Source: Desulfofundulus kuznetsovii DSM 6115 (GTDB taxonomy: Bacteria > Bacillota > Desulfotomaculia > Desulfotomaculales > Desulfovirgulaceae). From it: a stretch of 64,000 nucleotides of DNA. Numbering within the stretch: the stretch's first letter is position 1; the number at the start of each line of letters is the position of its first letter. The stretch covers positions 1,263,001 through 1,327,000 of the forward strand of contig NC_015573.1 in assembly GCF_000214705.1 (NCBI RefSeq). Reading direction: 5' to 3'. The notes under the pieces were generated by a model, which was given only the letters and a program-made list of their open reading frames with translations, was not told the origin of the DNA and did not search any database. This document shows positions 1 through 64,000 of the stretch, in pieces. A program made the position numbers and the translations under genes.

Positions 1-1
1 C

Positions 2-220
2 CGTGGGGCCACGCCCCATTTCGATTATGTGGCTGCCGAGGTGGCCAAGGGCGTGGCCAAAGTGGGGCTGGATACCGGTGTGCCGACAATTTTTGGCATC
101 ATCACTGCCGACACCCTGGAGCAGGCCATTGAGCGGGCGGGAACCAAGGCTGGCAACAAGGGTTGGGATGCGGCGGTAGGGGCCATTGAAATGGCCAATC
201 TCATGCGCAGCCTTGGCTAG
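2..220 (+). CDS. ribH: 6,7-dimethyl-8-ribityllumazine synthase, 3' end only
   Basis: This is the C-terminal 72 residues of lumazine synthase, the riboflavin enzyme that condenses the ribityl-aminouracil with dihydroxybutanone phosphate. The frame is open to the left window edge and begins [10 protein letters not shown], the conserved RGxTxHFDYV segment; the histidine is the catalytic base. It continues with [10 protein letters not shown] and a helix ending in [10 protein letters not shown], as in family C-termini. The start and the N-terminal half lie outside the window. The next gene follows after 18 bases, so they may be co-transcribed. Confidence 0.93.
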
Positions 221-238
221 GGAAAGGGGGCCACACCG

Positions 239-1282
239 GTGCGGGCGGCACATACAGTCCAGAACTTAAAAGAAGTGGCTGATTTTCGTGTTACACCCCA
301 TAATCGTCTTTTCTCAGCCGACGGTCAGGAAATCCTTGCGGGCTGGACCACGGACATTTACTTTATCAAAACCAGGGAAATCCTGCGGGCCATGGGGCTT
401 GCCGGGACAGAAGTGGTGGCCGAAGTTTTTGCCGGCAAAAGGGGTGTGCTGGCCGGAGTACCGGAGGTAAAAAATCTTTTGGCCGGAACGGGGGTTGAAG
501 TTTGGGCCTTACCCGAGGGGGAATGGTTTGGGGAAAAGGAAGTTGTTCTGCGTATCCACGGCCCCTACGACCGGTTTGGTATTTATGAAACGGCCATACT
601 GGGTATTCTGGCCAGTTCCAGCGGCTGGGCTACGGCAGCCAGGCAGTGTAAGGAAGCCGCGGGCAACAAGCGGGTGATTTGCTTTGGTGCCCGTCACGTT
701 CACCCGGCAGTGGCGCCGGTTATGGAAAGGGCGGCGGTGGTGGGGGGAGCCGACGGTGCCAGCTGTATTTTAGGGGCCAAACTGGCCGGTCAGGAGCCCG
801 TGGGCACCTTGCCCCACGCTGTCATGCTCATTGTGGGAGACACCCTGGAGGTAGCCCTGGCCTACCAGCGGACCATGCCTGCAGGTACGCCGGTGATTGT
901 GCTGGTGGATACCTTTAAGGATGAGGCCGAAGAAGCGATGCGGGTTGCCCAGGCCCTGGGGAAAGATCTGGCGGCCATCAGGCTGGATACCCCCAGCGAG
1001 CGGGGAGGGGTTACTCCCGCTCTGGTCCGGGAAGTGCGTGCCCGGTTGGATCAGGCGGGATACAAGCACGTGGAGATTGTGGTCAGCGGCGGTTTAACCC
1101 CCGAGCGGATCCAGTTGCTGGACCAGGCGGGGGCGGATGCCTTCGGGGTGGGCAGCTACATATCCGGTGCTTCACCAATAGACATGACCATGGATTTGAA
1201 AGAAGTCAACGGGAAGCCCGTTGCCAAGCGGGGGCGCATACCCGGCATTACCCCAAATCCCCGTTTGCAGAGGATCCTTTAA
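239..1282 (+). CDS. pncB: Nicotinate phosphoribosyltransferase
   Basis: The 347-residue product matches the short form of nicotinate phosphoribosyltransferase, which makes nicotinate mononucleotide from nicotinate and PRPP in NAD salvage. Visible signatures are TPHNRLFSADGQEI near residues 19-32, FGARHVHPAVAP near 149-160 (phosphoribosyltransferase histidine region) and VSGGLTPERI near 281-290 in the phosphate-binding part of the barrel. The GTG start at 239 follows a GGAAAGGGGG stretch. The short, archaeal-like form is common in Firmicutes and Thermotogae. A bidirectional terminator follows, so this ends the transcript coming from ribH. Quinolinate phosphoribosyltransferase is a related alternative, but the N-terminal pattern fits NAPRTase better. 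Confidence 0.85.
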   Translation: MRAAHTVQNLKEVADFRVTPHNRLFSADGQEILAGWTTDIYFIKTREILRAMGLAGTEVVAEVFAGKRGVLAGVPEVKNLLAGTGVEVWALPEGEWFGEKEVVLRIHGPYDRFGIYETAILGILASSSGWATAARQCKEAAGNKRVICFGARHVHPAVAPVMERAAVVGGADGASCILGAKLAGQEPVGTLPHAVMLIVGDTLEVALAYQRTMPAGTPVIVLVDTFKDEAEEAMRVAQALGKDLAAIRLDTPSERGGVTPALVREVRARLDQAGYKHVEIVVSGGLTPERIQLLDQAGADAFGVGSYISGASPIDMTMDLKEVNGKPVAKRGRIPGITPNPRLQRIL

Positions 1283-1304
1283 ACATCGACCTTCTCCACA
1301 AAAT

Positions 1305-1332
1305 AAAAAACGGCTTGACAGCCGCTTTTTTT
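1305..1332. terminator. Bidirectional intrinsic terminator between pncB and rpmB
   Basis: A short hairpin, CGGCT-TGAC-AGCCG (1311-1324), is preceded by six A and followed by a seven-T run. It can therefore stop transcription from both sides. Its right T tract touches the rpmB stop codon at 1331-1333. Confidence 0.75.
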
Positions 1333-1522
1333 AGATAGCCCTTTGCACCTTGCCGCTGCGCAGGCAGCGGGTGCACACCAGGATCCTTCTGGGAGTACCG
1401 TTGACCAGAGCCCTTACCCGCTGTAAGTTGGGTTGCCAGGTTCTTTTGGTCCGGATGTGGGAGTGGCTTACCTGCATCCCAACCACCACACCTTTACCGC
1501 AAACAGCACATTTCCTGGCCAA
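1331..1522 (-). CDS. rpmB: Large-subunit ribosomal protein bL28
   Basis: This 63-residue protein of the 50S subunit begins MARKCAVCGKGV and has the family pattern SHSHIRTKRTWQPNLQ. Two CxxC pairs (residues 5/8 and near 53/56) make it the zinc-binding type. The frame extends upstream, but the TTG at 1522 is the right start: AAAGGAGGTG lies six bases before it and the length matches bL28 exactly. The gene is divergent from recG and has a near-consensus promoter. The asp23-like (yloU) and yloV genes that often sit next to rpmB in Firmicutes are absent here. Confidence 0.94.
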   Translation of the reverse strand: MARKCAVCGKGVVVGMQVSHSHIRTKRTWQPNLQRVRALVNGTPRRILVCTRCLRSGKVQRAI

Positions 1523-1556
1523 TAGAGCCACCTCCTTTTGCAAGACCACTCTTTAC

Positions 1557-1585
1557 ATTCTAGCAAAAATACCACTGCCGTGCAA
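1557..1585 (-). promoter_or_regulatory. Sigma-A promoter of rpmB
   Basis: On the minus strand, TTGCAC and TAGAAT are separated by exactly 17 bases. The -10 ends 34 bases before the rpmB TTG start, leaving room for a short leader with the AAAGGAGGTG site. Confidence 0.75.
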
Positions 1586-1732
1586 GGTGGAACGGGTGAA
1601 GGTGTCCCAGATTTTTCTCATAGAATTCCCGGGCTTGCCGTGGCGGAAAGGAACGCCGCCCGGCGGGGAAGGCAGGGGCCTGTCCCGGCGGCAGGGGTTG
1701 AAAAGGGGGTAAAACCTTTCAAGGCAAACCCA

Positions 1733-3805
1733 ATGGTTGAAGTTGATTTTGAGCAGTATCCCGTACAATATTTGAAAATGGTGGGACCACGCCGTTTTGC
1801 CCTGCTGAAGAGATTGGGGATCAGGACGGTAAAAGATTTGCTTTACCACTTTCCCCGGGAATACCAGGAACGCACGGTAAAGCCGTCTTATGCCTGTGCC
1901 CATGGGGAACAGGTTACCCTGCAGGGAAGGGTTGTGGGAGTCACCGAGTTAAGCCCCAGATCCGGATTATGGATCACAAGGGTAAAAGTGCAGGAACCGA
2001 CGGGGCACTTTTTTGCCGTCTGGTTTAACCAGCGCTACATAAAAAAACTGTTTACTGCCGGCAGCCGCGTACAGGTTACGGGAAAAATTGAACGTCGCTT
2101 TGGAGAAATTCAGCTGCTGGTTGCCGATTATGAATTGTTGGAGGGCGAGGAGCCCGTACCACAGGAGGGTATAGTGCCTATTTATCCCCTTACGGAACAA
2201 TTGACCCAGCGTCTCATGCGGTCCTTGATGCGCCTTGCCCTGGACGAGTGGACGCCCCGCATCAACGATTTCCTCCCCCCGGGGGTGCGGCAGAAATTTT
2301 TCCTGCCCGAGCTTCCCAGCGCCCTGTGCCAGATCCATTTTCCGGCTACCGAGAAAGAGGCCATCAGGGCGAGAAAACGCTTTATTTTTGAGGAGCTGTT
2401 TTTGCTCCAGCTGGTCCTGGCCTTAAGGCGCAGGCAAATTACCCGGAAGTTAAAACCGCACCGTTATCATGACCACGAAGACCTGGTGGGAAGATTTCTT
2501 TCCAGTTTGCCCTTTACCTTAACTCCCGGTCAGCAGCGGGCCTGGGAAGAAATCAAAGCCGACATGGATGCTCCCTGGCCCATGAACCGGTTGTTGCAGG
2601 GAGACGTGGGGGCGGGCAAAACTGTGGTCAGCACCCTGGCCCTACTCCGGGCCGTGGGTAGCGGACTGCAGGGAGCGCTAATGGTACCCACAGAAATCCT
2701 GGCTGAACAGCATCACCTTACTCTCTCCCGGAGCCTGGCTTCCCTGGGAATAAAAGTTGGCCTGCTTTCAGGGAGCATGAGAAAGAAGGAGAGGGAGAGA
2801 CTGTTAGCCGGTCTCGCCTGCGGGGAGATACCCCTGGTGGTGGGTACTCATGCTTTAATTCAAGAAAAAGTGCAGTTTAAATCACTGGCCCTGGTGGTTA
2901 TTGACGAGCAGCACCGTTTTGGGGTGCGCCAGAGGGCCATTTTACAATATAAAGGACACTGTCCGGACGTGCTAGTCATGACGGCGACACCCATTCCCCG
3001 TACCTTGGCCCTTACCCTCTACGGGGATCTGGAGGTAAGCACTATTTCCGAACTGCCTCCCGGGCGGCGGCCGGTACAAACTTATGCTTTTCCTTCTTCT
3101 CGTCTGCCTGATGTTTATGGCCTGGTGCGGCGGGAAGTGGAAAAGGGACACCAGGCTTATGTGGTTTGCCCCCTGGTGGAGGAATCAGAAAAACTTGATG
3201 TCCGGGCTGCCGTAGAATTGATGGAGGAACTTTCCCGGGGCCCTCTGGCCGGATGCCGGCTGGGTTTGCTCCACGGCCGCTTGAAACCGGCGGAAAAAGA
3301 GGATGTGATGGAAGCCTTTCGCACGGGCCAAATCCAGGTACTGGTAACGACCAGCGTGGTGGAAGTTGGTGTGGATGTACCCAACGCCACGGTAATGGTG
3401 ATCCTGGACGCCGAGCGTTTCGGGCTGGCCCAGTTACACCAGTTGCGGGGGCGGGTGGGGCGGGGGAAAGCACAATCCTACTGTGTTCTGGTTTCCGACA
3501 GCACCACCGAAGAAGCCCGCTACAGGTTGCAGGCGATGACCTCCACCACCGACGGCTTTGTCCTGGCGGAGAAAGACTTACAGTTAAGGGGGCCGGGGGA
3601 ACTTACGGGCACCAGGCAATCGGGGCTGCCTGAGTTTAAAATAGCCGACCTGGTCCGGGACTGGCGCGCTCTGCAGCTTGCCCGGCAGGAAGCGGTAGCT
3701 TTAATAAAAAAAGATCCCGAGTTAAAAGCGCCAGAACACCGCCTCCTGGCCCGGGAGTTGCGCTTAAGGTTTGGCGGGAAGGCGGGATACCTGGATATCG
3801 GTTAA
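1733..3805 (+). CDS. recG: ATP-dependent DNA helicase RecG
   Basis: RecG remodels stalled replication forks and branched recombination intermediates. The 690-residue product has an N-terminal wedge/OB-fold region (about 60-170) and a superfamily 2 helicase core: Walker A GDVGAGKT, the RecG-type DEQH box (VVIDEQHRFGV), TATPIPRTLAL and the LRGRVGRG box near the C-terminus. The open frame extends 65 codons further upstream to 1538, but that part is proline- and glycine-rich, runs through the rpmB promoter and is not family-like. I therefore chose the ATG at 1733, which gives the usual RecG length; the ribosome site there (AAGG) is weak, so the start is less certain than the identity. Confidence 0.94.
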   Translation: MVEVDFEQYPVQYLKMVGPRRFALLKRLGIRTVKDLLYHFPREYQERTVKPSYACAHGEQVTLQGRVVGVTELSPRSGLWITRVKVQEPTGHFFAVWFNQRYIKKLFTAGSRVQVTGKIERRFGEIQLLVADYELLEGEEPVPQEGIVPIYPLTEQLTQRLMRSLMRLALDEWTPRINDFLPPGVRQKFFLPELPSALCQIHFPATEKEAIRARKRFIFEELFLLQLVLALRRRQITRKLKPHRYHDHEDLVGRFLSSLPFTLTPGQQRAWEEIKADMDAPWPMNRLLQGDVGAGKTVVSTLALLRAVGSGLQGALMVPTEILAEQHHLTLSRSLASLGIKVGLLSGSMRKKERERLLAGLACGEIPLVVGTHALIQEKVQFKSLALVVIDEQHRFGVRQRAILQYKGHCPDVLVMTATPIPRTLALTLYGDLEVSTISELPPGRRPVQTYAFPSSRLPDVYGLVRREVEKGHQAYVVCPLVEESEKLDVRAAVELMEELSRGPLAGCRLGLLHGRLKPAEKEDVMEAFRTGQIQVLVTTSVVEVGVDVPNATVMVILDAERFGLAQLHQLRGRVGRGKAQSYCVLVSDSTTEEARYRLQAMTSTTDGFVLAEKDLQLRGPGELTGTRQSGLPEFKIADLVRDWRALQLARQEAVALIKKDPELKAPEHRLLARELRLRFGGKAGYLDIG

Positions 3806-3816
3806 AATGCCAAAAT

Positions 3817-3839
3817 AAAAGCCCGCAGGGGCTTTTTTT
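3817..3839 (+). terminator. Intrinsic terminator of recG
   Basis: AAGCCC-GCAG-GGGCTT is followed directly by a T run, 12 bases after the recG stop. Confidence 0.85.
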
Positions 3840-3961
3840 CTTCCAAAAAAATATTAAAATCAGTCCAGGAAAGCCAAACCAAGACAGAACAAGGCAAAGC
3901 CCTTTTCCTAAAACCTTATGCTAAGGGGGCTGTAGCATTATGCCGGGGTAAAATGTTCTAG

Positions 3962-3990
3962 ACATAATCAATTGCAGCAGGGCCATAATA
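3962..3990 (+). promoter_or_regulatory. Candidate sigma-G/F promoter of the SASP gene
   Basis: ACATA (3962-3966), 17 bases and CATAATA (3984-3990) approximate the forespore consensus GHATR - 17/18 - CATWHTA. The -10 lies 32 bases before the SASP ATG. The gpr promoter shows the same 17-base spacing, which supports the call. The match is by eye only. Confidence 0.45.
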
Positions 3991-4022
3991 AGAATAGCCT
4001 AAAGGCAAGGAGGTGACTATAG

Positions 4023-4280
4023 ATGGCGTTAGGGCAAAAGCGGAATAAGTTGATTCTTCCCCAGGCCGCCGCGGCTATGGAACAGTTCAAGTGGGAAACT
4101 GCTGCCGAGCTGGGCGTCCAGGTTCCCCAGAGCGGTTACATGGGTGACCTGCCTTCCCGGGTGAACGGGGCCATTGGCGGTAACATGGTCCGCAAGATGA
4201 TCGCCGCCTACGAGCAAAGCCTGGCCAACGGTACCCAGCCTCCGACTCCTCAAGTAACCAACGCTCGCACCACTCCTTAA
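4023..4280 (+). CDS. Alpha/beta-type small acid-soluble spore protein
   Basis: This 85-residue protein belongs to the SASP family that coats and protects spore DNA in the forespore. It has the GPR cleavage region FKWETAAELGV (about 22-32) and the second family block YMGDLPSRVNGAIGGNMVRKMI (about 39-60, with conserved SRxNGxIGGxMV pattern). The C-terminal tail is rich in P, T and N. The ATG follows AAGGAGGTG at 4007-4015. The gene converges on gpr, whose product cleaves SASPs at germination, so protease and substrate lie next to each other. Confidence 0.96.
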   Translation: MALGQKRNKLILPQAAAAMEQFKWETAAELGVQVPQSGYMGDLPSRVNGAIGGNMVRKMIAAYEQSLANGTQPPTPQVTNARTTP

Positions 4281-4457
4281 CGGAGGTTAAGGTATGAGCT
4301 CTTTGGGTACACAAGGTCTGGTGCGGTGTACCGGTTGTTTATACAGTTCCCTTTCGGGGGGTCCCAACTAACGGTAAAGCCGAGAATCCGGCTCCCTGTT
4401 GGTTGGGCCCCCGGCAGGGACTGCCCAACCCCAGGAACTTTGGTCGATTTTTAATTT
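4281..4457. other. Hairpin-rich convergent region between SASP gene and gpr
   Basis: No gene is visible. Perfect inverted repeats are GGTACAC (4306-4312) with GTGTACC (4326-4332), and GGTTGGGC (4401-4408) with GCCCAACC (4423-4430). The last is followed after 22 bases by a T-rich stretch. These probably form the 3' end of the SASP transcript, and possibly of gpr, but no classical U-tract terminator is present. Confidence 0.5.
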
Positions 4458-5432
4458 TTAATGTAGATAATAGCTGTAGTCGTCCTCAGTTAAACCCGGG
4501 TGCAGAGCCAGGGAAACAGCTCCGGCAATAACTTTAGCCGTAGTAGCAATTAACGCGTCTATTTCCTTGGGAGTTACCGTCAGGTTGCCGCCGAAAGGTT
4601 CTAAAACCTTTTCAATGGCCCGCCGGGCCAGGGCAGGGTTAAACCCTGCATTTACAGGCGTGGTTTGCACCTGTTCCAAATAGGCATTAATGGTATCCTG
4701 GCTGATGACGGCAGCATGTACCACAGTGGGCACCCCGATGGCGATTACAGGCACACCCATGCTTTCCTGGTTGATTCCGGCCCGGCGGTTGCCAATGCCT
4801 GAACCGGGACTGATCCCCGTATCGGCTATTTGAATGGTGGTGCAAATACGGGTTACACTGCGAGCCGCCAGGGAATCTATGGCGATAATCAACTCCGGAC
4901 GGATTTTTTCTGCTACCCCTTTTATTATTTCCGCCGTTTCTATACCCGTTAACCCCAGCACTCCCGGGGCCAGGGCACTGACGGAACGCATCCCGCCCTT
5001 TAACTCCTGGGGGGCGTAATTATACAGGTGCCTGGTTACAAGACTCATCTCAATAACCTTTGGGCCCAAAGCATCCGGGGTTGCGCGCCAGTTACCCAGA
5101 CCGACCAGTAAGATATTCCCATACTCCGGAATATGGGCCACAAATCTTTCCAGTTGCCGGGCGAGAATCTGGCTTACTTCATGATGGGCGGCCGGATGAT
5201 TTTCCCTCAGCACGGGAGCTTCGATGGTAATATATGTACCCACGGGTTTACCCATGATGGTTTCGGCGGCCTTCTCGACAATATGTACAATGGTTACTTC
5301 CCCATGTTCAAACCTTTCCCGATCCACCTGCACACCGGGGATTTCCTGCCCCGTTTCCCCCCGCACAATTTCCCGGGCTTCCAGCGCTAAATCAAGGTTG
5401 ATTCCGAAAGAACGAAAAAGCTCAAAAGGCAC
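4458..5432 (-). CDS. gpr: GPR germination endopeptidase
   Basis: GPR is the spore protease that starts SASP breakdown during germination. The 324-residue product carries family blocks NLDLALEAREIVRGE near the N-terminus (after a short propeptide-like lead), GNILLVGLGNWRATPDALGP, LAPGVLGLTGIETAEI, IAIDSLAARSVTRICTTIQ and TGISPGSGIGNRR. The frame stays open 77 codons upstream. The GTG at 5432 is preferred because a GAAAGGGGGG site lies about seven bases upstream and the resulting start, MPFELFRSFGINLDLALEA, resembles known GPR zymogens. A forespore-type promoter lies 45-73 bases upstream. Confidence 0.94.
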   Translation of the reverse strand: MPFELFRSFGINLDLALEAREIVRGETGQEIPGVQVDRERFEHGEVTIVHIVEKAAETIMGKPVGTYITIEAPVLRENHPAAHHEVSQILARQLERFVAHIPEYGNILLVGLGNWRATPDALGPKVIEMSLVTRHLYNYAPQELKGGMRSVSALAPGVLGLTGIETAEIIKGVAEKIRPELIIAIDSLAARSVTRICTTIQIADTGISPGSGIGNRRAGINQESMGVPVIAIGVPTVVHAAVISQDTINAYLEQVQTTPVNAGFNPALARRAIEKVLEPFGGNLTVTPKEIDALIATTAKVIAGAVSLALHPGLTEDDYSYYLH

Positions 5433-5476
5433 ACCGTCGGCCCCCCTTTCATTAAAATCCCTCCAAGTTTCACCTA

Positions 5477-5505
5477 TATATTGTCCGTCTTGAGGAGGAT
5501 TATAC
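5477..5505 (-). promoter_or_regulatory. Candidate sigma-F/G promoter of gpr
   Basis: On the minus strand GTATA, 17 bases, then CAATATA fit the forespore consensus (GHATR and CATWHTA) with one mismatch. This matches the known forespore expression of gpr in Bacillus. Confidence 0.6.
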
Positions 5506-5515
5506 ACTACATATT

Positions 5516-5552
5516 TTGCCTGATCGATTTTTCTGGTATAATGTGCTATAAT
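5516..5552 (+). promoter_or_regulatory. Candidate promoter of rsmD-coaD with tandem -10 boxes
   Basis: Two TATAAT hexamers occur ten bases apart (5537-5542 and 5547-5552). A TTGCCT at 5516 lies 15 bases before the first. Both -10 boxes are perfect but neither has a well-spaced -35, so which one is used is unclear. Confidence 0.45.
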
Positions 5553-5592
5553 ATGTGCGTCAAGATACAGACAGGAAAGGATATCAAAAATC

Positions 5593-6156
5593 TTGCGAGT
5601 AATTGCCGGGGTTGCCAAAAAAAGCCGCTTAAAAATTCCCCGGGGATGGAGCGGGCGACCCACTGCCGACCGGGTTAAAGAATCCCTGTTTAATATCCTG
5701 GGTCCGCGGATTCCCGGCTCTCACTTCCTGGATCTTTACGCCGGTACAGGCAACGTGGGGATCGAAGCCTTGAGCCGTGGTGCCGCCCGGGTAGTATTTG
5801 TGGAGCGGGATAAAAGGGCAGTCAAAATCATCCGGGATAACCTTGTTCATGTGGGTTTGGCTGAAAGGGCTGAGGTGCTGGCGCAAGACGTTTTCCTGGG
5901 TTTGAGGCAACTGAGCGGACAGCAGTTTGATGTGGTTTTCCTGGACCCACCCTATGGACAAGGCCTGGAGCTGCCCACTCTGGAGGCCATTGATCGTCAT
6001 GGGCTGCCTGCTCGCGGCGGCATTGTAGTGGCCGAAAGCAGCAAGCGGCAGGCACTTCCCGGTCAGGTGGGGCGGCTGGTGCAATACCGGCAACATCAAG
6101 TGGGAGATACTATGCTTTCATTTTACCAGCCCGGCATTGCCGGAGAGGAGGATTAA
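5593..6156 (+). CDS. rsmD: 16S rRNA (guanine(966)-N(2))-methyltransferase RsmD
   Basis: The 187-residue SAM-dependent enzyme methylates G966 of 16S rRNA. It opens with MRVIAGVAKKSRLKIPRG and RPTADRVKESLFNIL, both RsmD hallmarks. The SAM-binding motif DLYAGTGNVGIEALSRG is near 47-63 and the catalytic DPPYG at 118-122. The TTG start at 5593 follows AGGAAAGGAT. The gene pairs with coaD, four bases downstream, as in Bacillus ylbH-coaD. Confidence 0.94.
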   Translation: MRVIAGVAKKSRLKIPRGWSGRPTADRVKESLFNILGPRIPGSHFLDLYAGTGNVGIEALSRGAARVVFVERDKRAVKIIRDNLVHVGLAERAEVLAQDVFLGLRQLSGQQFDVVFLDPPYGQGLELPTLEAIDRHGLPARGGIVVAESSKRQALPGQVGRLVQYRQHQVGDTMLSFYQPGIAGEED

Positions 6157-6160
6157 ATCT

Positions 6161-6664
6161 TTGCGCATCGCGGTTTACCCGGGCAGTTTCGACCCGATAA
6201 CCAATGGACATCTTGATGTAATTGAGCGGGCAGCCTGTTTATTTGATCAGCTGGTTGTGGCGGTGTCCCGCAATACCAGCAAAAAGCCGCTCTTTACCGT
6301 TAGTGAAAGGTTGGAAATGTTGCGGGAGGTATTGCAGCCCTATTATAACGTGGTGGTAGATTCCTTTGATGGGCTGACGGTGAATTACGCGAAAAACCTG
6401 GGTGCCCAGGCAATTATCCGGGGCCTGCGGGCCATTTCAGACTTTGAAAACGAGTTTATGATGGCCCTGACCAACAAAAAACTGGTTCCTTCAATAGATA
6501 CGCTGTTCCTCATGACCAGGGCGGAATATTCCTTCATCAGTTCCAGTGCCGTAAAGGAAGTAGCTTACTTCGGGGGTTGTGTGCGTGACCTGGTACCCCC
6601 CGTAGTAGAACAAAAGTTGCGGGAAAAATTTATGTCCCTTCAACAACCGGGTAGGGAGGGGTAG
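6161..6664 (+). CDS. coaD: Pantetheine-phosphate adenylyltransferase
   Basis: CoaD transfers AMP from ATP to 4'-phosphopantetheine, the penultimate step of coenzyme A synthesis. The 167-residue product begins MRIAVYPGSFDPITNGHLDV with the nucleotidyltransferase TNGH motif, and has IIRGLRAISDFENEF and SFISSSAVKEVA as in the family. The TTG at 6161 is chosen over upstream in-frame starts because GGAGAGGAGGAT lies just before it and the rsmD stop is four bases upstream. The last CoA-pathway steps before this one are encoded by coaBC at the other end of the window. Confidence 0.95.
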   Translation: MRIAVYPGSFDPITNGHLDVIERAACLFDQLVVAVSRNTSKKPLFTVSERLEMLREVLQPYYNVVVDSFDGLTVNYAKNLGAQAIIRGLRAISDFENEFMMALTNKKLVPSIDTLFLMTRAEYSFISSSAVKEVAYFGGCVRDLVPPVVEQKLREKFMSLQQPGREG

Positions 6665-6666
6665 GA

Positions 6667-7149
6667 GTGGAGCTATTCCATATTTTAAATGAGATGGAGG
6701 AGATGATTGAAAATAGTCCCCGGATACCCATGACCAGGCGGGTGATGGTGGACGAGGATCGCCTGCTGGATTACCTGGACCGTATTCGCACCACTCTGCC
6801 CGAGGAATTGCGCCAGGCACGGTGGCTCCTTCAGGAACGGGAAAAGGTACTGGCCGACACCCGCAAGGAGGCGGGGCGTCTTTTGGAGGATGCCCAGAAA
6901 CAGCTGGAAAAACGGGCGGAAGAAAGTGAAGTGGTGAAAAAAGCCCAGGCCATGGCGGACGAAATTGTCCACAAGGCGGAACAGGTGGCCAGGGAAATCA
7001 AACAGGGTGCACGGGAATATGCCGATGAGATTCTGGGTGGGCTGGAAGAGGAACTGGACAAGATCATGACCCAGATTCGCAACGGACGCGCTGAATTAAG
7101 AGGAGTTAAGGTTAGTGACGTTGTTAATTCCCGGGCGGCCCAGGGCTAA
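6667..7149 (+). CDS. Conserved coiled-coil protein, ATP synthase subunit B/E-like
   Basis: This 160-residue soluble protein has no membrane segment. Residues about 40-135 are rich in E, K, R, A and Q with heptad character, predicting a long coiled coil like ATP synthase F0 subunit b or V-type subunits E/H. Similar uncharacterised proteins sit beside coaD in related clostridia. It starts at a GTG three bases after the coaD stop, so it belongs to the rsmD-coaD operon. Its stop overlaps the stop of the convergent gene (CTAA at 7146-7149). The function is unknown; a scaffolding or DivIVA-like role is only a guess. Confidence 0.75.
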   Translation: MELFHILNEMEEMIENSPRIPMTRRVMVDEDRLLDYLDRIRTTLPEELRQARWLLQEREKVLADTRKEAGRLLEDAQKQLEKRAEESEVVKKAQAMADEIVHKAEQVAREIKQGAREYADEILGGLEEELDKIMTQIRNGRAELRGVKVSDVVNSRAAQG

Positions 7150-8198
7150 TCCGCCAGGGCCTGAAGTATGGCGGGAAAATTGCAGTATTTTTCTATGTTT
7201 TCCCGGGCCAGGGCAATGCGTTTGCGGTCCCGGGGGCGGATACGCCGGCTAATCTCCGCCAGCTTTTCAATAGTGGTAAAGGTGTCGTAATGCACCAGAA
7301 TAAGCGGCACGTTTTTTTCTGCTGCCCGGGCAATAACCTTTACGTCCGGATATAAACCACCGGTGAGGATTAACACTGACGTGCTGGTTTCCAGGGCCGC
7401 CAGGGCCAGGTCGGCCCGGTCACCCCCGGTAATTACCGCTTTATTTGGGGCCCGCCGCAAATAACCCAGGGCGCTTTCAATAGTCATGGCACCAACAATC
7501 ACATCCTCTACCAACCGGTCCATATTTTCCTCACCGGCCAGGATTTCCCCGCCCAGTGTTTCGTAAAATTCCGTCACCGTGGGCGAAGATATTTCTGGAC
7601 GCTGGGGAATGATACCCAGGGTACGGTATCCCCGTTCGGTAAGGATGGACTTATAAATCCCTTCTGTTTTGGCCAGCAACGGGCGGGGGACGTTGTTAAA
7701 AACATTCCCCAGCATCTTGATACCCTGATTTGCCAGGTAGCTGTTGATGAAAATGGCTTCATCCAGACTGAAATCATTTTCAATGCGGATCGTGAACAAA
7801 ACCAGGGCTTCAAACTTTTTGGCCAGGGTGACGGCATCCAGGCCCCAGCATCCCATGATATGGGGGAAGGCGGCTCCCCCGATAAGCACCACGTCCGCCC
7901 CGGTACTGACCTGCCGGTAGCAGGACAGGATCCGTTCTAATGCCTCGCATTGCCGGTAGCCCGTCAGATAGGACGGGCCGGCGATAAAGGGTGCGATTAC
8001 ATCCAGGGGTTGTTTTAAATCTAACACCTCCTGCATGAGCCGTGCGTCCTCGTCATTCTGTTCCCTTACACCGGTGGGATGGCCCACCGGCTTAAAATAG
8101 GCTACCTTGTATCCATGCTGGACCAGTTTTAGGGCCAGGCCCACCGCCATGGCTGTTTTTCCACTGCCCGCCGTACCCATGATATAAAGGTTTTTCAC
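7146..8198 (-). CDS. P-loop/DRTGG domain protein (Pta N-terminal-like)
   Basis: The 350-residue product has an N-terminal BioD-like P-loop domain (GTAGSGKT at 8-15, FKPVG near 35-39) and a C-terminal DRTGG-type domain with AVITGGDRADLALAAL and SVLILTGGLYPD. This is the layout of the N-terminal regulatory part of long phosphotransacetylases, but the catalytic Pta domain is missing. The GTG start at 8198 has GAGGTG before it. It lies ten bases downstream of the ADP-forming acyl-CoA synthetase and must be co-transcribed. A regulatory or nucleotide-sensing role for that enzyme is an inference from context. Confidence 0.82.
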   Translation of the reverse strand: MKNLYIMGTAGSGKTAMAVGLALKLVQHGYKVAYFKPVGHPTGVREQNDEDARLMQEVLDLKQPLDVIAPFIAGPSYLTGYRQCEALERILSCYRQVSTGADVVLIGGAAFPHIMGCWGLDAVTLAKKFEALVLFTIRIENDFSLDEAIFINSYLANQGIKMLGNVFNNVPRPLLAKTEGIYKSILTERGYRTLGIIPQRPEISSPTVTEFYETLGGEILAGEENMDRLVEDVIVGAMTIESALGYLRRAPNKAVITGGDRADLALAALETSTSVLILTGGLYPDVKVIARAAEKNVPLILVHYDTFTTIEKLAEISRRIRPRDRKRIALARENIEKYCNFPAILQALAD

Positions 8199-8208
8199 CG
8201 CTTACACC

Positions 8209-10311
8209 TCACGATATGGTGATTTTTACATCCAGGGCAAAGGCCCCGTCCGGATAGGCAAAAACCGGGTTGATATCCATTTCCCCAATTTCGGGAAAAT
8301 CAAGCACCAACCTGGCAGTCCGGGCAATCATTTCCACGATTGCCCCGAGATCCTTTGGCTTTTCGCCGCGGTAACCCCGTAACAACGTGTAAGCCCTGGT
8401 TTCGGTAAGCATTTGCTGGATTTCCTGCCTGGTCAGACCGTGGGCCAGGCGGAAGGAGACATCTTTTAAAAGGTTGACGTAAATTCCTCCCAGTCCAAAG
8501 GCTATTAAAGGGCCGAACTGTACGTCCCGGGTCATGCCAATGATTAATTCCGTTCCCTGGAGCATCATTTTTTGAATCTCAATACCGTAGATAACCGCTT
8601 TGGGCAGGAAGCGCTGGACGTTTTCGGTAATCTCAATAAATGCTTTTTTTACTTCCTGGGGAGTTTCCACCCCTATTTTTACTCCCCCGATGTCGGTTTT
8701 GTGTAAAATTTGGGGGGAGGCCACCTTCATGACCACCGGGAAGCCAATTTCCTGTGCCCTGGCCGCTGCTTCATGGGGACTGGTGGCCAGGACAATGGGG
8801 GCCACGGCAATCCCGTAGCAACCGGCCACCCGGCTGGCTTCACTGCCGAGAAGAGTTAACCGGCCTTCCTGGCGTACTTTTTGTAAGATTTCCTTAACCG
8901 GCTCGGGCTGGATATCACCCAGCTCGAGCTCCTTTTCTTTTTCCGGCAATTCCCTGGCCCGGGCGTAGCGCACCATCCCGCTCAAGGCTCTGACCGCCGG
9001 TTCGGGAAAGGTGAAACAGGGTATGCCTTCTTCTGCCAGGAGCTTAGCTCCTCCCGCCAGGGTTTTTCCGCCCATATAGGCAGCAAGTACCGGCTTATCC
9101 GGGTAAATGCGGTGAGTTTCAATGATGGCCCGGGCGGTTTGTTCCGGTTCCGTGACTGCCGTGGGGCAGACCAGCACCACCGCGCTGTCCACACTTTGAT
9201 CAGCGAGCACCTTTTCCAGGGCAAAGCGATAGCGGTTTTCGCCGGCGTCGCCCAGGACGTCTACCGGATTGTAAATGGCCGCTTCCCGCGGCAGGTTGGC
9301 CCTTAACTCCTGGGTGGTTTCCTTGCTGAAGCGGGCCATGGTCAGTTCGCTCATTTCGATGCTGTCCGTGGTTACAATGCCAGGTCCGCCGGCATTGGTG
9401 ACCACCGCCACCCGGTTTCCTTTGGGCACGGGCTGGTGGGCAAAGGCAACGGCCAAATCAAAAAGCTCGGCCATGCTCCGGGCGCGGATGACTCCACTTT
9501 GCCGGAAAGCCGTCTCATAGGCCAGGTCGCTGCCGGCAAGGGCTCCGGTATGGGAGGAGGCAGCCTGGGCCCCGGCCTGGCTGGCACCGCTTTTGAGGAT
9601 GATCACCGGCTTTTTGCGGCTGGCCGCCCTGGCCACCTGTAAAAACTGCTGGCCCCGGGCCACGTCCTCGATGTAGCAGAGAATAACCCGGGTGTTGGGG
9701 TCGTTGGCCGCGTCGGCTATAAAATCCGCTTCATTAAGATCGGCCTTATTTCCCAGGCTGACAACCCGGGAAAAGCCCAGCCCGGTGGCCAGACTCCAGT
9801 CCAAAATGGCCACCAGCATGGCCCCACTCTGGGAAATGAAAGCGATGTTCCCCTGCTTCGGAAAAACGGCAGAAAAGGAGGCGTTTATGGGTACGTGGGT
9901 ATCCATCATACCAACGCAGTTGGGCCCTAAAAGGCCCATGCCGTAACTGCGGCAAATGCGGGTGAGTTCCATTTCCAGAATTAGTCCTTCCTTGCCCACT
10001 TCCTTAAATCCCGCCGAGATTACCACCAGATTTTTGGCCCCCGTAAGGCCGCATTCCTGTGCTACGGCGATAACCCGGTTAGCCGGAACGGCGACCACCA
10101 CCAGGTCCATCCTTTCCCCGATGGCGCTTAAATTGGGATAACAGCAAAGCCCTTCTATTTCTTCCTCTTTGGGATTGACGGGATAAATCCTGCCCGGGTA
10201 ACCGCAGGCGATCATATTTTTCACCAACACGTTGCCAATTTTACCAGGTTTTTTGGAAGCACCGATAATGGCTACCGTTTGGGGGCGAAAAAAAGCATGC
10301 AGGTCCGCCAA
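8209..10311 (-). CDS. Acyl-CoA synthetase, NDP-forming (acetate-CoA ligase type), fused alpha-beta
   Basis: This enzyme interconverts acyl-CoA, ADP and phosphate with free acid, CoA and ATP, giving substrate-level ATP in anaerobes. The 700-residue chain has a CoA-binding Rossmann domain (VAIIGASKKPGKIGN near 13-27), a succinyl-CoA-ligase-like domain with the phosphorylatable histidine in SSHTGALAG (His about 254), and a C-terminal ATP-grasp domain (PVVMKVASPQILHKTDIGGV). Alpha and beta parts are fused. TTG at 10311 has AGGTGAG before it. The acid substrate cannot be read from sequence; acetate or a branched or aryl acid are possible. Confidence 0.9.
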   Translation of the reverse strand: MADLHAFFRPQTVAIIGASKKPGKIGNVLVKNMIACGYPGRIYPVNPKEEEIEGLCCYPNLSAIGERMDLVVVAVPANRVIAVAQECGLTGAKNLVVISAGFKEVGKEGLILEMELTRICRSYGMGLLGPNCVGMMDTHVPINASFSAVFPKQGNIAFISQSGAMLVAILDWSLATGLGFSRVVSLGNKADLNEADFIADAANDPNTRVILCYIEDVARGQQFLQVARAASRKKPVIILKSGASQAGAQAASSHTGALAGSDLAYETAFRQSGVIRARSMAELFDLAVAFAHQPVPKGNRVAVVTNAGGPGIVTTDSIEMSELTMARFSKETTQELRANLPREAAIYNPVDVLGDAGENRYRFALEKVLADQSVDSAVVLVCPTAVTEPEQTARAIIETHRIYPDKPVLAAYMGGKTLAGGAKLLAEEGIPCFTFPEPAVRALSGMVRYARARELPEKEKELELGDIQPEPVKEILQKVRQEGRLTLLGSEASRVAGCYGIAVAPIVLATSPHEAAARAQEIGFPVVMKVASPQILHKTDIGGVKIGVETPQEVKKAFIEITENVQRFLPKAVIYGIEIQKMMLQGTELIIGMTRDVQFGPLIAFGLGGIYVNLLKDVSFRLAHGLTRQEIQQMLTETRAYTLLRGYRGEKPKDLGAIVEMIARTARLVLDFPEIGEMDINPVFAYPDGAFALDVKITIS

Positions 10312-10460
10312 CTATCTCACCTACTTTGAACCTGGTGTCGGTTGTGCTTATCATTTCCGGTAAGGGGATAAAGCATACCCTTGGCGGCCTGCATTTGTCT
10401 AATGTGCAGCAACTTATTGTAATGCTCAAGTTGTCTTTAGAGAGCTAAAAATAACCCTCC

Positions 10461-11237
10461 TCATAGAGCAAGCAGGAGCAGCATCTTATACACCTCCCGG
10501 GGTGAGGGCAGGCGGGCGGTTGCCGCACTGGGACGGGGTTGGGAACTAACCAGGATGCCGCAGCCCTCCCTGAGAGCCATAAATGCATCCTCATCGGTAC
10601 GGTCATCGCCAATGTAAACCGGCAGCGCCCCGGCATATTTCCGGCAAAGGTACTGCACCGCTTTGCCTTTGCTTACTCCCCGGGGGCGTATCTCCAGCAC
10701 CTTTTTCCCCGGCAAGAGCTCCAGCCGGTTTTTGCCCATGATGGGGGCTGCTCTTTTGATAAAACTATCCAGGACCTGCCGGGCCAGCTCGGGATCCGCC
10801 TGGCGATAATGTAAGGCCAGTGAGATGCCTTTATTTTCCACTAAAAAGCCCCTGCTGTTGGCCACACATTCCCTGGCTACCCTTTCCAGGCTTGAAATGT
10901 TTTCTTCCAGCTTGCGATTCTCGAACAGGCGGTATGTTTTGCCCCCGGTTTCCTGTATTTCCGCCCCGTGGGAACCAGCCAGGTGCAGGCCGGTCAGGGG
11001 GAGTAATTTTTGTAGTTCGGCCAGTTTACGACCGCTGATCACCGCTACCACTCGACCGGGGGAAAGGGATAATTTTTGCAGAATAGCCAGAAGTTCCGGG
11101 TCCGGCCGGGCCAGATCCGGGGTGGGGGCAATGGGCACCAGGGTGCCGTCGTAATCCAGCATGAGCAGCAACCGGGATGCCGCGGCCATCCATGCAGCCA
11201 GATTTTCCGGGGTTGCCAGGGGCGGTTCCTTGTACAC
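10461..11237 (-). CDS. otsB: Trehalose-6-phosphate phosphatase
   Basis: OtsB removes phosphate from trehalose-6-phosphate to release trehalose. The 258-residue HAD enzyme has the nucleophile motif LDYDGTL (Asp28, acid Asp30), the SGR motif (VISGRKL), an AGSHGAEI block typical of OtsB caps and the metal motif GDDRTDEDAF near 213. The GTG start at 11237 has only a weak ribosome site, but the otsA stop is 20 bases upstream and translation may be coupled. It is the last gene of the GT4-GDE-otsA-otsB operon. Confidence 0.93.
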   Translation of the reverse strand: MYKEPPLATPENLAAWMAAASRLLLMLDYDGTLVPIAPTPDLARPDPELLAILQKLSLSPGRVVAVISGRKLAELQKLLPLTGLHLAGSHGAEIQETGGKTYRLFENRKLEENISSLERVARECVANSRGFLVENKGISLALHYRQADPELARQVLDSFIKRAAPIMGKNRLELLPGKKVLEIRPRGVSKGKAVQYLCRKYAGALPVYIGDDRTDEDAFMALREGCGILVSSQPRPSAATARLPSPREVYKMLLLLAL

Positions 11238-11257
11238 CAGGGAACCTGGACTCCCGG

Positions 11258-12721
11258 TTACAGGTTGGCCGCGTTGGTGGTTGCCGGGGTGAGGCCGGAA
11301 CCCAGGCTTTTAACCAGTTTCAAGTTGCTCTGCCACCACCAGCGTACATCCCGGCTTTTCACAATGCGGCGTAAAGATTCCAGGCGGCTTTTTTGTTCCT
11401 GGAAAGGCATCTCCAGGGCCATTTTGATTTTGGCTGCCAGGTGGGCCGGTTCAAAGGGATTGGCCAGCAGTGCTCCGTGAAGTTCCTGGGCCGCCCCGGC
11501 AAAGGGGCTTAAAATTAGCACTCCCTTGCCGTCAATGCGCGAAGCCACGAATTCCTTGGCCACCAGATTAAGGCCGTCCCTCAAGGCCGTCACCAGTAGC
11601 ACGTCGGCAGCCAGGTAATGGGCTACCAGCTCTGCCTGGTCCAGGGATTGATAACGGTAGCGCACCGGTACGGCTCCGTACATCTGGTCGTACCGTCCGT
11701 TGATTTCGCCTACAATCCGTTCCACTTCCCGCTTTAAGGTTCCGTATTCGCCAATACCATTGCGGCTGGGTACGGCAATTTGTAGAAGGGTGACCCTTCC
11801 GCGGTATGCAGGGTACTTTTCCAAAAGGTAGGCCATGGCTCTTATCCGCTCGGGAATTCCTTTGGTATAGTCCATGCGATCTATGCCCAGAAGTACCTTT
11901 TCCGCAGCCAGGGACTTGCGTATTTCCTCCGCCCGGGCCCGCACGGCGGGATCGGCAGCCAGCTGTTCAAAGCGGTGGTAGTTGATACCTACCGGCAGAG
12001 CCTGTACCAAAATGCGGCGGTTACGCAGGCGAATCAGACCCTGTTCCGGGTAAATCCTGGCCGGATAATAGCACGCAACGGTGTCCAGGAAATTTTGCGC
12101 GTATCGGCTGGTATGGAAGGCGATCAGGTCACTGCCTAGAAGGCCGTAGATAATCTGGCGCCCCCAGGGGAGGATCTGAAAAAGGTCCGCCGGGGGAAAG
12201 GGAATGTGCCAGAAGAAGGCAATGGCAGCCCCGGGTGATCTGTGCCGCAAAAGCTGTGGTACCAGGGCAAGATGAAAATCGTGTATCCAGTAGATCTCCT
12301 TTTTTGCTTCCAGGGTAATACGGGCGAACTTCTGGTTAACCCGGCGGTAGGCATCCCAGTAAGCCCTTTCAAAGGAACAACGTTCGGGCAGCTGGTGGCA
12401 CAGGGGCCAGAGACAAGCGTTACAGAAACCGTGGTAGTAGTTTTCATGTTCTTCAGGGGAGAGAAAAACCTCCTGGATGTGATAGCGTGGCTCTGCCGGT
12501 GGGATGCCCAGCTTAACACCGCGGTCTTTACCCGTATGATCAATGCGCCCGCACCAGGAGATCCAGGTTCCCCCGTGGGCGGTCAGAACCGGTTCTACAG
12601 CCGAAGCTAATCCTCCAACGGTGCGTCTGGTAATCAATTGATCGTGATCCTTCTGGAAGGTATAGGCTCCACGGTTGGAAATTACAACCACCTGTGAGGG
12701 GGTACGTCCATAGCCGTACAC
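11258..12721 (-). CDS. otsA: Alpha,alpha-trehalose-phosphate synthase (UDP-forming type)
   Basis: OtsA (GT20) makes trehalose-6-phosphate from a nucleotide-glucose and glucose-6-phosphate. Signatures are [11 protein letters not shown] at the N-terminus, the GGLASAVEP loop, [36 protein letters not shown] and [14 protein letters not shown]. The frame opens at a TTG at 12748, but the ideal AAGGAGGTGG site falls inside that extension, so the GTG at 12721 (487 residues) is the real start. It lies 16 bases after the preceding gene's stop. Confidence 0.94.
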
Positions 12722-12737
12722 AACTTCCACCTCCTTT

Positions 12738-14918
12738 TTAATTTTCAATGATCACGCGGGTGTTACCCGTAGCTCGCAGTACTCCGCAATAGGCTTTACC
12801 CTGTTTACGGGTAAATTCCAGATCTACCGTGCCGCAACCCGTGGTAAGGTTACAGATCTGGATTTCCTGGACCCAGGGAGGCAACTGGGGAGCGCTCACC
12901 CGCACCTCGTTGCCCCAGCAGGAGATGCCCAGCATGGTGCGTATGAGCAGGGGCATGGTCCCTACGGCCCAGGCCTGGGGGTCGCAGGCGGTGGGGTAAT
13001 GTACGGGCCCGCCGTCTCTGCGCCTGGTAAAACCACAAAAGACTTCCGGCAACCGGTGATAGGGGAAGGACATGGCTGCCTCAAAAAGGCCGCTGACCAC
13101 TTTTTCCAGCAGGTCAAACTGGCGGTAGCAACGCAATCCGTAGGCAATGATGGCGTTGTCATGGGGCCAGACCGAACCGTTATGATAACTCATGGGGTTA
13201 TACGGTCCCATGGATTTGCTCATGGTGCGAATACCCCATCCGGAATACATGTCGCTGGCCAACAGCCGCCTGGCCACGGCTATGGCCAGTTCATCGGGTA
13301 GAATGCCGGTAAACAGGCAGTGGCCCGGGTTAGAGACAATGGTTTTAACCTGTTTCTTGTCACCATCCAGGGCAAAGGCCAGGTACTCCTCATCTTCCAT
13401 CCAGAAAGCTTCTAAAAACTTGCGTTGCAGGACCAGGGCTTCCTGTTCCAGCTCACAGGCCCAGTCGTTCTTTCCCAGTACCCGGCCCATTTCAGCGGCC
13501 CGCTTTAAAGCCAGGTAATAATAGGCCTGTACTTCTACCAGGGCAATGGGACCCGTGGGCAGGCTGCCCCGGGGATCAATAACCCCGTCCCAGGAATCTT
13601 TCCAGCCCTGGTTTGTCAGCCCTGCGGGGGAACGGACGGCATATTCAATGAATCCGTCGCCGTCCTTATCCCCATATTTCCGGCACCATTCCACGGCTGC
13701 AAAAAGGTTCGGAGCCAGATCGAGGACCAGCTGTTTGTTTCCAGTCCAGCGGTAGGTTTCGGAAAGCAGGATGATGAACCAGGGAGTGGCGTCCACGCTG
13801 CCGTAATAGGGAGTATGGGGGATTTCCCCGCAGGCGGCCAATTCTCCCCGGCGAAGTTCGTGGGGTATTTTCCCGGGTTCTTCATCCCGCCAGGGGTTAT
13901 CCTCTTTCCCCTGCAGGCGGGCCAGGAAGTACAGGCTATCCCGGGCAATGTCGGGGTTGACAATTAAAGCCTGCCAGGAAGTAATCAGGGCGTCCCGCCC
14001 AAAGGGGGCCGCATACCAGGGTATGCCGGCCTGCACAATGGTGCCCAGATCGGGATAGCGTGTGCACAGGGCGCACAGGTCGGTTACGTTGCGCCGGAGC
14101 ATGTTGCTCAAAAAGACATTATCGCTTTTAAACTGGGTACATTGCTCTTTCCACTTTTCGTAGAGGGAAGAGGTTTTGCGTACTGCCCCGCTGAATCCCG
14201 CAGCAACCGTTCCACTTCCGCCGGTGCTGGCAGGATCGGGCTTGTTGCCGATAAAAGGTTTCACCTGCATATAGAGGTAAACCTTGCGTCCGGGGGGCAG
14301 GGTGAGGGAGAACCGGGCGGTGGCCAGGTTTTTTTCTTCGTTTACCTCCACGCTGTCGGGATAAGGGGAAAAGGAGACACTGGTATAGCGGCACAGATCA
14401 TCCCTTCCCCGGTACCCAAAGAGAACTCCCTCCCGGGTAGACACCGGGGTGAAAATTTCCCCCTTTTGCTTGCGGATAAAGCCCCGGACCTCAAAAATAT
14501 CCCGGAAATCGGCCCCCAGGGTGAACTGGAGGGTAATCATTACGGGCATGGGGTTGAAATTTATAAGCCGTAACCGTTGGAACAGGGCGTTATCCAGGAC
14601 CCGCAGGGTGCGGATGTGAATGGTGCTTGCCGGAATCACATGATTACCCCGGTCCAGCGCCGGGTTGGTAAGTTCGAATTGGGCAAAGTGGCTGTCCTTA
14701 ATGGAAGAGGAAAGGAATAGAAGATTTCCTTCCGTTAGCCCCATTTCCAGACAGCTCAGATAGCGGGTGTCCCGGTAATAGAGCCCAAAGCCTGCATTAT
14801 GCTCATGGTACACTTCTCCCTCGGGTCCGCAGATGAAAAAAAGTTCTCCTTCTTTTAGCACTTCCTGGGAAAAGGACGTACGGATGGCTAACCCTGGTAT
14901 GTGGGTGATGTCAAGCAC
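12738..14918 (-). CDS. Amylo-alpha-1,6-glucosidase-type (glycogen debranching-like) glycosidase
   Basis: The 726-residue protein combines an N-terminal beta-rich GDE_N_bis-type domain (about 1-230, with FGLYYRDTRYLSCLEM) and an (alpha/alpha)6-barrel glycosidase domain (about 280-680). The barrel shows GIPWYAAPFGRDALITSWQ, NQGWKDSWDGV and SYHNGSVWPHDNAIIAYG, which contain likely catalytic acids. Such proteins are usually annotated as debranching enzymes, though many act on small glycosides such as mannosyl- or glucosylglycerate. The start GTG follows AGGAGGTAA. Its position between a GT4 enzyme and otsAB suggests a role in trehalose, glycogen or compatible-solute turnover. The exact substrate is not determinable here. 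Confidence 0.85.
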   Translation of the reverse strand: MLDITHIPGLAIRTSFSQEVLKEGELFFICGPEGEVYHEHNAGFGLYYRDTRYLSCLEMGLTEGNLLFLSSSIKDSHFAQFELTNPALDRGNHVIPASTIHIRTLRVLDNALFQRLRLINFNPMPVMITLQFTLGADFRDIFEVRGFIRKQKGEIFTPVSTREGVLFGYRGRDDLCRYTSVSFSPYPDSVEVNEEKNLATARFSLTLPPGRKVYLYMQVKPFIGNKPDPASTGGSGTVAAGFSGAVRKTSSLYEKWKEQCTQFKSDNVFLSNMLRRNVTDLCALCTRYPDLGTIVQAGIPWYAAPFGRDALITSWQALIVNPDIARDSLYFLARLQGKEDNPWRDEEPGKIPHELRRGELAACGEIPHTPYYGSVDATPWFIILLSETYRWTGNKQLVLDLAPNLFAAVEWCRKYGDKDGDGFIEYAVRSPAGLTNQGWKDSWDGVIDPRGSLPTGPIALVEVQAYYYLALKRAAEMGRVLGKNDWACELEQEALVLQRKFLEAFWMEDEEYLAFALDGDKKQVKTIVSNPGHCLFTGILPDELAIAVARRLLASDMYSGWGIRTMSKSMGPYNPMSYHNGSVWPHDNAIIAYGLRCYRQFDLLEKVVSGLFEAAMSFPYHRLPEVFCGFTRRRDGGPVHYPTACDPQAWAVGTMPLLIRTMLGISCWGNEVRVSAPQLPPWVQEIQICNLTTGCGTVDLEFTRKQGKAYCGVLRATGNTRVIIEN

Positions 14919-14929
14919 TGCATTACCTC

Positions 14930-16135
14930 CTAGGCAATTTGTTTTTGCTTACGCAGGTAAGAGGCCAGTGCTTTACCGTAAACCTGGAGTGTACGGGCGG
15001 TCATGACTTCGCGGGTAAAGTTTTTTTCCACCATTTGCCGTCCTGTTTCACCCATTTGCCGGGCTTTCTGGGGGTTAGCCAGCAAATGGCAGCACCTTTC
15101 AGCTAAAGCCTCGTGATCGTGCATCGGTACCACGTAGCCGTTGATATCATCCTGGATTACCTCGGGCATACCACCGGCCCGGCTGACTATCATGGGGCGA
15201 CCTGTGGCCAGGGATTCCAGCATGGCCAGGCCGAAGGGTTCCTCAAAGCAGGAGGGGTAGATACAAATTTCGGCGGCCTGGTACATCAACGGTATTTCAT
15301 CCCAGGAGAAGAACTGGATAAAAACATCCCCTTCCAGCTCCAGTTCCGTAATCAGCCGTTTGATCCTGGATACGTGCTCGTGTTGCTTGCTGCCCCAGTC
15401 CACGGTTTTTTCCGTACCGGCCAGCACCAGCAGGGCATCCGGGAATTGTTCCTTGACAAGCTTGAAGGCCTTGATGCTTATATGGCAGCCCTTATCGTAA
15501 CTCATGCGTGCCGGGTGGAAGATTACCCTTTTGCCTTTTAGTTCTGGATAAGTTTCCCATGCCTTTTGTAGATCCTCTTTGGTAGGCGGTCTAAATCTTT
15601 CCAGATCGATGCCGTGGTGTACCACGGTAATCCTGTCTTCCGGAAAACCGGCTTTAACCAGTTCTTTCTTGATGTAATGGCTCACCGCAATTACCGCATC
15701 CCATTCGGCGGCATGACAGCACATTTCTTCCCAGACGGAGTCGGACCAGACGTTATGGGCCGTTAGTACCAGGGGGATTCCCCCGCGCTTCTTTGCTTCC
15801 AGCAGAGCCTCAAGATGGGCCGGACTGAAGTAATGCATATTATGGGCGTGGATAATGTCAGGGTGAACTTGCTGGATAAAATCGCCAATCAACCGGCGAA
15901 TATCGTTTTTTCTGTCCATGATTTGTTTTGCATCCAGGCTGTTCAGATCCATTAGCCTGCGGCGTAAGATCCTTAATCCCCGCCAGGTGTAATCCACCTC
16001 TCCTTCCAGGGTGGACCCGGTGAGAAGGCTTACATGGCAACCGTAGCGGGCAAGCTCTGGACACAGCATGGCCAGATGGCTTTCCACCCCGCCGATAATC
16101 GGGGGAAAAGCCCAGTGTAACATAGCAATTCTCAC
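14930..16135 (-). CDS. Glycosyltransferase family 4 protein
   Basis: The 401-residue GT-B enzyme has an N-terminal acceptor domain starting VRIAMLHWAFPPIIGGVE (glycine-rich GGVE motif) and a C-terminal nucleotide-sugar domain with EPFGLAMLESLATGRPMI, the GT4 E-x7-E motif. No membrane segment is evident. The frame extends to 16195, but the GTG at 16135 follows GGGAGGTGTCAGC and starts right at the fold. It is the first gene behind a strong promoter and leads the operon into the debranching-type glycosidase, otsA and otsB. Glucosyl- or mannosyl-glycerate synthases and sucrose synthases are also GT4, so a compatible-solute role is plausible but unproven. Confidence 0.85.
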   Translation of the reverse strand: MRIAMLHWAFPPIIGGVESHLAMLCPELARYGCHVSLLTGSTLEGEVDYTWRGLRILRRRLMDLNSLDAKQIMDRKNDIRRLIGDFIQQVHPDIIHAHNMHYFSPAHLEALLEAKKRGGIPLVLTAHNVWSDSVWEEMCCHAAEWDAVIAVSHYIKKELVKAGFPEDRITVVHHGIDLERFRPPTKEDLQKAWETYPELKGKRVIFHPARMSYDKGCHISIKAFKLVKEQFPDALLVLAGTEKTVDWGSKQHEHVSRIKRLITELELEGDVFIQFFSWDEIPLMYQAAEICIYPSCFEEPFGLAMLESLATGRPMIVSRAGGMPEVIQDDINGYVVPMHDHEALAERCCHLLANPQKARQMGETGRQMVEKNFTREVMTARTLQVYGKALASYLRKQKQIA

Positions 16136-16261
16136 GCTGACACCTCCCGAAGAAATAGTAGTCCCGGCTGGTTTCCTGCTGCCGGGTGTATTCAATGCAA
16201 AACTTCATCCGGCCAGGAGAATCCCACCCAAAACCATAATTTGCTATCTTATTTTAAGACT

Positions 16262-16291
16262 ATTATAAGTAATTGCCAGAAAAACTGTCAA
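16262..16291 (-). promoter_or_regulatory. Near-consensus sigma-A promoter of the trehalose/GT4 operon
   Basis: On the minus strand TTGACA and TATAAT, both perfect, are separated by 18 bases. The site lies just past the ylbJ stop and leaves a leader of about 120 bases before the GT4 start. Confidence 0.8.
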
Positions 16292-16293
16292 GA

Positions 16294-17532
16294 TTACCTG
16301 GGACGGAGTATAATGACACGTACATGGGTTAGTATGACCAGCACCACGGCCAGCATAATCATGATACCCATGGACAAAAGGAGCAGGAACAGGGAAATAA
16401 GGCTTGCGCTCCAAAGGGAAACGGGTTGAGCCGTGGCAAGAAATGGTGCAAAAACGGGTTGGATCAGGGACCGGGTTAAAGCTTCGGCCGGGCCAAACAT
16501 CAGACAGGTATAAAAGGCGGCAAGGATGGCATGGGCTGCCCTAACCAGTATAAAAGGGCCTATGCGGATATCGGTTCCGGCGATCATGCTGGCCGCCTGG
16601 GCCTGTATGGACAGGCCGCTCCAGGCCAGAATCATGGCGACGGCTATCAACTGGTGAAGCAAAGGAGCAGCTGCTTCCGAAGCGAGCTTGGTCCCTGTGG
16701 TCATTTCAAAAATCCCGCTGGCCAGGGCCGGAAGTACTGCCGGCGAGAGACCGAGAGGCACCAGTACCAGCCCTAATGCCCGGGCCAATAAGCCGATGAA
16801 ACCAGCTTGAGTAAGCAGGCGAATAATCACGGCAAAAAGAATAATAAAACCGCCGATGTTTAAAAGATTATTGATGGCATTTTTTACGGCATCGCCAATA
16901 ATCTGGCCCGGGGTACGTTTATCCTGGTGCTGTTGGGTGACCATTTCGGCCAGTGCCCGTTTTAAAATCCAGGTATTCCTGTCGGCCACGGGCCGGGGGA
17001 GCACCTCCGGGTCGCGGCGGCCATAAAAACGCAAAGCCAGGCCAAGGGTAAGATTGGCCAGGTAATGGGCACCGGCAATGAGGGGCCCCAGGGAGGCGTT
17101 GTGAAACATGCCTACTGCTACGGCCACCAGCATAAATAGGGGGCTGGAGTTGTTGGTAAAAGACATCAGCCGTTCGGCTTCAATTCTTGTGCATAACTTT
17201 TGTGCCCGCAGGCGGGCGGTGACCATGGCTCCGATGGGGTAGCCACTGGTATAACCAATGGCCAGGACAAAGGACCCCGCACCGGGGACGTTAAAAAGGG
17301 GGCGCATTACCGGTTCCAGAAGAACACCCATAAAATGCACGACCCCAAAATTCATGAGCAGTTCGGAGACGATGAAAAAGGGCAGAAGGGAAGGGAATAC
17401 TATATTCCACCAGGCACCAAGGCCGTAAACGGCTCCTTCATAGACGGTTTGGGGCTGCGTAATCATGCCTAAAACAAACAGGAGGGCGCAGGCCGTCCAG
17501 AACAGACGTATGGTTTCCTGGTGTTTTTGCAT
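16294..17532 (-). CDS. ylbJ: Sporulation integral membrane protein YlbJ
   Basis: YlbJ is a polytopic membrane protein of the nucleoside-recognition (Gate) fold, needed in Bacillus for proper spore cortex formation. The 412-residue chain has about ten hydrophobic segments, the GLGAWWNIVFPSLLPFFI block near 38-55, the GYPIGAM motif, SFTNNSSPLFM and GIFEMTTGTKLAS. The ATG start has GGGTGACC just before it. In Bacillus ylbJ is close to rsmD and coaD; here those lie about 10 kb away. A minus-strand CATAATAT around 17605 resembles a sigma-E -10, but no convincing -35 was found. Confidence 0.92.
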   Translation of the reverse strand: MQKHQETIRLFWTACALLFVLGMITQPQTVYEGAVYGLGAWWNIVFPSLLPFFIVSELLMNFGVVHFMGVLLEPVMRPLFNVPGAGSFVLAIGYTSGYPIGAMVTARLRAQKLCTRIEAERLMSFTNNSSPLFMLVAVAVGMFHNASLGPLIAGAHYLANLTLGLALRFYGRRDPEVLPRPVADRNTWILKRALAEMVTQQHQDKRTPGQIIGDAVKNAINNLLNIGGFIILFAVIIRLLTQAGFIGLLARALGLVLVPLGLSPAVLPALASGIFEMTTGTKLASEAAAPLLHQLIAVAMILAWSGLSIQAQAASMIAGTDIRIGPFILVRAAHAILAAFYTCLMFGPAEALTRSLIQPVFAPFLATAQPVSLWSASLISLFLLLLSMGIMIMLAVVLVILTHVRVIILRPR

Positions 17533-17756
17533 TTTTGGTCACCCGCTTTACACCGCATTGATTGCAGCCGCCCGGGGCAGCTGGGGTTTGGTGACCCTTT
17601 TATAATATTATGGGGCTTTTTAGACCGGTAGACCACTCCTTAGGCCATGTGAGAATAGTCACAGCCGCTCAGGGAAGAAGCGCACAGTGTTTGCGGACAG
17701 AATCGGTTATTTTAATGGCAGGAAGTGGTGTAATATAGCAAGAGGGGGGTTCTTTC

Positions 17757-18134
17757 ATGCCTAAACGTCAGATCGTGCGCATAGATGAGGAAAAATGTAC
17801 CGGTTGCGGTCTGTGTGTGACCCCTTGTGCCGAAGGGGCTATCCAGATTGTGGATGGTAAGGCCCGGGTGGTTCGGGAGGAATTATGCGATGGTGCTGGT
17901 TTTTGTATCGGCGTTTGTCCGGCGGGCGCCCTTTCCATTGAAGAGCGGGAAGCGCCGGCCTTTTCCGAAGAGGCCGTCCACGAGCACTTGAAGAATAAGG
18001 AAAAAACATACCTTACCCAAACCTGCTTCCGCTGTGGAAACACCGAGGACCGCATTCCCTTGCTCCCTTGCCGGTACCGGGGCGAAAGCCTCTGGGTGTG
18101 CACCCGCTGCCTGCCGCCGCTTATTCACGGTTAA
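17757..18134 (+). CDS. Two-cluster ferredoxin with C-terminal zinc-ribbon-like tail
   Basis: The 125-residue protein starts with a 2[4Fe-4S] ferredoxin domain: CTGCGLCVTPCAEGAI (residues 14-29) and CDGAGFCIGVCPAGAL (about 44-59). The second motif is the variant C-x5-C-x3-CP seen in many anaerobe ferredoxin-like proteins. A charged linker leads to a C-terminal CFRCG (near 91) and CTRC (near 117), which may bind zinc or a further cluster. ATG follows AGAGGGGGG. It stands alone between ylbJ and a strong terminator, so its partner is not given by context. Confidence 0.85.
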   Translation: MPKRQIVRIDEEKCTGCGLCVTPCAEGAIQIVDGKARVVREELCDGAGFCIGVCPAGALSIEEREAPAFSEEAVHEHLKNKEKTYLTQTCFRCGNTEDRIPLLPCRYRGESLWVCTRCLPPLIHG

Positions 18135-18154
18135 ACCTCTATCGACGTGTTATG

Positions 18155-18195
18155 AAAAAAAGATGCGACTTCTGCCGCAAGTCGCATCTTTTTTT
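18155..18195. terminator. Strong bidirectional terminator after the ferredoxin gene
   Basis: GATGCGACTT (18162-18171) pairs perfectly with AAGTCGCATC (18179-18188). Seven A precede and seven T follow, so it serves the ferredoxin gene and the minus-strand small gene beyond. Confidence 0.9.
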
Positions 18196-18253
18196 CCCCG
18201 TGACAGGAGCAGGAGTCCGGACAGATGTGTCGAAGAGGAATGCTAAGGCCGGG

Positions 18254-18448
18254 TTAACGGGAGTATTGACAGTAGCATTTGATGCATTTACCCCTGGAAC
18301 CCTTGAACAGGTCGCGAAATAGCTGATCCAGTTCAGCGTGTTTTAAGCGAATCAAGCCTTCGGGATTGGCAAGGACATTGTTAACAAACAGGCGAATGTA
18401 AACGTGTTCCTGGGTTTCGACCACCACCACGAGTTTGTACTCATTCAC
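18254..18448 (-). CDS. Small hypothetical protein, basic Cys-rich C-terminus
   Basis: This 64-residue product, beginning MNEYKLVVVVETQEHVYIRL, is not recognised. Its N-terminal half is predicted beta-rich. The C-terminus ends GKCIKCYCQYSR, with three closely spaced cysteines that could bind metal. The frame continues upstream to 18634, but the GTG at 18448 has AAAGGGGTG eight bases before it, and the upstream part overlaps the metallophosphoesterase gene head-on. A bidirectional terminator lies just downstream. I think it is real, but coding is not certain. Confidence 0.5.
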   Translation of the reverse strand: MNEYKLVVVVETQEHVYIRLFVNNVLANPEGLIRLKHAELDQLFRDLFKGSRGKCIKCYCQYSR

Positions 18449-18542
18449 CGGGTTACACCCCTTTATTCTTAAAAGTTCCCCCCCCTTTTTCGGAGCACCC
18501 GGCTCCGGGCCAGGGCACGCTGGGTGGGAGAGTGAGACTAAA

Positions 18543-19280
18543 ATGAAAATATATGCTATCAGCGACTTACATTTGTCTTTTTCCAGGGCACCGGATCCGT
18601 TAAACTGGGGGGACAGTCCGGAGTATAAGCCCATGGTCGAGGTAGATGAGTCGTGGGCCGCTCATGCATCCCGCATCTACGAAAACTGGACGCGGATCGT
18701 TACTGACGACGATGTGGTGCTGGTAGGCGGGGACATCTCCTGGGCTATGCGTTTGGAGGAAGCCCGGCCGGACTTGCATTTTCTCGGTTTGCTGCCGGGA
18801 CTCATAGTAGCCGTCCAGGGCAACCATGATTACTGGTGGCAGAGTATCTCCCGGGTGCGGGCAATGGCTCCTCCTAATATGCGCTTGATCCAGAACGACC
18901 ACATACGGCTGGGTGATCTGGTCATCTGCGGTACCCGGGGATGGCTGTGTCCCAACGGTGCCTTTTTCAAGGATGAAGATATGAAAATTTACAGGCGCGA
19001 ACTCATCCGGTTACGGAACTCCCTGGAAAGCGTGCAAGGGTCTGCGGAGGAAATCATTGTCATGATGCATTATATGCCGACCAACGAAAAACACGAATAC
19101 AGTGGATTTATCGAAATTTTTCAGGAGTACGGCGTAAAACACGTAGTTTACGGCCACCTGCATGCCCGGGCCTGCCGTTACCGTTTGCCCGATCAGGCCT
19201 GGGGGATTAACTTTTATCTCACCAGCGCCGACTATTTATCTTTCACACCGCGCCTGATTATGAATTGGCCCCCTTGTTAA
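18543..19280 (+). CDS. Calcineurin-like metallophosphoesterase
   Basis: The 245-residue protein has the five metallophosphoesterase motifs in order: SDLHL (6-10), VGGDISW (about 58-64), QGNHDYWW (about 86-93), MMHYMP and YGHLHA. The family cleaves phosphomonoesters or diesters with two metal ions; the substrate here is unknown. The frame opens earlier at 18435, but the ATG at 18543 begins the beta strand MKIYAISDLHL and has GGGAGAGTGAG upstream. Its stop codon lies in the left arm of a perfect 10-bp inverted repeat. Confidence 0.9.
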   Translation: MKIYAISDLHLSFSRAPDPLNWGDSPEYKPMVEVDESWAAHASRIYENWTRIVTDDDVVLVGGDISWAMRLEEARPDLHFLGLLPGLIVAVQGNHDYWWQSISRVRAMAPPNMRLIQNDHIRLGDLVICGTRGWLCPNGAFFKDEDMKIYRRELIRLRNSLESVQGSAEEIIVMMHYMPTNEKHEYSGFIEIFQEYGVKHVVYGHLHARACRYRLPDQAWGINFYLTSADYLSFTPRLIMNWPPC

Positions 19281-19308
19281 AAAAACAGGTATTTTGCCTT
19301 AACAAGGG
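19271..19308 (+). terminator. Stem-loop overlapping the metallophosphoesterase stop codon
   Basis: CCCTTGTTAA (19271-19280) and TTAACAAGGG (19299-19308) are perfect inverted repeats, and the left arm includes the TAA stop. Only an A-rich stretch follows, so it is either a weak terminator or a 3'-end stabilising hairpin. Confidence 0.45.
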
Positions 19309-19445
19309 AAAAATTCCATTTTAAAAGGGGGGCAGGAGTTTAATCTTTTATATCTAATATAAACTGAAAAGAAAGGTTTTTAAAGACCTGAGTGAGGGGA
19401 AAGAGGTAGTGTTTTTTTGGGGGTAAAATAAGGGAGGGGTTATAT

Positions 19446-19769
19446 TTGGCTAAATTTATTTGTGACACCTGCGGCAAGGAAGTGCAGGTCATTGACGGGG
19501 TGGTTTCCTGGACCAGGGAAGAAAAGGAGTTGCGCAATTTCAAACTCACCCACAAGGAAAACCTTGGTACGGGCTGCCAGCCGGATAACAACCGTTACCG
19601 GGAATTGTACACGCTAACCCTGGCCAGCGGTTTTATGGAGTTTGTGCAGTACCTCCTGGAACGGTGGGCGGATGGACTGGTTTTAAGAGATCCTGAAACT
19701 CTGCGTAATGTCATGCGTCAGTTGAACCTGCACATGCATGAAAAATTGTTGATGCTGGTGGAGGAATAA
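19446..19769 (+). CDS. Hypothetical protein with N-terminal CxxC
   Basis: The 107-residue product begins MAKFICDTCGKEVQVIDGVVSWTR (key Cys6 and Cys9), a half zinc-ribbon or treble-clef start, with a possible third cysteine at TGCQ near 43. The remainder is helical and amphipathic (FMEFVQYLLERW, LRNVMRQLNLHMHEKLLMLVEE). The TTG start follows GGGAGGGG and a terminator follows the gene, so it appears to be a genuine single-gene unit. I do not recognise the family. Confidence 0.7.
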   Translation: MAKFICDTCGKEVQVIDGVVSWTREEKELRNFKLTHKENLGTGCQPDNNRYRELYTLTLASGFMEFVQYLLERWADGLVLRDPETLRNVMRQLNLHMHEKLLMLVEE

Positions 19770-19794
19770 AACGGGTTGAACAATTTGCCCTGAG

Positions 19795-19829
19795 AAGCTC
19801 TGCTTGTGCAGCAGGGCTTTTAATTTTTT
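19795..19829 (+). terminator. Intrinsic terminator of the CxxC hypothetical gene
   Basis: AAGCTCTGC pairs with GCAGGGCTT (one G-U pair) across a seven-base loop, followed by TTTAATTTTTT. Confidence 0.8.
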
Positions 19830-19833
19830 GTCC

Positions 19834-20016
19834 GGGCGGCGGCCGCCCCCGTCGCTCCGTGCTACGGGCCGGATGAAACAACGGTTCGCCAATCTCAACC
19901 CGGCGCTCACTGGTAAGGTACTCCTTCTGAGTAACGTTGTTTACATGTGCTCAATGGCTATTCTAACGAAAGAGTTGTTTAGTGAGTGCGGGGCTGCTCC
20001 TTCAGGGACAGCCGCC
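19834..20016. repeat. Structured dispersed repeat, family 1 copy 1
   Basis: A GC-rich outer arm (GGGCGGCGG at 19834 against GCCGCC at 20011) encloses a core at 19906-19986 that starts CTCACTGGTAAGGTACTCC and ends AGTGAG. The core differs from that at 44032-44113 at three positions in 82. The CGCTACGGGCC-like segment at the left is also shared. The copy sits between the terminator of the CxxC gene and the stop codon of the minus-strand aminotransferase. No open frame is conserved between the copies. Confidence 0.8.
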
Positions 20017-20036
20017 ACAAGACAGTGTTTGCTGGT

Positions 20037-21224
20037 TTACAAAAGGCCAAGTTCCCGGGCCAGTTGTGTCCAGGCGGGCAAAGAATTGAGGATTATTTGT
20101 TTGCTTATGCAATAGGAGATGCGGAAGTAACCCGGCAAACCAAAACCGCTCCCCGGTACCACCAGAATATTATGTTTTTGGGCAAGCCGGGCGAATTCCA
20201 GGTCGTCGGGCAGGGGAGAGCGAGGGAACAGGTAAAAGGCCCCCTGGGGTTTTACCATCTCGAAGCCCAGGGAAACCAGGTGATTATACAACAGGTCGCG
20301 TTTTTCCTGGTAGGCGGCAATGTCCACCTTTTCCCGCTGCAATTTGGCCACCAGCCGCTGCATCAGCGCGGGGGCGTTAACAAATCCCAGGGTGCGGTTG
20401 CAGAAAACCAGCCCTTCCAGCAGCAGGTCTCCTTCGCTAATCTCCGGGTGAACGGCAGTATACCCAATGCGCTCACCGGGCAGGGCCAGGTCCTTGCTGT
20501 GGGAAGTAACCACGATACTGTTGCGGGTGAAATGGAAGACGCTGGGTAATTCTATCCCATCGTAAATTATTTTGGCATAGGGTTCATCGGAAATTAAATA
20601 AATGGTAGTGCCCAGCTCTTCCCCTTTTTTATCCAGAAGCTTTCCCAGCTCCGCCAGGCAGCCGGCCCCGTATACCACCCCCGTGGGGTTATTGGGTGAA
20701 TTAATGATCACTGCCTTGGTCCTGGAGGTAATGGCTTTTTCCAGGGCCGCCAGATCCGGTTGAAAGTCCGGGCCCGTGGGCACCTCTTTAATAACCCCGC
20801 CATGGTTATCCACGTAAAAACGGTACTCAACGAAATAGGGAACTAATACAATGACCTCGTCCCCCTGATCCAGCAGAGTTTTTAATACTACGTTTAACCC
20901 TCCCCCGGCACCCACGGTCATTACCACGTGCCGGGCGCGGAAAGGCAACCCCGTTTCTTCAGCCAGCACTTCAGCTACTGCCCGGCGGGTTTCCTCGTAG
21001 CCGGCGTTGCTCATGTAGCGATGCATCCCCGGGATGGGGTTTGCGGCCAGTTTGCGTAGTTCCTCTTTAAAGGCCGCCGGAGGTTCCACGTCGGGATTAC
21101 CCAGGGTAAAATCATACACCTTGTCGGCACCGTAAATAGCGCGCAACCGCTCTCCCTCTTCAAACATTTTGCGGATCCAGGAAGCCTGGGAAAGAAATCC
21201 GGCAATCTTTTTGCTTATTGTCAC
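20037..21224 (-). CDS. Class I/II PLP-dependent aminotransferase
   Basis: The 395-residue fold-type I enzyme has GNPDVEPP near 43, YMSNAGYEETR, GAGGGLNVVLKTLL, the NSPNNPTGVVY block, SDEPYAKIIYDG and the PLP lysine in VVTSHSKDLALPGERIGY. It resembles aspartate/aromatic-type aminotransferases, but the amino donor is not clear. The GTG at 21224 is chosen because CCAAAGGAGGG lies before it; the frame runs further up to 21290. It stands alone and divergent from the HAD phosphatase. The stop codon is about 20 bases from a family 1 repeat. Confidence 0.88.
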   Translation of the reverse strand: MTISKKIAGFLSQASWIRKMFEEGERLRAIYGADKVYDFTLGNPDVEPPAAFKEELRKLAANPIPGMHRYMSNAGYEETRRAVAEVLAEETGLPFRARHVVMTVGAGGGLNVVLKTLLDQGDEVIVLVPYFVEYRFYVDNHGGVIKEVPTGPDFQPDLAALEKAITSRTKAVIINSPNNPTGVVYGAGCLAELGKLLDKKGEELGTTIYLISDEPYAKIIYDGIELPSVFHFTRNSIVVTSHSKDLALPGERIGYTAVHPEISEGDLLLEGLVFCNRTLGFVNAPALMQRLVAKLQREKVDIAAYQEKRDLLYNHLVSLGFEMVKPQGAFYLFPRSPLPDDLEFARLAQKHNILVVPGSGFGLPGYFRISYCISKQIILNSLPAWTQLARELGLL

Positions 21225-21327
21225 AATTAACCCTCCTTTGGGTTTTGGAATTCGCCGTAGAGCAAAAAATACCTGCTTGTCAACCGGCATTTATGCTATA
21301 CTGTTGAAGGAAAGGCGGGTATGAACC

Positions 21328-21984
21328 ATGTGCATACAGGTGGCTTTGTTTGATCTGGACGGCACCCTGGCCGACTCCCTACCTCTGATCATGCATACTT
21401 ACCGGCGGGTATTCGATGAAATGGGCATCCCCTGGATCAATGACAATGTCATGCGCTGGATTGGCCGTCCCATCGTGGACATTGCGCGGCATTTTGCCGG
21501 GGGGGAAAGGGCGGAAGAGTTTATCCAGCGCTATCAGCACCACTACCACCGTGATCACGACCGTTATACGCGGCTTTTCCCGGGTACGCTGGAAATGCTC
21601 CAGGATCTGCGCGCCCAGGGCTTACATCTGGGCATCGTTACGTCCAAAGGGAAGACCGGTGCCTGGAACACGCTCAGATTTACCGGCCTGGATAGCCTGA
21701 TGGATGTGGTGGTTACCGCCCATGACGTGGAAAAGCATAAGCCCCTACCCGATCCCATCCTCAAAGCCCTGGAAGCTCTTCGCATCCACCCTCGGGAAGC
21801 AGTCTATGTGGGAGACAGCCATTATGATATCCAGGCCGGCCAGGCGGCCGGAACGCTGACCCTGGGTGTCACCTGGGGTGCGACCCCCCGGGAGGAATTG
21901 GAACGTTATCAACCCGACGGGCTGCTGGAATCCTGGGCGGATTTAAAGTCGTTTCTAGAGAAAGCTAATAGAAACTGCCGCTGA
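21328..21984 (+). CDS. HAD-family phosphatase, PpaX/phosphoglycolate phosphatase-like
   Basis: This 218-residue HAD hydrolase has the nucleophile motif FDLDGTLADS (about 8-17), a helical cap with DEMGIPW, motif II VTSKGK and motif IV YVGDSHYDIQAG. The layout matches pyrophosphatase PpaX and Gph phosphatases, which cannot be separated by eye. The ATG at 21328 lies just after GGAAAGGCGGG. The end coincides with a hairpin that terminates the opposing glutaredoxin gene. Confidence 0.85.
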   Translation: MCIQVALFDLDGTLADSLPLIMHTYRRVFDEMGIPWINDNVMRWIGRPIVDIARHFAGGERAEEFIQRYQHHYHRDHDRYTRLFPGTLEMLQDLRAQGLHLGIVTSKGKTGAWNTLRFTGLDSLMDVVVTAHDVEKHKPLPDPILKALEALRIHPREAVYVGDSHYDIQAGQAAGTLTLGVTWGATPREELERYQPDGLLESWADLKSFLEKANRNCR

Positions 21985-22015
21985 CCCCAGGAAATATTTG
22001 GTGCCAACTGGTGCA

Positions 22016-22055
22016 AAAAAAGGGATGGGGTCCGGTGTTGGCACCCCATCCCTTT
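22016..22055 (-). terminator. Terminator of the glutaredoxin-like gene
   Basis: AAAGGGATGGGGT (22019-22031) pairs with ACCCCATCCCTTT (22043-22055). Read on the minus strand it is followed by a T run, placing it 15 bases after the glutaredoxin stop. Confidence 0.85.
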
Positions 22056-22069
22056 CATACGGCATTTTC

Positions 22070-22339
22070 CTAAGTCATCCGCAAGGGTTCTTCCGCGAGG
22101 AGGTGATCCCATTTTTCCGGTAAGTAGCCCACCACGATATGACCGTCCACATCGATGGTGGGGCACTCGATGCGCCCGGTCTTGTAGCGCAATTCCCCCC
22201 TTGCTCCGGGATCTCGAATGCTTTTTTCTTCGTAGTTAATCCCTCTGTTTTCTAGAAACTGCCTTGCCTTTTGGCAATTGTCACAGTGGGGCGACACGTA
22301 AAGGATTACATGATAATCCCCCAACACGGGCACCTCCAT
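22070..22339 (-). CDS. Glutaredoxin-like/NrdH-type thiol-disulfide protein
   Basis: The 89-residue thioredoxin-fold protein has a redox motif CDNC (residues 19-22) after strand VILYVSPH, the cis-proline region ECPTIDVDG, and a GYLPEKW helix. This is the NrdH/glutaredoxin layout used to reduce disulfides or ribonucleotide reductase. It lies just downstream of the Rrf2-family gene, on the same strand, and may share its transcript. Confidence 0.85.
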   Translation of the reverse strand: MEVPVLGDYHVILYVSPHCDNCQKARQFLENRGINYEEKSIRDPGARGELRYKTGRIECPTIDVDGHIVVGYLPEKWDHLLAEEPLRMT

Positions 22340-22405
22340 CTCTGGATTTTACCCTATTTTGCCCCGGTATGGGGGAATTTTCTCCCCGTACGGGCCGGGC
22401 TGTTT

Positions 22406-22828
22406 TTAACGGGATCCCGGTGAGCCGCCGGCCAGCTGGGCAAAGTTGTAGCGCTTAAATTCCTGGACGAGGGTTTCCTGGATGGATCCCAGGACCCGGT
22501 GCACGGGACAGTGGGGAGGCCCCTGCTTGCTGCAAAATTCCGCGTCCACCAGGCAACGGTTTATTTGTACCGGTCCCTCCACGGCCACCAACACGTCCAA
22601 CAGGGTGATTTCCGCGGGCGGCCGGGCCAGGGCGTAGCCTCCCCCCACGCCGCGGTAGGAATCTACGATGCCCGCCTTGGTGAGCAGGCGTAAAATTTTC
22701 AACAAGAAACGCATGGGTATACATTCCCGCCTGGCGATGACCTGCGCTTCGACCACCTCTCCAGGGGGTAACTGGGCCAGATAGAGCACGGCTCGAAAAG
22801 CGTAATCTGTAGCCTGATTAAGCCTCAT
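22406..22828 (-). CDS. Rrf2-family transcriptional regulator with three cysteines
   Basis: The 140-residue protein starts MRLNQATDYAFRAVLYLAQL and has the winged-helix wing block SYRGVGGGYALARPPAEITLLDV, both Rrf2 hallmarks. Cys92, Cys99 and Cys107 (CLVDAEFC, PPHC) match the cluster-binding pattern of IscR, NsrR and RsrR-type members, so an Fe-S-sensing repressor is likely. No isc/suf genes are nearby. A consensus promoter and a palindromic site lie directly upstream, consistent with autoregulation. Confidence 0.92.
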   Translation of the reverse strand: MRLNQATDYAFRAVLYLAQLPPGEVVEAQVIARRECIPMRFLLKILRLLTKAGIVDSYRGVGGGYALARPPAEITLLDVLVAVEGPVQINRCLVDAEFCSKQGPPHCPVHRVLGSIQETLVQEFKRYNFAQLAGGSPGSR

Positions 22829-22850
22829 CCATTGTCCCCCGTTCTCAAAG

Positions 22851-22879
22851 TATACTTAACTGGTTAACTTTGAGGTATA
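22851..22879 (-). promoter_or_regulatory. Palindromic candidate operator of the Rrf2 regulator
   Basis: TTAAC-TG-GTTAA (22856-22867) is nested between TATAC (22851-22855) and GTATA (22875-22879). It lies immediately downstream of the -10, where a bound repressor would block transcription. The factor that binds is inferred to be the adjacent Rrf2 protein. Confidence 0.45.
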
Positions 22880-22908
22880 TTCTAGCTGGCCCTCTTTGTG
22901 CCTGTCAA
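22879..22908 (-). promoter_or_regulatory. Sigma-A promoter of the Rrf2 gene
   Basis: On the minus strand TTGACA and TAGAAT are spaced by 18 bases, about 50 bases upstream of the ATG. Confidence 0.78.
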
Positions 22909-22925
22909 GGGGGGAAATTAGTTTT

Positions 22926-23141
22926 TCAGTTCTCATTGTTCACCGGTACGGCCACGTGCCGATCCCGGCCGCAGGCCGGGCAGGAAAAGAGATGCACGCA
23001 GACAGGCGCCTCAAAGGACAGGTTGAAGTAAGGGCTGTAGGGTCCGTAATAGTCGGTGACCGGGCCGGTATCCTCCAGGGGAGTTCCGCACGTGCAAATA
23101 TGCCGACCGGTGTAAATGCCGTTGCAGAGCGGGCAGGCCAT
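22926..23141 (-). CDS. Small zinc-ribbon-like protein
   Basis: The 71-residue protein begins MACPLCNGIYTGRHICTCG and ends with a CPACGRDRHVAV block. Cys pairs at 3/6, near 16/18 and near 54/57 suggest two metal sites. A YYGPYSPY tract lies between them. Similar short MxCPLCNG proteins occur in many clostridia with no known function. The ATG has AAAGGGG upstream. It is divergent from adhE. Confidence 0.75.
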   Translation of the reverse strand: MACPLCNGIYTGRHICTCGTPLEDTGPVTDYYGPYSPYFNLSFEAPVCVHLFSCPACGRDRHVAVPVNNEN

Positions 23142-23239
23142 CTAAAGCAACCCCTTTCTTTTGAAGTTTTATTTTGGCTCGCTGGGTAAGGCATATTCCT
23201 TCTTTTGCTGGAAATAATGAGAGGGGAGGTGTCGGCAAA

Positions 23240-25948
23240 GTGGCTGAGCAGGGAAATTTTCCTGAAATTGACGCCCTGGTGGAAAGGGCCAACCAGGCGG
23301 CCCGGGAATTTGCCCGCCTGGATCAGGAGGCGGTGGACCGCATTGTGCTCAATATGGCCCTGGCCGGGCTGGACAAGCATATGGAACTGGCCCGCATGGC
23401 TGTGGAAGAAACGGGCCGGGGTGTTTATGAAGACAAGGCGACCAAAAACATTTTTGCCACGGAGGCGGTTTATCATAGCATTAAATACGCCAAAACCGTG
23501 GGTGTCATAGAAGACAATGAGGAAGAGGGGTACCTGGAAGTGGCCGAGCCCGTGGGAGTGGTGGCTGCCGTGGTGCCCGTAACCAATCCCACTTCCACCA
23601 CCATGTTTAAGTCCCTGATCTGCGCCAAAACCCGGAACCCGGTGATCTTCAGCTTCCATCCGGGAGCCCAGCGTTGCAGCGCCGCGGCGGCCAAGATCAT
23701 GCTGGAAGCGGCGGTTGCTGCCGGGGCCCCCGCAAACTGCATTTCCTGGCTGGAAAACCCCAACTACGACACCACGGGCTATTTAATGCGGCACCCCGGC
23801 GTGGCCTTGATTGTGGCCACCGGGGGGGCCGGGCTGGTGCGGGCGGCCTACAGTACCGGGAAGCCCGCCCTTGGCGTGGGGCCGGGAAACGTGCCCTGCT
23901 ACATTGAAAAGACCGCCAATTTGAGGCGGGCGGTAACAGACCTGATCATGAGCAAGACCTTTGACAACGGTTTAATCTGTGCTTCCGAACAAAGTGTGAT
24001 CATTGACCGGGAAGTGGCCGACCAGGTTATGGACCTCATGAAGGAAAATGGCTGCTATTTCCTGAATGATGAGGAAACCCGCCTGCTGGAAGAATTGGCC
24101 GTGGAACAGGGGAATTGTACATTAAATCCCCGGGTGGCCGGGCAATCGGCCCGGAGGATTGCGGAGATGGCCGGTTTTGCTGTGCCGCCGGACACAAGGG
24201 TCCTGGTAGTTCGCCTGGCCGGGGTGGGGCCGGAATACCCCCTGTCCATGGAAAAGTTAAGCCCCATCCTCTCCTGCTATATCGTGGAAAGTTTTGCCGA
24301 AGGGTTGGAGTTATGTGAAAAAGTGGTGGAATTTGGCGGGCTGGGCCACACGGCGGTCATTCATTCCGAAGATCAAAAAGTCATTGAAGAGTTCTCCCGC
24401 CGCATTCGCACCGGGAGGATTATCGTCAATTCGCCGGCCACACACGGGGCCATCGGGGATATCTACAACGTGAACGTGCCTTCCTTTACCCTGGGCTGCG
24501 GCTCTATGGGCAGCAATTCCACCACTTCCAATGTCAGTGTGGAAAACCTGATCAACATTAAGCGGGTGGCCAAGCGCCGGGCTAAGCTGCAATGGTTCCG
24601 GGTTCCCGAACGGATCTATTTTGAACCCGGTTCTATACAGTATTTGCGCAAACTCCCCGGGGTGGACAGGGCCTTTATCGTCACCGACCCGGAGATTAAG
24701 CGTCTGGGTTTTGTGGACAAGGTGCTTTATCATCTAAACCACCGCAATAACCGGGTGGTTACCGAGGTCTTTTACGAGGTGGAACCGGACCCCTCGGTAG
24801 AAACGGTGCGCCGGGGATGTGCGGTGATGAACCGGTTTCGTCCTGACACCATTATTGCCGTGGGAGGCGGTTCGGCCATTGACGCTGCCAAGGCCATGTG
24901 GCTTTTTTATGAACACCCGGAAGTGGAGTTTGAGTTTCTCAAACTCAAGTTTATGGATATTCGCAAGCGCACTTACAAGTACCCCAAACTGGGGCGCAAG
25001 GCGCAGCTGGTGGCCATACCCACCACCAGTGGCACCGGTTCGGAAGTAACGGCCTTTGCCGTCATTACCAACAAGGGCGAGCAGGTGAAATATCCCCTGG
25101 CCGATTACGAACTCACACCCGACGTGGCCATTATTGACCCGGATTTTGCCCGCACCATGCCTGACAGGGTGGCGGCCGACACGGGTATGGACGTGCTTAC
25201 CCACGCCCTGGAGGCCTACGTTTCGGTAATGGCCTCGGATTATACCGATGCCATGGCGGCCAAGGCCGTAGAACTGGTCTTTCACTACCTGCCCCGTTCT
25301 TACCGGAATGCCCGGGACCACAAAGCCCGGGAAAAAATGCACAATGCCTCCTGTATTGCGGGTATGGCTTTTACCAATGCGTTTCTAGGCATCAATCACG
25401 CCATGGCCCACCAGCTGGGGTCAGCCTTTCACATTCCGCACGGCCGTGCCAATGCCGTCCTGCTACCCTACGTGGTGGCTTACAATGCCAGCCGGCCGAC
25501 CAAATTTGTTTCCTTTCCCCAGTACGAATACTTCCACGCCCCGGAGAAATACTGGCAGCTGGCCCGGTTGCTGGATTTGCCTGCAGGTACGGTGGAAGAG
25601 GGGGTGAGGAGCCTCATTGGAGCCATCTTCCGGCTGTTAAGGGAACTGGACATGCCCCTTACCGTGGCGGATCTGGGTATTGAACGGGCAGTATATGAGC
25701 GCAGAATCCCCGAAATGGCCGACCGGGCCTTTGCCGATCAGACCGCCACCACCAACCCCCGTTTCCCTCTGGTGGCCGAACTGGCCGACCTTTACCGTCT
25801 GGCCTACGGTCCCCCGTTGTCCCGGGAAGTGGGTGAGGGGCTTTTAGATTTTTCCCTCCTTCAGGGGTACAGGGATGGTATGGCCGTCCCCTGGCCTTTC
25901 CGGGACGGGGATGCTCCGGAAATCAGGCCGGAAAATCCGTTACAGTGA
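23240..25948 (+). CDS. adhE: Bifunctional acetaldehyde-CoA/alcohol dehydrogenase
   Basis: AdhE reduces acetyl-CoA to acetaldehyde and then ethanol, or runs in reverse during alcohol oxidation. The 902-residue chain has an N-terminal aldehyde dehydrogenase half with catalytic Cys247 (GLICASEQSVI), the NAD-binding GGAGLVRAAYSTGKPALGV region, and a C-terminal iron-type alcohol dehydrogenase half with GGGSAIDAAKAMW, the TTSGTGSEVT motif and metal ligands in HALEAY, GINHAMAHQLG and PHGRANAV. GTG at 23240 is chosen because GAGGGGAGGTG precedes it. About 40 extra residues, rich in proline and acidic residues, follow the usual C-terminus. Confidence 0.95.
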   Translation: MAEQGNFPEIDALVERANQAAREFARLDQEAVDRIVLNMALAGLDKHMELARMAVEETGRGVYEDKATKNIFATEAVYHSIKYAKTVGVIEDNEEEGYLEVAEPVGVVAAVVPVTNPTSTTMFKSLICAKTRNPVIFSFHPGAQRCSAAAAKIMLEAAVAAGAPANCISWLENPNYDTTGYLMRHPGVALIVATGGAGLVRAAYSTGKPALGVGPGNVPCYIEKTANLRRAVTDLIMSKTFDNGLICASEQSVIIDREVADQVMDLMKENGCYFLNDEETRLLEELAVEQGNCTLNPRVAGQSARRIAEMAGFAVPPDTRVLVVRLAGVGPEYPLSMEKLSPILSCYIVESFAEGLELCEKVVEFGGLGHTAVIHSEDQKVIEEFSRRIRTGRIIVNSPATHGAIGDIYNVNVPSFTLGCGSMGSNSTTSNVSVENLINIKRVAKRRAKLQWFRVPERIYFEPGSIQYLRKLPGVDRAFIVTDPEIKRLGFVDKVLYHLNHRNNRVVTEVFYEVEPDPSVETVRRGCAVMNRFRPDTIIAVGGGSAIDAAKAMWLFYEHPEVEFEFLKLKFMDIRKRTYKYPKLGRKAQLVAIPTTSGTGSEVTAFAVITNKGEQVKYPLADYELTPDVAIIDPDFARTMPDRVAADTGMDVLTHALEAYVSVMASDYTDAMAAKAVELVFHYLPRSYRNARDHKAREKMHNASCIAGMAFTNAFLGINHAMAHQLGSAFHIPHGRANAVLLPYVVAYNASRPTKFVSFPQYEYFHAPEKYWQLARLLDLPAGTVEEGVRSLIGAIFRLLRELDMPLTVADLGIERAVYERRIPEMADRAFADQTATTNPRFPLVAELADLYRLAYGPPLSREVGEGLLDFSLLQGYRDGMAVPWPFRDGDAPEIRPENPLQ

Positions 25949-26166
25949 TTGCCACTGGCACTCATTCAAAAAAAGCCCTTGCTATGTGCCGGGGGCAGCC
26001 ATGCCAGACCAGAAACCGGTGATTGCCGGACTCTTTTTTATCCACCGGCAGGGAAACCCGTCGGCCTGTCGAATTCTCTCTGAATCTGCCGGAAAGTCTA
26101 TTCAGAGGAAAGGCAGCCGCCCGGGGATTTGGCGTTGCCTTGATCAGTTAACAGGGGGGCAATCAA

Positions 26167-27453
26167 TTGGCGTTTCCAAACCTGCAGGTTATGCTGGCCA
26201 CCGGTGTTTTCCTGCTCAGTTACGTCTTGATTATCGCGGAAAAAATTCACCGCACCGTAGTGGCCCTGTCGGGCGGGGCCATTCTGATCCTGGCCGGAAT
26301 CATTTCCCAGGAAGAGGCAGTGAAGGCCATTGATTTTAATACCATCGGCCTTCTGGTGGGCATGATGCTTATTGTGAGCATTACCCGTCATTCCGGAGTT
26401 TTTGAATACCTGGCCATCAAAGCAGCCAGGCTGGCCCGGGGGGAACCGGCGGCCATTATGGTTTACCTGGCCACTGTCACCGCCATTCTTTCAGCCTTCC
26501 TGGATAACGTGACCACGGTACTGCTGATCGTGCCGGTAACCTTTGCCATTGCCGGGCAGCTAAAAATCAATCCCTGGCCCTTTCTTATTGCCGAAGTGCT
26601 GGCATCCAATATCGGCGGGACGGCCACTTTAATTGGAGACCCGCCCAACATTATGATCGGCAGTGCGGCGCGCCTGGGGTTTGTTGATTTTCTGGTCAGT
26701 CTTACGCCGGTGGTGGTGGTGATTCACCTCTTTACTGTGGCGGGCCTGTGGCTAATTTACCGGCGACAACTGGTGGTATCCCCGGAATTGAAAGCTGAAA
26801 TCATGCAGCTGGATGAAAATGAGCAGATTAAAGACGGGGTGCTTTTGAGAAAATCCCTGGCGGTACTGGCCCTGACCATCCTGGGCTTTCTTGTGCACCA
26901 GTATCTGCACCTGGAAAGCGCTACCATCGCCCTGGCCGGAGCCAGTTTGCTGCTGCTAATCACCAGGGAGGATCCCGCCTATGTGTTGCAGGCAGTGGAG
27001 TGGCCGGTCATCTTTTTCTTTGTCGGCCTGTTTATCCTGGTGGGGGGACTGGTAGAGACGGGGGTAATCGAAACCCTGGCCAGGGAATCCCTGCAGTTTA
27101 CCGGCGGCAGGTTGACTGCCACGGCCATGCTCATCCTCTGGCTTTCGGCTATTGCTTCCGCTTTTATAGATAACATTCCCTTTGTGGCCACCATGATCCC
27201 TTTAATCCAGGACATGGGCCGCCTGGGTCACCTGCCGTCCCTACTGCCCCTCTGGTGGGCCCTTTCCCTGGGGGCCTGCCTGGGGGGAAACGGGACACTC
27301 ATCGGGGCTTCGGCCAATGTGGTGGTGGCCGGTATGGCCGAAAAAAGGGGGGTCTTCATAAGTTTTGTGGACTTTATGAAAGTAGCCTTTCCTTTGATGA
27401 TTATATCTATTATCATCTCCACCCTTTACCTGTGGCTGTTTTACCTGCAGTAA
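26167..27453 (+). CDS. ArsB/NhaD-family membrane transporter
   Basis: This 428-residue integral membrane protein has about ten to twelve hydrophobic segments and the ion-transporter superfamily repeats SAFLDNVTTVLLIVPV (near 97-112) and SAFIDNIPFVATMIPL (about 320-335), plus GGTATLIGDPPNIMIG and GGNGTLIGASANVVVAG. The duplicated DN motif and the GDPPN block are typical of ArsB, NhaD and P-protein relatives. Substrate could be sodium/proton, arsenite or an organic anion; no ars genes are nearby. TTG follows an AGGGGGG site. Confidence 0.88.
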   Translation: MAFPNLQVMLATGVFLLSYVLIIAEKIHRTVVALSGGAILILAGIISQEEAVKAIDFNTIGLLVGMMLIVSITRHSGVFEYLAIKAARLARGEPAAIMVYLATVTAILSAFLDNVTTVLLIVPVTFAIAGQLKINPWPFLIAEVLASNIGGTATLIGDPPNIMIGSAARLGFVDFLVSLTPVVVVIHLFTVAGLWLIYRRQLVVSPELKAEIMQLDENEQIKDGVLLRKSLAVLALTILGFLVHQYLHLESATIALAGASLLLLITREDPAYVLQAVEWPVIFFFVGLFILVGGLVETGVIETLARESLQFTGGRLTATAMLILWLSAIASAFIDNIPFVATMIPLIQDMGRLGHLPSLLPLWWALSLGACLGGNGTLIGASANVVVAGMAEKRGVFISFVDFMKVAFPLMIISIIISTLYLWLFYLQ

Positions 27454-27476
27454 AAAAAGCCGGTGATTGACCGGCT
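27451..27476 (-). terminator. Terminator between the transporter and ClpP-fold protease genes
   Basis: AGCCGGT-gattg-ACCGGCT (27458-27476) is followed by seven T on the minus strand, so it chiefly serves the protease gene. On the plus strand it is a hairpin overlapping the region just after the transporter stop. Confidence 0.75.
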
Positions 27477-27520
27477 AATTGCATTCAAGGCGAGAAGAGG
27501 GGGATATATTAAAACGCTAA

Positions 27521-28360
27521 CTACCGGTCGTTCGGCTGGGTTTCCCGGGTATAGGGCAGGGGGATATACTGTACCGACGGGCGGCGCTGGGCCGGCTGGG
27601 GATAAAGGTCCATCAGGGCATAGATTTCCGGCGGTAGTTCGGCACAAACCGGGAAGCCCAGTTCCCGTAGTTGTTCACAGGTCAGGGGGTAATCGTGGGT
27701 CCACTGGCCGCTGGTAAGTAAACGGCTAATTTGGCGGGCTTTTTCCGGGGACATTTTTTCCACCAGCAAACGGTAAACAAAGTCCTCCACCTGATTCAGG
27801 GCCTTGGAAGCAATGTCGGCCAGCATCAGGGTACGGTCATCCACCCGTTCCCGGCCTTTGATTTGTACGGCTTCCAGAATAGATGCTGCCGGGAGTTCAC
27901 CCAGTTGTGGATCTACTGGACCCAGAACGGCGTTTTCATCCATCAGAATCTCGTCCGCGGCCAGGGCAATCATGGTCCCCCCGCTCATGGCATAGTGGGG
28001 AACAAAAACCGTTACTTTGGCTTTATGCTTTTGCAGCGCCCGGGCAATTTGTTCCGCCGCCAGTACCAATCCTCCCGGTGTATGCAGGACCAGGTCGATG
28101 GGCATGTCGTCGGGTGTCAGGCGAATGGCACGTAAGACAGCTTCCGAGTCCTCCACATTTATGTAGCGGGATATGGGAATGCCCAATAAACTCAGTGACT
28201 CCTGGCGGTGGATCAAGGTGATCACCCGGCTACCCCTCTTTTTTTCCAGGCTCCGGATCAAGCGCAGCCGCACGGTTTCCAGGCGGTATTGCCGGGTGGC
28301 GGGTAGTAAAGCCAAAAGAATAAAAAAAATCCATAACAGATCGCCAAAGGAAAATGTCAT
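27521..28360 (-). CDS. Membrane-anchored ClpP-fold serine protease (SDH proteinase family)
   Basis: The 279-residue protein has an N-terminal membrane anchor (about 5-21, FGDLLWIFFILLALLPA) and a ClpP/crotonase-fold domain. The likely nucleophile is the serine in HYAMSGGTMIALAADEI (about 125), with the oxyanion motif HTPGG near 93. DENAVLGPVDPQ follows, as in SppA-like and SDH-type proteases. The ATG at 28360 is preferred to the GTG four codons upstream because AAGAGGTG would overlap the latter. Its substrate is unknown; membrane protein quality control is a guess. Confidence 0.85.
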   Translation of the reverse strand: MTFSFGDLLWIFFILLALLPATRQYRLETVRLRLIRSLEKKRGSRVITLIHRQESLSLLGIPISRYINVEDSEAVLRAIRLTPDDMPIDLVLHTPGGLVLAAEQIARALQKHKAKVTVFVPHYAMSGGTMIALAADEILMDENAVLGPVDPQLGELPAASILEAVQIKGRERVDDRTLMLADIASKALNQVEDFVYRLLVEKMSPEKARQISRLLTSGQWTHDYPLTCEQLRELGFPVCAELPPEIYALMDLYPQPAQRRPSVQYIPLPYTRETQPNDR

Positions 28361-28676
28361 AATTTTTTTCACCTCTTTTTATTTTGGCCCAAAGAGCTGT
28401 TTCTTATAGCTGGAAGTAGTAAACTACTCAACAGTTGCCGCTGTAATTTGCCGCTGGGAGTGCGGGGTATGAGAGGCACTAGAAGATAGCACTCGGGCTG
28501 CTCGTTCCAGGGGATTTTGCATTAATGGAAATAAGGCTGGGTTTTGCTCCCCAACCCATTTTCATGGTATTATATGCTGGGGCACAGGGGGGAAGTGCCT
28601 GGCCGAGCGGGTTAAAGACCTGTGATTAAATGTTTTAAAAGTCCCGACACGGGCCATGGATTGTAAAGGGGGAGAA
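28361..28676. promoter_or_regulatory. Intergenic region with candidate lspA promoter
   Basis: This 316-base gap holds no gene that I can support. On the plus strand TTGCTC (28544-28549), 18 bases and TATTAT (28568-28573), preceded by TGG, could form an extended -10 promoter for lspA-rluD. A direct repeat TGCCGCTG occurs around 28435-28458. A GGCCGAGCGGGTTAAAG stretch at about 28603 recalls a tRNA D-arm but has no matching rest of a tRNA. Confidence 0.35.
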
Positions 28677-29153
28677 ATGTTGCCTTTCTGGTTAACCGCC
28701 CTGGTTACTCTTGTGTTGGATCAGGCTTCCAAGGAACTGGTTCAGCGCCTGATGTGGGAGGGGCAATCCGTTCCGGTTATACCGTACGTTTTTCATCTCA
28801 CTTATATACGCAATCCGGGGGCGGCCTTTGGTCTGTTTGCCTACCGCACCGGCTTTTTTATCGCGGTTACCCTGCTTGTCGTAGCCGGGGCGCTGGTTGC
28901 TGCACTGCGCCTTTCCCCCGGGCGGCGTATGCTTCGTTTATCCCTGGGATTGGTCATGGGGGGTGCCCTGGGTAACCTCATAGACCGGGTCCGTTTTGGG
29001 CTGGTGGTGGATTTTCTTGACTTTCGGGTTTGGCCGGTTTTTAATCTGGCGGACATGGCCATAGTGATTGGGGCCTTTTTACTGGTTTTTGCGGTCTGGC
29101 GGGAGGACCGGGAAAGGGAACGTGAAAGGATGGGGCCCGGTGCAGAAAATTAG
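28677..29153 (+). CDS. lspA: Lipoprotein signal peptidase (signal peptidase II)
   Basis: LspA cleaves the signal peptide of prolipoproteins in the membrane. The 158-residue chain has four hydrophobic segments and the conserved blocks LDQASKELV, RNPGAAFG, GGALGNLIDRV (catalytic Asp103) and FNLADMAI (catalytic Asp126). The ATG at 28677 follows AAAGGGGGAG; an upstream in-frame ATG at 28656 is less likely. The gene overlaps rluD by 14 bases, the usual lspA-rluD pair. Confidence 0.95.
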   Translation: MLPFWLTALVTLVLDQASKELVQRLMWEGQSVPVIPYVFHLTYIRNPGAAFGLFAYRTGFFIAVTLLVVAGALVAALRLSPGRRMLRLSLGLVMGGALGNLIDRVRFGLVVDFLDFRVWPVFNLADMAIVIGAFLLVFAVWREDRERERERMGPGAEN

Positions 29154-30057
29154 TTACCATCGGGTCGAGGAGGAAAACGCCGGGGAACGCCTGGATATTT
29201 TTTTAGTTAAAGAAAACCCGGATCTCTCCCGGTCCCATATCCAGAGATTAATAGCCGAGCAGCAGGTAACGGTAAACGGTGAGCCCGCGCGCTCCAGTTA
29301 CCGGGTGAAGCCGGGGGACGAGGTGGTGCTGAAGATACCCTTGCCCCGGGAACTGGAAGTGGTTCCGGAAAACATTCCCCTGGACATCTATTATGAAGAC
29401 GGGGATGTGGTGGTGGTAAATAAACCCCGTGGTATGGTCGTACACCCGGCGGAAGGGAACTACAGTGGAACCCTGGTAAACGCCCTTTTGTACCATTGCC
29501 GGGACCTGTCCGGAGTAAACGGAGTAATGCGGCCCGGTATCGTACACCGGTTGGATAAAGATACGTCGGGTCTGATTATGGTGGCTAAAAACGACTTTAC
29601 CCACCTGGAGCTGGCCCGGCAGCTAAAAGACCGCCGGGTTACCAGACGTTACACTGCCCTGGCCCATGGAAACTTCAAGGAGGACCGGGGTACGGTAGAC
29701 GCTCCTATTGGCCGTCACCCCCGGGACCGGCAGCGCATGGCCGTGGTAAGTCGGGGAGGGCGCCATGCCGTAACCCATTATATGGTAAAGGAACGTTTTG
29801 GCCAGTACACCCTGCTGGAGCTAAAGCTGGAAACCGGCCGCACTCACCAGATCCGGGTCCACATGGCCTACCTGGGACATCCCCTGGTGGGTGATTTAAA
29901 ATACGGGCCGGCCCGGCCCCACTTCGGGCTGCAGGGTCAATTTTTGCATGCGGCAACGCTGGGCTTTCACCACCCCAGACGGGAAGAATATTTGGAGTTC
30001 ACCGCTCCGTTGCCCGGGGAACTGGCGGATATTCTTGTCCGGTTGCGTCAGGGCTAG
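29140..30057 (+). CDS. rluD: RluD/RluA-family 23S rRNA pseudouridine synthase
   Basis: The 305-residue enzyme has an N-terminal S4 RNA-binding domain (about 14-70, GERLDIFLVKENPDLSRSHI) and the RluA catalytic domain with PGIVHRLDKDTSGLIMVAK (catalytic Asp139) and LETGRTHQIRVHMAYLGHP. The GTG at 29140 lies inside the end of lspA and is preceded by AAGGATGGGG. RluD-type specificity is inferred from the S4 domain and length. The stop overlaps that of the opposing gene (CTAG at 30054-30057). Confidence 0.92.
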   Translation: MQKISYHRVEEENAGERLDIFLVKENPDLSRSHIQRLIAEQQVTVNGEPARSSYRVKPGDEVVLKIPLPRELEVVPENIPLDIYYEDGDVVVVNKPRGMVVHPAEGNYSGTLVNALLYHCRDLSGVNGVMRPGIVHRLDKDTSGLIMVAKNDFTHLELARQLKDRRVTRRYTALAHGNFKEDRGTVDAPIGRHPRDRQRMAVVSRGGRHAVTHYMVKERFGQYTLLELKLETGRTHQIRVHMAYLGHPLVGDLKYGPARPHFGLQGQFLHAATLGFHHPRREEYLEFTAPLPGELADILVRLRQG

Positions 30058-30509
30058 TGCTTTAACCAGGCAGCCAGCTCCATAAAAAGGGCGGTAATAC
30101 CGGCAGCCATAAGGGGACCCACAGGCACCCCGCCTAAAAAGACAATACCAAAAATCGAGCCAATCATCAGGCCAAAGATAATTTCCGGATGCAATTGCAG
30201 GAGCTTCAATCCCTCCCCATTGAGATGGGTGGCCAGCGCCCCGCCAAATAGAGCGAGCAACCCGGGCAGGGAGGTAAGGTTATAAAGCATTTCCCGCTCG
30301 CTGATCTTGCCCGTGGCTACGGGTACCAGGATGGAGAGTAAAAGGAACAACAGGCCCAGCTCCAAACCGCGCTTTTCCAGCAGGGGGAAAATAAAATTCA
30401 GGTTGGCGAGTTTGATGATGAGTAAAACACAGGCTGCCATAGCAATGAGATTGGAGCGAGCGACAATACCGATCAACAACAGCGCGACCAATAGGGTGAC
30501 TCCGGGCAT
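30054..30509 (-). CDS. DUF441 family membrane protein
   Basis: The 151-residue hydrophobic protein has about four membrane segments and the family features MPGVTLLVALLLIGIVARSN at the start, GLELGLLFLLLSILVPVATGKI and SIFGIVFLGGVPVGPLMAAGI. It belongs to the widespread, uncharacterised UPF0756/DUF441 group. The ATG at 30509 has AGAGAGGGGA before it, so the upstream 18 in-frame codons are probably not used. Confidence 0.85.
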   Translation of the reverse strand: MPGVTLLVALLLIGIVARSNLIAMAACVLLIIKLANLNFIFPLLEKRGLELGLLFLLLSILVPVATGKISEREMLYNLTSLPGLLALFGGALATHLNGEGLKLLQLHPEIIFGLMIGSIFGIVFLGGVPVGPLMAAGITALFMELAAWLKH

Positions 30510-30599
30510 GGCCTTCCCCTCTCTAAGTTTCTTTGGTTTAAAATATGTACGAGCCATGGGCAATATTACCAGTTAAGAAGCAAAGCCGCCCAAGGCGGC

Positions 30600-30838
30600 G
30601 TAAATGTTCAGTGAACCCGCTTTGGTGCCGCATTGTCCGCGCTCACTCCAGTGCTCTGCGTTGACAGCACCGCGGTTCGCTTCGGACCGGACTAGCGCCG
30701 CTGGAAAGGCGGCATGCCAGTTGCATCTTACTGTCATTTTTTGCCGTTTCAGGAAGTTACCTTACATTGCTTTGCAGGTCGTTTGCTTTGGGCAACGCGG
30801 CACTTTGCCTACATGGTAGGGTTTTACTGAACATTTCC
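30600..30838. mobile_element. MITE-like element, family 2 copy A (239 bp, IS66-type ends)
   Basis: The left end GTAAATGTTCAGTGAACCC (30600-30618) matches the inverted right end GGAAATGTTCAGTAAAACC. Outside the ends AAGGCGGC (30592-30599) and AGGGCGGC (30839-30846) form an imperfect 8-bp direct repeat. The interior has strong secondary structure and shares about 65 bases (30630-30690) with the inverted right part of the 53.6-kb element. There is no transposase frame. A GCCGCC-caa-GGCGGC hairpin just outside the left end overlaps the putative duplication. The rest of the 30510-30915 gap shows no gene. Confidence 0.8.
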
Positions 30839-30915
30839 AGGGCGGCTTTACTTATCCGGAACAGCGTCGGGGATACTTTTGGGGAACCTTTGTAAATTAG
30901 CTGGTTACCTAAAAG

Positions 30916-31713
30916 TTATAAAGTGGATTTGAGGGTATCGGCCCGGAGACCAACCCGCAGGGCTTCCAGGGCCAGGACCTCGTGGGGGGGGATGTTGCCG
31001 AGGTTGACGTTGGGGCCAAAACGCAGGATCAGTTCTTCCTGCTGGTTCTTGCGTGGCGCTTCCCAGATCAGTACGCGGGGATCGCCGATGCCGCAAAGCA
31101 GTTCCTCAAGTTCTTCATAGATGAACCGCCCCTGACCATCATAGAGGCCCACGTTGATACCCGACTCCCGGCCTTCCAGGATGACCCGGTAAGCCCCGTG
31201 TTGTAGATCCCGGCGGATCTGCTCTACTAAATGCTGGACTGCGCGGTGTTCCCCATTTTTTTTGCCCACTTCCGTTAACACCTTGAGGCCCAAATCGGCG
31301 GCCCGGGCAATGGCTTTTTCCCTGATCTCGGGTGGAAGGGTGATCGTTCCGTCGGATACTTCGACGGCTGTAAAGCCAATGCTCTTGGCCAGGTACAGGT
31401 ACTCCTCAATTTTTTCCTGTAGTATGGCCACCTCAAAGAACGTTCCCCCGGGGTAGATGTCTATACCGAAGGACTTGACGAGATGAACTTTTTCTTCTAA
31501 CACCTCCGGAGCATATAAAGCGGGAGTACCGAATCCCAGCTTAAAAAAATCGATGTATTGGCCGCATACATGCAAGATATCCTTTGTTTCCACCAGGCCC
31601 AGGCCCTTGTCAATGATCATGGTCAAGCCCTGCTGCCGCGGTTTCTCCAATCTCTTGCCCAGGGGGAAGCTAAGGAATGCCTGCCATGTCCGGGTACCCT
31701 CCTGTTCACTCAT
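30916..31713 (-). CDS. comA: Phosphosulfolactate synthase (ComA family)
   Basis: ComA adds sulfite to phosphoenolpyruvate to give (2R)-phospho-3-sulfolactate, the first step toward coenzyme M in methanogens and toward sulfolactate in spores of some bacteria. The 265-residue TIM-barrel protein shows GLTMIIDKGLG, FFKLGFGTPALY, YPGGTFFEVA, GFTAVEVSDGTI, LTEVGKKNGEH and VNLGNIPPHEVLALE. The ATG at 31713 follows GAAAGGAG and is preferred to longer versions. No comB or comC lies nearby. Given the spore genes in this window, a spore sulfolactate role is a reasonable inference. Confidence 0.87.
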   Translation of the reverse strand: MSEQEGTRTWQAFLSFPLGKRLEKPRQQGLTMIIDKGLGLVETKDILHVCGQYIDFFKLGFGTPALYAPEVLEEKVHLVKSFGIDIYPGGTFFEVAILQEKIEEYLYLAKSIGFTAVEVSDGTITLPPEIREKAIARAADLGLKVLTEVGKKNGEHRAVQHLVEQIRRDLQHGAYRVILEGRESGINVGLYDGQGRFIYEELEELLCGIGDPRVLIWEAPRKNQQEELILRFGPNVNLGNIPPHEVLALEALRVGLRADTLKSTL

Positions 31714-31873
31714 GCTCTCAAGCTCCTTTCGGGGATGGCAATGCACCTGTTTTTGCAGGTGCCCTGTCGGACACCTCCTTCCCGAGCCTCCCGAAAAGTT
31801 AGCCATTCATAGAAATATTACCGCGGGAAGGGAAAGGTTACCCTGGTAAAAATGGCAATGGAATCCACCGGGG

Positions 31874-33181
31874 TCATCGTCCCTGTTCATCCGGGGGATT
31901 CCAGGGCTTACGCGCGGCCAGGCCGAAGGCCGGTTGAAGGGTATAAGGAGTGGGGCGATTTTTTTCTTCCGGTGCGGTGGGAGCTTTCATGTCTTTTACC
32001 CGGATTAAAAAGGCCGCCAGTAGGGCAGCAACCCCCGCCAGGGCGGCCGTGCTCCAGAACATGAGGGGCAGGCCGTAACCCATTAAAAGGCCAAAAAGGG
32101 GGGGGCCCAGGGCTACACCCACAAACCGCACGCCGCCATACAGGGAGGTGACCAGACCCCGCCTTTCCGTGGCCGTAGAGCTGGTAATAATGGTGTTGAG
32201 ACAGGGGAGGGTCAGTCCAGTACCGATGCCGGCCAGGGAAATGGCAATAAAAAAGAGATAGGTGGTGCGATAAAAACCCATCATGGTTAAAGCCCCGCCT
32301 ATCAGGGCCAGACCTACCACCACCAGCCACTTCATCAAGGCCAGGCGCTTTTTGATGATCCGGCCGGTGAGGTAAGAAGTTGAACTCATAAATAATACCG
32401 GTATGGCCAGGGCCCCGCCCTTGCGTACCCCGTTTAGCCGGAAAACCGTTTCCAGGTGTTCGGAGAGAAAAAATAATACTCCGAAAAGAATGAGTAACGC
32501 TACGGCCCCGCCCAGAAAAGAAGTAAGCAGCATGGCGGATTTTTTTTCAAAAATCCGGGCGATGGATTTCAGGTACTGGTTTACACTTTGTGCCTGCCGG
32601 TTGCTTTCCGGTTCCCTGACCAGGAACCATACCCCCAGTACCACTGGGATAACCACCAGAGGAAAAAAAAGAAATGTGGCATACCAGGTGATTAGGCCCA
32701 GCAGGGCACCCAAAATGGGGCTTACCACCTTGCCCAGACCGTTGGCCGCCTCGATAATGCCCAGGGCAGTGCCCCGCTGCTTGCCGGTGAAGAGATCCCC
32801 GGTAAGGGCCATGGCAATGGGTGCAGTCCCGGCCGCGCCAATGCCCTGCAAAATGCGCCCTCCGAGAATGGCGGGGTAAGCCAGGCCTTTCAAGAAAATT
32901 GCCGCCAGGCCGGCCACTATGCCTCCCAGGCCGTAAAGGATCAGTGCCGGCGCAATTACTTTTTTGCGGCCAAAGCGGTCGGACAGAAAACCGGCCAGCG
33001 GAATAACAATCCCGGCAGGGATGGAAAAGAGGGTGATCAACAGGCTGACCTTAAACTGGGTGAGGTGTAATGCTGCCTTGATGTCGGGCAGCACCGGGAT
33101 GAGCATGGAATTACCCAGAACCATAATAAAGGGCACCCCGCTTAAGGCAGCCAGCACCAGGGTGCTTTTTTGCGGCTTCAT
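31874..33181 (-). CDS. MFS transporter, drug/proton antiporter-like
   Basis: The 435-residue protein has twelve predicted membrane segments and the MFS motif A in loop 2-3 (GFLSDRFGRKKV, about 64-75). Motif C-like glycine and proline residues occur in segment 5 (GLGKVVSPILGALLG), which points to the 12-TMS drug:H+ antiporter group. The C-terminal 40 residues are charged and proline-rich. The ATG has GAAAGGATGGG upstream. The substrate is unknown and the gene stands alone. Confidence 0.87.
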   Translation of the reverse strand: MKPQKSTLVLAALSGVPFIMVLGNSMLIPVLPDIKAALHLTQFKVSLLITLFSIPAGIVIPLAGFLSDRFGRKKVIAPALILYGLGGIVAGLAAIFLKGLAYPAILGGRILQGIGAAGTAPIAMALTGDLFTGKQRGTALGIIEAANGLGKVVSPILGALLGLITWYATFLFFPLVVIPVVLGVWFLVREPESNRQAQSVNQYLKSIARIFEKKSAMLLTSFLGGAVALLILFGVLFFLSEHLETVFRLNGVRKGGALAIPVLFMSSTSYLTGRIIKKRLALMKWLVVVGLALIGGALTMMGFYRTTYLFFIAISLAGIGTGLTLPCLNTIITSSTATERRGLVTSLYGGVRFVGVALGPPLFGLLMGYGLPLMFWSTAALAGVAALLAAFLIRVKDMKAPTAPEEKNRPTPYTLQPAFGLAARKPWNPPDEQGR

Positions 33182-33292
33182 CGGCTATCCCATCCTTTCG
33201 CCAAAAGTTTTCCCTGCCTTTGACCTCGCCTATGCATTTATCCATGCCGCGGGGCATATGAAATTTTAGTAAAAACCGGCAGGAGGGATTTT

Positions 33293-33568
33293 ATGTTTCT
33301 GTTCCTGGACCGCATCGTTTTAGGCATGGCTCTTTTGCGGCTGCTCTCTTCATCCATTGAATTTAGCGCGGCCATGTTAATGTTGTATTTTAACCGGGTG
33401 GAAACAGCTTTTAAAATAAATAGTCTTTTGGCCATGGTGGGTCCCACGGTTCTGCTTACTACCACCAGTCTGGGATTGGTAGGCCTGGCGGGTAAAGTTT
33501 CCCCTTCCAGCATGGCCATTATCTTGCTGGGAGTTGCCCTGATTTTCATTGGCGTTAACCGGATGTAG
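33293..33568 (+). CDS. yqhV: YqhV family (DUF2619) membrane protein
   Basis: The 91-residue protein has three hydrophobic stretches and the family signature MALLRLLSSSIEFSAAMLML, a FNRVETAFKINSLLAMVGPTV core and a GLVGLAGKVSP turn. In Bacillus yqhV sits beside the spoIIIA operon and is sporulation-linked, but its function is unknown. Here it is separated from spoIIIA genes and lies just before the pyrimidine operon promoter. The ATG follows CAGGAGGG. Confidence 0.85.
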   Translation: MFLFLDRIVLGMALLRLLSSSIEFSAAMLMLYFNRVETAFKINSLLAMVGPTVLLTTTSLGLVGLAGKVSPSSMAIILLGVALIFIGVNRM

Positions 33569-33586
33569 CAGTGGCCAAACTGGTTC

Positions 33587-33615
33587 TTGACATTTGGCTT
33601 GGATTTTTGTATTCT
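33587..33615 (+). promoter_or_regulatory. Sigma-A promoter of the pyr operon
   Basis: TTGACA and TATTCT are separated by 17 bases. Transcription would start about 20 bases before the PyrR-binding sequence. Confidence 0.78.
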
Positions 33616-33642
33616 GTTTAAGAGTGACAATAAAACCCTTTA

Positions 33643-34292
<650 letters not shown>

Positions 34293-34317
34293 ATTCTCCG
34301 GTGCCGTCTTTTAAGCA

Positions 34318-34405
34318 ACGGTCCAGAGAGGCCGGCAAGGAGGGCACGCCCAGCAGCGCTTGCCGTCCTCGTTCCGGGACTGATACCGGGCGGGGCTTTA
34401 TTTTT
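34318..34405 (+). promoter_or_regulatory. Second PyrR attenuator, before pyrB
   Basis: ACGGTCCAGAGAGGCCGGCA (34318-34337) followed by AGG is an almost perfect PyrR-binding loop. Downstream a GC-rich stem (about 34367-34395, CCTCG arm with CGGGG and one bulge) ends in CTTTATTTTT. The terminator is less perfect than the first one. Confidence 0.85.
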
Positions 34406-34423
34406 GGGAATCGGAGGCTTGGC

Positions 34424-35359
34424 ATGATGAACTGGAAGCGCAAGGACATTCTTGGCCTGCAAAACCTGTCGGCGGAAGAAATCAGGCTGATCCTGGACAC
34501 AGCCGTCCCCATGAAAGAGATTCTGGGGCGCGCCATTAAAAAGGTGCCCACCTTAAGGGGGCGGACGGTGGTGACGCTGTTTTACGAACCCAGCACCCGC
34601 ACCCGTACCTCCTTTGAGCTGGCCGCCAAGTATTTAAGCGCCGATAGCGTGAACCTTTCCACTTCTACCAGCAGTGTGGTCAAGGGGGAAACCCTGAAGG
34701 ACACCGCCCGTACGCTGGCGGCTATGGGCGCCGACGTGGTCGTCCTGCGCCACCCCATGGCCGGGGCCCCCAACCTGCTGGCCCGTACCATCCCGGCTGC
34801 GGTCATAAACGCCGGGGATGGTGCTCACGAGCATCCTACACAGGCTCTCCTGGACATGTTTACCGTACGGGAGAAAATGGGAGAATTAGCAGGGCTTAAC
34901 GTAGCCATTATCGGGGACATTTTACACAGCCGTGTGGCCCGCTCCAACATCTGGGGTTTTACCAAAATGGGTGCCCGGGTGCGCATTTGTGGTCCCGCCA
35001 CCATGATCCCTCCGGAAATAGAAGCTATGGGTGTACAGGTGTGTACGCGTATGGAGGAGGCTCTGGACGGCGCCGATGTGGTGATGATGCTGCGCATCCA
35101 GCTGGAAAGGCAGCAGCAGGGACTTTTCCCCAGCATCAGAGAATACGCCCGTTTATTTGGCCTCAACCGGAAAAGGTTGGCCCTGGCCCGTCCCGGTGCC
35201 CTGGTCATGCACCCCGGGCCAATGAACCGGGGAGTGGAAATATCCCCGGAGGTGGCCGACGGGGTTAACTCGGTGATCAATGAACAGGTTACCAATGGTG
35301 TGGCCGTGCGCATGGCTTTACTTTACCTGCTGGGTGGAGGGGGGATGCCGGATGCATAA
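34424..35359 (+). CDS. pyrB: Aspartate carbamoyltransferase catalytic subunit
   Basis: PyrB joins carbamoyl phosphate and aspartate, the committed step of UMP synthesis. The 311-residue product has the carbamoyl-phosphate motif [15 protein letters not shown] (53-67), [12 protein letters not shown] and the [14 protein letters not shown] block. The frame extends upstream through the attenuator, but the ATG at 34424, or the adjacent ATG at 34427, follows GGAGG. No pyrI regulatory gene is present. The gene overlaps pyrC by eight bases. Confidence 0.96.
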
Positions 35360-36647
35360 ACTGCTGCTCAAAGGCGGCCGGGTGGTTGATCCCCAGGCCG
35401 GGGAAATTTTTGCCGCGGATATTTTAATTGTAGAAGGGAGAATTGCCGCCATCGGCCCGGGCCTGGAAGCGGGGGAATGTGCCGTTATGGATGTTGCCGG
35501 CAAGCTGGTTGCGCCGGGGTTAATCGACATGCATGTCCATTTCCGGGAACCGGGCTTTGAGGCCAAGGAGACCATTGCTTCGGGCAGCCGGGCGGCTGCC
35601 CGGGGGGGGTTTACCGCCGTGGCCTGTATGCCTAACACCGATCCGGTAGCTGACAACCGGGCAGTTATTACCTACATCAAGAATAGGGCAGAAGAAGCAG
35701 GCCTGGTAAAAGTGTACCCCATTGCAGCCCTCACCCGCGGCAGCCGGGGTGAAGAGCTGACGGAAATGGCCGATTTGAAAGAGGCCGGCGCGGTGGCCCT
35801 CTCCGATGACGGCCACCCGGTGGCCAGTGCGGCGGTAATGCGCCGCGCGATGCAGTATGCCCGGATGGTGGGGCTGCCCGTTATTTCCCACTGCGAGGAA
35901 CCAACCCTGTCTGCCGGCGGTGTGATGCATGAAGGTTACATGTCTACCGTTTTGGGACTGCCGGGCATACCGGCTGCGGCCGAGGAAATTATGGTCGCCC
36001 GGGATATCATTCTATCCGAGTACACCGGTTGCCCCCTGCACATCGCCCATGTCAGCACCTCCGGTTCAGTACGCCTGATCCGGGAGGCCAAGGCCCGGGG
36101 AGTGCCGGTGACGGCCGAGGTTACTCCCCATCATTTCACTCTTACCGACCGGGCGGTGGCTGATTATAATACCAGCACCAAGGTCAACCCTCCCCTGCGT
36201 ACGGAGGAGGATGTGGCGGCGTTGAAAGAAGCCCTGGCTGACGGCACCATTGACGTCATTGCCACCGACCACGCCCCCCATACGCTGGAGGAAAAGGATG
36301 TGGAATACCAGCTGGCCCCCTTTGGCCTGGTGGGCCTGGAAACCGCCCTCGGACTGGTCTGGACGGAACTGGTGATACCGGGGGTCTTAAGCCCGGTGGA
36401 AGCCATCCGCAAGCTGACGGTAAACCCCGCCCGCATCCTGGGCCTCAAGGAAGGGGTGCTCAAAGTGGGGGCGGATGCCGATATAACCATTATCGATCCC
36501 GAGCTCACGGAAGTGGTGGATCCCGCTACCTTTGCCAGCAAGGGGCGGAACACCCCCTTTAGCGGCAGGCGCTTGCAGGGACTCCCCGTAGCCACCATCG
36601 TCAAAGGCCGGGTGGTTTACAACCGCGATCTGGCGGTGATAGCCTGA
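35352..36647 (+). CDS. pyrC: Dihydroorotase
   Basis: PyrC cyclises carbamoyl aspartate to dihydroorotate. The 431-residue metal-dependent amidohydrolase shows [10 protein letters not shown] (metal ligands His61, His63), further ligands in SHCEEP and HIAHVSTSG, and ATDHAPHT near 305. The ATG at 35352 lies within the end of pyrB and has GGAGGGGGGAT before it. The length and motifs fit the type I dihydroorotases of Gram-positive bacteria. Confidence 0.96.
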
Positions 36648-36710
36648 AAACGGGGCGCGACCGGTTAGTGGAACAATGTCCATATAATCACCAGAATGCG
36701 AGGTGTTACA

Positions 36711-37790
36711 ATGATGCAGGCCATATTAGCTCTGGAAGACGGAACTGTGTTTGCCGGCCGGGCCTTTGGGGCCAGGGGGGAAAGATGGGGAGAAGTGGTC
36801 TTCAATACCGCCATGACGGGCTACCAGGAAATACTCACCGACCCTTCTTACTGCGGCCAGATTGTGGTGATGACCTACCCGTTGATTGGCAACTACGGCA
36901 TCAACCGGGAGGATTTTGAAGCGAAAAAGTCCTATGTACGGGGCTTTGTGGTGCGGGAGGAGTGCGACCGTCCCAGCAACTGGCGGGCCAGCTACCGCCT
37001 GTCCGACTTCCTGGCCCGGGAAGGGGTGGTGGGCATTTCCGGCATCGACACCCGCGCTTTAACCCGCCACCTGCGCAACCAGGGGACCATGCGGGGAGTC
37101 CTGAGTACCGAATGCCACGATCCCGCCCTCCTGGTGGAAAAGGCCAAACAGTGCCCCCACCTGACCGGACAGGAACTGGTGCCCGAGGTGGCCACAAAGG
37201 AGATCTACACCCTGGAGGGCAAGGGTTACCGTGTGGTTTTGATGGACTTGGGTTCCAAACTAAACATTATCCGGCATTTACAGGAGCGGGAATGCGAAAT
37301 AGTGGTGGTGCCTCCCACCACTACGGCCCGGGAAATTATGGCCCTGAATCCCGACGGCATCCTGCTGTCCAACGGCCCCGGCGATCCGGTGGATGTTCCC
37401 TACGCCATCAAGACCACCCGGGAACTCATTGGCCAGCGCCCTATGTTTGGCATTTGCCTGGGCCACCAGGTAATCGCCCTGGCCCTGGGGGCCCGGACCT
37501 ATAAGATGAAATTCGGCCACCGGGGGGCCAACCACCCGGTCAAGGACCTGGCTACAGGCAAGGTTTACATCACCTCCCAGAACCACGGGTTTGCGGTTGA
37601 TGCCGGTTCCCTGGCCGGTTTGCCCGTAGAAGTCTGCCACCGGAACCTGAACGACGGTACGGTGGAAGGCATCCGGCACAAGGACCTGCCGCTTTTCTCG
37701 GTGCAGTACCACCCCGAGGCCTCCCCGGGCCCGCGGGAATCAGCTTATCTGTTCGACCAGTTTATTGACTTAATGCAGCGGAGGAAGTGA
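36711..37790 (+). CDS. carA: Carbamoyl-phosphate synthase small subunit
   Basis: CarA hydrolyses glutamine and channels ammonia to CarB. The 359-residue chain has the N-terminal CPSase domain ([35 protein letters not shown]) and a C-terminal class I glutamine amidotransferase domain with nucleophile Cys in FGICLGHQ and the HPEASPGP histidine/glutamate pair. The ATG at 36711 follows GCGAGGTG. It lies four bases before carB, so the two are translated together. Confidence 0.96.
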
Positions 37791-37794
37791 GAAC

Positions 37795-40700
37795 ATGCCG
37801 TTGAAAAAGGGACTGCGCAAGGTAATGGTCATCGGTTCCGGGCCTATTGTCATCGGCCAGGCGGCGGAATTTGACTACGCCGGGACCCAGGCCTGCCGCG
37901 CTCTGCGGGAAGAGGGTCTGGAAGTGGTGCTGGTAAACAGCAACCCGGCTACCATCATGACTGATGCCAACATGGCCGACCGGGTATATATTGAGCCCCT
38001 GACGCCTGAGTTTGTTGCCCGGGTCATCCGCAAGGAAAAACCGGACGGCCTTTTGCCCAGCCTGGGCGGCCAGGTGGGTCTCAACATGGCCCTGCAGCTG
38101 GCCAACGCGGGGGTACTGGAGGCCGAGGAGGTGCAGCTCCTGGGCACGCCCCTGGAAGCCATTCGCCGGGCCGAGGACCGGGAAGAATTCAAAGCCACCA
38201 TGGAACGCATCGGCGAGCCTATTCCCGAAAGCATCATTGTCAGCAGCGTTGATGAAGCGGTGGCCTTCGCCAGGGAAATCGGCTTTCCCTTGGTGATACG
38301 CCCGGCCTACACCCTGGGGGGTACCGGCGGGGGCATGGTCTATAACATGGACGAGCTCAAGGCCACGGTCACCAAAGGTTTAAAAGCCAGCATCATTCAC
38401 CAGGTGCTGGTGGAAAGAAGCCTGGTGGGCTGGAAGGAAATCGAGTTTGAGGTGATGCGGGATAGCGCCGACAACTGCATCATCATCTGCAGCATGGAAA
38501 ATATCGACCCCATGGGCATTCATACCGGGGACAGTATTGTGGTTGCCCCCGTGCAGACCTTGAGTGACAAAGAATTTCAAATGCTGCGCACCGCCTCCCT
38601 GAATATCATCCGGGCATTGGGGGTGGAGGGGGGCTGCAATGTACAGTTTGCCCTGGATCCCAACAGCTACAAATATTGTGTAATTGAGGTCAACCCCCGG
38701 GTTTCCCGTTCTTCGGCCCTGGCTTCCAAGGCCACCGGCTACCCCATCGCCAAGGTTTCCAGCAAGGTTGCCGTGGGTTTGACCCTGGATGAGATTAAAA
38801 ACGCGGTTACCGGTAAAACCTATGCTTGCTTCGAACCTTCCATAGATTACGTGGTGTTGAAATTCCCCCGCTGGCCCTTTGACAAATTTGCCCTGGCCGA
38901 CCGCACCCTGGGCACCCAGATGAAGGCCACCGGGGAAGTTATGGCCATCGACCGCACCCTGGAAGGCGCCCTGTTAAAGGCGGTACGCTCCCTGGAAGTC
39001 GGCCTGGCGGGTCTTCTGGTTCCGGAGATGGAACAGTTGAGCGATGAAGAGATTGAAACCAAGTTGTCCCGGGCCGAAGATATGCGCCTGTTTGTGGTGG
39101 CCGAAGCTTTGCGCCGGGGGATGCTTGTGGACAGGGTCAGGGCCTTAACGGGCATTGACCGCTTTTTCCTGGAGAAGATCCAAAACATTGTGCAGCTGGA
39201 GCGGAAGATCCGCCGCCAGGGACCGGCGGCGTTAACGCCGGATCTTTTGCGCCGCGCCAAGGAAATGGGCTTTGCCGACGCCTATCTGGCCCAGGTTACC
39301 GGCCAGGACGAGGCCAAAATAAGGGCCTTACGGGAGGATTGCGGCATCAGGCCGGTTTATAAGATGGTGGATACCTGTGCGGCAGAATTTGAAGCCGTTA
39401 CCCCTTATTACTATTCATGCTACGATGAAGAGGATGAAGCCGAAAACACCAGCGTGCGCAAGGTGGTGGTTCTGGGATCGGGTCCCATCCGCATCGGTCA
39501 GGGGATCGAGTTTGACTACTGTTCGGTTCACTCGGTATGGGCGCTGCGGGAAGAAGGCGTTAAGGCGATCATCATTAACAACAACCCGGAGACGGTCAGC
39601 ACCGACTTTGATACCGCCGACCGGCTTTACTTTGAGCCCCTCGTTTTGGAAGATGTATTGAACATCCTGAAAAAGGAACGCCCCGAGGGGGTAATTGTTC
39701 AGTTTGGCGGCCAGACGGCCATCAACCTGGCCGTTCCCCTGGCCAGAGCCGGTGTCCCCATTTTAGGTACGGCGGTGGAAGATATTGACCGGGCGGAAGA
39801 CCGGGAGCGTTTCGATCAACTGCTCGTGGAACTGGGTATTCCAAAACCGCCGGGGAGGGCGGCTTTTTCCGTGGGCGAAGCAGTGAACATAGCCCGGGAA
39901 ATTGGGTTTCCCGTGCTGGTCAGGCCCTCCTATGTACTGGGTGGTCGGGCCATGGAGATTGTCTATAATCATGAAGAACTGCTCAACTACATGGCCAATG
40001 CGGTCAGGGTCACCCCCGAGCACCCGGTGCTGGTAGATAAGTACTTGCAGGGCGAGGAGCTGGAAGTAGATGCCATAGCCGATGGGGAGACGGTGTTGAT
40101 TCCGGGAATCATGAAGCATATCGAGCGGGCCGGCGTTCACTCCGGGGACAGTATAGCCGTCTACCCGGCTAACAGGATCACCCCGGAGGTAAAGGCCCAG
40201 CTGGTGGACTACACCACCCGGTTGGCCCGGGCTTTAAATGTGCGGGGAATGATCAACATCCAGTACGTGCTTTACAACGGGCAGGTCTACGTGCTGGAAG
40301 TAAACCCGCGGGCCAGCCGCACGGTGCCCTACATGAGCAAAATCACCGGCATTCCCATGGTCAGCCTGGCCACGAAGGTTATTCTGGGCCGCAAATTACG
40401 GGACCTAGGTTACGAGGGCGGCCTTTACCCGGAGGGCCGTTATTTCGGGGTCAAGGCTCCCGTCTTCAGCTTTGCCAAACTGCTCCAGGTGGATATCTCC
40501 CTGGGGCCGGAAATGAAATCCACCGGCGAGGTCATGGGAGTGGACAGCAGCTACCCGGCAGCGTTATACAAGGCCCTGGTGGCGGCCGGCTACAGCATCC
40601 CCCGGAACGGCACCATCCTGGCCACCATTGCGGACAAGGATAAAAAAGAGGCCCTGCCCCTTTTAAAGGGGTTGGTCCGTCTGGGATACAATATTTGCGC

Positions 40701-41016
40701 CACTGCCGGGACAGCGGCCTTTTTGCAGGAAAATGGCCTGGAGGTGGAACGGGTGAACAAGGTGCGGGAAGGTTCCCCCCATATCGTGGATCTCATCCGG
40801 GCGGGGAAGATCCACCTGGTCATCAACACCCTCACCCGGGGCAGGGCTCCGGAGCGGGACGGTTTCCGCATCCGCCGGGCGGCGGTGGAACACGGTGTCC
40901 CCTGCCTGACCTCCCTGGATACCGCCCGGGCCATCCTGGAAGTCCTTATTTCCATCCAGGATGGCGCGGATATGGACCTTACTCCCATCCAGGAGCTGGC
41001 CAGTGGAGAAAACTAG
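37795..41016 (+). CDS. carB: Carbamoyl-phosphate synthase large subunit
   Basis: The 1073-residue subunit makes carbamoyl phosphate from bicarbonate, ammonia and two ATP. Two homologous ATP-grasp halves are visible, each starting with a GSGPIxIGQ(A/G)xEFDY motif (near 13 and near 562). A C-terminal MGS-like allosteric domain (about 930-1060) includes [17 protein letters not shown] and [14 protein letters not shown]. The length is standard. A terminator follows, so this is the end of the first pyr transcript. Confidence 0.97.
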
Positions 41017-41017
41017 C

Positions 41018-41043
41018 CCCGGGCGTATCAACCCCGGGTTTTT
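41018..41043 (+). terminator. Intrinsic terminator of the pyrR-carB operon
   Basis: CCCGGG (41018-41023) pairs with CCCGGG (41033-41038) and is followed by five T, two bases after the carB stop. Confidence 0.7.
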
Positions 41044-41074
41044 CCCCGCTACTTTTTTAAAGGGGTTTAAGGTT

Positions 41075-42046
41075 CTAAATTGATTCAAGGGCGACAAAGG
41101 TTGGCTTGAGCAGTGCCGGGTAAAGGGGGGAAAGGGCCAGGCACCACTGACGGGCGGAGGTAAGCAAGGAATACTTTTCGATTTTGCGAATCAAAATTTC
41201 CGGAGTGACGTCCGGGCTACCCGCATTGATCCGCCGGATGAAACCGTCGGTGATGTGGGGGTCGTTTAAGCCTTTGCGTATATAGTAAAGGTACTTGTAG
41301 CCCAGGGAGCGGGCAATTCTGGCTGCGGTGGGGCTATCGGCCCCGTAAGGCCAGCAAAAATGATCCATAGGCCGGCCCAGCTCCATTTCCATGACTTCTT
41401 TTGCCTTGAGCAGATCCGCCCTCACCCGGGCCTCATATTCTTCCTGTGTTTCCCGCCGGTTCAGCTTGCCCAGCCAGATCGGGCCTGCCAGGGCGGGCCT
41501 TATGTACCGGGCGGCGGGTACGCCCGGGGCGAACCTGGCCTGGTAGTGGCTGTCGTAAGAGTGAGGATAAAAACTCATGCCACTGGCCTGCATTTCCCGC
41601 ATTTGTTCCCAGGTCAGCTTGGGTATTCTCTCCTTTGGGTCACCTACCGACTTTACAATGACAAAGCAGGTGGCCGGCATATTTCTTTTTTTTAGTTCCG
41701 GGTAGGCGTAGGTATAGAAAGATTCATATCCGTCGTCAAAGGTAATTACCACTGCTTTGGGAGGTATGGTATCCTTTCCGGACAAAAACCGGGCCAGCTT
41801 TTCCGCGGAAATAACATTGTAGCCTTCCTTTTTCAAGGTGTCCAGGTGTGCCTGAAACAGCCGGGGAGTAATTACCGCCGGGCCCCGGCTGGTATCGCTG
41901 ATATGGTGGTACATAAGCACCGCCACCCGGTTTCCATAACCTGCATGGAAATTAGCAGATGAGGCAGAATGGGCCGGCGGGGAAAAGGAGATAGACCATG
42001 GTAAAAAGAATAGAAGCAACAACCTGGCCATCCCCAAAAGGTTCAT
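41075..42046 (-). CDS. Exported polysaccharide deacetylase
   Basis: The 323-residue protein has an N-terminal hydrophobic signal (about 6-26, ending SFSPPAHSA) and a carbohydrate esterase 4 domain with VAVLMYHHIS, the metal/acid motif TFDDGYESFYTYAYPELK (Asp pair) and FYPHSYDSHYQ with metal-binding histidines. WPYGAD near 236 is also typical. Such enzymes deacetylate peptidoglycan, chitin-like polymers or surface polysaccharide. It lies on the opposite strand between carB and pyrK and splits the pyrimidine cluster. The ATG follows CAGGAGAG. Confidence 0.88.
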   Translation of the reverse strand: MNLLGMARLLLLFFLPWSISFSPPAHSASSANFHAGYGNRVAVLMYHHISDTSRGPAVITPRLFQAHLDTLKKEGYNVISAEKLARFLSGKDTIPPKAVVITFDDGYESFYTYAYPELKKRNMPATCFVIVKSVGDPKERIPKLTWEQMREMQASGMSFYPHSYDSHYQARFAPGVPAARYIRPALAGPIWLGKLNRRETQEEYEARVRADLLKAKEVMEMELGRPMDHFCWPYGADSPTAARIARSLGYKYLYYIRKGLNDPHITDGFIRRINAGSPDVTPEILIRKIEKYSLLTSARQWCLALSPLYPALLKPTFVALESI

Positions 42047-42081
42047 GAGGTCGTCTCTCCTGTTCTGCTTTTTTCTCCGCT

Positions 42082-42169
42082 ACAGTTCAATAACCCAAAG
42101 ACCTGTCAGCTTAAGGCAAAACCAGAGGGAAATATTCGCTGCCAGGCATCGAATTCCCTGTTGAACTGT
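42082..42169. other. Inverted repeat flanking 70 bases upstream of pyrK
   Basis: ACAGTTCAA (42082-42090) and TTGAACTGT (42161-42169) are perfect inverted repeats in the gap between the deacetylase and pyrK. They could close a leader stem or be the ends of a small insertion. No flanking duplication was found and no classical promoter for pyrK is obvious. Confidence 0.35.
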
Positions 42170-42218
42170 GGCCCCCGTAAAAAATTTCATTAATTTAAAC
42201 TACAGGAGGCAGCCTTGT

Positions 42219-43013
42219 ATGGTAGCTGATATGCCCGCCAATATCGTACAGCAGGAGCAAGTGGGGCCGGGGCAATACCGGTTGACCCTTTATGCCCCCG
42301 TGATCGCTTCTTGTGCCGTTCCGGGCCAGTTTGTTTACATACGCTGTACCGGTAGCCTGGATCCCATGTTGCGCCGCCCGTTAAGCATCCACGGGGTAAA
42401 CCGGAGGAAGGGAGAGGTGCTTTTTCTTTATCAGGTGGTGGGAAGGGGCACTGCTTTGCTGGCCGCGAAGAGAAATGGAGAGCAACTTGCGGTAATGGGA
42501 CCCCTGGGCCGCGGTTTCACCCTGCCGGAGCCGGGGCAGCGGGTGGTTCTGGTAGGAGGCGGCATCGGTGTGGCTCCCCTTGTTTTTTTAGGGCACGAAT
42601 TGGTACAAAGAAAAAACCAGGTTTGTTTACTGGTGGGCGCCCGCAGTGCCCACCAGTTGCCGGTGGGAAAGGAGGGATATACCGCCCCCTTTGAGCTGGC
42701 TGTGGCCACTGATGACGGTTCTTGCGGCCATCATGGTCCGGTGACGGACTTGCTGGAAAAAATACTGGCCGGCGAAGGGGCGGACATGGTTTACGCCTGC
42801 GGTCCCCGGCATATGCTGCGCCAAACGGCTTCGCTTTTAGCCAGGTTTGGTGTACCCGGGGAATTTTCCCTGGAGGAGCGCATGGGCTGCGGGGTGGGAG
42901 CCTGCCTTTCCTGCGTTTGTAAAACCGCCGGCAAAGGCGGCGAACCCTTTCGGTACCGGCGGGTATGCGTGGAGGGGCCGGTTTTCCCGGCGGATCAGCT
43001 GGTCTGGGACTAG
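42219..43013 (+). CDS. pyrK: Dihydroorotate dehydrogenase electron-transfer subunit
   Basis: PyrK passes electrons from PyrD to NAD+ through FAD and a [2Fe-2S] cluster. The 264-residue protein has an FAD-binding barrel with LRRPLSIHG, the NAD-binding motif [12 protein letters not shown], and a C-terminal cluster motif [15 protein letters not shown] with a fourth cysteine at RRVCVEGP. The ATG at 42219 follows ACAGGAGGC. It precedes pyrD by 16 bases, as is usual for class 1B enzymes. Confidence 0.95.
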
Positions 43014-43029
43014 AAAGAGGGGATGTTTT

Positions 43030-43947
43030 ATGGCCAAACCCAACCTTGCCGTAAATGTTGCCGGTATACGGATGAAAAACCCCGTGACCACCGCCTCGGG
43101 TACTTTTGGCTTCGGCTCCGAGTATGCCCCATTTGTTGATTTAAACCGCCTGGGGGCCATTGTGGTCAAAGGCATCACCCTTTTGCCCCGCCAGGGAAAC
43201 CCTCCACCGCGCATTGTGGAAACACCGGCGGGTATCTTGAACGCCATTGGTTTACAGAATCCCGGTGTGGATCACTTCATCGAAGTAGCCCTGCCTTATC
43301 TAAGGCAGTTTGACCTGCCGGTAATTGTGAACATTGCCGGGGATACGGTTGAGGATTACGCCGCCCTGGCGGCCAGGTTAGACGGGGTGCCGGGCGTGGC
43401 GGGACTGGAGGTAAATATTTCTTGCCCAAATGTCAAAAAGGGGGGTCTGGCCTTTGGTGCCGATCCCGATTCGGCTGCCGCCGTGGTGCGGGCAGTAAAG
43501 GGGGCTACCCGACTTCCGGTGGTGGTCAAGCTTTCTCCCAATGTGACCAGTATTGTCCGGTTGGCGGAAGCGGTGGTGGAGGCGGGGGCCGATGCCCTGT
43601 CCATGATCAACACCCTCCTGGGAATGGCCATAGACATTCGCCGTCGCTGCCCGGCCCTGGCCAACGTCATGGGCGGCCTATCCGGCCCGGCCATCAGGCC
43701 GGTGGCGGTAAGGGCGGTGTGGCAGGTTTACCAGGCCTTAAAGGTTCCCATTGTGGGCATGGGGGGCATCGTTACGGCCGAGGATGCCCTGGAATTCATC
43801 ATGGCCGGGGCCACCGCCGTAGCCGTGGGGACGGCCAACTTCATTAACCCCCGGGCCACCATGGACATTATTGATGGGATTGAAAGGTTTCTAGTGGAAG
43901 AAGGGGTACCGGATATTCAAGAGTTAATCGGGGCGGCCCACATGTAG
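43030..43947 (+). CDS. pyrD: Dihydroorotate dehydrogenase B, catalytic subunit (class 1B)
   Basis: The 305-residue FMN enzyme oxidises dihydroorotate to orotate. It shows [40 protein letters not shown], the [11 protein letters not shown] block with the class 1B catalytic cysteine, and the FMN phosphate loop [15 protein letters not shown]. The ATG at 43030 follows AAAGAGGGGAT. Pairing with pyrK marks the NAD-dependent form suited to anaerobic growth. A structured repeat lies immediately downstream and separates it from pyrF. Confidence 0.95.
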
Positions 43948-43958
43948 TCTCTAGCAGA

Positions 43959-44173
43959 TACTGTCGCATAACTACCTGGGGCGGCGGTCGTCCCTCGTTG
44001 CTCCGCGCTACGGGCCGGACAAAAGCCAGCACTCACTGGTAAGGTACTCCTTCTGAGTAACGTTATTTACATATGCTCAATGGCTATTCTAACGAAAGAG
44101 TTGTTCTAGTGAGTGCTGGGTCGCTCCTTAATGAACGACCGCCGCTCGTACCGTCTTTGGTTTTGCGACAGTA
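43959..44173. repeat. Structured dispersed repeat, family 1 copy 2
   Basis: The ends TACTGTCGCA (43959-43968) and TGCGACAGTA (44164-44173) are perfect inverted repeats. Inside are nested arms GCGGCGGTCGT / ACGACCGCCGC, then CCAGCACTCACT (44026-44037) / AGTGAGTGCTGG (44108-44119). The 82-base core matches the 19.9-kb copy at all but three positions. No coding frame is conserved. It sits between pyrD and pyrF, so it is probably transcribed in the pyr mRNA. No clear target duplication was seen. Confidence 0.82.
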
Positions 44174-44191
44174 CCTGGTACAGGTTATGTC

Positions 44192-44299
44192 ATAGCTTTC
44201 AGCTATTGTCGCCCGAAACAAGGTCGTAGGGGACGGTCCGGTTCCTGGCGAGCGGTCTGCCAAGCATACCGGGATTGGCGGGGATCAGCGCACCGTCCC
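44192..44299 (+). other. Structured leader before pyrF
   Basis: Beyond the repeat, ATAGCT-ttc-AGCTAT (44192-44206) forms a hairpin, and GGGACGGT (44230-44237) pairs with ACCGTCCC (44292-44299), just before the pyrF ribosome site. The enclosed segment has further short stems. It does not match the PyrR consensus well and has no U-tract terminator. Confidence 0.4.
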
Positions 44300-44316
44300 G
44301 TTTAAGGAGGGTTTTT

Positions 44317-45048
44317 GTGAACATCGATGAGGCCAGGAAAAAATTAATTATTGCTCTGGATGTGGAGTCTATGGAACAGGCCCTTGATCTTGTGGAACAG
44401 CTCAAGCCATGGGCGGGCATGTTCAAGATCGGCATGCAGCTGTTTTACAGCCAGGGGCCGGCGGTGGTGGAGGGATTGTGCCGGCGGGGAGTGAAAGTGT
44501 TTTTAGACTTAAAACTTCACGATATCCCCAATACCGTGGCCCAAGCAGCCCGGGTTCTCACCAGGCTGGGGGTGGACATGTTCAACGTCCATGCCGCCGG
44601 CGGGCGCGCCATGATGCGGGCGGCGTTAGAGTCCTGCAGGGAGGAATCGACAGCCCTGGGCATTCCACGCCCGCTGGTCGTTGCCGTTACCGTGCTTACC
44701 AGCATCGATCAGCCTGCTTTTAACCGGGAACTGGGTCTCTCCGGGCCTATTTTGGACCGGGTGGTGGCCTGGGCCTTCCTGGCCAAAGAGTGCGGTCTGG
44801 ACGGCGTGGTGGCTTCGGCCCAGGAAGCGGCGGCCATCCGGCAGTCCTGCGGACCGGACTTTTTAATCATTACCCCCGGTATCCGCCCGGCCGGGGCCGC
44901 CTGCGGCGACCAGAAACGAGTTGTGACCCCTGCCGGTGCTCTGGCAGCCGGGGCCAGCCACCTGGTGGTGGGCCGTCCAGTTATTGCCGCCCCGGACCCG
45001 GTAGAAGCCGTCAGGGCGGTACTGGATGAAATGGGGGCTAGTGTATAA
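44317..45048 (+). CDS. pyrF: Orotidine-5'-phosphate decarboxylase
   Basis: PyrF converts OMP to UMP, the last step of the pathway. The 243-residue TIM barrel has LIIALDVESMEQAL, the catalytic DLKLHDIPNTV block (Asp-Lys-His-Asp) near 59-69, NVHAAGG, and VVGRPVIAAPDPVEA at the phosphate site. GTG at 44317 follows AAGGAGGG. Its distance from pyrD, 369 bases, is filled by the repeat and leader structures. Confidence 0.95.
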   Translation: MNIDEARKKLIIALDVESMEQALDLVEQLKPWAGMFKIGMQLFYSQGPAVVEGLCRRGVKVFLDLKLHDIPNTVAQAARVLTRLGVDMFNVHAAGGRAMMRAALESCREESTALGIPRPLVVAVTVLTSIDQPAFNRELGLSGPILDRVVAWAFLAKECGLDGVVASAQEAAAIRQSCGPDFLIITPGIRPAGAACGDQKRVVTPAGALAAGASHLVVGRPVIAAPDPVEAVRAVLDEMGASV

Positions 45049-45052
45049 AAGA

Positions 45053-45080
45053 GGGTGCGCTTCTATTTAAAAGCGCACCC
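45053..45080. terminator. Hairpin between pyrF and the convergent small SASP gene
   Basis: GGGTGCGCTT (45053-45062) pairs perfectly with AAGCGCACCC (45071-45080). There is only a modest T-rich stretch on the minus-strand side, so it is a likely but not classical terminator for both convergent genes. Confidence 0.6.
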
Positions 45081-45087
45081 CCCGCCG

Positions 45088-45267
45088 CTATTGTCCCTGC
45101 ATCATTGCCCGCTCAGCCCTTTCGATGGCCAGTCGGACCAGGTTACCGCAGTTCCGCGAGGAAACGCTGCCCCAGCCCTCCCTGCGCACCAGATCGGCTA
45201 CTCCCAGCTCTTCGGCTAACTCGTATTTCAGCCTGTCGGACATCAATCCTCCACGCCGTCTACCCAT
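45088..45267 (-). CDS. Short alpha/beta-type small acid-soluble spore protein
   Basis: The 59-residue protein begins MGRRRGGLMSDRLKYELAEE and contains LKYELAEELGVADLV (GPR-site-like, about 13-27) and the SSRNCGNLVRLAIERAE block that corresponds to the second SASP motif. This is the short SASP type common in Peptococcaceae. The ATG at 45267 follows AAAAAGGAGGC; the longer frame to 45372 has no such site and overlaps the pyrE promoter. It is embedded, opposite in direction, between pyrF and pyrE. Confidence 0.88.
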   Translation of the reverse strand: MGRRRGGLMSDRLKYELAEELGVADLVRREGWGSVSSRNCGNLVRLAIERAERAMMQGQ

Positions 45268-45354
45268 TAGCCTGCCTCCTTTTTGGCGGGCAGGACAATG
45301 CGGCATTTTTATTGTGTGATTTATGCCCGTAGGGCATTCCTTAAGCAAACGAAC

Positions 45355-45363
45355 TGGTATAAT
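45355..45363 (+). promoter_or_regulatory. Extended -10 promoter of pyrE
   Basis: TGG-TATAAT is a perfect extended -10 element, 33 bases before the pyrE TTG start. The -35 is poor, as is usual for TGn promoters. It would give pyrE its own transcript, needed because the SASP gene interrupts the cluster. Confidence 0.6.
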
Positions 45364-45396
45364 ATTCTTCAAATTGACATTTGAGGTGAATTAGCT

Positions 45397-46008
45397 TTGC
45401 TCAACCGTAAAGAAATTCTTTCCATCTTTGAAAAAACCGGTGCCATGCTTACCGGTCACTTTGTGCTTACGTCCGGGCGCCACAGCGACCGTTACTTCCA
45501 GTGTGCCCGGGTGCTGGAACACCCCCGGTATTGCGAGTTGTTGTGCCGGGAACTGGCCCGGGGATGGATAAACGAAGGGCTTAAAGACGTGGATACTGTT
45601 ATTGGCCCGGCCCTGGGCGGCATACTGGTGTCCTATGAAGTAGCCCGGGCACTGGGAGCCAGGAGTCTTTTCACCGAAAGGGAAAACGGGGTAATGACCC
45701 TGCGGCGGGGCTTTGTGCTGTCTCCCGGGGAGCGGGTGCTGGTGGTGGAGGATGTGATTACCACCGGCGGGTCGGTGCGGGAAGTGATTGCGGTGGTCCG
45801 GGAGGCCGGGGCACAGGTAGTGGGAGCCGCCGCACTGGTCGACCGCAGCAATGGAACGGTTGATCTGGGTGTGCCCCTCCAGGCACTGTTAACCGTTCCG
45901 GCGGTTAGCTACAGCCCGGAAGAATGCCCCCTGTGCCGGCAGGGTATCCCTGCGGTCAAACCCGGGAGCCGTCACCTCTCCGGCGCTGGCGGAACTCCGA
46001 GGGGGTAA
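45397..46008 (+). CDS. pyrE: Orotate phosphoribosyltransferase
   Basis: PyrE makes OMP from orotate and PRPP. The 203-residue product has TSGRHSDRYFQCARVL, GPALGGILVSYEVARAL and the PRPP motif VLVVEDVITTGGSVREV (about 111-127). The TTG start follows GAGGTGA. A cysteine-containing tail (YSPEECPLCRQGIPAVKPGSR) extends past the usual end of short OPRTases, as in other clostridial members. An IS200/IS605-like element follows. Confidence 0.94.
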   Translation: MLNRKEILSIFEKTGAMLTGHFVLTSGRHSDRYFQCARVLEHPRYCELLCRELARGWINEGLKDVDTVIGPALGGILVSYEVARALGARSLFTERENGVMTLRRGFVLSPGERVLVVEDVITTGGSVREVIAVVREAGAQVVGAAALVDRSNGTVDLGVPLQALLTVPAVSYSPEECPLCRQGIPAVKPGSRHLSGAGGTPRG

Positions 46009-46062
46009 CCCCTCCCGTTTTAAATACGGCAGTAAAATAGCTGTTGTTGTTGCCTCTGAAAA

Positions 46063-46420
46063 CCTACGGCCTTGTGCCGTAGGATGAAAGAGGCATCGCC
46101 CGGTAGGGCGATAAATACTTCACAAACATCTGTTTCCGTGGTATGATATTCCTGTGCTCTTTGACAATCAGTATGGGGTTGCAACGGGTCAATGGGCCGC
46201 TGCGTAAAACTGATTCCCGAAAGAGACTGGTGCTTTGAAGTAAGCACGTATCTACGTAACCAAATGGCGAAGTAGTAGACGCCCATGGACCGGGCCTTCC
46301 CGGCAAATGCCGGGATGTAGCTCACGAGGAAAGCGTAAGACCAGCGCTTTAGCAGGCAGCATTCCGATGACATGAGAAACCTTCGGGAAAAAGCCCCCGG
46401 GCTTGTCCCGGGGGAGGTTC
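46063..46420 (+). mobile_element. IS200/IS605-derived non-autonomous element (hairpin-bounded) with internal promoter
   Basis: The left hairpin is CCTACGGC-CTTGT-GCCGTAGG (46063-46083) and the right hairpin is CCCCCGGG-CTTGT-CCCGGGGG (46394-46414), followed by AGGTTCAC. The two stems differ but both are 8 bp with the same CTTGT loop, as expected if a Y1 transposase recognised both ends. No tnpA or tnpB frame remains. Inside, TTCACA (46119-46124), 17 bases and TATGAT (46142-46147) form a good promoter directed toward alr. The 46150-46390 interior contains several short stems and could be transcribed as RNA. Exact cleavage points are not resolved. Confidence 0.65.
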
Positions 46421-46447
46421 ACCAATGGTACCAAAAGGGGTTCTGCT

Positions 46448-47587
46448 ATGATCACCGAAAGTTGCAGTAACGGCCGTCCAGTTTGGGTAGAGGTAAATCT
46501 GGGGGCCGTTGCCCGTAACGTGCGGGAGATCCGCAAATTGCTTCAACCGGGTACAAAGCTGATGGCCGTGGTCAAGGCCGATGCTTACGGTCACGGGGCG
46601 CTGCCCGTGGCCCGGGCAGCCCTGGCCAATGGCGCCGAGTGCCTGGCCGTAGCTATTTTGGATGAAGCCCTGGCCCTGCGCCGGGGAGGTATAACCGCCC
46701 CCATCCTGATCCTGGGTTATACCCCCCCGGAACAGGCGTCCTTTTTGGTGGAGTATGATCTGACCCAGACCGTTTTTTCCCTGGATGCAGTCCAGGCCAT
46801 TTCTGCTGCTGCCGCAGCCGCGGGGAAAACCGCCCGGGTACACATAAAGGTGGACACGGGTATGGGCCGTATCGGTGTCTTTCCTTCTGAGGCACCGGAT
46901 TTTGCTGAGGCCGTATCCCGGCTGCCGAATATCTTTATCGAAGGGGTCTATACCCACATGGCCTGCGCCGACGAACAGGACAAAGCTTACACCCGCTGGC
47001 AGTTCGACCGCTTTAAAGAAGCAGTGGCCGGCATTGAAGCCCGGGGCGTAGCCATACCGCTTAAACACGTGGCCAACAGTGCCACCACCCTGGATTTACC
47101 GGAAATGCATCTGGATATGGTACGGACGGGTATTATTTTGTACGGCCTGTGGCCTTCTCCCGATGTGCGGCGGGTAATTGATTTAAAACCGGCTATGCAG
47201 CTAAAAACCCGGGTAGCTTATGTTAAACAGGTGCCGGCTGGTACTTCCATCAGCTACGGCCGCACATTTACCACCACCGGCCCTTCGGTTATTGCTACTC
47301 TCCCCCTTGGCTATGCCGACGGCTGGTCCCGGCTGTTGTCCAATAAGGCCGAAGTGTTAATTCACGGGCAGCGGGCTCCGCTGGTGGGCCGGGTGTGCAT
47401 GGACCAGTGCATGGTGGACGTAACCCGGATTCCGGGGGTGCGGCCGGGGGACGAGGTCGTTCTCTTTGGAGTGCAGGGGGAGCAGTTTTTACCCGTTGAG
47501 GAAGTGGCCTCCCATATGGGCACAATTAATTATGAGATGGTTTGCTTGATCAGTAAGCGGGTACCGCGTATTTATCTTAATGATTGA
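46448..47587 (+). CDS. alr: Alanine racemase
   Basis: Alr makes D-alanine for peptidoglycan, using PLP. The 379-residue protein has MAVVKADAYGHGALPVARAA with the PLP lysine (about 43), KVDTGMGRIGV, HVANSATTL and the second catalytic residue Tyr in TSISYGRTF (about 273). The frame extends to 46403, but the ATG at 46448 follows AAAAGGGG. The upstream 0.4 kb is occupied by a hairpin-bounded element whose internal promoter may drive this gene. Confidence 0.95.
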   Translation: MITESCSNGRPVWVEVNLGAVARNVREIRKLLQPGTKLMAVVKADAYGHGALPVARAALANGAECLAVAILDEALALRRGGITAPILILGYTPPEQASFLVEYDLTQTVFSLDAVQAISAAAAAAGKTARVHIKVDTGMGRIGVFPSEAPDFAEAVSRLPNIFIEGVYTHMACADEQDKAYTRWQFDRFKEAVAGIEARGVAIPLKHVANSATTLDLPEMHLDMVRTGIILYGLWPSPDVRRVIDLKPAMQLKTRVAYVKQVPAGTSISYGRTFTTTGPSVIATLPLGYADGWSRLLSNKAEVLIHGQRAPLVGRVCMDQCMVDVTRIPGVRPGDEVVLFGVQGEQFLPVEEVASHMGTINYEMVCLISKRVPRIYLND

Positions 47588-47602
47588 ACAGGATGACTGA
47601 AC

Positions 47603-47623
47603 GGGCCGGGTTAAACCCGGCCC
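47603..47623 (+). terminator. Hairpin after alr
   Basis: GGGCCGGGT and ACCCGGCCC are perfect inverted repeats 15 bases after the alr stop. The downstream AATTTGCAGTTTTG is only partly T-rich. Confidence 0.6.
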
Positions 47624-47705
47624 AATTTGCAGTTTTGAGGCGACGGTTGTCTGGGCCAAACAGTGCCTCCAGGAGAACGGCCTCCCAGGAATAAGGCAAT
47701 TTTGG

Positions 47706-47768
47706 TTGACTTGAGGAAAGGGTTTTTGTATATTATATGTTAACCAAACATTTATTAATAGTTAACGA
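47706..47768 (+). promoter_or_regulatory. bioY promoter with BirA-type operator
   Basis: TTGACT (47706-47711), 17 bases and TATATT (47729-47734) form a sigma-A promoter. Right after it ATGTTAACC and GTTAACGAT present two GTTAAC half-sites (47739-47744 and 47761-47766) 16 bases apart. This is the architecture of Firmicute BirA (biotin repressor) operators, overlapping the transcription start. Confidence 0.8.
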
Positions 47769-47784
47769 TAGGAGGGATAGGATT

Positions 47785-48354
47785 TTGCAGCTGTCGGTAA
47801 AAGAAATGGTTCTGGTGTCCATGTTTGCCGCCCTGACGGCAGTGGGAGCTTTCATTAGGATTCCCATTCCTTATGTGCCCTTTACCCTGCAGTTTCTCTT
47901 TGTCCTCTTTGCCGGGCTTTTGTTGGGCAAGCGGCTGGCTTTTTTGAGCCAGGTAATCTATCTTGCCCTGGGATTGGCCGGACTGCCCATTTTTGCCCAG
48001 GGTGGCGGCCCGGCCTACGTGCTGCAGCCCACCTTTGGTTACCTGGTGGGATTTGCCCTGGGCGCTTACGTTATCGGGGCGGTTGTAGAAAGGGTAAGGG
48101 AGAAGGGAGTACCCGGTTATTTTCTGGCCAGTATGGCCGGGCTCGTGGTGGTTTACGTTCTGGGAGTGATCCACCTGTACATAATTTTAAATTACGTGGT
48201 GCAAAAACCCTTCACCCTGGCCCAGGCGGTATGGTTTGGAGCCATTGTCTGTGCACCGGGGGATCTGTTTTTATCCCTGGTAGCCTCCCTGGTTGGCGGC
48301 AGGGTATATAAGACACTACAATCCGTCAATCCGGTCCACCGGGAGGTGTTTTAA
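47785..48354 (+). CDS. bioY: Biotin transporter substrate-binding subunit BioY
   Basis: BioY is the S component of the ECF biotin transporter. The 189-residue protein has about six membrane segments with KEMVLVSMFAALTAVGAFIR, PYVPFTLQFLFVLFAGLLLG, GLAGLPIFAQGGGPAYVLQP and PTFGYLVGFALGAY, all family blocks. TTG at 47785 is preferred because AGGAGGGAT precedes it; the frame opens earlier, inside the BirA operator. The stop overlaps the bioD start (TAATG). Energising ECF genes are not in the window. Confidence 0.94.
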   Translation: MQLSVKEMVLVSMFAALTAVGAFIRIPIPYVPFTLQFLFVLFAGLLLGKRLAFLSQVIYLALGLAGLPIFAQGGGPAYVLQPTFGYLVGFALGAYVIGAVVERVREKGVPGYFLASMAGLVVVYVLGVIHLYIILNYVVQKPFTLAQAVWFGAIVCAPGDLFLSLVASLVGGRVYKTLQSVNPVHREVF

Positions 48355-49097
48355 TGGGCAGGGGATACCTGGTTACCGGTACTGATACCGGTGTGGGCAA
48401 GACAGTGATCACCGCCGCCCTGGTGGGGGTCTGGCGTAGACGTGGAATTGATGCCGTAGCCATAAAACCGGTACAGAGCGGGGCAACTGAGGTCAAGGGG
48501 CGGTTAGTCCCCGAGGATGTAGTTTTTTACCGTCATGTGGCCGGCCTGCCCCAGTCCCTAGATGAGCTGAACCTTTATCGTTTTACCCCTGCTGTTTCCC
48601 CTCACCTGGCCGCAAAGCTTTCGGGGGAAAGAGTTGAACCGTCACGGGTGGTGGATTTTTGCCGGGAAGTGCTTCAACGCCACGAGCTGGTCCTGGTAGA
48701 GGGGGCCGGGGGGTTGTGTGTGCCCCTTTCCGGTCCCGACTTTACCGTGGCCGACCTGGCCCGGGAGCTTTCCCTGCCCCTGCTGGTGGTGGCCCGCCCG
48801 GGGTTGGGCAGCATCAACCATACCGTGCTGACCGTAGCCTATGCTCAAAACAGAGGTCTTCCCGTAGCCGGAATAATTATTAACGGCCTAAAAGCGGGAG
48901 AGGCGGGTCCTGCGGAAAAGGACAACCCGGGGATTATTGCAGCTATGACCGGCGTGCCCGTGCTGGGGATAGTACCCTACCTGCCGGGGGTCAGTGTGGA
49001 AAAGGGGAGCGCTGACGGGCTGGTGGAGACAGTGGAAAACACTGTGGTCTGGGGGGATTTGGTTTCCCGGATTTGCGGGTGCACTGGTACAGGATAA
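48354..49097 (+). CDS. bioD: Dethiobiotin synthetase
   Basis: BioD closes the ureido ring of dethiobiotin from DAPA, CO2 and ATP. The 247-residue protein has the P-loop VTGTDTGVGKTVITAAL (GTDTGVGKT at 9-17), AIKPVQSG with the CO2-site lysine, LVEGAGGLCVPLS and VARPGLGSINHT. It is fused by stop-start overlap to bioY. After it a family 1-like hairpin separates it from bioA. Confidence 0.95.
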   Translation: MGRGYLVTGTDTGVGKTVITAALVGVWRRRGIDAVAIKPVQSGATEVKGRLVPEDVVFYRHVAGLPQSLDELNLYRFTPAVSPHLAAKLSGERVEPSRVVDFCREVLQRHELVLVEGAGGLCVPLSGPDFTVADLARELSLPLLVVARPGLGSINHTVLTVAYAQNRGLPVAGIIINGLKAGEAGPAEKDNPGIIAAMTGVPVLGIVPYLPGVSVEKGSADGLVETVENTVVWGDLVSRICGCTGTG

Positions 49098-49152
49098 ACG
49101 TGCTTGCTCCCGGGATGAAATGAAAACGTTGTGCTTAAAATGGGCGAGTGGA

Positions 49153-49250
49153 CCCAGCACTCACCATGATTACTGGCTCTTTTCGAAACCCGAGTGCCAT
49201 TTAAACCTGGAACGCCGGTAGTATAGTCATGTTTTTGGGTGAGTGCTGGG
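49153..49250. repeat. Large hairpin with family 1-like arms, between bioD and bioA
   Basis: CCCAGCACTCACC (49153-49165) and GGTGAGTGCTGGG (49238-49250) are a perfect 13-bp inverted repeat. The arm shares CCAGCACTCAC with the inner arm of the 44.0-kb repeat, but the enclosed 72 bases differ. The interior shows a further imperfect stem (ATGATTACTGGC region against GCCGGTAGTATAGTCAT). It may be a divergent member of the same family or a regulatory leader of bioA. Confidence 0.6.
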
Positions 49251-49301
49251 CGGTAGCCAACCGGGCATTTATCCAGTCTATTTCTTCCGGAGGTGCTCGA
49301 T

Positions 49302-50669
49302 TTGATTAAATACGATCCCGCCCTTTTGGAACAGTGGGACAAGGAGTACGTCTGGCATCCTTTTACCCAGATGCAGCAGTATACCCGGGAAAAACCTCTT
49401 ATCATTGCCCGGGGCGAGGGAAGCTACCTTATTGATGTAGAAGGAAACCGCTACCTGGATGGAGTTTCGTCCCTCTGGGTGACCGTACACGGCCACTGTC
49501 ATCCCGCATTAAACCGGGCCATCAAAGAACAGCTGGATGAAATAGCCCATTCTACCCTGTTGGGTTTGGCCAACGTTCCCTCGATTCTCCTGGCCAAAAA
49601 GCTGGTGGAGATTACTCCCCCGGGACTCAATAAAGTTTTTTACTCCGACGCCGGGGCCACCGCCGTGGAGATTGCCTTAAAAATGGCCTTTCAATACTGG
49701 CAGCAAAAGGAAGGGGGGCGCTTCCGCAGCAAGACGAAGTTCATCTCCCTGGTGGAAGCCTACCACGGGGACACCATTGGTTCGGTCAGCGTGGGCGGCA
49801 TATCCCTTTTTCACGGTATTTTTAAACCTCTGCTTTTTGAATGCCTGCATGCTCCCGCTCCCTATTGCTACCGCTGCCCGCTGGAAAGAGAAAGGGAAAG
49901 CTGCGGGATGGCCTGTGCGGACCGGCTGGAGGAATTGTTAAAGGAGCACCATCAGGAGGTTGCCGCCGTGATCATCGAACCCCTGGTTCAGGGGGCCGCC
50001 GGGATGATCACTGCACCGGACGGTTTCCTTCGCCGGGTGCGGGAACTATGCACCAGGTATAACGTTCTGCTGATTGCCGATGAGGTGGCGGTGGGTTTCG
50101 GCCGGACAGGTCGACTCTTTGCCTGTGAACACGAAGGGGTTTCTCCCGATTTAATGTGCCTGGCCAAGGGTATTACCGGGGGCTATCTTCCCCTTGCCGC
50201 CACCCTGACTACCGATGAGGTCTACAGCGCCTTTCTGGGTAAACCGGAGGAAGGCAAGACCTTTTATCATGGCCATACCTACACGGGCAACCCCCTGGCC
50301 TGTGCTGCCGCCCTGGCCAGCATTGAGTTATTTGAAAAGGAAAATTTGCTGGCCGCCCTGCAACCTAAAATAGAACTGCTGCACCGCAAGCTGGGAGGTT
50401 TCTGGGAGTTGCCCCATGTGGGGGACATCCGCCAGCGGGGTATGATGGTGGGTATTGAGCTGGTAGCGGATAAAAAGACCAAACAACCTTACCCTAGGGA
50501 GGAGCAAGTGGGCCACCGGGTGATCCTGGAGGCCCGCCGGCGGGGGCTGGTTATCCGTCCCCTGGATAATGTGATCGTACTTATGCCCGTACTGGCCATG
50601 TCGGAAGAGGAACTGAACCAGGTCCTGGAGATCACTTATGAATCCATAGCCGTGGTCACGGGTAAGTAA
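49302..50669 (+). CDS. bioA: Adenosylmethionine-8-amino-7-oxononanoate aminotransferase (DAPA synthase)
   Basis: BioA makes 7,8-diaminopelargonate from KAPA, normally with SAM as amino donor. The 455-residue class III aminotransferase has VWHPFTQMQQY, LDGVSSLWVTVHGHCHP, FYSDAGATAVEIALKMA, EAYHGDTIGS, IADEVAVGFGRTG and the PLP lysine in LAKGITGGYLPLAAT. A GTG at 49293 starts the frame, but GGAGGTG overlaps it, so the TTG at 49302 is preferred. bioF, which supplies KAPA, is not in this window. Confidence 0.93.
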   Translation: MIKYDPALLEQWDKEYVWHPFTQMQQYTREKPLIIARGEGSYLIDVEGNRYLDGVSSLWVTVHGHCHPALNRAIKEQLDEIAHSTLLGLANVPSILLAKKLVEITPPGLNKVFYSDAGATAVEIALKMAFQYWQQKEGGRFRSKTKFISLVEAYHGDTIGSVSVGGISLFHGIFKPLLFECLHAPAPYCYRCPLERERESCGMACADRLEELLKEHHQEVAAVIIEPLVQGAAGMITAPDGFLRRVRELCTRYNVLLIADEVAVGFGRTGRLFACEHEGVSPDLMCLAKGITGGYLPLAATLTTDEVYSAFLGKPEEGKTFYHGHTYTGNPLACAAALASIELFEKENLLAALQPKIELLHRKLGGFWELPHVGDIRQRGMMVGIELVADKKTKQPYPREEQVGHRVILEARRRGLVIRPLDNVIVLMPVLAMSEEELNQVLEITYESIAVVTGK

Positions 50670-50806
50670 AAAGTCACCTAATCCCATTTCGTAGTGAGAC
50701 CGCCCCTTGCTGAAGGTGGCGTGTGCCGCTCGATGAACAAGGGAAAAGTTCGTCCCAACACCCCATGCCTGGATAATTAGTTGAGAATCTTGGGGGGTTT
50801 TAGCTT

Positions 50807-51781
50807 ATGTGGCAGGAGATAAAAAATAAGGTCCTGGAAGGGGAGGGCTTAACCCGGGAAGAAGCCCTTGCCCTGGCCGGCTGGCCGCCGGAGAAGCTGG
50901 GGGAGCTGCTGGACTTGTCCCGGCAGGTACGCGAGCGCTTCGGGGGCCGGGAAGTGGAGCTCTGTTCCATCATTAATGCCCGGTCTGGTCTTTGCAGTGA
51001 AGACTGCCGTTTTTGCGCCCAGTCCTCCCGCTACCGGACCGGGGTGAAAACCTATCCTTTGCTTGGGCCGGAAGAGGCCCTGGAAAAGGCCCGGCGCATG
51101 GAAGCCGCCGGGGCGCGGCGTTTTGCCCTGGTGACCAGCGGCCGGGGCATTGGAGAGCAGGATTTTCGGCGGGTGCTGGACACTTACCGGGTGCTGCGGG
51201 CCGAAACCCGCCTGGAACTCTGTGCTTCCCTGGGTATCATTGATGGGGATAAGGCCCGGCGTTTAAGGGAAGCCGGGGTAACCACCTATCATCACAATCT
51301 GGAAACCAGCCGGAGTTATTTCCCCCATATTTGCACCACCCATACCTTTGAGGAGAGGGTGGCCACCATCCGGGCCGCCCAGGCGGCCGGATTAAAGGTT
51401 TGTTCCGGCGGGATCATCGGCATGGGGGAATCCATGGCCGACCGGCTGGAAATGGTCCTGGAGCTGCGGGAACTGGGGGTAACATCAGTTCCGGTAAACA
51501 TTTTAAACCCCATTCCCGGCACGCCCCTGGCCGGACAGAAGTCCCTGCCGGTAGAGGAGATCTTCAAAGCCCTGGCCCTTTTCCGCCTGATCATGCCCCG
51601 GGCCGTTTTACGCCTGTGCGGGGGGAGGGAGCCCGGTTTGGGGGAAAAGCAGCAAAAAGCCCTGGAGGTGGCCGTTAACGGGCTGATGATCGGCAACTAT
51701 CTCACCACCCGGGGCAATGAAGTACAGGAGGACCTGGACATGATAGCCGCCGCGGGGTTAAGGCTGGCTGCCGGGGGCTGA
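50807..51781 (+). CDS. bioB: Biotin synthase
   Basis: BioB inserts sulfur into dethiobiotin by radical SAM chemistry. The 324-residue protein has the radical SAM cluster motif CSEDCRFCAQSS (Cys63, 67, 70), SIINARSGLC before it, YHHNLETSRSYFP, and the NILNPIPGTPL and LCGGRE blocks, with ligands of the second cluster. ATG at 50807 follows a CTTGGGGGG stretch. A 137-base gap separates it from bioA with no clear regulatory element. Confidence 0.95.
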   Translation: MWQEIKNKVLEGEGLTREEALALAGWPPEKLGELLDLSRQVRERFGGREVELCSIINARSGLCSEDCRFCAQSSRYRTGVKTYPLLGPEEALEKARRMEAAGARRFALVTSGRGIGEQDFRRVLDTYRVLRAETRLELCASLGIIDGDKARRLREAGVTTYHHNLETSRSYFPHICTTHTFEERVATIRAAQAAGLKVCSGGIIGMGESMADRLEMVLELRELGVTSVPVNILNPIPGTPLAGQKSLPVEEIFKALALFRLIMPRAVLRLCGGREPGLGEKQQKALEVAVNGLMIGNYLTTRGNEVQEDLDMIAAAGLRLAAGG

Positions 51782-51809
51782 GCCTAAAAAAAAGGTGCGA
51801 TTCCGGCGG

Positions 51810-53567
51810 TTACGCCTTGAGCCTTTCTACCAGTTCCTGATCGGGATTAACGGTGAGGGTGCGCTGTCCGGTATATATAACGTAGCCGGGACGGGCTCCC
51901 CGGGGTTTGTGTACGTTTCTGCGCAGGGTATAATCCACCGGCACGTTTTGCGATTCCCTGGCCCGGCTGAAGTAAGCGGCCAGGGAGGCAGCCTCGGCCA
52001 GGGTGGTTTCCGGTACTGTCCGTCCGCCGGTGCGAATGAGCACGTGGGAACCGGGGATGTCCCTGGTGTGCAGCCAGACGTCTTCACCTCTGGCCAGGCG
52101 CAGGGTGAGGTAGTCGTTTTGCTTGTTGTTCCGTCCCACTAAAATGGTAAAACCATCGCTGGAAGTAAAAACAAGGGGCCGGGGTTTTTCCGGTTCCCTT
52201 TTCTTTTCCCTGTTTGCCGGCTTCAAGTAGCCCTGTTCCTCCAGTTCTTCCCTGATTTCCACCAGCTCCGGTACGGTTGTGGCCTGGATAATGGCCGTTT
52301 CTACGCCTTTTAAATATTCCAGCTCCCTTTGGGTTTGTTCGATCCGGTTCCCGGTTTCCTCCCTGGTTTGTTTGGCCTTGGTATATTTTTTAAAGTAGGC
52401 CTGGGCATTTTGCACCGGTTTCAAGCGGGGATCGAGGGAGATGATTACCATCTTTTTTCCCGGGTCGTAGAAATTTTCCAGGGTAACCTCGCTAAGACCT
52501 TTTTCCAGGCGGTACAGGTTGGCCATGATTAGTTCTCCAAAGATTCTATATTCATCCGCCCGTTCGGCTTTGGCCAGGCTTTCTTCCTGCAGGGAAAGCT
52601 TTTGGGAGAGGCGGCCCATCTCCCGCCGCACAACGGTAAGCAGGGATTGTTTTTTACTTTGATAATCCTGCTCTTCTTCCCTGGCCGTATAAAAGAGATC
52701 GACCAAAGTATTCATGGTACCCTGCCGGCGGGTTAAAGGGTGAAAATGGGTTAGATCAAAGGCGGCAAATTCCCTGGGCCTGCCCTGTTCGTCCAGCACC
52801 AGGGAAGGTTGGAATTCTCCCCGGGCAATGGCGCCGGCCATTTGTTGAATTGCCTGCCACAAAACCACTAGTTCATGTTCCCCGCAATGATCCAGAATAA
52901 GGTCTTGCGCCAGTCCGGCCCGGTAAAGGATCTCCCGCGCCATCACCTGGCTAATCCCATCCAGGATACGCTGCAAGATAGCAGCTACGGGGGTTTCCAG
53001 GGGAGCTTCGAGCAACGCCTGGCGGAATTCCTCTTCTTTCAGTTCCAGGGGATTTAGTTTATGCTGTTCCGGCGGGGGTATATATTCCCGGCCGGGCAAA
53101 ACCTCCCGGTGGCGGCTGACGGCGTAGGTATAGCGTTTGATGGCGTCAATAATTTGCTTTGTACCGGGGTTAACCAGAATAATGTTGCTGTGCCGCCCCA
53201 TGATTTCACATACCAGTTCCTTCAAACTGGGTTCTCCCAGGTCGTTGTAGCTCTGAACCTGGAAAACCAGTACCCGGTCCAACCCCCGCTGTTGGATTCC
53301 CCGGATGCGGCCTCCCTCCAGGTGCTTGCGCAGGACCATGCAAAATACCGGTGGGGATGGGGGGTTTTCCCTTACCCGCCCGGTTAAGTGTACCCGGGCG
53401 TTTTCCGGATGAGCGGAAAGCAACAGGCGGGCCCGGGTGCCCGGGCGGTGGATGAGCAGATGTATTTCCAGAGGAGAAGGTTGGTAGATTCTGTCAATAC
53501 GTCCATCGAGCAGTTCACTTTCCAACTCTTTGCGTACCGCTGCCATTACCAGTCCATCAAAGGGCAT
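51810..53567 (-). CDS. rqcH: RqcH/NFACT family ribosome quality-control protein
   Basis: RqcH binds obstructed 50S-peptidyl-tRNA and directs alanine tailing of stalled nascent chains. The 585-residue product has an N-terminal NFACT-N domain (MPFDGLVMAAVRKELESELLDGRIDRIYQP; key D and R residues conserved), a helix-hairpin-helix region, a coiled-coil (about 290-440) and a C-terminal NFACT-R domain with VGRNNKQNDYLTLR, DVWLHTRDIPGSHVLIR and the HKPRGARPGYV block. The frame extends to 53729, but the ATG at 53567 follows GGAAAGGAAG. A MITE-like element ends 42 bases upstream of its start. Confidence 0.92.
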   Translation of the reverse strand: MPFDGLVMAAVRKELESELLDGRIDRIYQPSPLEIHLLIHRPGTRARLLLSAHPENARVHLTGRVRENPPSPPVFCMVLRKHLEGGRIRGIQQRGLDRVLVFQVQSYNDLGEPSLKELVCEIMGRHSNIILVNPGTKQIIDAIKRYTYAVSRHREVLPGREYIPPPEQHKLNPLELKEEEFRQALLEAPLETPVAAILQRILDGISQVMAREILYRAGLAQDLILDHCGEHELVVLWQAIQQMAGAIARGEFQPSLVLDEQGRPREFAAFDLTHFHPLTRRQGTMNTLVDLFYTAREEEQDYQSKKQSLLTVVRREMGRLSQKLSLQEESLAKAERADEYRIFGELIMANLYRLEKGLSEVTLENFYDPGKKMVIISLDPRLKPVQNAQAYFKKYTKAKQTREETGNRIEQTQRELEYLKGVETAIIQATTVPELVEIREELEEQGYLKPANREKKREPEKPRPLVFTSSDGFTILVGRNNKQNDYLTLRLARGEDVWLHTRDIPGSHVLIRTGGRTVPETTLAEAASLAAYFSRARESQNVPVDYTLRRNVHKPRGARPGYVIYTGQRTLTVNPDQELVERLKA

Positions 53568-53608
53568 AGAAGACTTCCTTTCCTCCACTGACATGTTACC
53601 AAACAGTT

Positions 53609-53915
53609 GAAAATATTTAGTAAAACCGTTATGAGGAGGATGCGGCGCTGTCCGGAGCGAACGACTTGCGAAGCGCCGGTAACAGCACCCGGTGAAGCGA
53701 GGCTGCCGGCTCGGCTCTCGAGGACGCATGATGAACTACCCGGAAGAGGACCTTTTAAGACATATTGTTTCAAAAGGTAACAACGAAGAATGATTAGTGG
53801 CGGGCAATCCGCAGAGAGCCAGAGCCGGTCCGAAGCGAGCCGCGGTGCTGTCGGCGCGGAGCACTGGAGTGAGCGGGGACAGCGCCGCATCCAACCGGGC
53901 TTACTGAATATTTAC
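53609..53915. mobile_element. MITE-like element, family 2 copy B (307 bp, IS66-type ends)
   Basis: The left end GAAAATATTTAGTAAAACCG and the inverted right end GTAAATATTCAGTAAGCCCG match at 15 of 20 positions. The direct repeats AAACAGTT (53601-53608 and 53916-53923) are perfect 8-bp flanking duplications. Each arm carries a GATGCGGCGCTGTCC segment, so the whole element folds as a long imperfect inverted repeat. The region 53825-53890 is the inverse of 30630-30690 in copy A with few differences. No transposase is encoded. Confidence 0.88.
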
Positions 53916-54188
53916 AAACAGTTTATCACTTCCGGCCGGCGACCCGCAAGGTACGGGCAAGGATTCTGCTACCGTTTTTCCTTACCACACCAATATCGAC
54001 AGGATTACGCAGGATACGCGGTTTGTTTACCACCGCGCCACGTTTCGTAAATGGTTTTTGTGCTGCCCCGCTCCCTTTGCCAGCTTTAGCAAAGGGATAG
54101 TTTGGATCATGCCCCTCGGAGGTTATTTTTGCCAGGTGATGCGCATATGTTTAAGTGGGACAAACCGCAATGGTAGGGGTGATGGCCA
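53916..54188. other. Intergenic stretch before the Ca-ATPase gene
   Basis: I see no gene here. A perfect hairpin CCCTTTGC-cagcttta-GCAAAGGG (54073-54096) lies about 90 bases before the ATPase start. No convincing promoter was found. Confidence 0.5.
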
Positions 54189-56936
54189 ATGCCGGAACAA
54201 TGGTATTCCTTAACTGGCGAAGAAGTGGCAGCGGTGCTCAAGACCGATCCGCACCGGGGCCTGGACGAGCGGGAGGTCAGGGGAAGGACCGCCAGCTTTG
54301 GTCCCAATGAACTGGCCAGGGCACCCCGGGTGCCCTTATGGCGGATGTTCTTAGAACAGTTTAAAGATTTCATGGTGTTGATTTTGCTGGCAGCTACCAT
54401 CATTTCTGGATTTTTGGGAGAATTTGTGGACGCCGCCACCATTATGGTCATTGTGATCATCAATGCCATTCTGGGCTGCGTCCAGGAGTACCGGGCCGAG
54501 CGCTCCATGGAAGCTTTAAAAGAGCTCACCGCTCCCGAGGCCCGGGTAATCCGGGGGGGGATGGACCAAAAGATCCCCGCCGCAGCACTGGTGCCCGGGG
54601 ATGTGGTCTTACTGGAGGCGGGAGATCGGGTGCCGGCAGATCTGCGGCTGTTGCAGGCGGTAAACCTGGAGATAGAGGAGTCTGCTCTTACCGGTGAGTC
54701 CGCCCCCGTTAAAAAGAGGGTAGAGCCCATTCCGGGAAGGGTTACCCCCGGTGATGCCCGTAACATGGCCTACCTGGGGACAGTGGTAACCCGCGGCCGG
54801 GGTAAGGGGATAGTGGTGGCTACGGGAATGGCCACCGAGATGGGCCGGATTGCCGGCTTAATTCAAGAGGCTGGGAGTGAAGAGACCCCCTTGCAGCGCC
54901 GCCTGGCCCAGTTGGGACGGGGATTGGTGGTTTTTTGCCTGCTGGTTTGTGCCCTGGTGGTGGCGGTGGGCATTTACCGCGGTGAGCCGGCCGGCCAGAT
55001 GTTCCTGGCCGGAGTCAGTCTGGCTGTGGCGGCCATTCCCGAGGGACTGCCCGCCATTGTTACCGTCGCTCTGGCCATCGGGGTACAGCGCATGATCCGG
55101 CGCCGGGCCATTATCCGCAAGCTGCCGGCGGTGGAGACCCTGGGCTGCGCCACGGTGATCTGTTCCGACAAAACCGGCACCCTGACTCAAAATGAAATGA
55201 CGGTGCGCCGGGCTGTGGTGGGCCAGGTTCCCGTGGAGTTTACGGGAGAAGGGTATGATCCCAAGGGGGAAGTAATCACCTCGCTCACCCCCCGTGCTGA
55301 AGAGTTCCAGTTATTTTTCAAGATTGCCGCCCTGTGCAATAACGCTATGCTCATCCGCAGCGGGGTTTCCATAGGAGGATTGTTTCGCAGCCTGGCCCGC
55401 CGGGAATCCCCCGTCTGGACCATCAACGGCGATCCCACCGAAGGGGCGCTGCTGGTCATGGCGGCCAAGGCAGGCTTCTGGCGGGAAGAACTTGAACGCC
55501 ACGAGCAGAGGGTGATGGAGTTCCCCTTTGATTCCGAGCGCAAGCGCATGTCCGTGGTGTACAAGCAAGCCGACGGTACCCTGGTTGCCTACGTCAAGGG
55601 GGCCCCTGATGTGGTGCTCGAGCTGTGCACCCACTCCTACCGCCACGGCCGGATAGTTCCTTTAACGCCCCGCCAGCGGGAAGAAATTTTACGTCAGAAT
55701 GCCGCCATGGCTTCCGACGCCCTGCGGGTCCTGGCCCTGGCCTGGTGCAGGCTGGGACCCGCACCTCCGGGAGAGTTGACGGAGGCGGAGGTCGAACGAA
55801 ACCTGGTTTTTGTAGGTCTGGCGGGGATGATCGACCCGCCCCGGCCGGCGGCAGTGACCGCCGTGCAGCGTTGCCGCCGGGCAGGAATCAAGGTGGTGAT
55901 GATTACCGGGGATCACCGCCTTACTGCTGCAACCGTGGCCAGGGAACTGGGTCTTTTGGGAAGCCAGGGGCGCATTTTAACCGGAAGAGAACTGGACCAG
56001 CTGGACGATGATCAGTTGAGGCGGATGGTGGGAGAAGTGGCGGTATACGCCCGGGTGTCACCGCGCCATAAATTGCGCATTGTCCGGGCACTGAAGCAGG
56101 CCGGCCATGTGGTGGCCATGACCGGAGACGGGATCAATGATGCTCCGGCAATTAAGGAAGCGGATATCGGTATCGCCATGGGCATAACCGGTACGGACGT
56201 AACCAAAGAGGCCTCCTCCATGGTTTTGGCCGACGATAATTTTGCCACCATTGTGGCCGCCGTGGAGGAGGGGCGGGGTATTTACGATAATATCCGCAAG
56301 TTTATACGTTACCTCCTTTCCTGCAATGTGGGGGAGGTGCTGGTCATGTTTTTTGCCGTGCTGGCCGGACTGCCTTTGCCCCTTTTGCCCATTCAGATAT
56401 TATGGATGAACCTGGTTACCGACGGGTTGCCGGCCATGGCCCTGGGGGTGGACCCGCCTGATACCGATATCATGTACCGGCTGCCCCGGCACCCCCGGGA
56501 GAGCATTTTTGCCCACGGCCTGGCCTGGCGTATCCTGGGCAGCGGCCTGGCCATCGGTCTGTGCACATTGCTGGTCTTTGCCGGAGTTCATGTCCTTGGT
56601 CACGGCCACCTGGATCTGGCCCGGACCATGGCCTTTAATACCCTGGTATTTTCCCAGCTGTTTTTTGTCTTTGCCTGTCGTTCGGAACGTCATACCATCT
56701 GGGAAGTGGGGTTGTTCTCCAATCCCCACCTGCTGGGGGCAGTACTCTGTTCCATTTTTTTGCAACTAGCGGTTACCTATGTACCCTATTTGCAGCCGGT
56801 ATTTCATACCGTGCCCCTGGATGCTTCCCAGTGGCTGGTGATTATTCTAATCTCACTGGCCCCGCCCCTGTTTAGTACTGCCTTCAGGCACCTGCAGTTG
56901 CGGGCCAGGGAAAAAATAATGTATATTAAAGTCTAA
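54189..56936 (+). CDS. Cation-transporting P-type ATPase, Ca2+ (SERCA/PMCA) type
   Basis: The 915-residue membrane pump has an N-terminal cation-ATPase domain, the actuator motif [10 protein letters not shown] (about 167-176), the ion-site PEGL (AAIPEGLPA, about 285), the phosphorylation site [14 protein letters not shown] (Asp about 327) and the hinge [20 protein letters not shown] near 645. About ten membrane segments are evident, with [13 protein letters not shown] in segment 6 carrying Ca-site-like N and D residues. This is the bacterial calcium ATPase (YloB/PacL) group. Calcium uptake in sporulation is possible; Na+ or Mn2+ cannot be excluded. ATG follows GGTAGGGGTGATGG. Confidence 0.92.
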
Positions 56937-57031
56937 GGCCAAATTTTTGGATCTTTTGCAGGAAAACTACCGGACAGGGCGAAGTATTAATTTTGTCCCT
57001 TCCGGCTAAAAGAAATAATACGGTTTAGGAG

Positions 57032-57067
57032 TACTGTCTCCAAGCGCGGGAGGGTTAGGAGACAGTA
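57032..57067 (+). other. Stem-loop in the dapF leader
   Basis: TACTGTCTCC (57032-57041) and GGAGACAGTA (57058-57067) are perfect 10-bp inverted repeats, eight bases before the AAGGAGGG site of dapF. There is no U run. It may control translation of dapF-dapL or be an operator; it does not resemble the lysine riboswitch. Confidence 0.5.
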
Positions 57068-57091
57068 TCTCTTTAAGGAGGGCTTACCTGA

Positions 57092-57934
57092 TTGCAGTTC
57101 TTCAAAGTACATGGTTTGGGAAACGATTTTATCCTGGTCGATCTGGTAAAACAGGAATGGCCGGGTGGGGAGGATTTGTCCGAATCTGCCCGGCGGCTCT
57201 GTCACCGCCAGTTTGGTATCGGGGCCGACGGTCTGGTGCTCCTCCACTCAAGCCCCAGGGCCGATGTTTTCATGCAAATCATTAACCCCGATGGCAGCGA
57301 GGCAGAAATGTGCGGCAACGCCATCCGCTGCGTGGCCAAATATCTCTACGAGCGGGGCGGGATTAAAAAAGAAGTAATGCATATCGAAACCAGGGCCGGC
57401 GTGATGGTGCCCCGGTTGGTGCTGGAGAACGGGCGGGTGGCCGCGGTGCGGGTGGATATGGGCATCCCCCGTTTGGAACGGCAGGACATTCCCATGATCG
57501 GCCCTCCGGGGCAGGTAATCAATGAACCCCTGGTTCTTGAGGGGCAAGCCTTCCATGTAACTGCTGTCTCCATGGGCAATCCCCACTGTGTGCTTTTTGT
57601 TCCCGATGTGGAGCGGGTAGACCTGCACGGGTTGGGGCCGAAACTGGAAAAGCATCCCCTTTTCCCCCGTAAAACCAATGTGGAGTTTGTGCAGGTTTTA
57701 AACAGGGGCGAGGTAAGGGTGCGGGTTTGGGAGCGGGGGGCGGGGCCTACCCTGGCCTGCGGTACCGGGGCGTGTGCCACGGTGGTGGCCGGTGTGCTGA
57801 ACAATTACACGGACCGTGAGGTCAAGGTTCACCTGCCGGGGGGAACCCTCCTCATTGAATGGAAGGAAGACGATCATCTATATATGACCGGGCCGGCAGA
57901 GGAAGTCTTTTGCGGCCAGATTCCCTGTCCGTAG
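57092..57934 (+). CDS. dapF: Diaminopimelate epimerase
   Basis: DapF converts LL- to meso-diaminopimelate for lysine and peptidoglycan. The 280-residue protein has the two catalytic cysteines in EMCGNAIRC (Cys74) and [10 protein letters not shown] (about 225), and starts [20 protein letters not shown] at 57092 follows AAGGAGGG after ten bases. It is followed 25 bases later by dapL, so the two enzymes around LL-DAP are coupled. Confidence 0.95.
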
Positions 57935-57959
57935 TAGTGTGCGTAAGGAGGTATTGATT

Positions 57960-59138
57960 TTGCGGTTCGAACAGGCGCAACGCATAAAAAACTTACCCCC
58001 CTATCTCTTTGCCCGCATTGAGCGGTTGATCGAGGAAAAAAAGGCTGCCGGGATAGACATCATAAGCCTGGGGATAGGCGATCCGGATCAACCCACCCCG
58101 GACCACATTATCGAGGAACTGATTAAGGAAGCCCGCAACCCGGCCAACCACCAGTATCCCTCTTCTGTAGGTATGCTCAGCTATCGCCAGACAGTGGCCA
58201 ACTGGTATGCCGGGCGTTTCGGAATACAGCTGGATCCCAAAACCGAAGTGGTCACCCTTATTGGTTCCAAGGAAGGCATCGCCCATATTTCCTGGTGCTA
58301 CCTCAACCCCGGGGATACGGTGCTGGTACCAGACCCGGGTTATCCTGTTTATGCAGGTGGAGCCATCCTGGCCGGGGCGGAGCCCTATTATATGCCCTTA
58401 AAGGCCGAGCGGGGATACCTTCCCGATCTGGCCGCCATCCCCACAGAAGTGGCCCGACGGGCTAAAATGATGTTTATCAATTATCCCAACAACCCCACGG
58501 GGGCGGTGGCCAGTGAGTCTTTCTTTGCGGAAGTGGTTGCTTTTGCCCGGGAGTTTAACGTCCTGGTCTGCCACGATGCGGCCTACTCTGAAGTGGCCTT
58601 TGATGGTTACCGGCCGCCAAGCTTTTTGCAAGTCCCCGGCGCCAGGGAGGTAGGTATTGAGTTTGGCTCCGTTTCCAAGCCCTTTAATATGACCGGCTGG
58701 CGGATTGGCTGGGCCGCAGGGTGCGCGGAAGTTATCGAAGCCCTGGGGCGCCTGAAGTCAAATCTGGATTCCGGACAATTTCAGGCCATCCAGTATGCCG
58801 CCATGGCAGGGTTAAACGGCCCGCGGGAGGTTATTGACCGGGTTAACGCCCTTTACCGGGAGCGCCGGGACATCCTGGTGGACGGCTTGAACTCCCTGGG
58901 CTGGAAGCTGGAAAAACCAAAGGCAACCTTTTATGTCTGGGCTCCCGTTCCGGCGGGGCACACCAGCGAATCCTTTACCGAGCTGGTTCTGGAAAAGGCT
59001 GGCGTTGTGATAACGCCGGGTACCGGTTACGGTGCCAATGGAGCGGGTTATTTCCGGATGTCCCTCACTGTGGATACCGCCCGTCTAAAAGAAGCAGTGG
59101 AACGCATTAAGAAAAACCTCGGGCCAGTAAGATTCTAA
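57960..59138 (+). CDS. dapL: LL-diaminopimelate aminotransferase
   Basis: DapL makes LL-DAP directly from tetrahydrodipicolinate, bypassing the succinylated or acetylated DapCDE steps. The 392-residue fold-type I enzyme starts [20 protein letters not shown] and has [41 protein letters not shown] and the PLP lysine in [19 protein letters not shown]. The frame starts at GTG 57939, but AAGGAGG lies inside it, so TTG 57960 is preferred. The family assignment (DapL2-like) also rests on linkage to dapF. Confidence 0.9.
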
Positions 59139-59163
59139 AAACGCGTTGCAGGAGTGATCAGCC

Positions 59164-60357
59164 GTGAAACTTGCCGACAGGGTCAAAAACATCAGTCCTT
59201 CACCCACCCTGGCCATCGATGCCCGGGCCAAGAAAATGATTGCTGCCGGAGAAAAGGTAATTAATTTTGGTGCAGGGGAACCGGACTTCGATACTCCGGA
59301 GCATATAAAAGAAGCGGCCATGGCCGCCATCCGTAAAGGCATGACCAAATATACCCCGGTGGGCGGTACCATGGAGTTAAAAAAAGCCATTATACAAAAA
59401 TTGAAGGCCGATAACGGACTGGAGTATACACCGGAGCAGATTGTGGTTTCCGTGGGAGCGAAGCATTCCCTCTACAACGCCATGATGGTGCTCCTGCAAC
59501 CGGGGGATGAGGTTATTCTGCCAGCACCCTACTGGGTCACCTACCTGGAACAGATCAAGCTGGCCGGTGCGGTGCCGGTAATCGTCCAGACGCGCCAGGA
59601 AAACGGGTTCAAATTGACGGCCGAGGAACTGCTTTCGGTCGTCAGCCCGCGCACTAAGATGGTGATTATAAACTCTCCCGGCAACCCCACCGGCGCAGTA
59701 TACGCTAAGGAAGAATTGGTGGAACTGGGAAAGGTGATTGAAGACCGCGGGCTGGTGGTTATTTCCGATGAGATTTACGAAAAACTGATCTATGACGGTT
59801 GCGAACATGTAAGCATAGCCTCCTTGAGTCCGGCCTTGAAGGAGCAAACGGTGGTCATCAACGGAATGTCCAAGGCCTATGCCATGACGGGCTGGCGCAT
59901 TGGCTATGCTGCCGCCCCTACGGAGGTGGCCAGAGCCATGGTTGATTTGCAAAGTCACTCCACCTCCAATCCCACCTCCGTTGCCCAGGCGGCCAGTGTG
60001 GCGGCCTTAACCGGCACCCAGGAGCCCTTGAGGGAGATGGTGGCGGAATTCCGGCGGCGCCGGGATTACATGCTCCAGCGGTTGAACGCCATACCGGGAA
60101 TTTCCTGTAACACTCCGAGCGGCGCCTTTTATGTTTTTCCTTCTATGGGCAGGTATATTGGGCGCCAGTATAAAGGGAGGCAAATTAACGGCGCCAGCGA
60201 TCTGGCCAGCCTTCTTCTGGATGAGGTCAAGGTGGCGGTGGTTCCCGGGGTGGCTTTTGGCGATGACCGCTGTTTCCGCCTTTCCTACGCCACCTCCATG
60301 GAAAACATTGTGGAAGGACTCAACCGCATTGAACAGTTTTTCCTACAAATTGATTAA
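59164..60357 (+). CDS. Aspartate-type PLP aminotransferase
   Basis: The 397-residue class I aminotransferase is most like aspartate aminotransferase of the AspB/AspC-Ib type, which links oxaloacetate and aspartate. It shows INFGAGEPDFDTPEHIKEAA, YTPVGGTMELKKAI, INSPGNPTGAVY, ISDEIYEKLIYDG and the PLP lysine in VINGMSKAYAMTGWRIGYA. GTG at 59164 follows AGGAGTG. Its place right after dapF-dapL suggests it feeds aspartate into lysine synthesis. Specificity for other amino acids cannot be excluded. Confidence 0.9.
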   Translation: MKLADRVKNISPSPTLAIDARAKKMIAAGEKVINFGAGEPDFDTPEHIKEAAMAAIRKGMTKYTPVGGTMELKKAIIQKLKADNGLEYTPEQIVVSVGAKHSLYNAMMVLLQPGDEVILPAPYWVTYLEQIKLAGAVPVIVQTRQENGFKLTAEELLSVVSPRTKMVIINSPGNPTGAVYAKEELVELGKVIEDRGLVVISDEIYEKLIYDGCEHVSIASLSPALKEQTVVINGMSKAYAMTGWRIGYAAAPTEVARAMVDLQSHSTSNPTSVAQAASVAALTGTQEPLREMVAEFRRRRDYMLQRLNAIPGISCNTPSGAFYVFPSMGRYIGRQYKGRQINGASDLASLLLDEVKVAVVPGVAFGDDRCFRLSYATSMENIVEGLNRIEQFFLQID

Positions 60358-60365
60358 AATTAATT

Positions 60366-60394
60366 AAGGGGAACGAGGGCTGATCGTTCCCCTT
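60366..60394 (+). terminator. Hairpin after the dap-asp gene group
   Basis: AAGGGGAACGA (60366-60376) pairs with TCGTTCCCCTT (60384-60394) around a seven-base loop. It lacks a U run but lies nine bases after the stop. Confidence 0.55.
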
Positions 60395-60435
60395 GCGTAA
60401 ACAATCTAATATACTTTCGGAAAGGAGCAGGATTT

Positions 60436-61314
60436 TTGCTAAAGAGCATGACAGGTTTTGGCCGGGGAGAATCATACGGGCAGGGCAAAAAATTTACGGT
60501 GGAACTTAAATCTGTGAATCACCGCTTTTGTGAAGTTGTCCTGCGCCTGCCCCGGAATATGGTTTCTCTGGAGGATCGAGCCAGGAGGCTGATTCAATCC
60601 CGCATCTCCCGCGGGCGGATTGACGGTTACTTTTCCGTGGAGGAATGCGGTGAGCAAAGTCCAGTTGTAAAAGTTGACAAAGCCCTGGCTACATCGTATT
60701 ATAAGGCAATGGAGGAATTAAAGGTCACCCTGGGATTAACAGATCCCGTCACCATACAGCATCTGATTAATCTACCGGGACTGCTGGTGGTGGACGAGCC
60801 TGTTGAAGATGATGATGCATGGTGGCCTCTGGTTTCCGAGGCCCTGGAACAGGCGCTGGATGGTTTGGTGCAAATGCGCCTTTCCGAGGGCAGCCAGCTT
60901 AAGGTGGATTTGACCCGCCGCCTGGAACGGATTGCGGAACTGAACGAGAAAATCAAAGCCAGGGCACCGCAGGTGGTTACGGAATACCACAACCGCCTGA
61001 CCCAGAGACTGCAGGAGTGGTTGCGCGATACACCGCTGGATCAGGCCCGGCTGGCTACGGAGGTAGCAATTTTTGCCGAGCGTTCCAGTATTGCCGAGGA
61101 AGTGGTGCGCCTGGCCAGCCATATAACCCAGTTCCGGGACTTTCTAAACGAGGGTGGCCCCGTGGGCCGCAAGCTGGACTTCCTGATTCAGGAGATGAAC
61201 CGGGAGATCAACACCATTGCCTCTAAAGCACCTGACCTTGAGATCAGCCGGGTGGTGGTGGAGGTAAAAAGCGAACTGGAGAAGATGCGGGAACAGGTGC
61301 AGAATATCGAATAA
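60436..61314 (+). CDS. yicC: YicC/YloC family endoribonuclease
   Basis: The 292-residue protein belongs to the YicC family, endoribonucleases that act on RNA in several bacteria. It begins [12 protein letters not shown], with [19 protein letters not shown] near the N-terminus, and ends with the conserved C-terminal [26 protein letters not shown] block. TTG start follows AAGGAGCAGG. It heads the conserved Firmicute order yicC-remA-gmk-rpoZ-coaBC. Confidence 0.93.
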
Positions 61315-61333
61315 TCCCGTGGCAGGGGGGAGA

Positions 61334-61618
61334 ATGATGGAGATTAGATTGATTAATATCGGCTTTGGCAATATTGTTTCGGCAAACCGCATTGTGGCTA
61401 TTGTCAGTCCCGAATCGGCACCCATCAAGCGCATTATTAGCGAGGCCCGTGATCAGGGCAAGCTGGTGGATGCCACCTACGGGCGGCGTACCCGGGCAGT
61501 GATTATTACCGATAGCGATCACGTAATTCTCTCCGCCGTGCAGCCGGAAACGGTAGCCCATCGTCTGGTAAACAAGGAGAGCACTCCTGCCCAGCCGGAA
61601 GAGCGCCCGGATGAATAA
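61334..61618 (+). CDS. remA: RemA family (DUF370) biofilm regulator
   Basis: The 94-residue protein is a RemA-type DNA-binding regulator, which activates matrix genes and osmoprotection in Bacillus. It shows [51 protein letters not shown] and a divergent acidic tail. ATG at 61334 follows AGGGGGGAG; the frame extends five codons further. It lies between yicC and gmk in the standard order. Confidence 0.93.
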
Positions 61619-61620
61619 TC

Positions 61621-62250
61621 ATGAAATCAGAGGGCATATTGATGGTACTGTCCGGTCCTTCGGGGGCCGGTAAGGGTACCGTTTGCCGCGCTTTGCTGGA
61701 AAAACAACCGGGGATTCACCTTTCCATTTCCGCTACGACCAGAAAACCCCGGGCCGGGGAAGTGGACGGGGTTAATTACTTTTTTGTCTCCCGGGAAAAA
61801 TTCCAGCAAATGATCGATGCCGGGGAATTGCTGGAGTGGGCGGAGGTCTATGGCAATTATTACGGTACGCCGCTAAAAACGGTAGAGGATGCCCTGGCCA
61901 GGGGTGAGGATGTGCTCCTGGAGATTGATGTTCAGGGGGGCTTGCAGGTAAAAAAGAAGTTTCCCTCAGCAGTACTGGTTTTTCTCCTACCCCCTTCCCG
62001 GGCTGTGTTGGCCGAGCGCCTTGCCGGTCGCGGTACGGACTCCATCGAAGAGATTCAAAGACGGTTGCACTGGGCTAACACGGAACTAAGGTTCCTTTTC
62101 CGTTACGATTATGTGGTGATTAACCGGCATGTTGAGGAAGCAGTTGCTGTCCTGCAATCGATTCTTGTAGCCGAAAAATGCCGTCCTCAGCGCATAAAAA
62201 TGGATGAAAGCTGGGGTAATTTAACGGATCTTAAAGAAAATTCCTGGTGA
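61621..62250 (+). CDS. gmk: Guanylate kinase
   Basis: Gmk phosphorylates GMP or dGMP to the diphosphate. The 209-residue protein has the P-loop LSGPSGAGKGT (about 10-20), TTRKPRAGEVDGVNYFFVS in the GMP-binding part and DVQGGLQVKKKFP. Its ATG is two bases after the remA stop. The length and motifs are standard. Confidence 0.96.
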   Translation: MKSEGILMVLSGPSGAGKGTVCRALLEKQPGIHLSISATTRKPRAGEVDGVNYFFVSREKFQQMIDAGELLEWAEVYGNYYGTPLKTVEDALARGEDVLLEIDVQGGLQVKKKFPSAVLVFLLPPSRAVLAERLAGRGTDSIEEIQRRLHWANTELRFLFRYDYVVINRHVEEAVAVLQSILVAEKCRPQRIKMDESWGNLTDLKENSW

Positions 62251-62265
62251 GTACGGGGGATCGCC

Positions 62266-62472
62266 ATGAATCAACCGTCTTTAGACGAACTAATGAAAAA
62301 AGTTGATAGCCGCTACACGCTGGTCGTGGTGGTGGCGAAAAGAGCAAGAATGCTGACGGAAACAGGCGAAGAAGAAGGAGATAATCCGGCGGTAAAGCCG
62401 GTTACCAGGGCATTACACGAGGTTGTCCGGGGTCAGATCCGTTACCGCCGGACCAAACATGGCTTTAAGTAG
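62266..62472 (+). CDS. rpoZ: RNA polymerase omega subunit
   Basis: The 68-residue omega subunit supports RNA polymerase assembly. It begins MNQPSLDELMKKVDSRYTLV and has the conserved AKRARML segment, with NPAVKPVTRALHEVVRG near the C-terminus. It lies 15 bases after gmk, in the usual gmk-rpoZ-coaBC order. Confidence 0.93.
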   Translation: MNQPSLDELMKKVDSRYTLVVVVAKRARMLTETGEEEGDNPAVKPVTRALHEVVRGQIRYRRTKHGFK

Positions 62473-62491
62473 TGCACGGGAGGCGAAAAGC

Positions 62492-63700
62492 ATGCTTGCG
62501 GACAGGTCCGTCATCCTGGGCGTAACCGGGGGAATTGCCGCCTATAAAGCCGCGGAGCTAGCCAGTGCCCTCGTCAAGGCCGGTGCCCTGGTGGACGTGG
62601 TCATGACACAGGCGGCACAGGAATTTGTGCGACCCCTAACCTTTGCCGCCCTTACCGGGCGACCGGTGCATACTGACCTGTTCAACCCCCCTGCCGGTGG
62701 GGCTATTCCCCACATTGAGCTGGCCACCAGAGCCGATTTAGTTGTGATTGCCCCAGCCACGGCGAACATCCTGGCCAAGCTGGCCCACGGCTTCGCCGAT
62801 GATCTTTTAAGCTCCCTGGTTTTAGCGGTTACCTGCCCCGTGCTCCTCTGCCCGGCCATGAACGCCTGCATGTATGCGCACCCGGCGGTGCAGGCCAACC
62901 TGAAACGGCTTGTTGAGATGGGTTACCATATTTTAGAACCGGAGGCAGGCCGCCTGGCCTGTGGTGTGGAAGGCCGTGGACGTTTGCCTGCCCCTGAGGT
63001 TATCCTGGAACATATTAAAGGCCTGATCTCTTCACCGGGTGATTTCGGTGGAATAAAGGTCCTGGTTACCGCCGGAGGGACCAGGGAGCCCCTGGATCCG
63101 GTGCGTTATATCTCCAACCGCAGTTCAGGCAAAATGGGCTACGCCCTGGCCGCGGCAGCTATACAGCGCGGGGCCGCGGTTACCCTGGTATCCGCTCCCA
63201 CCAGTTTGGATCCGCCCGCTGGGGCGGAGCTGGTTTCCGTGGAAACCGCCCGGCAGATGTACCAGGCTGTAATGGAACGCTTTTCCACCCAGGATGTGGT
63301 TATTAAAGCGGCAGCAGTAGCCGACTACCGCCCCAAAATAGTGGCGGACCAGAAAATAAAAAAGAGCGAGGGAACTCTGATCCTGGAGCTGGAAAAAAAT
63401 CCCGATATATTATATGAACTGGGGCAACGCAAAGAACCACACCAGACACTGGTAGGTTTTGCTGCTGAAACCGAAGATTTGGAGGCCAATGCCCAGCAAA
63501 AGCTGCGCAAGAAAAATCTGGATCTGCTGGTGGCCAATGATGTTACCCAACCGGGGGCGGGCTTTGGCGCCGACACCAACATTGTCAAGCTGTTCTATCG
63601 CGACGGGCGTACCCAATCCCTGCCGGTGATGGATAAAAAAACACTGGCACACCGTATCCTCGATGCGGTTATAGAGCTGCGTTACCCGGGGAACAGCTAA
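62492..63700 (+). CDS. coaBC: Bifunctional phosphopantothenoylcysteine decarboxylase / phosphopantothenate-cysteine ligase
   Basis: CoaBC ligates cysteine to 4'-phosphopantothenate and decarboxylates the product, two steps before CoaD. The 402-residue protein has an N-terminal FMN-dependent decarboxylase half (GVTGGIAAYKAAEL, PATANILAKLAHGFADDLLS, CPAMNACMY) and a C-terminal ligase half (VLVTAGGTREPLDPVRYISN, SSGKMGYALAAAA, AAAVADYRPK, KNPDILYELG). ATG at 62492 follows CGGGAGGCG. Starts further upstream overlap rpoZ. Confidence 0.96.
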   Translation: MLADRSVILGVTGGIAAYKAAELASALVKAGALVDVVMTQAAQEFVRPLTFAALTGRPVHTDLFNPPAGGAIPHIELATRADLVVIAPATANILAKLAHGFADDLLSSLVLAVTCPVLLCPAMNACMYAHPAVQANLKRLVEMGYHILEPEAGRLACGVEGRGRLPAPEVILEHIKGLISSPGDFGGIKVLVTAGGTREPLDPVRYISNRSSGKMGYALAAAAIQRGAAVTLVSAPTSLDPPAGAELVSVETARQMYQAVMERFSTQDVVIKAAAVADYRPKIVADQKIKKSEGTLILELEKNPDILYELGQRKEPHQTLVGFAAETEDLEANAQQKLRKKNLDLLVANDVTQPGAGFGADTNIVKLFYRDGRTQSLPVMDKKTLAHRILDAVIELRYPGNS

Positions 63701-63713
63701 AAGCTATGTATCC

Positions 63714-64000
63714 TTACCACAAAGTGAAGTATATTTGTTGTCCTTCTTTGGTGGCTCTGACCAGTTCACAATGGCGTAAAACTGCAAACTGTTTTTCCAG
63801 TTCCCACTGGGGCAGATTAAAGGTACTGGCCAGTTCTTCCTTGGTTGCCTTCCCCTTTTCCTTGATGTATTCATAAATTCTCTTCTGGAGCGGGGTCAGA
63901 CCTGCGGTGCCTGTCTGTCCCAGCTGTGTTCTGGTGGCTTTAGCGCTGGCCACGGCCGTCGGGTCGCAGGGTTTCGGAGGTTGCAGGGCGGCAATGTAAC
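63714..64000 (-). CDS. C-terminal part of a winged-helix-like protein
   Basis: The frame is open to the right window edge, so the start lies outside. The visible 94 residues end in a winged-helix-like segment, LTPLQKRIYEYIKEKGKATKEELASTFNLPQWELEKQFAVLRHCELVR (about 45-91 of the visible part), with a beta turn at EGQQIYFTLW. Before that is a low-complexity linker, PKPCDPTAVASAKATRTQ. An internal GTG at 63953 could give a 79-residue protein, but the in-frame codons continue past it without a stop. The family is not recognised. Confidence 0.6.
   Translation of the reverse strand, partial: YIAALQPPKPCDPTAVASAKATRTQLGQTGTAGLTPLQKRIYEYIKEKGKATKEELASTFNLPQWELEKQFAVLRHCELVRATKEGQQIYFTLW

Follow-up and report, generated by a model that had tools for sequence, protein, structure and literature searches.

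Module B, a probably mobile hairpin module nested in palindromic MITE-like elements of Desulfofundulus kuznetsovii

Two repeat cores and the module that contains them

The window, a stretch of 64,000 nucleotides from the closed genome (3,601,386 bp) of Desulfofundulus kuznetsovii DSM 6115, contains two copies of a repeat core, located at 19906-19986 (81 bp) and 44032-44113 (82 bp). The near identity of the two cores reported in the initial annotation was confirmed: they differ by two substitutions and one indel, and a search with copy 2 recovers copy 1 at E = 4.6e-40. The 82-bp core that had been taken as the unit of the repeat is real, but it is the interior of a larger unit, a 95- to 96-bp module (hereafter module B) bounded by a 12-bp inverted repeat, CCCAGCACTCAC/GTGAGTGCTGGG (Table 1). 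Copy 1 is a decayed member of the module B family. Its ends contain three changes, two of which fall at a single pair and produce G-G, while the other produces G.U. Copy 1 adjoins a fragment of an arm of a MITE-like element, element A, and copy 2 lies inside a shortened copy of A, whose flanks (TAGCA and TGGTA) represent a possible diverged 5-bp target duplication. A third module is situated in C-like arms between two ORFs that, by inspection, resemble dethiobiotin synthetase and biotin aminotransferase.

Table 1. Module B copies and MITE-like elements in the window
Feature	Position	Strand	Remarks
Fragment of a left arm of MITE-like element A, flanking copy 1 on its left	19834..19890	+	Over 48-57 bp, 84-92% identical to A arms
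Module B copy 1 (group i)	19899..19993	+	CCCGGCGCTCAC / GTGAGTGCGGGG ends, partly decayed
Right arm of copy 1	19994..20016	+	Much like the right arm of a different module at the orthologous site of G005
C-type element without module B	30600..30838	+	Ends GTAAATGTTCAG...
Shortened element A bearing module B copy 2	43957..44175	+	Ends GATACTGTCGCA / TGCGACAGTACC (by inspection)
Module B copy 2 (group i)	44025..44120	+	Common to G001; absent from the same site in G002-G005
Module B, third copy	49153..49250	+	98 bp; exact ends, group ii-like interior
C-type element without module B	53609..53915	-	About full length

The outer arms of the repeat, which had been interpreted as compensating arms of one structured unit, turned out to be parts of separate, larger palindromic MITE-like elements, A (~297 bp) and C (~308 bp). 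The claim that these arms had changed while remaining paired holds only in part: in comparison with the A-element arm GGCGGTCGTCCC, copy 1 contains a single matched double change, and pairing is lost at two other positions (by inspection). Element A ends in GATACTGTCGCA and is flanked by 5-bp direct repeats at two loci (L014 and L008, by inspection). Element C ends in GTAAATATTCAGTGAACC, and 8 of the 23 distinct C elements listed have identical 8-bp flanks; in some other C elements, the 8-bp flanks are one base apart. Inverted ends and target duplication, two features of a MITE, are both present in element C, and the outer elements A and C fit the bacterial MITE class better than B does. At least two other outer families, recognised by inspection, also carry B. 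As a mover of element C, IS66 was considered and rejected, because the three IS66 transposases of the genome do not have C-type ends; one match with two mismatches lies near one of them. Two loci (L178 and L130) contain an extra segment of ~85 bp that ends in GCCGCTGCCATA in both cases; the surrounding element is A at one locus and C at the other. This segment is possibly another family of nested modules.

Distribution, conservation and folding of the module B family

The description of the repeat as a dispersed family with a hairpin stem was borne out, and the family is probably mobile. The 12-mer end occurs 124 times in the D. kuznetsovii genome at one mismatch or fewer, versus 10 occurrences of a reversed-pattern control, and all 72 exact occurrences fall in whole, nested or truncated modules. 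Exact ends separated by a 60- to 82-bp spacer were found in 8 of the 113 genomes of the class and in 6 of 6 genomes of the genus, with no occurrence of the reversed-pattern control; the six genus genomes searched contain 8-59 exact-ended copies each. Named carriers among the matches listed are at least Desulfofundulus, Moorella and one Syntrophomonadaceae MAG, and a search of viral contigs for module B with exact ends yielded no matches. Among 259 end pairs lying 41-129 bp apart, a number in which re-fetched loci and nested ends are counted again, 219 are 94-99 bp long, with a mode of 96 bp. To the extent of the titles and abstract openings of the literature searched, no description of this family was found.

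Clustering of 181 distinct modules from the D. kuznetsovii genome and related loci yielded seven groups of 49, 35, 30, 17, 16, 11 and 7 members, plus small groups. The group of seven is a sister family with CCCCGCACTCAA ends. Also included in the 181 are two Kribbella matches (L203 and L233) and L287, which have little in common with B except the ends and look unrelated. At four loci of a Clostridia isolate (L197, L200, L219 and L242), sister modules with CCCCGCACTCAA / TTGAGTGCGGGG ends were observed near B modules. The interiors of different groups are scarcely alignable, and their length is kept. A crude ORF model placed 147 of the modules (34 of the 181 remained unplaced), and 131 of these are intergenic: 92 between codirectional, 19 between convergent and 20 between divergent genes. 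These counts resemble those of module-free gaps in the 8-kb loci under the same model (132, 31 and 46, respectively), indicating no marked orientation bias.

The core had been described as nearly invariant. This is true of copies 1 and 2, but in the family as a whole variation is concentrated in the interior, and the ends hardly change. In 19 group-i copies, which were fetched by overall similarity, identity averages 97.4% at the ends, 71.8% in the interior and 70.2% in the adjoining arm. This set includes at least one orthologous pair (L002/L068) and excludes truncated group-i copies in which one end is missing (L011, L071 and L075); since most loci were fetched by exact ends, it is the comparison least affected by that bias. 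The cores of copies 1 and 2 are alike because both copies belong to one subgroup, group i, and not because the core is constrained. A rate test on 58 orthologous pairs, some of them repeated, gave differences of 1.4% at the ends, 6.2% in the interior and 8.5% in the flanks, but it was set aside because it is biased by the fetching of most loci by exact ends.

It is very unlikely that the module is a conserved structured non-coding RNA with selection acting on an RNA fold of the core. Every copy has a terminal stem, and when the collected copies were analysed for covariation, as the initial annotation had suggested, this stem covaried above all 500 shuffles, with changes on both sides at 3 of 12 stem pairs in 44 diverse copies; some single copies fold well, and the smaller groups show some predicted interior pairs. 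However, the consensus fold of the same 44 copies consists of the terminal stem alone, with an unpaired interior, and the same is true of the two largest groups (49 and 35 members). The third group (30 members) shows five shifted pairs adjoining the stem, the fourth (17 members) a few short interior pairs, and the groups of 16, 11 and 7 members more interior pairs, but on little variation. The loops of 60 of the 181 copies fold no better than dinucleotide shuffles (mean z-score 0.03; 2 of the 60 below -2). Six of 13 stem pairs never vary, suggesting that the stem is kept as sequence, and the changes on both sides of pairs 4-104 and 12-96 stem from three cousin modules of Clostridia isolates; matched transposon ends would produce such changes likewise. 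In agreement with the earlier statement that no known ncRNA consensus is recognisable, Rfam yielded no match at gathering scores and none for copy 1 at E <= 1, and the sole weak match (E 0.24) is far under its gathering score. The copy 1 site is, moreover, empty or occupied by another module in sister species. A structured RNA is therefore not supported, because no interior fold is conserved over the 44 diverse copies.

Sites with and without the module

Comparison with sister species revealed both presence/absence and exchange of modules. The copy 1 site contains no module in G001-G004, and in G005 it is occupied by a module of another group (group iv, by inspection). Ten locus pairs, chosen from a larger list, were aligned. 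In six of them, the D. kuznetsovii genome contains the outer element without B and the relative contains it with B, either as a simple difference (L177/L117, L178/L014 and L266/L119) or together with larger rearrangements (L196/L107, L320/L130 and L316/L114); the other four pairs show more differences. In L177/L117, the sole large differences inside the C element are the replacement of CAGCG by one B and of GCGAGGCTGC by another B. In L079/L123, one of the other four pairs, about the same intergenic site is occupied by a B-bearing element in both genomes, a C element in D. kuznetsovii and an A element in the relative. At seven replacement sites that were read, 4-13 bp are replaced and no target duplication is present. 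For B the replaced stretch is 5-13 bp, which sets it apart from typical IS200/IS605-type insertion. Modules were also found inside other B modules, leaving tandem 11-bp end repeats (L056, L237 and L246). Tandem 11-bp duplications of module ends, up to three, were observed at L056 1422-1592, L090 1062-1168 and L237 216-468, some of them deriving from nested modules. In the loci compared, no case was seen in which B had entered unique sequence cleanly and by itself, and some of the spread could thus be passive.

Short cousins of the module were found downstream of tnpB in the D. kuznetsovii genome. This genome contains IS607-type elements (named by inspection), which encode a resolvase/MerR protein together with one that matches the Cas12f1-like TNB domain (tnpB); the latter is present at nine places, in some cases with frameshifts or stops (loci L344, L346 and L349-L373). 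An alignment of the downstream regions comprised 13 rows, including 12 of the 25 tnpB loci; one row is cut short (L358) and one differs (L353). Seven aligned loci, representing six places (L350, L351, L352, L362, L372 and L368/L373), contain a small hairpin of the form GCC-TTTA/TTCG/TTTG-GGC, whereas at three places, all in D. kuznetsovii (L346, L367 and L370/L371), the loop is swapped for another hairpin with CAGCACTCAACAC arms between the same GCC and GGC. The inserted hairpin contains an 11-bp part of the B ends. A solitary 70-bp hairpin with CAGCACTCAACAC arms is present in L339, which represents the same genomic place as L345. The region downstream of tnpB may be a guide-RNA scaffold; an Rfam search of this region yielded no match. 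In a second IS607-type subfamily (L347, position 2008; L348, position 1974), a hairpin, GCACTCAAGTTTCTTGAGTGC, is located ~90 bp past tnpB, and the CACTCA stem shared with this hairpin may hint at the origin of the B ends.

Mode of spread and relation to known elements

The explanation that we consider probable is that module B is a REPIN-like, non-autonomous mobile hairpin that is moved in trans and has been spread further by transposition of the outer elements and by gene conversion. Its two near-invariant 12-bp inverted ends surround a spacer whose length is kept and whose sequence is free; as single-stranded DNA, B would form a hairpin with a 12- to 15-bp stem and a loop of ~70 nt. An enzyme supplied in trans may recognise the folded ends and insert B into palindromic or single-stranded DNA, leaving no target duplication. 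Being palindromes, existing repeats would be favoured as targets, namely A, C, other MITE-like families and other B modules, and, in the case of the short cousins, the hairpin that lies downstream of IS607-type tnpB. After entry into A or C, B would be carried by their jumps and spread or lost by gene conversion between copies. Since each group favours one site of one outer family, much of the copy number of B may derive from these two processes. When 374 loci (1.72 Mb, counting overlaps twice) were scanned by motif, no RAYT-like ORF was identified; the single match, in L177, looks spurious.

Two other accounts of the spread start from the same anatomy. A classical MITE, derived by deletion from a DDE-transposase IS whose terminal inverted repeats it shares, would explain the inverted ends, small size, many copies and module-free sites in relatives. 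We regard this origin of B as unlikely, because the seven replacement sites show 4-13 bp replaced instead of duplicated targets and because neither an autonomous IS nor any longer element with exact B ends was found in the D. kuznetsovii genome (one-mismatch ends were judged among the matches listed). It is likewise unlikely that B has never been self-mobile and that its copies go back to a few ancient captures, multiplied as the outer MITEs transposed and as palindromes underwent gene conversion with one another. Such passive amplification would account for the tendency of each group to occupy one fixed site of an outer family with the same junctions (by inspection: group ii at C site 1, group iii at C site 2, groups i and v in A), as well as for the module swap at the copy 1 site in G005. 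It is at odds with the finding that the ends are far better conserved than the adjoining arm and with the recurrence of these ends across several outer families, within B, in records from other groups of bacteria and, as the 11-bp part, in the tnpB hairpin.

A more tentative idea, which we consider rather doubtful, concerns the way in which the module enters its targets. B may act as a hairpin cassette that moves into the tips of other hairpins, where its CCCAGCACTCA stem takes the place of the apical loop and the host stem is kept. Host palindromes, including the hairpin downstream of tnpB, would then be extended and not broken. Such tip replacement could arise if the hairpin were cleaved at its loop and another hairpin then served as the template for copying, a route that, to our knowledge, has not been described for bacterial repeats. 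With DNA energies, the closing pair around the replaced bases is likelier than at >=83% of other positions at four of the seven sites, but one site is at the 5th percentile; the support for loop replacement is thus suggestive only.

If B is mobile in trans, as we favour, it would represent a REPIN-like family for which no RAYT has been found so far, and the sites with and without B in sister species make its choice of targets directly testable. Entry of the cousins downstream of tnpB would show how a possible RNA-guide scaffold can be remodelled, and yet left unbroken, by a selfish hairpin. For annotation, conserved cores in palindromes of this kind need not be RNA genes.

No target duplication was seen for B at the sites read, and REPINs are not known to leave one. 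REP sequences carry the tag tetranucleotides GTAG/GGAG or CGTC, and by inspection no such tag was seen at the B ends of the copies listed, which have CCCAGC/GCTGGG ends and variable flanks. Since neither a REP tag nor, in the 374 loci, a RAYT was seen, we do not file B as a REPIN; that it works like one is held with moderate confidence. Small dispersed repeats that Elhai et al. reportedly described in cyanobacteria in 2008 are said to resemble B in being tiny and mobile and in residing in minitransposons and within their own copies, and to differ from it in length (21-27 nt) and host.

According to the passages of PMC3116915 on REPINs, in which small dispersed repeats are also mentioned, REPINs are REP doublets that form hairpins and are linked to RAYTs. 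B shares with the elements described there two highly conserved inverted ends, a less conserved spacer of constrained length, a single-stranded DNA hairpin, insertion into or next to existing copies, and an extragenic location, but its spacer is longer and it resides inside MITE-like elements. As outlined in the part of PMC2229807 devoted to them, RUP and the Correia/NEMIS MITEs are, like B, ~100 bp long, dispersed and bounded by inverted ends, and RUP enters other mobile elements (IS elements); B differs from them in that no target duplication or TA ends were seen and no partner IS was found. The Rickettsia palindromic elements, in the account of the same source, are palindromes of 105-146 bp that also enter RNA genes (tmRNA and M1 RNA), but their host is different, and their fusion into conserved protein genes was not seen for B. 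Short palindromes of Volvox organelles, as presented in the relevant portion of PMC2670323, differ from B in occurring in organelle DNA and in having loops of 3-5 nt; like B, they are nested in one another, and their loops are often TTTA, as are those of most empty tnpB hairpins observed here.
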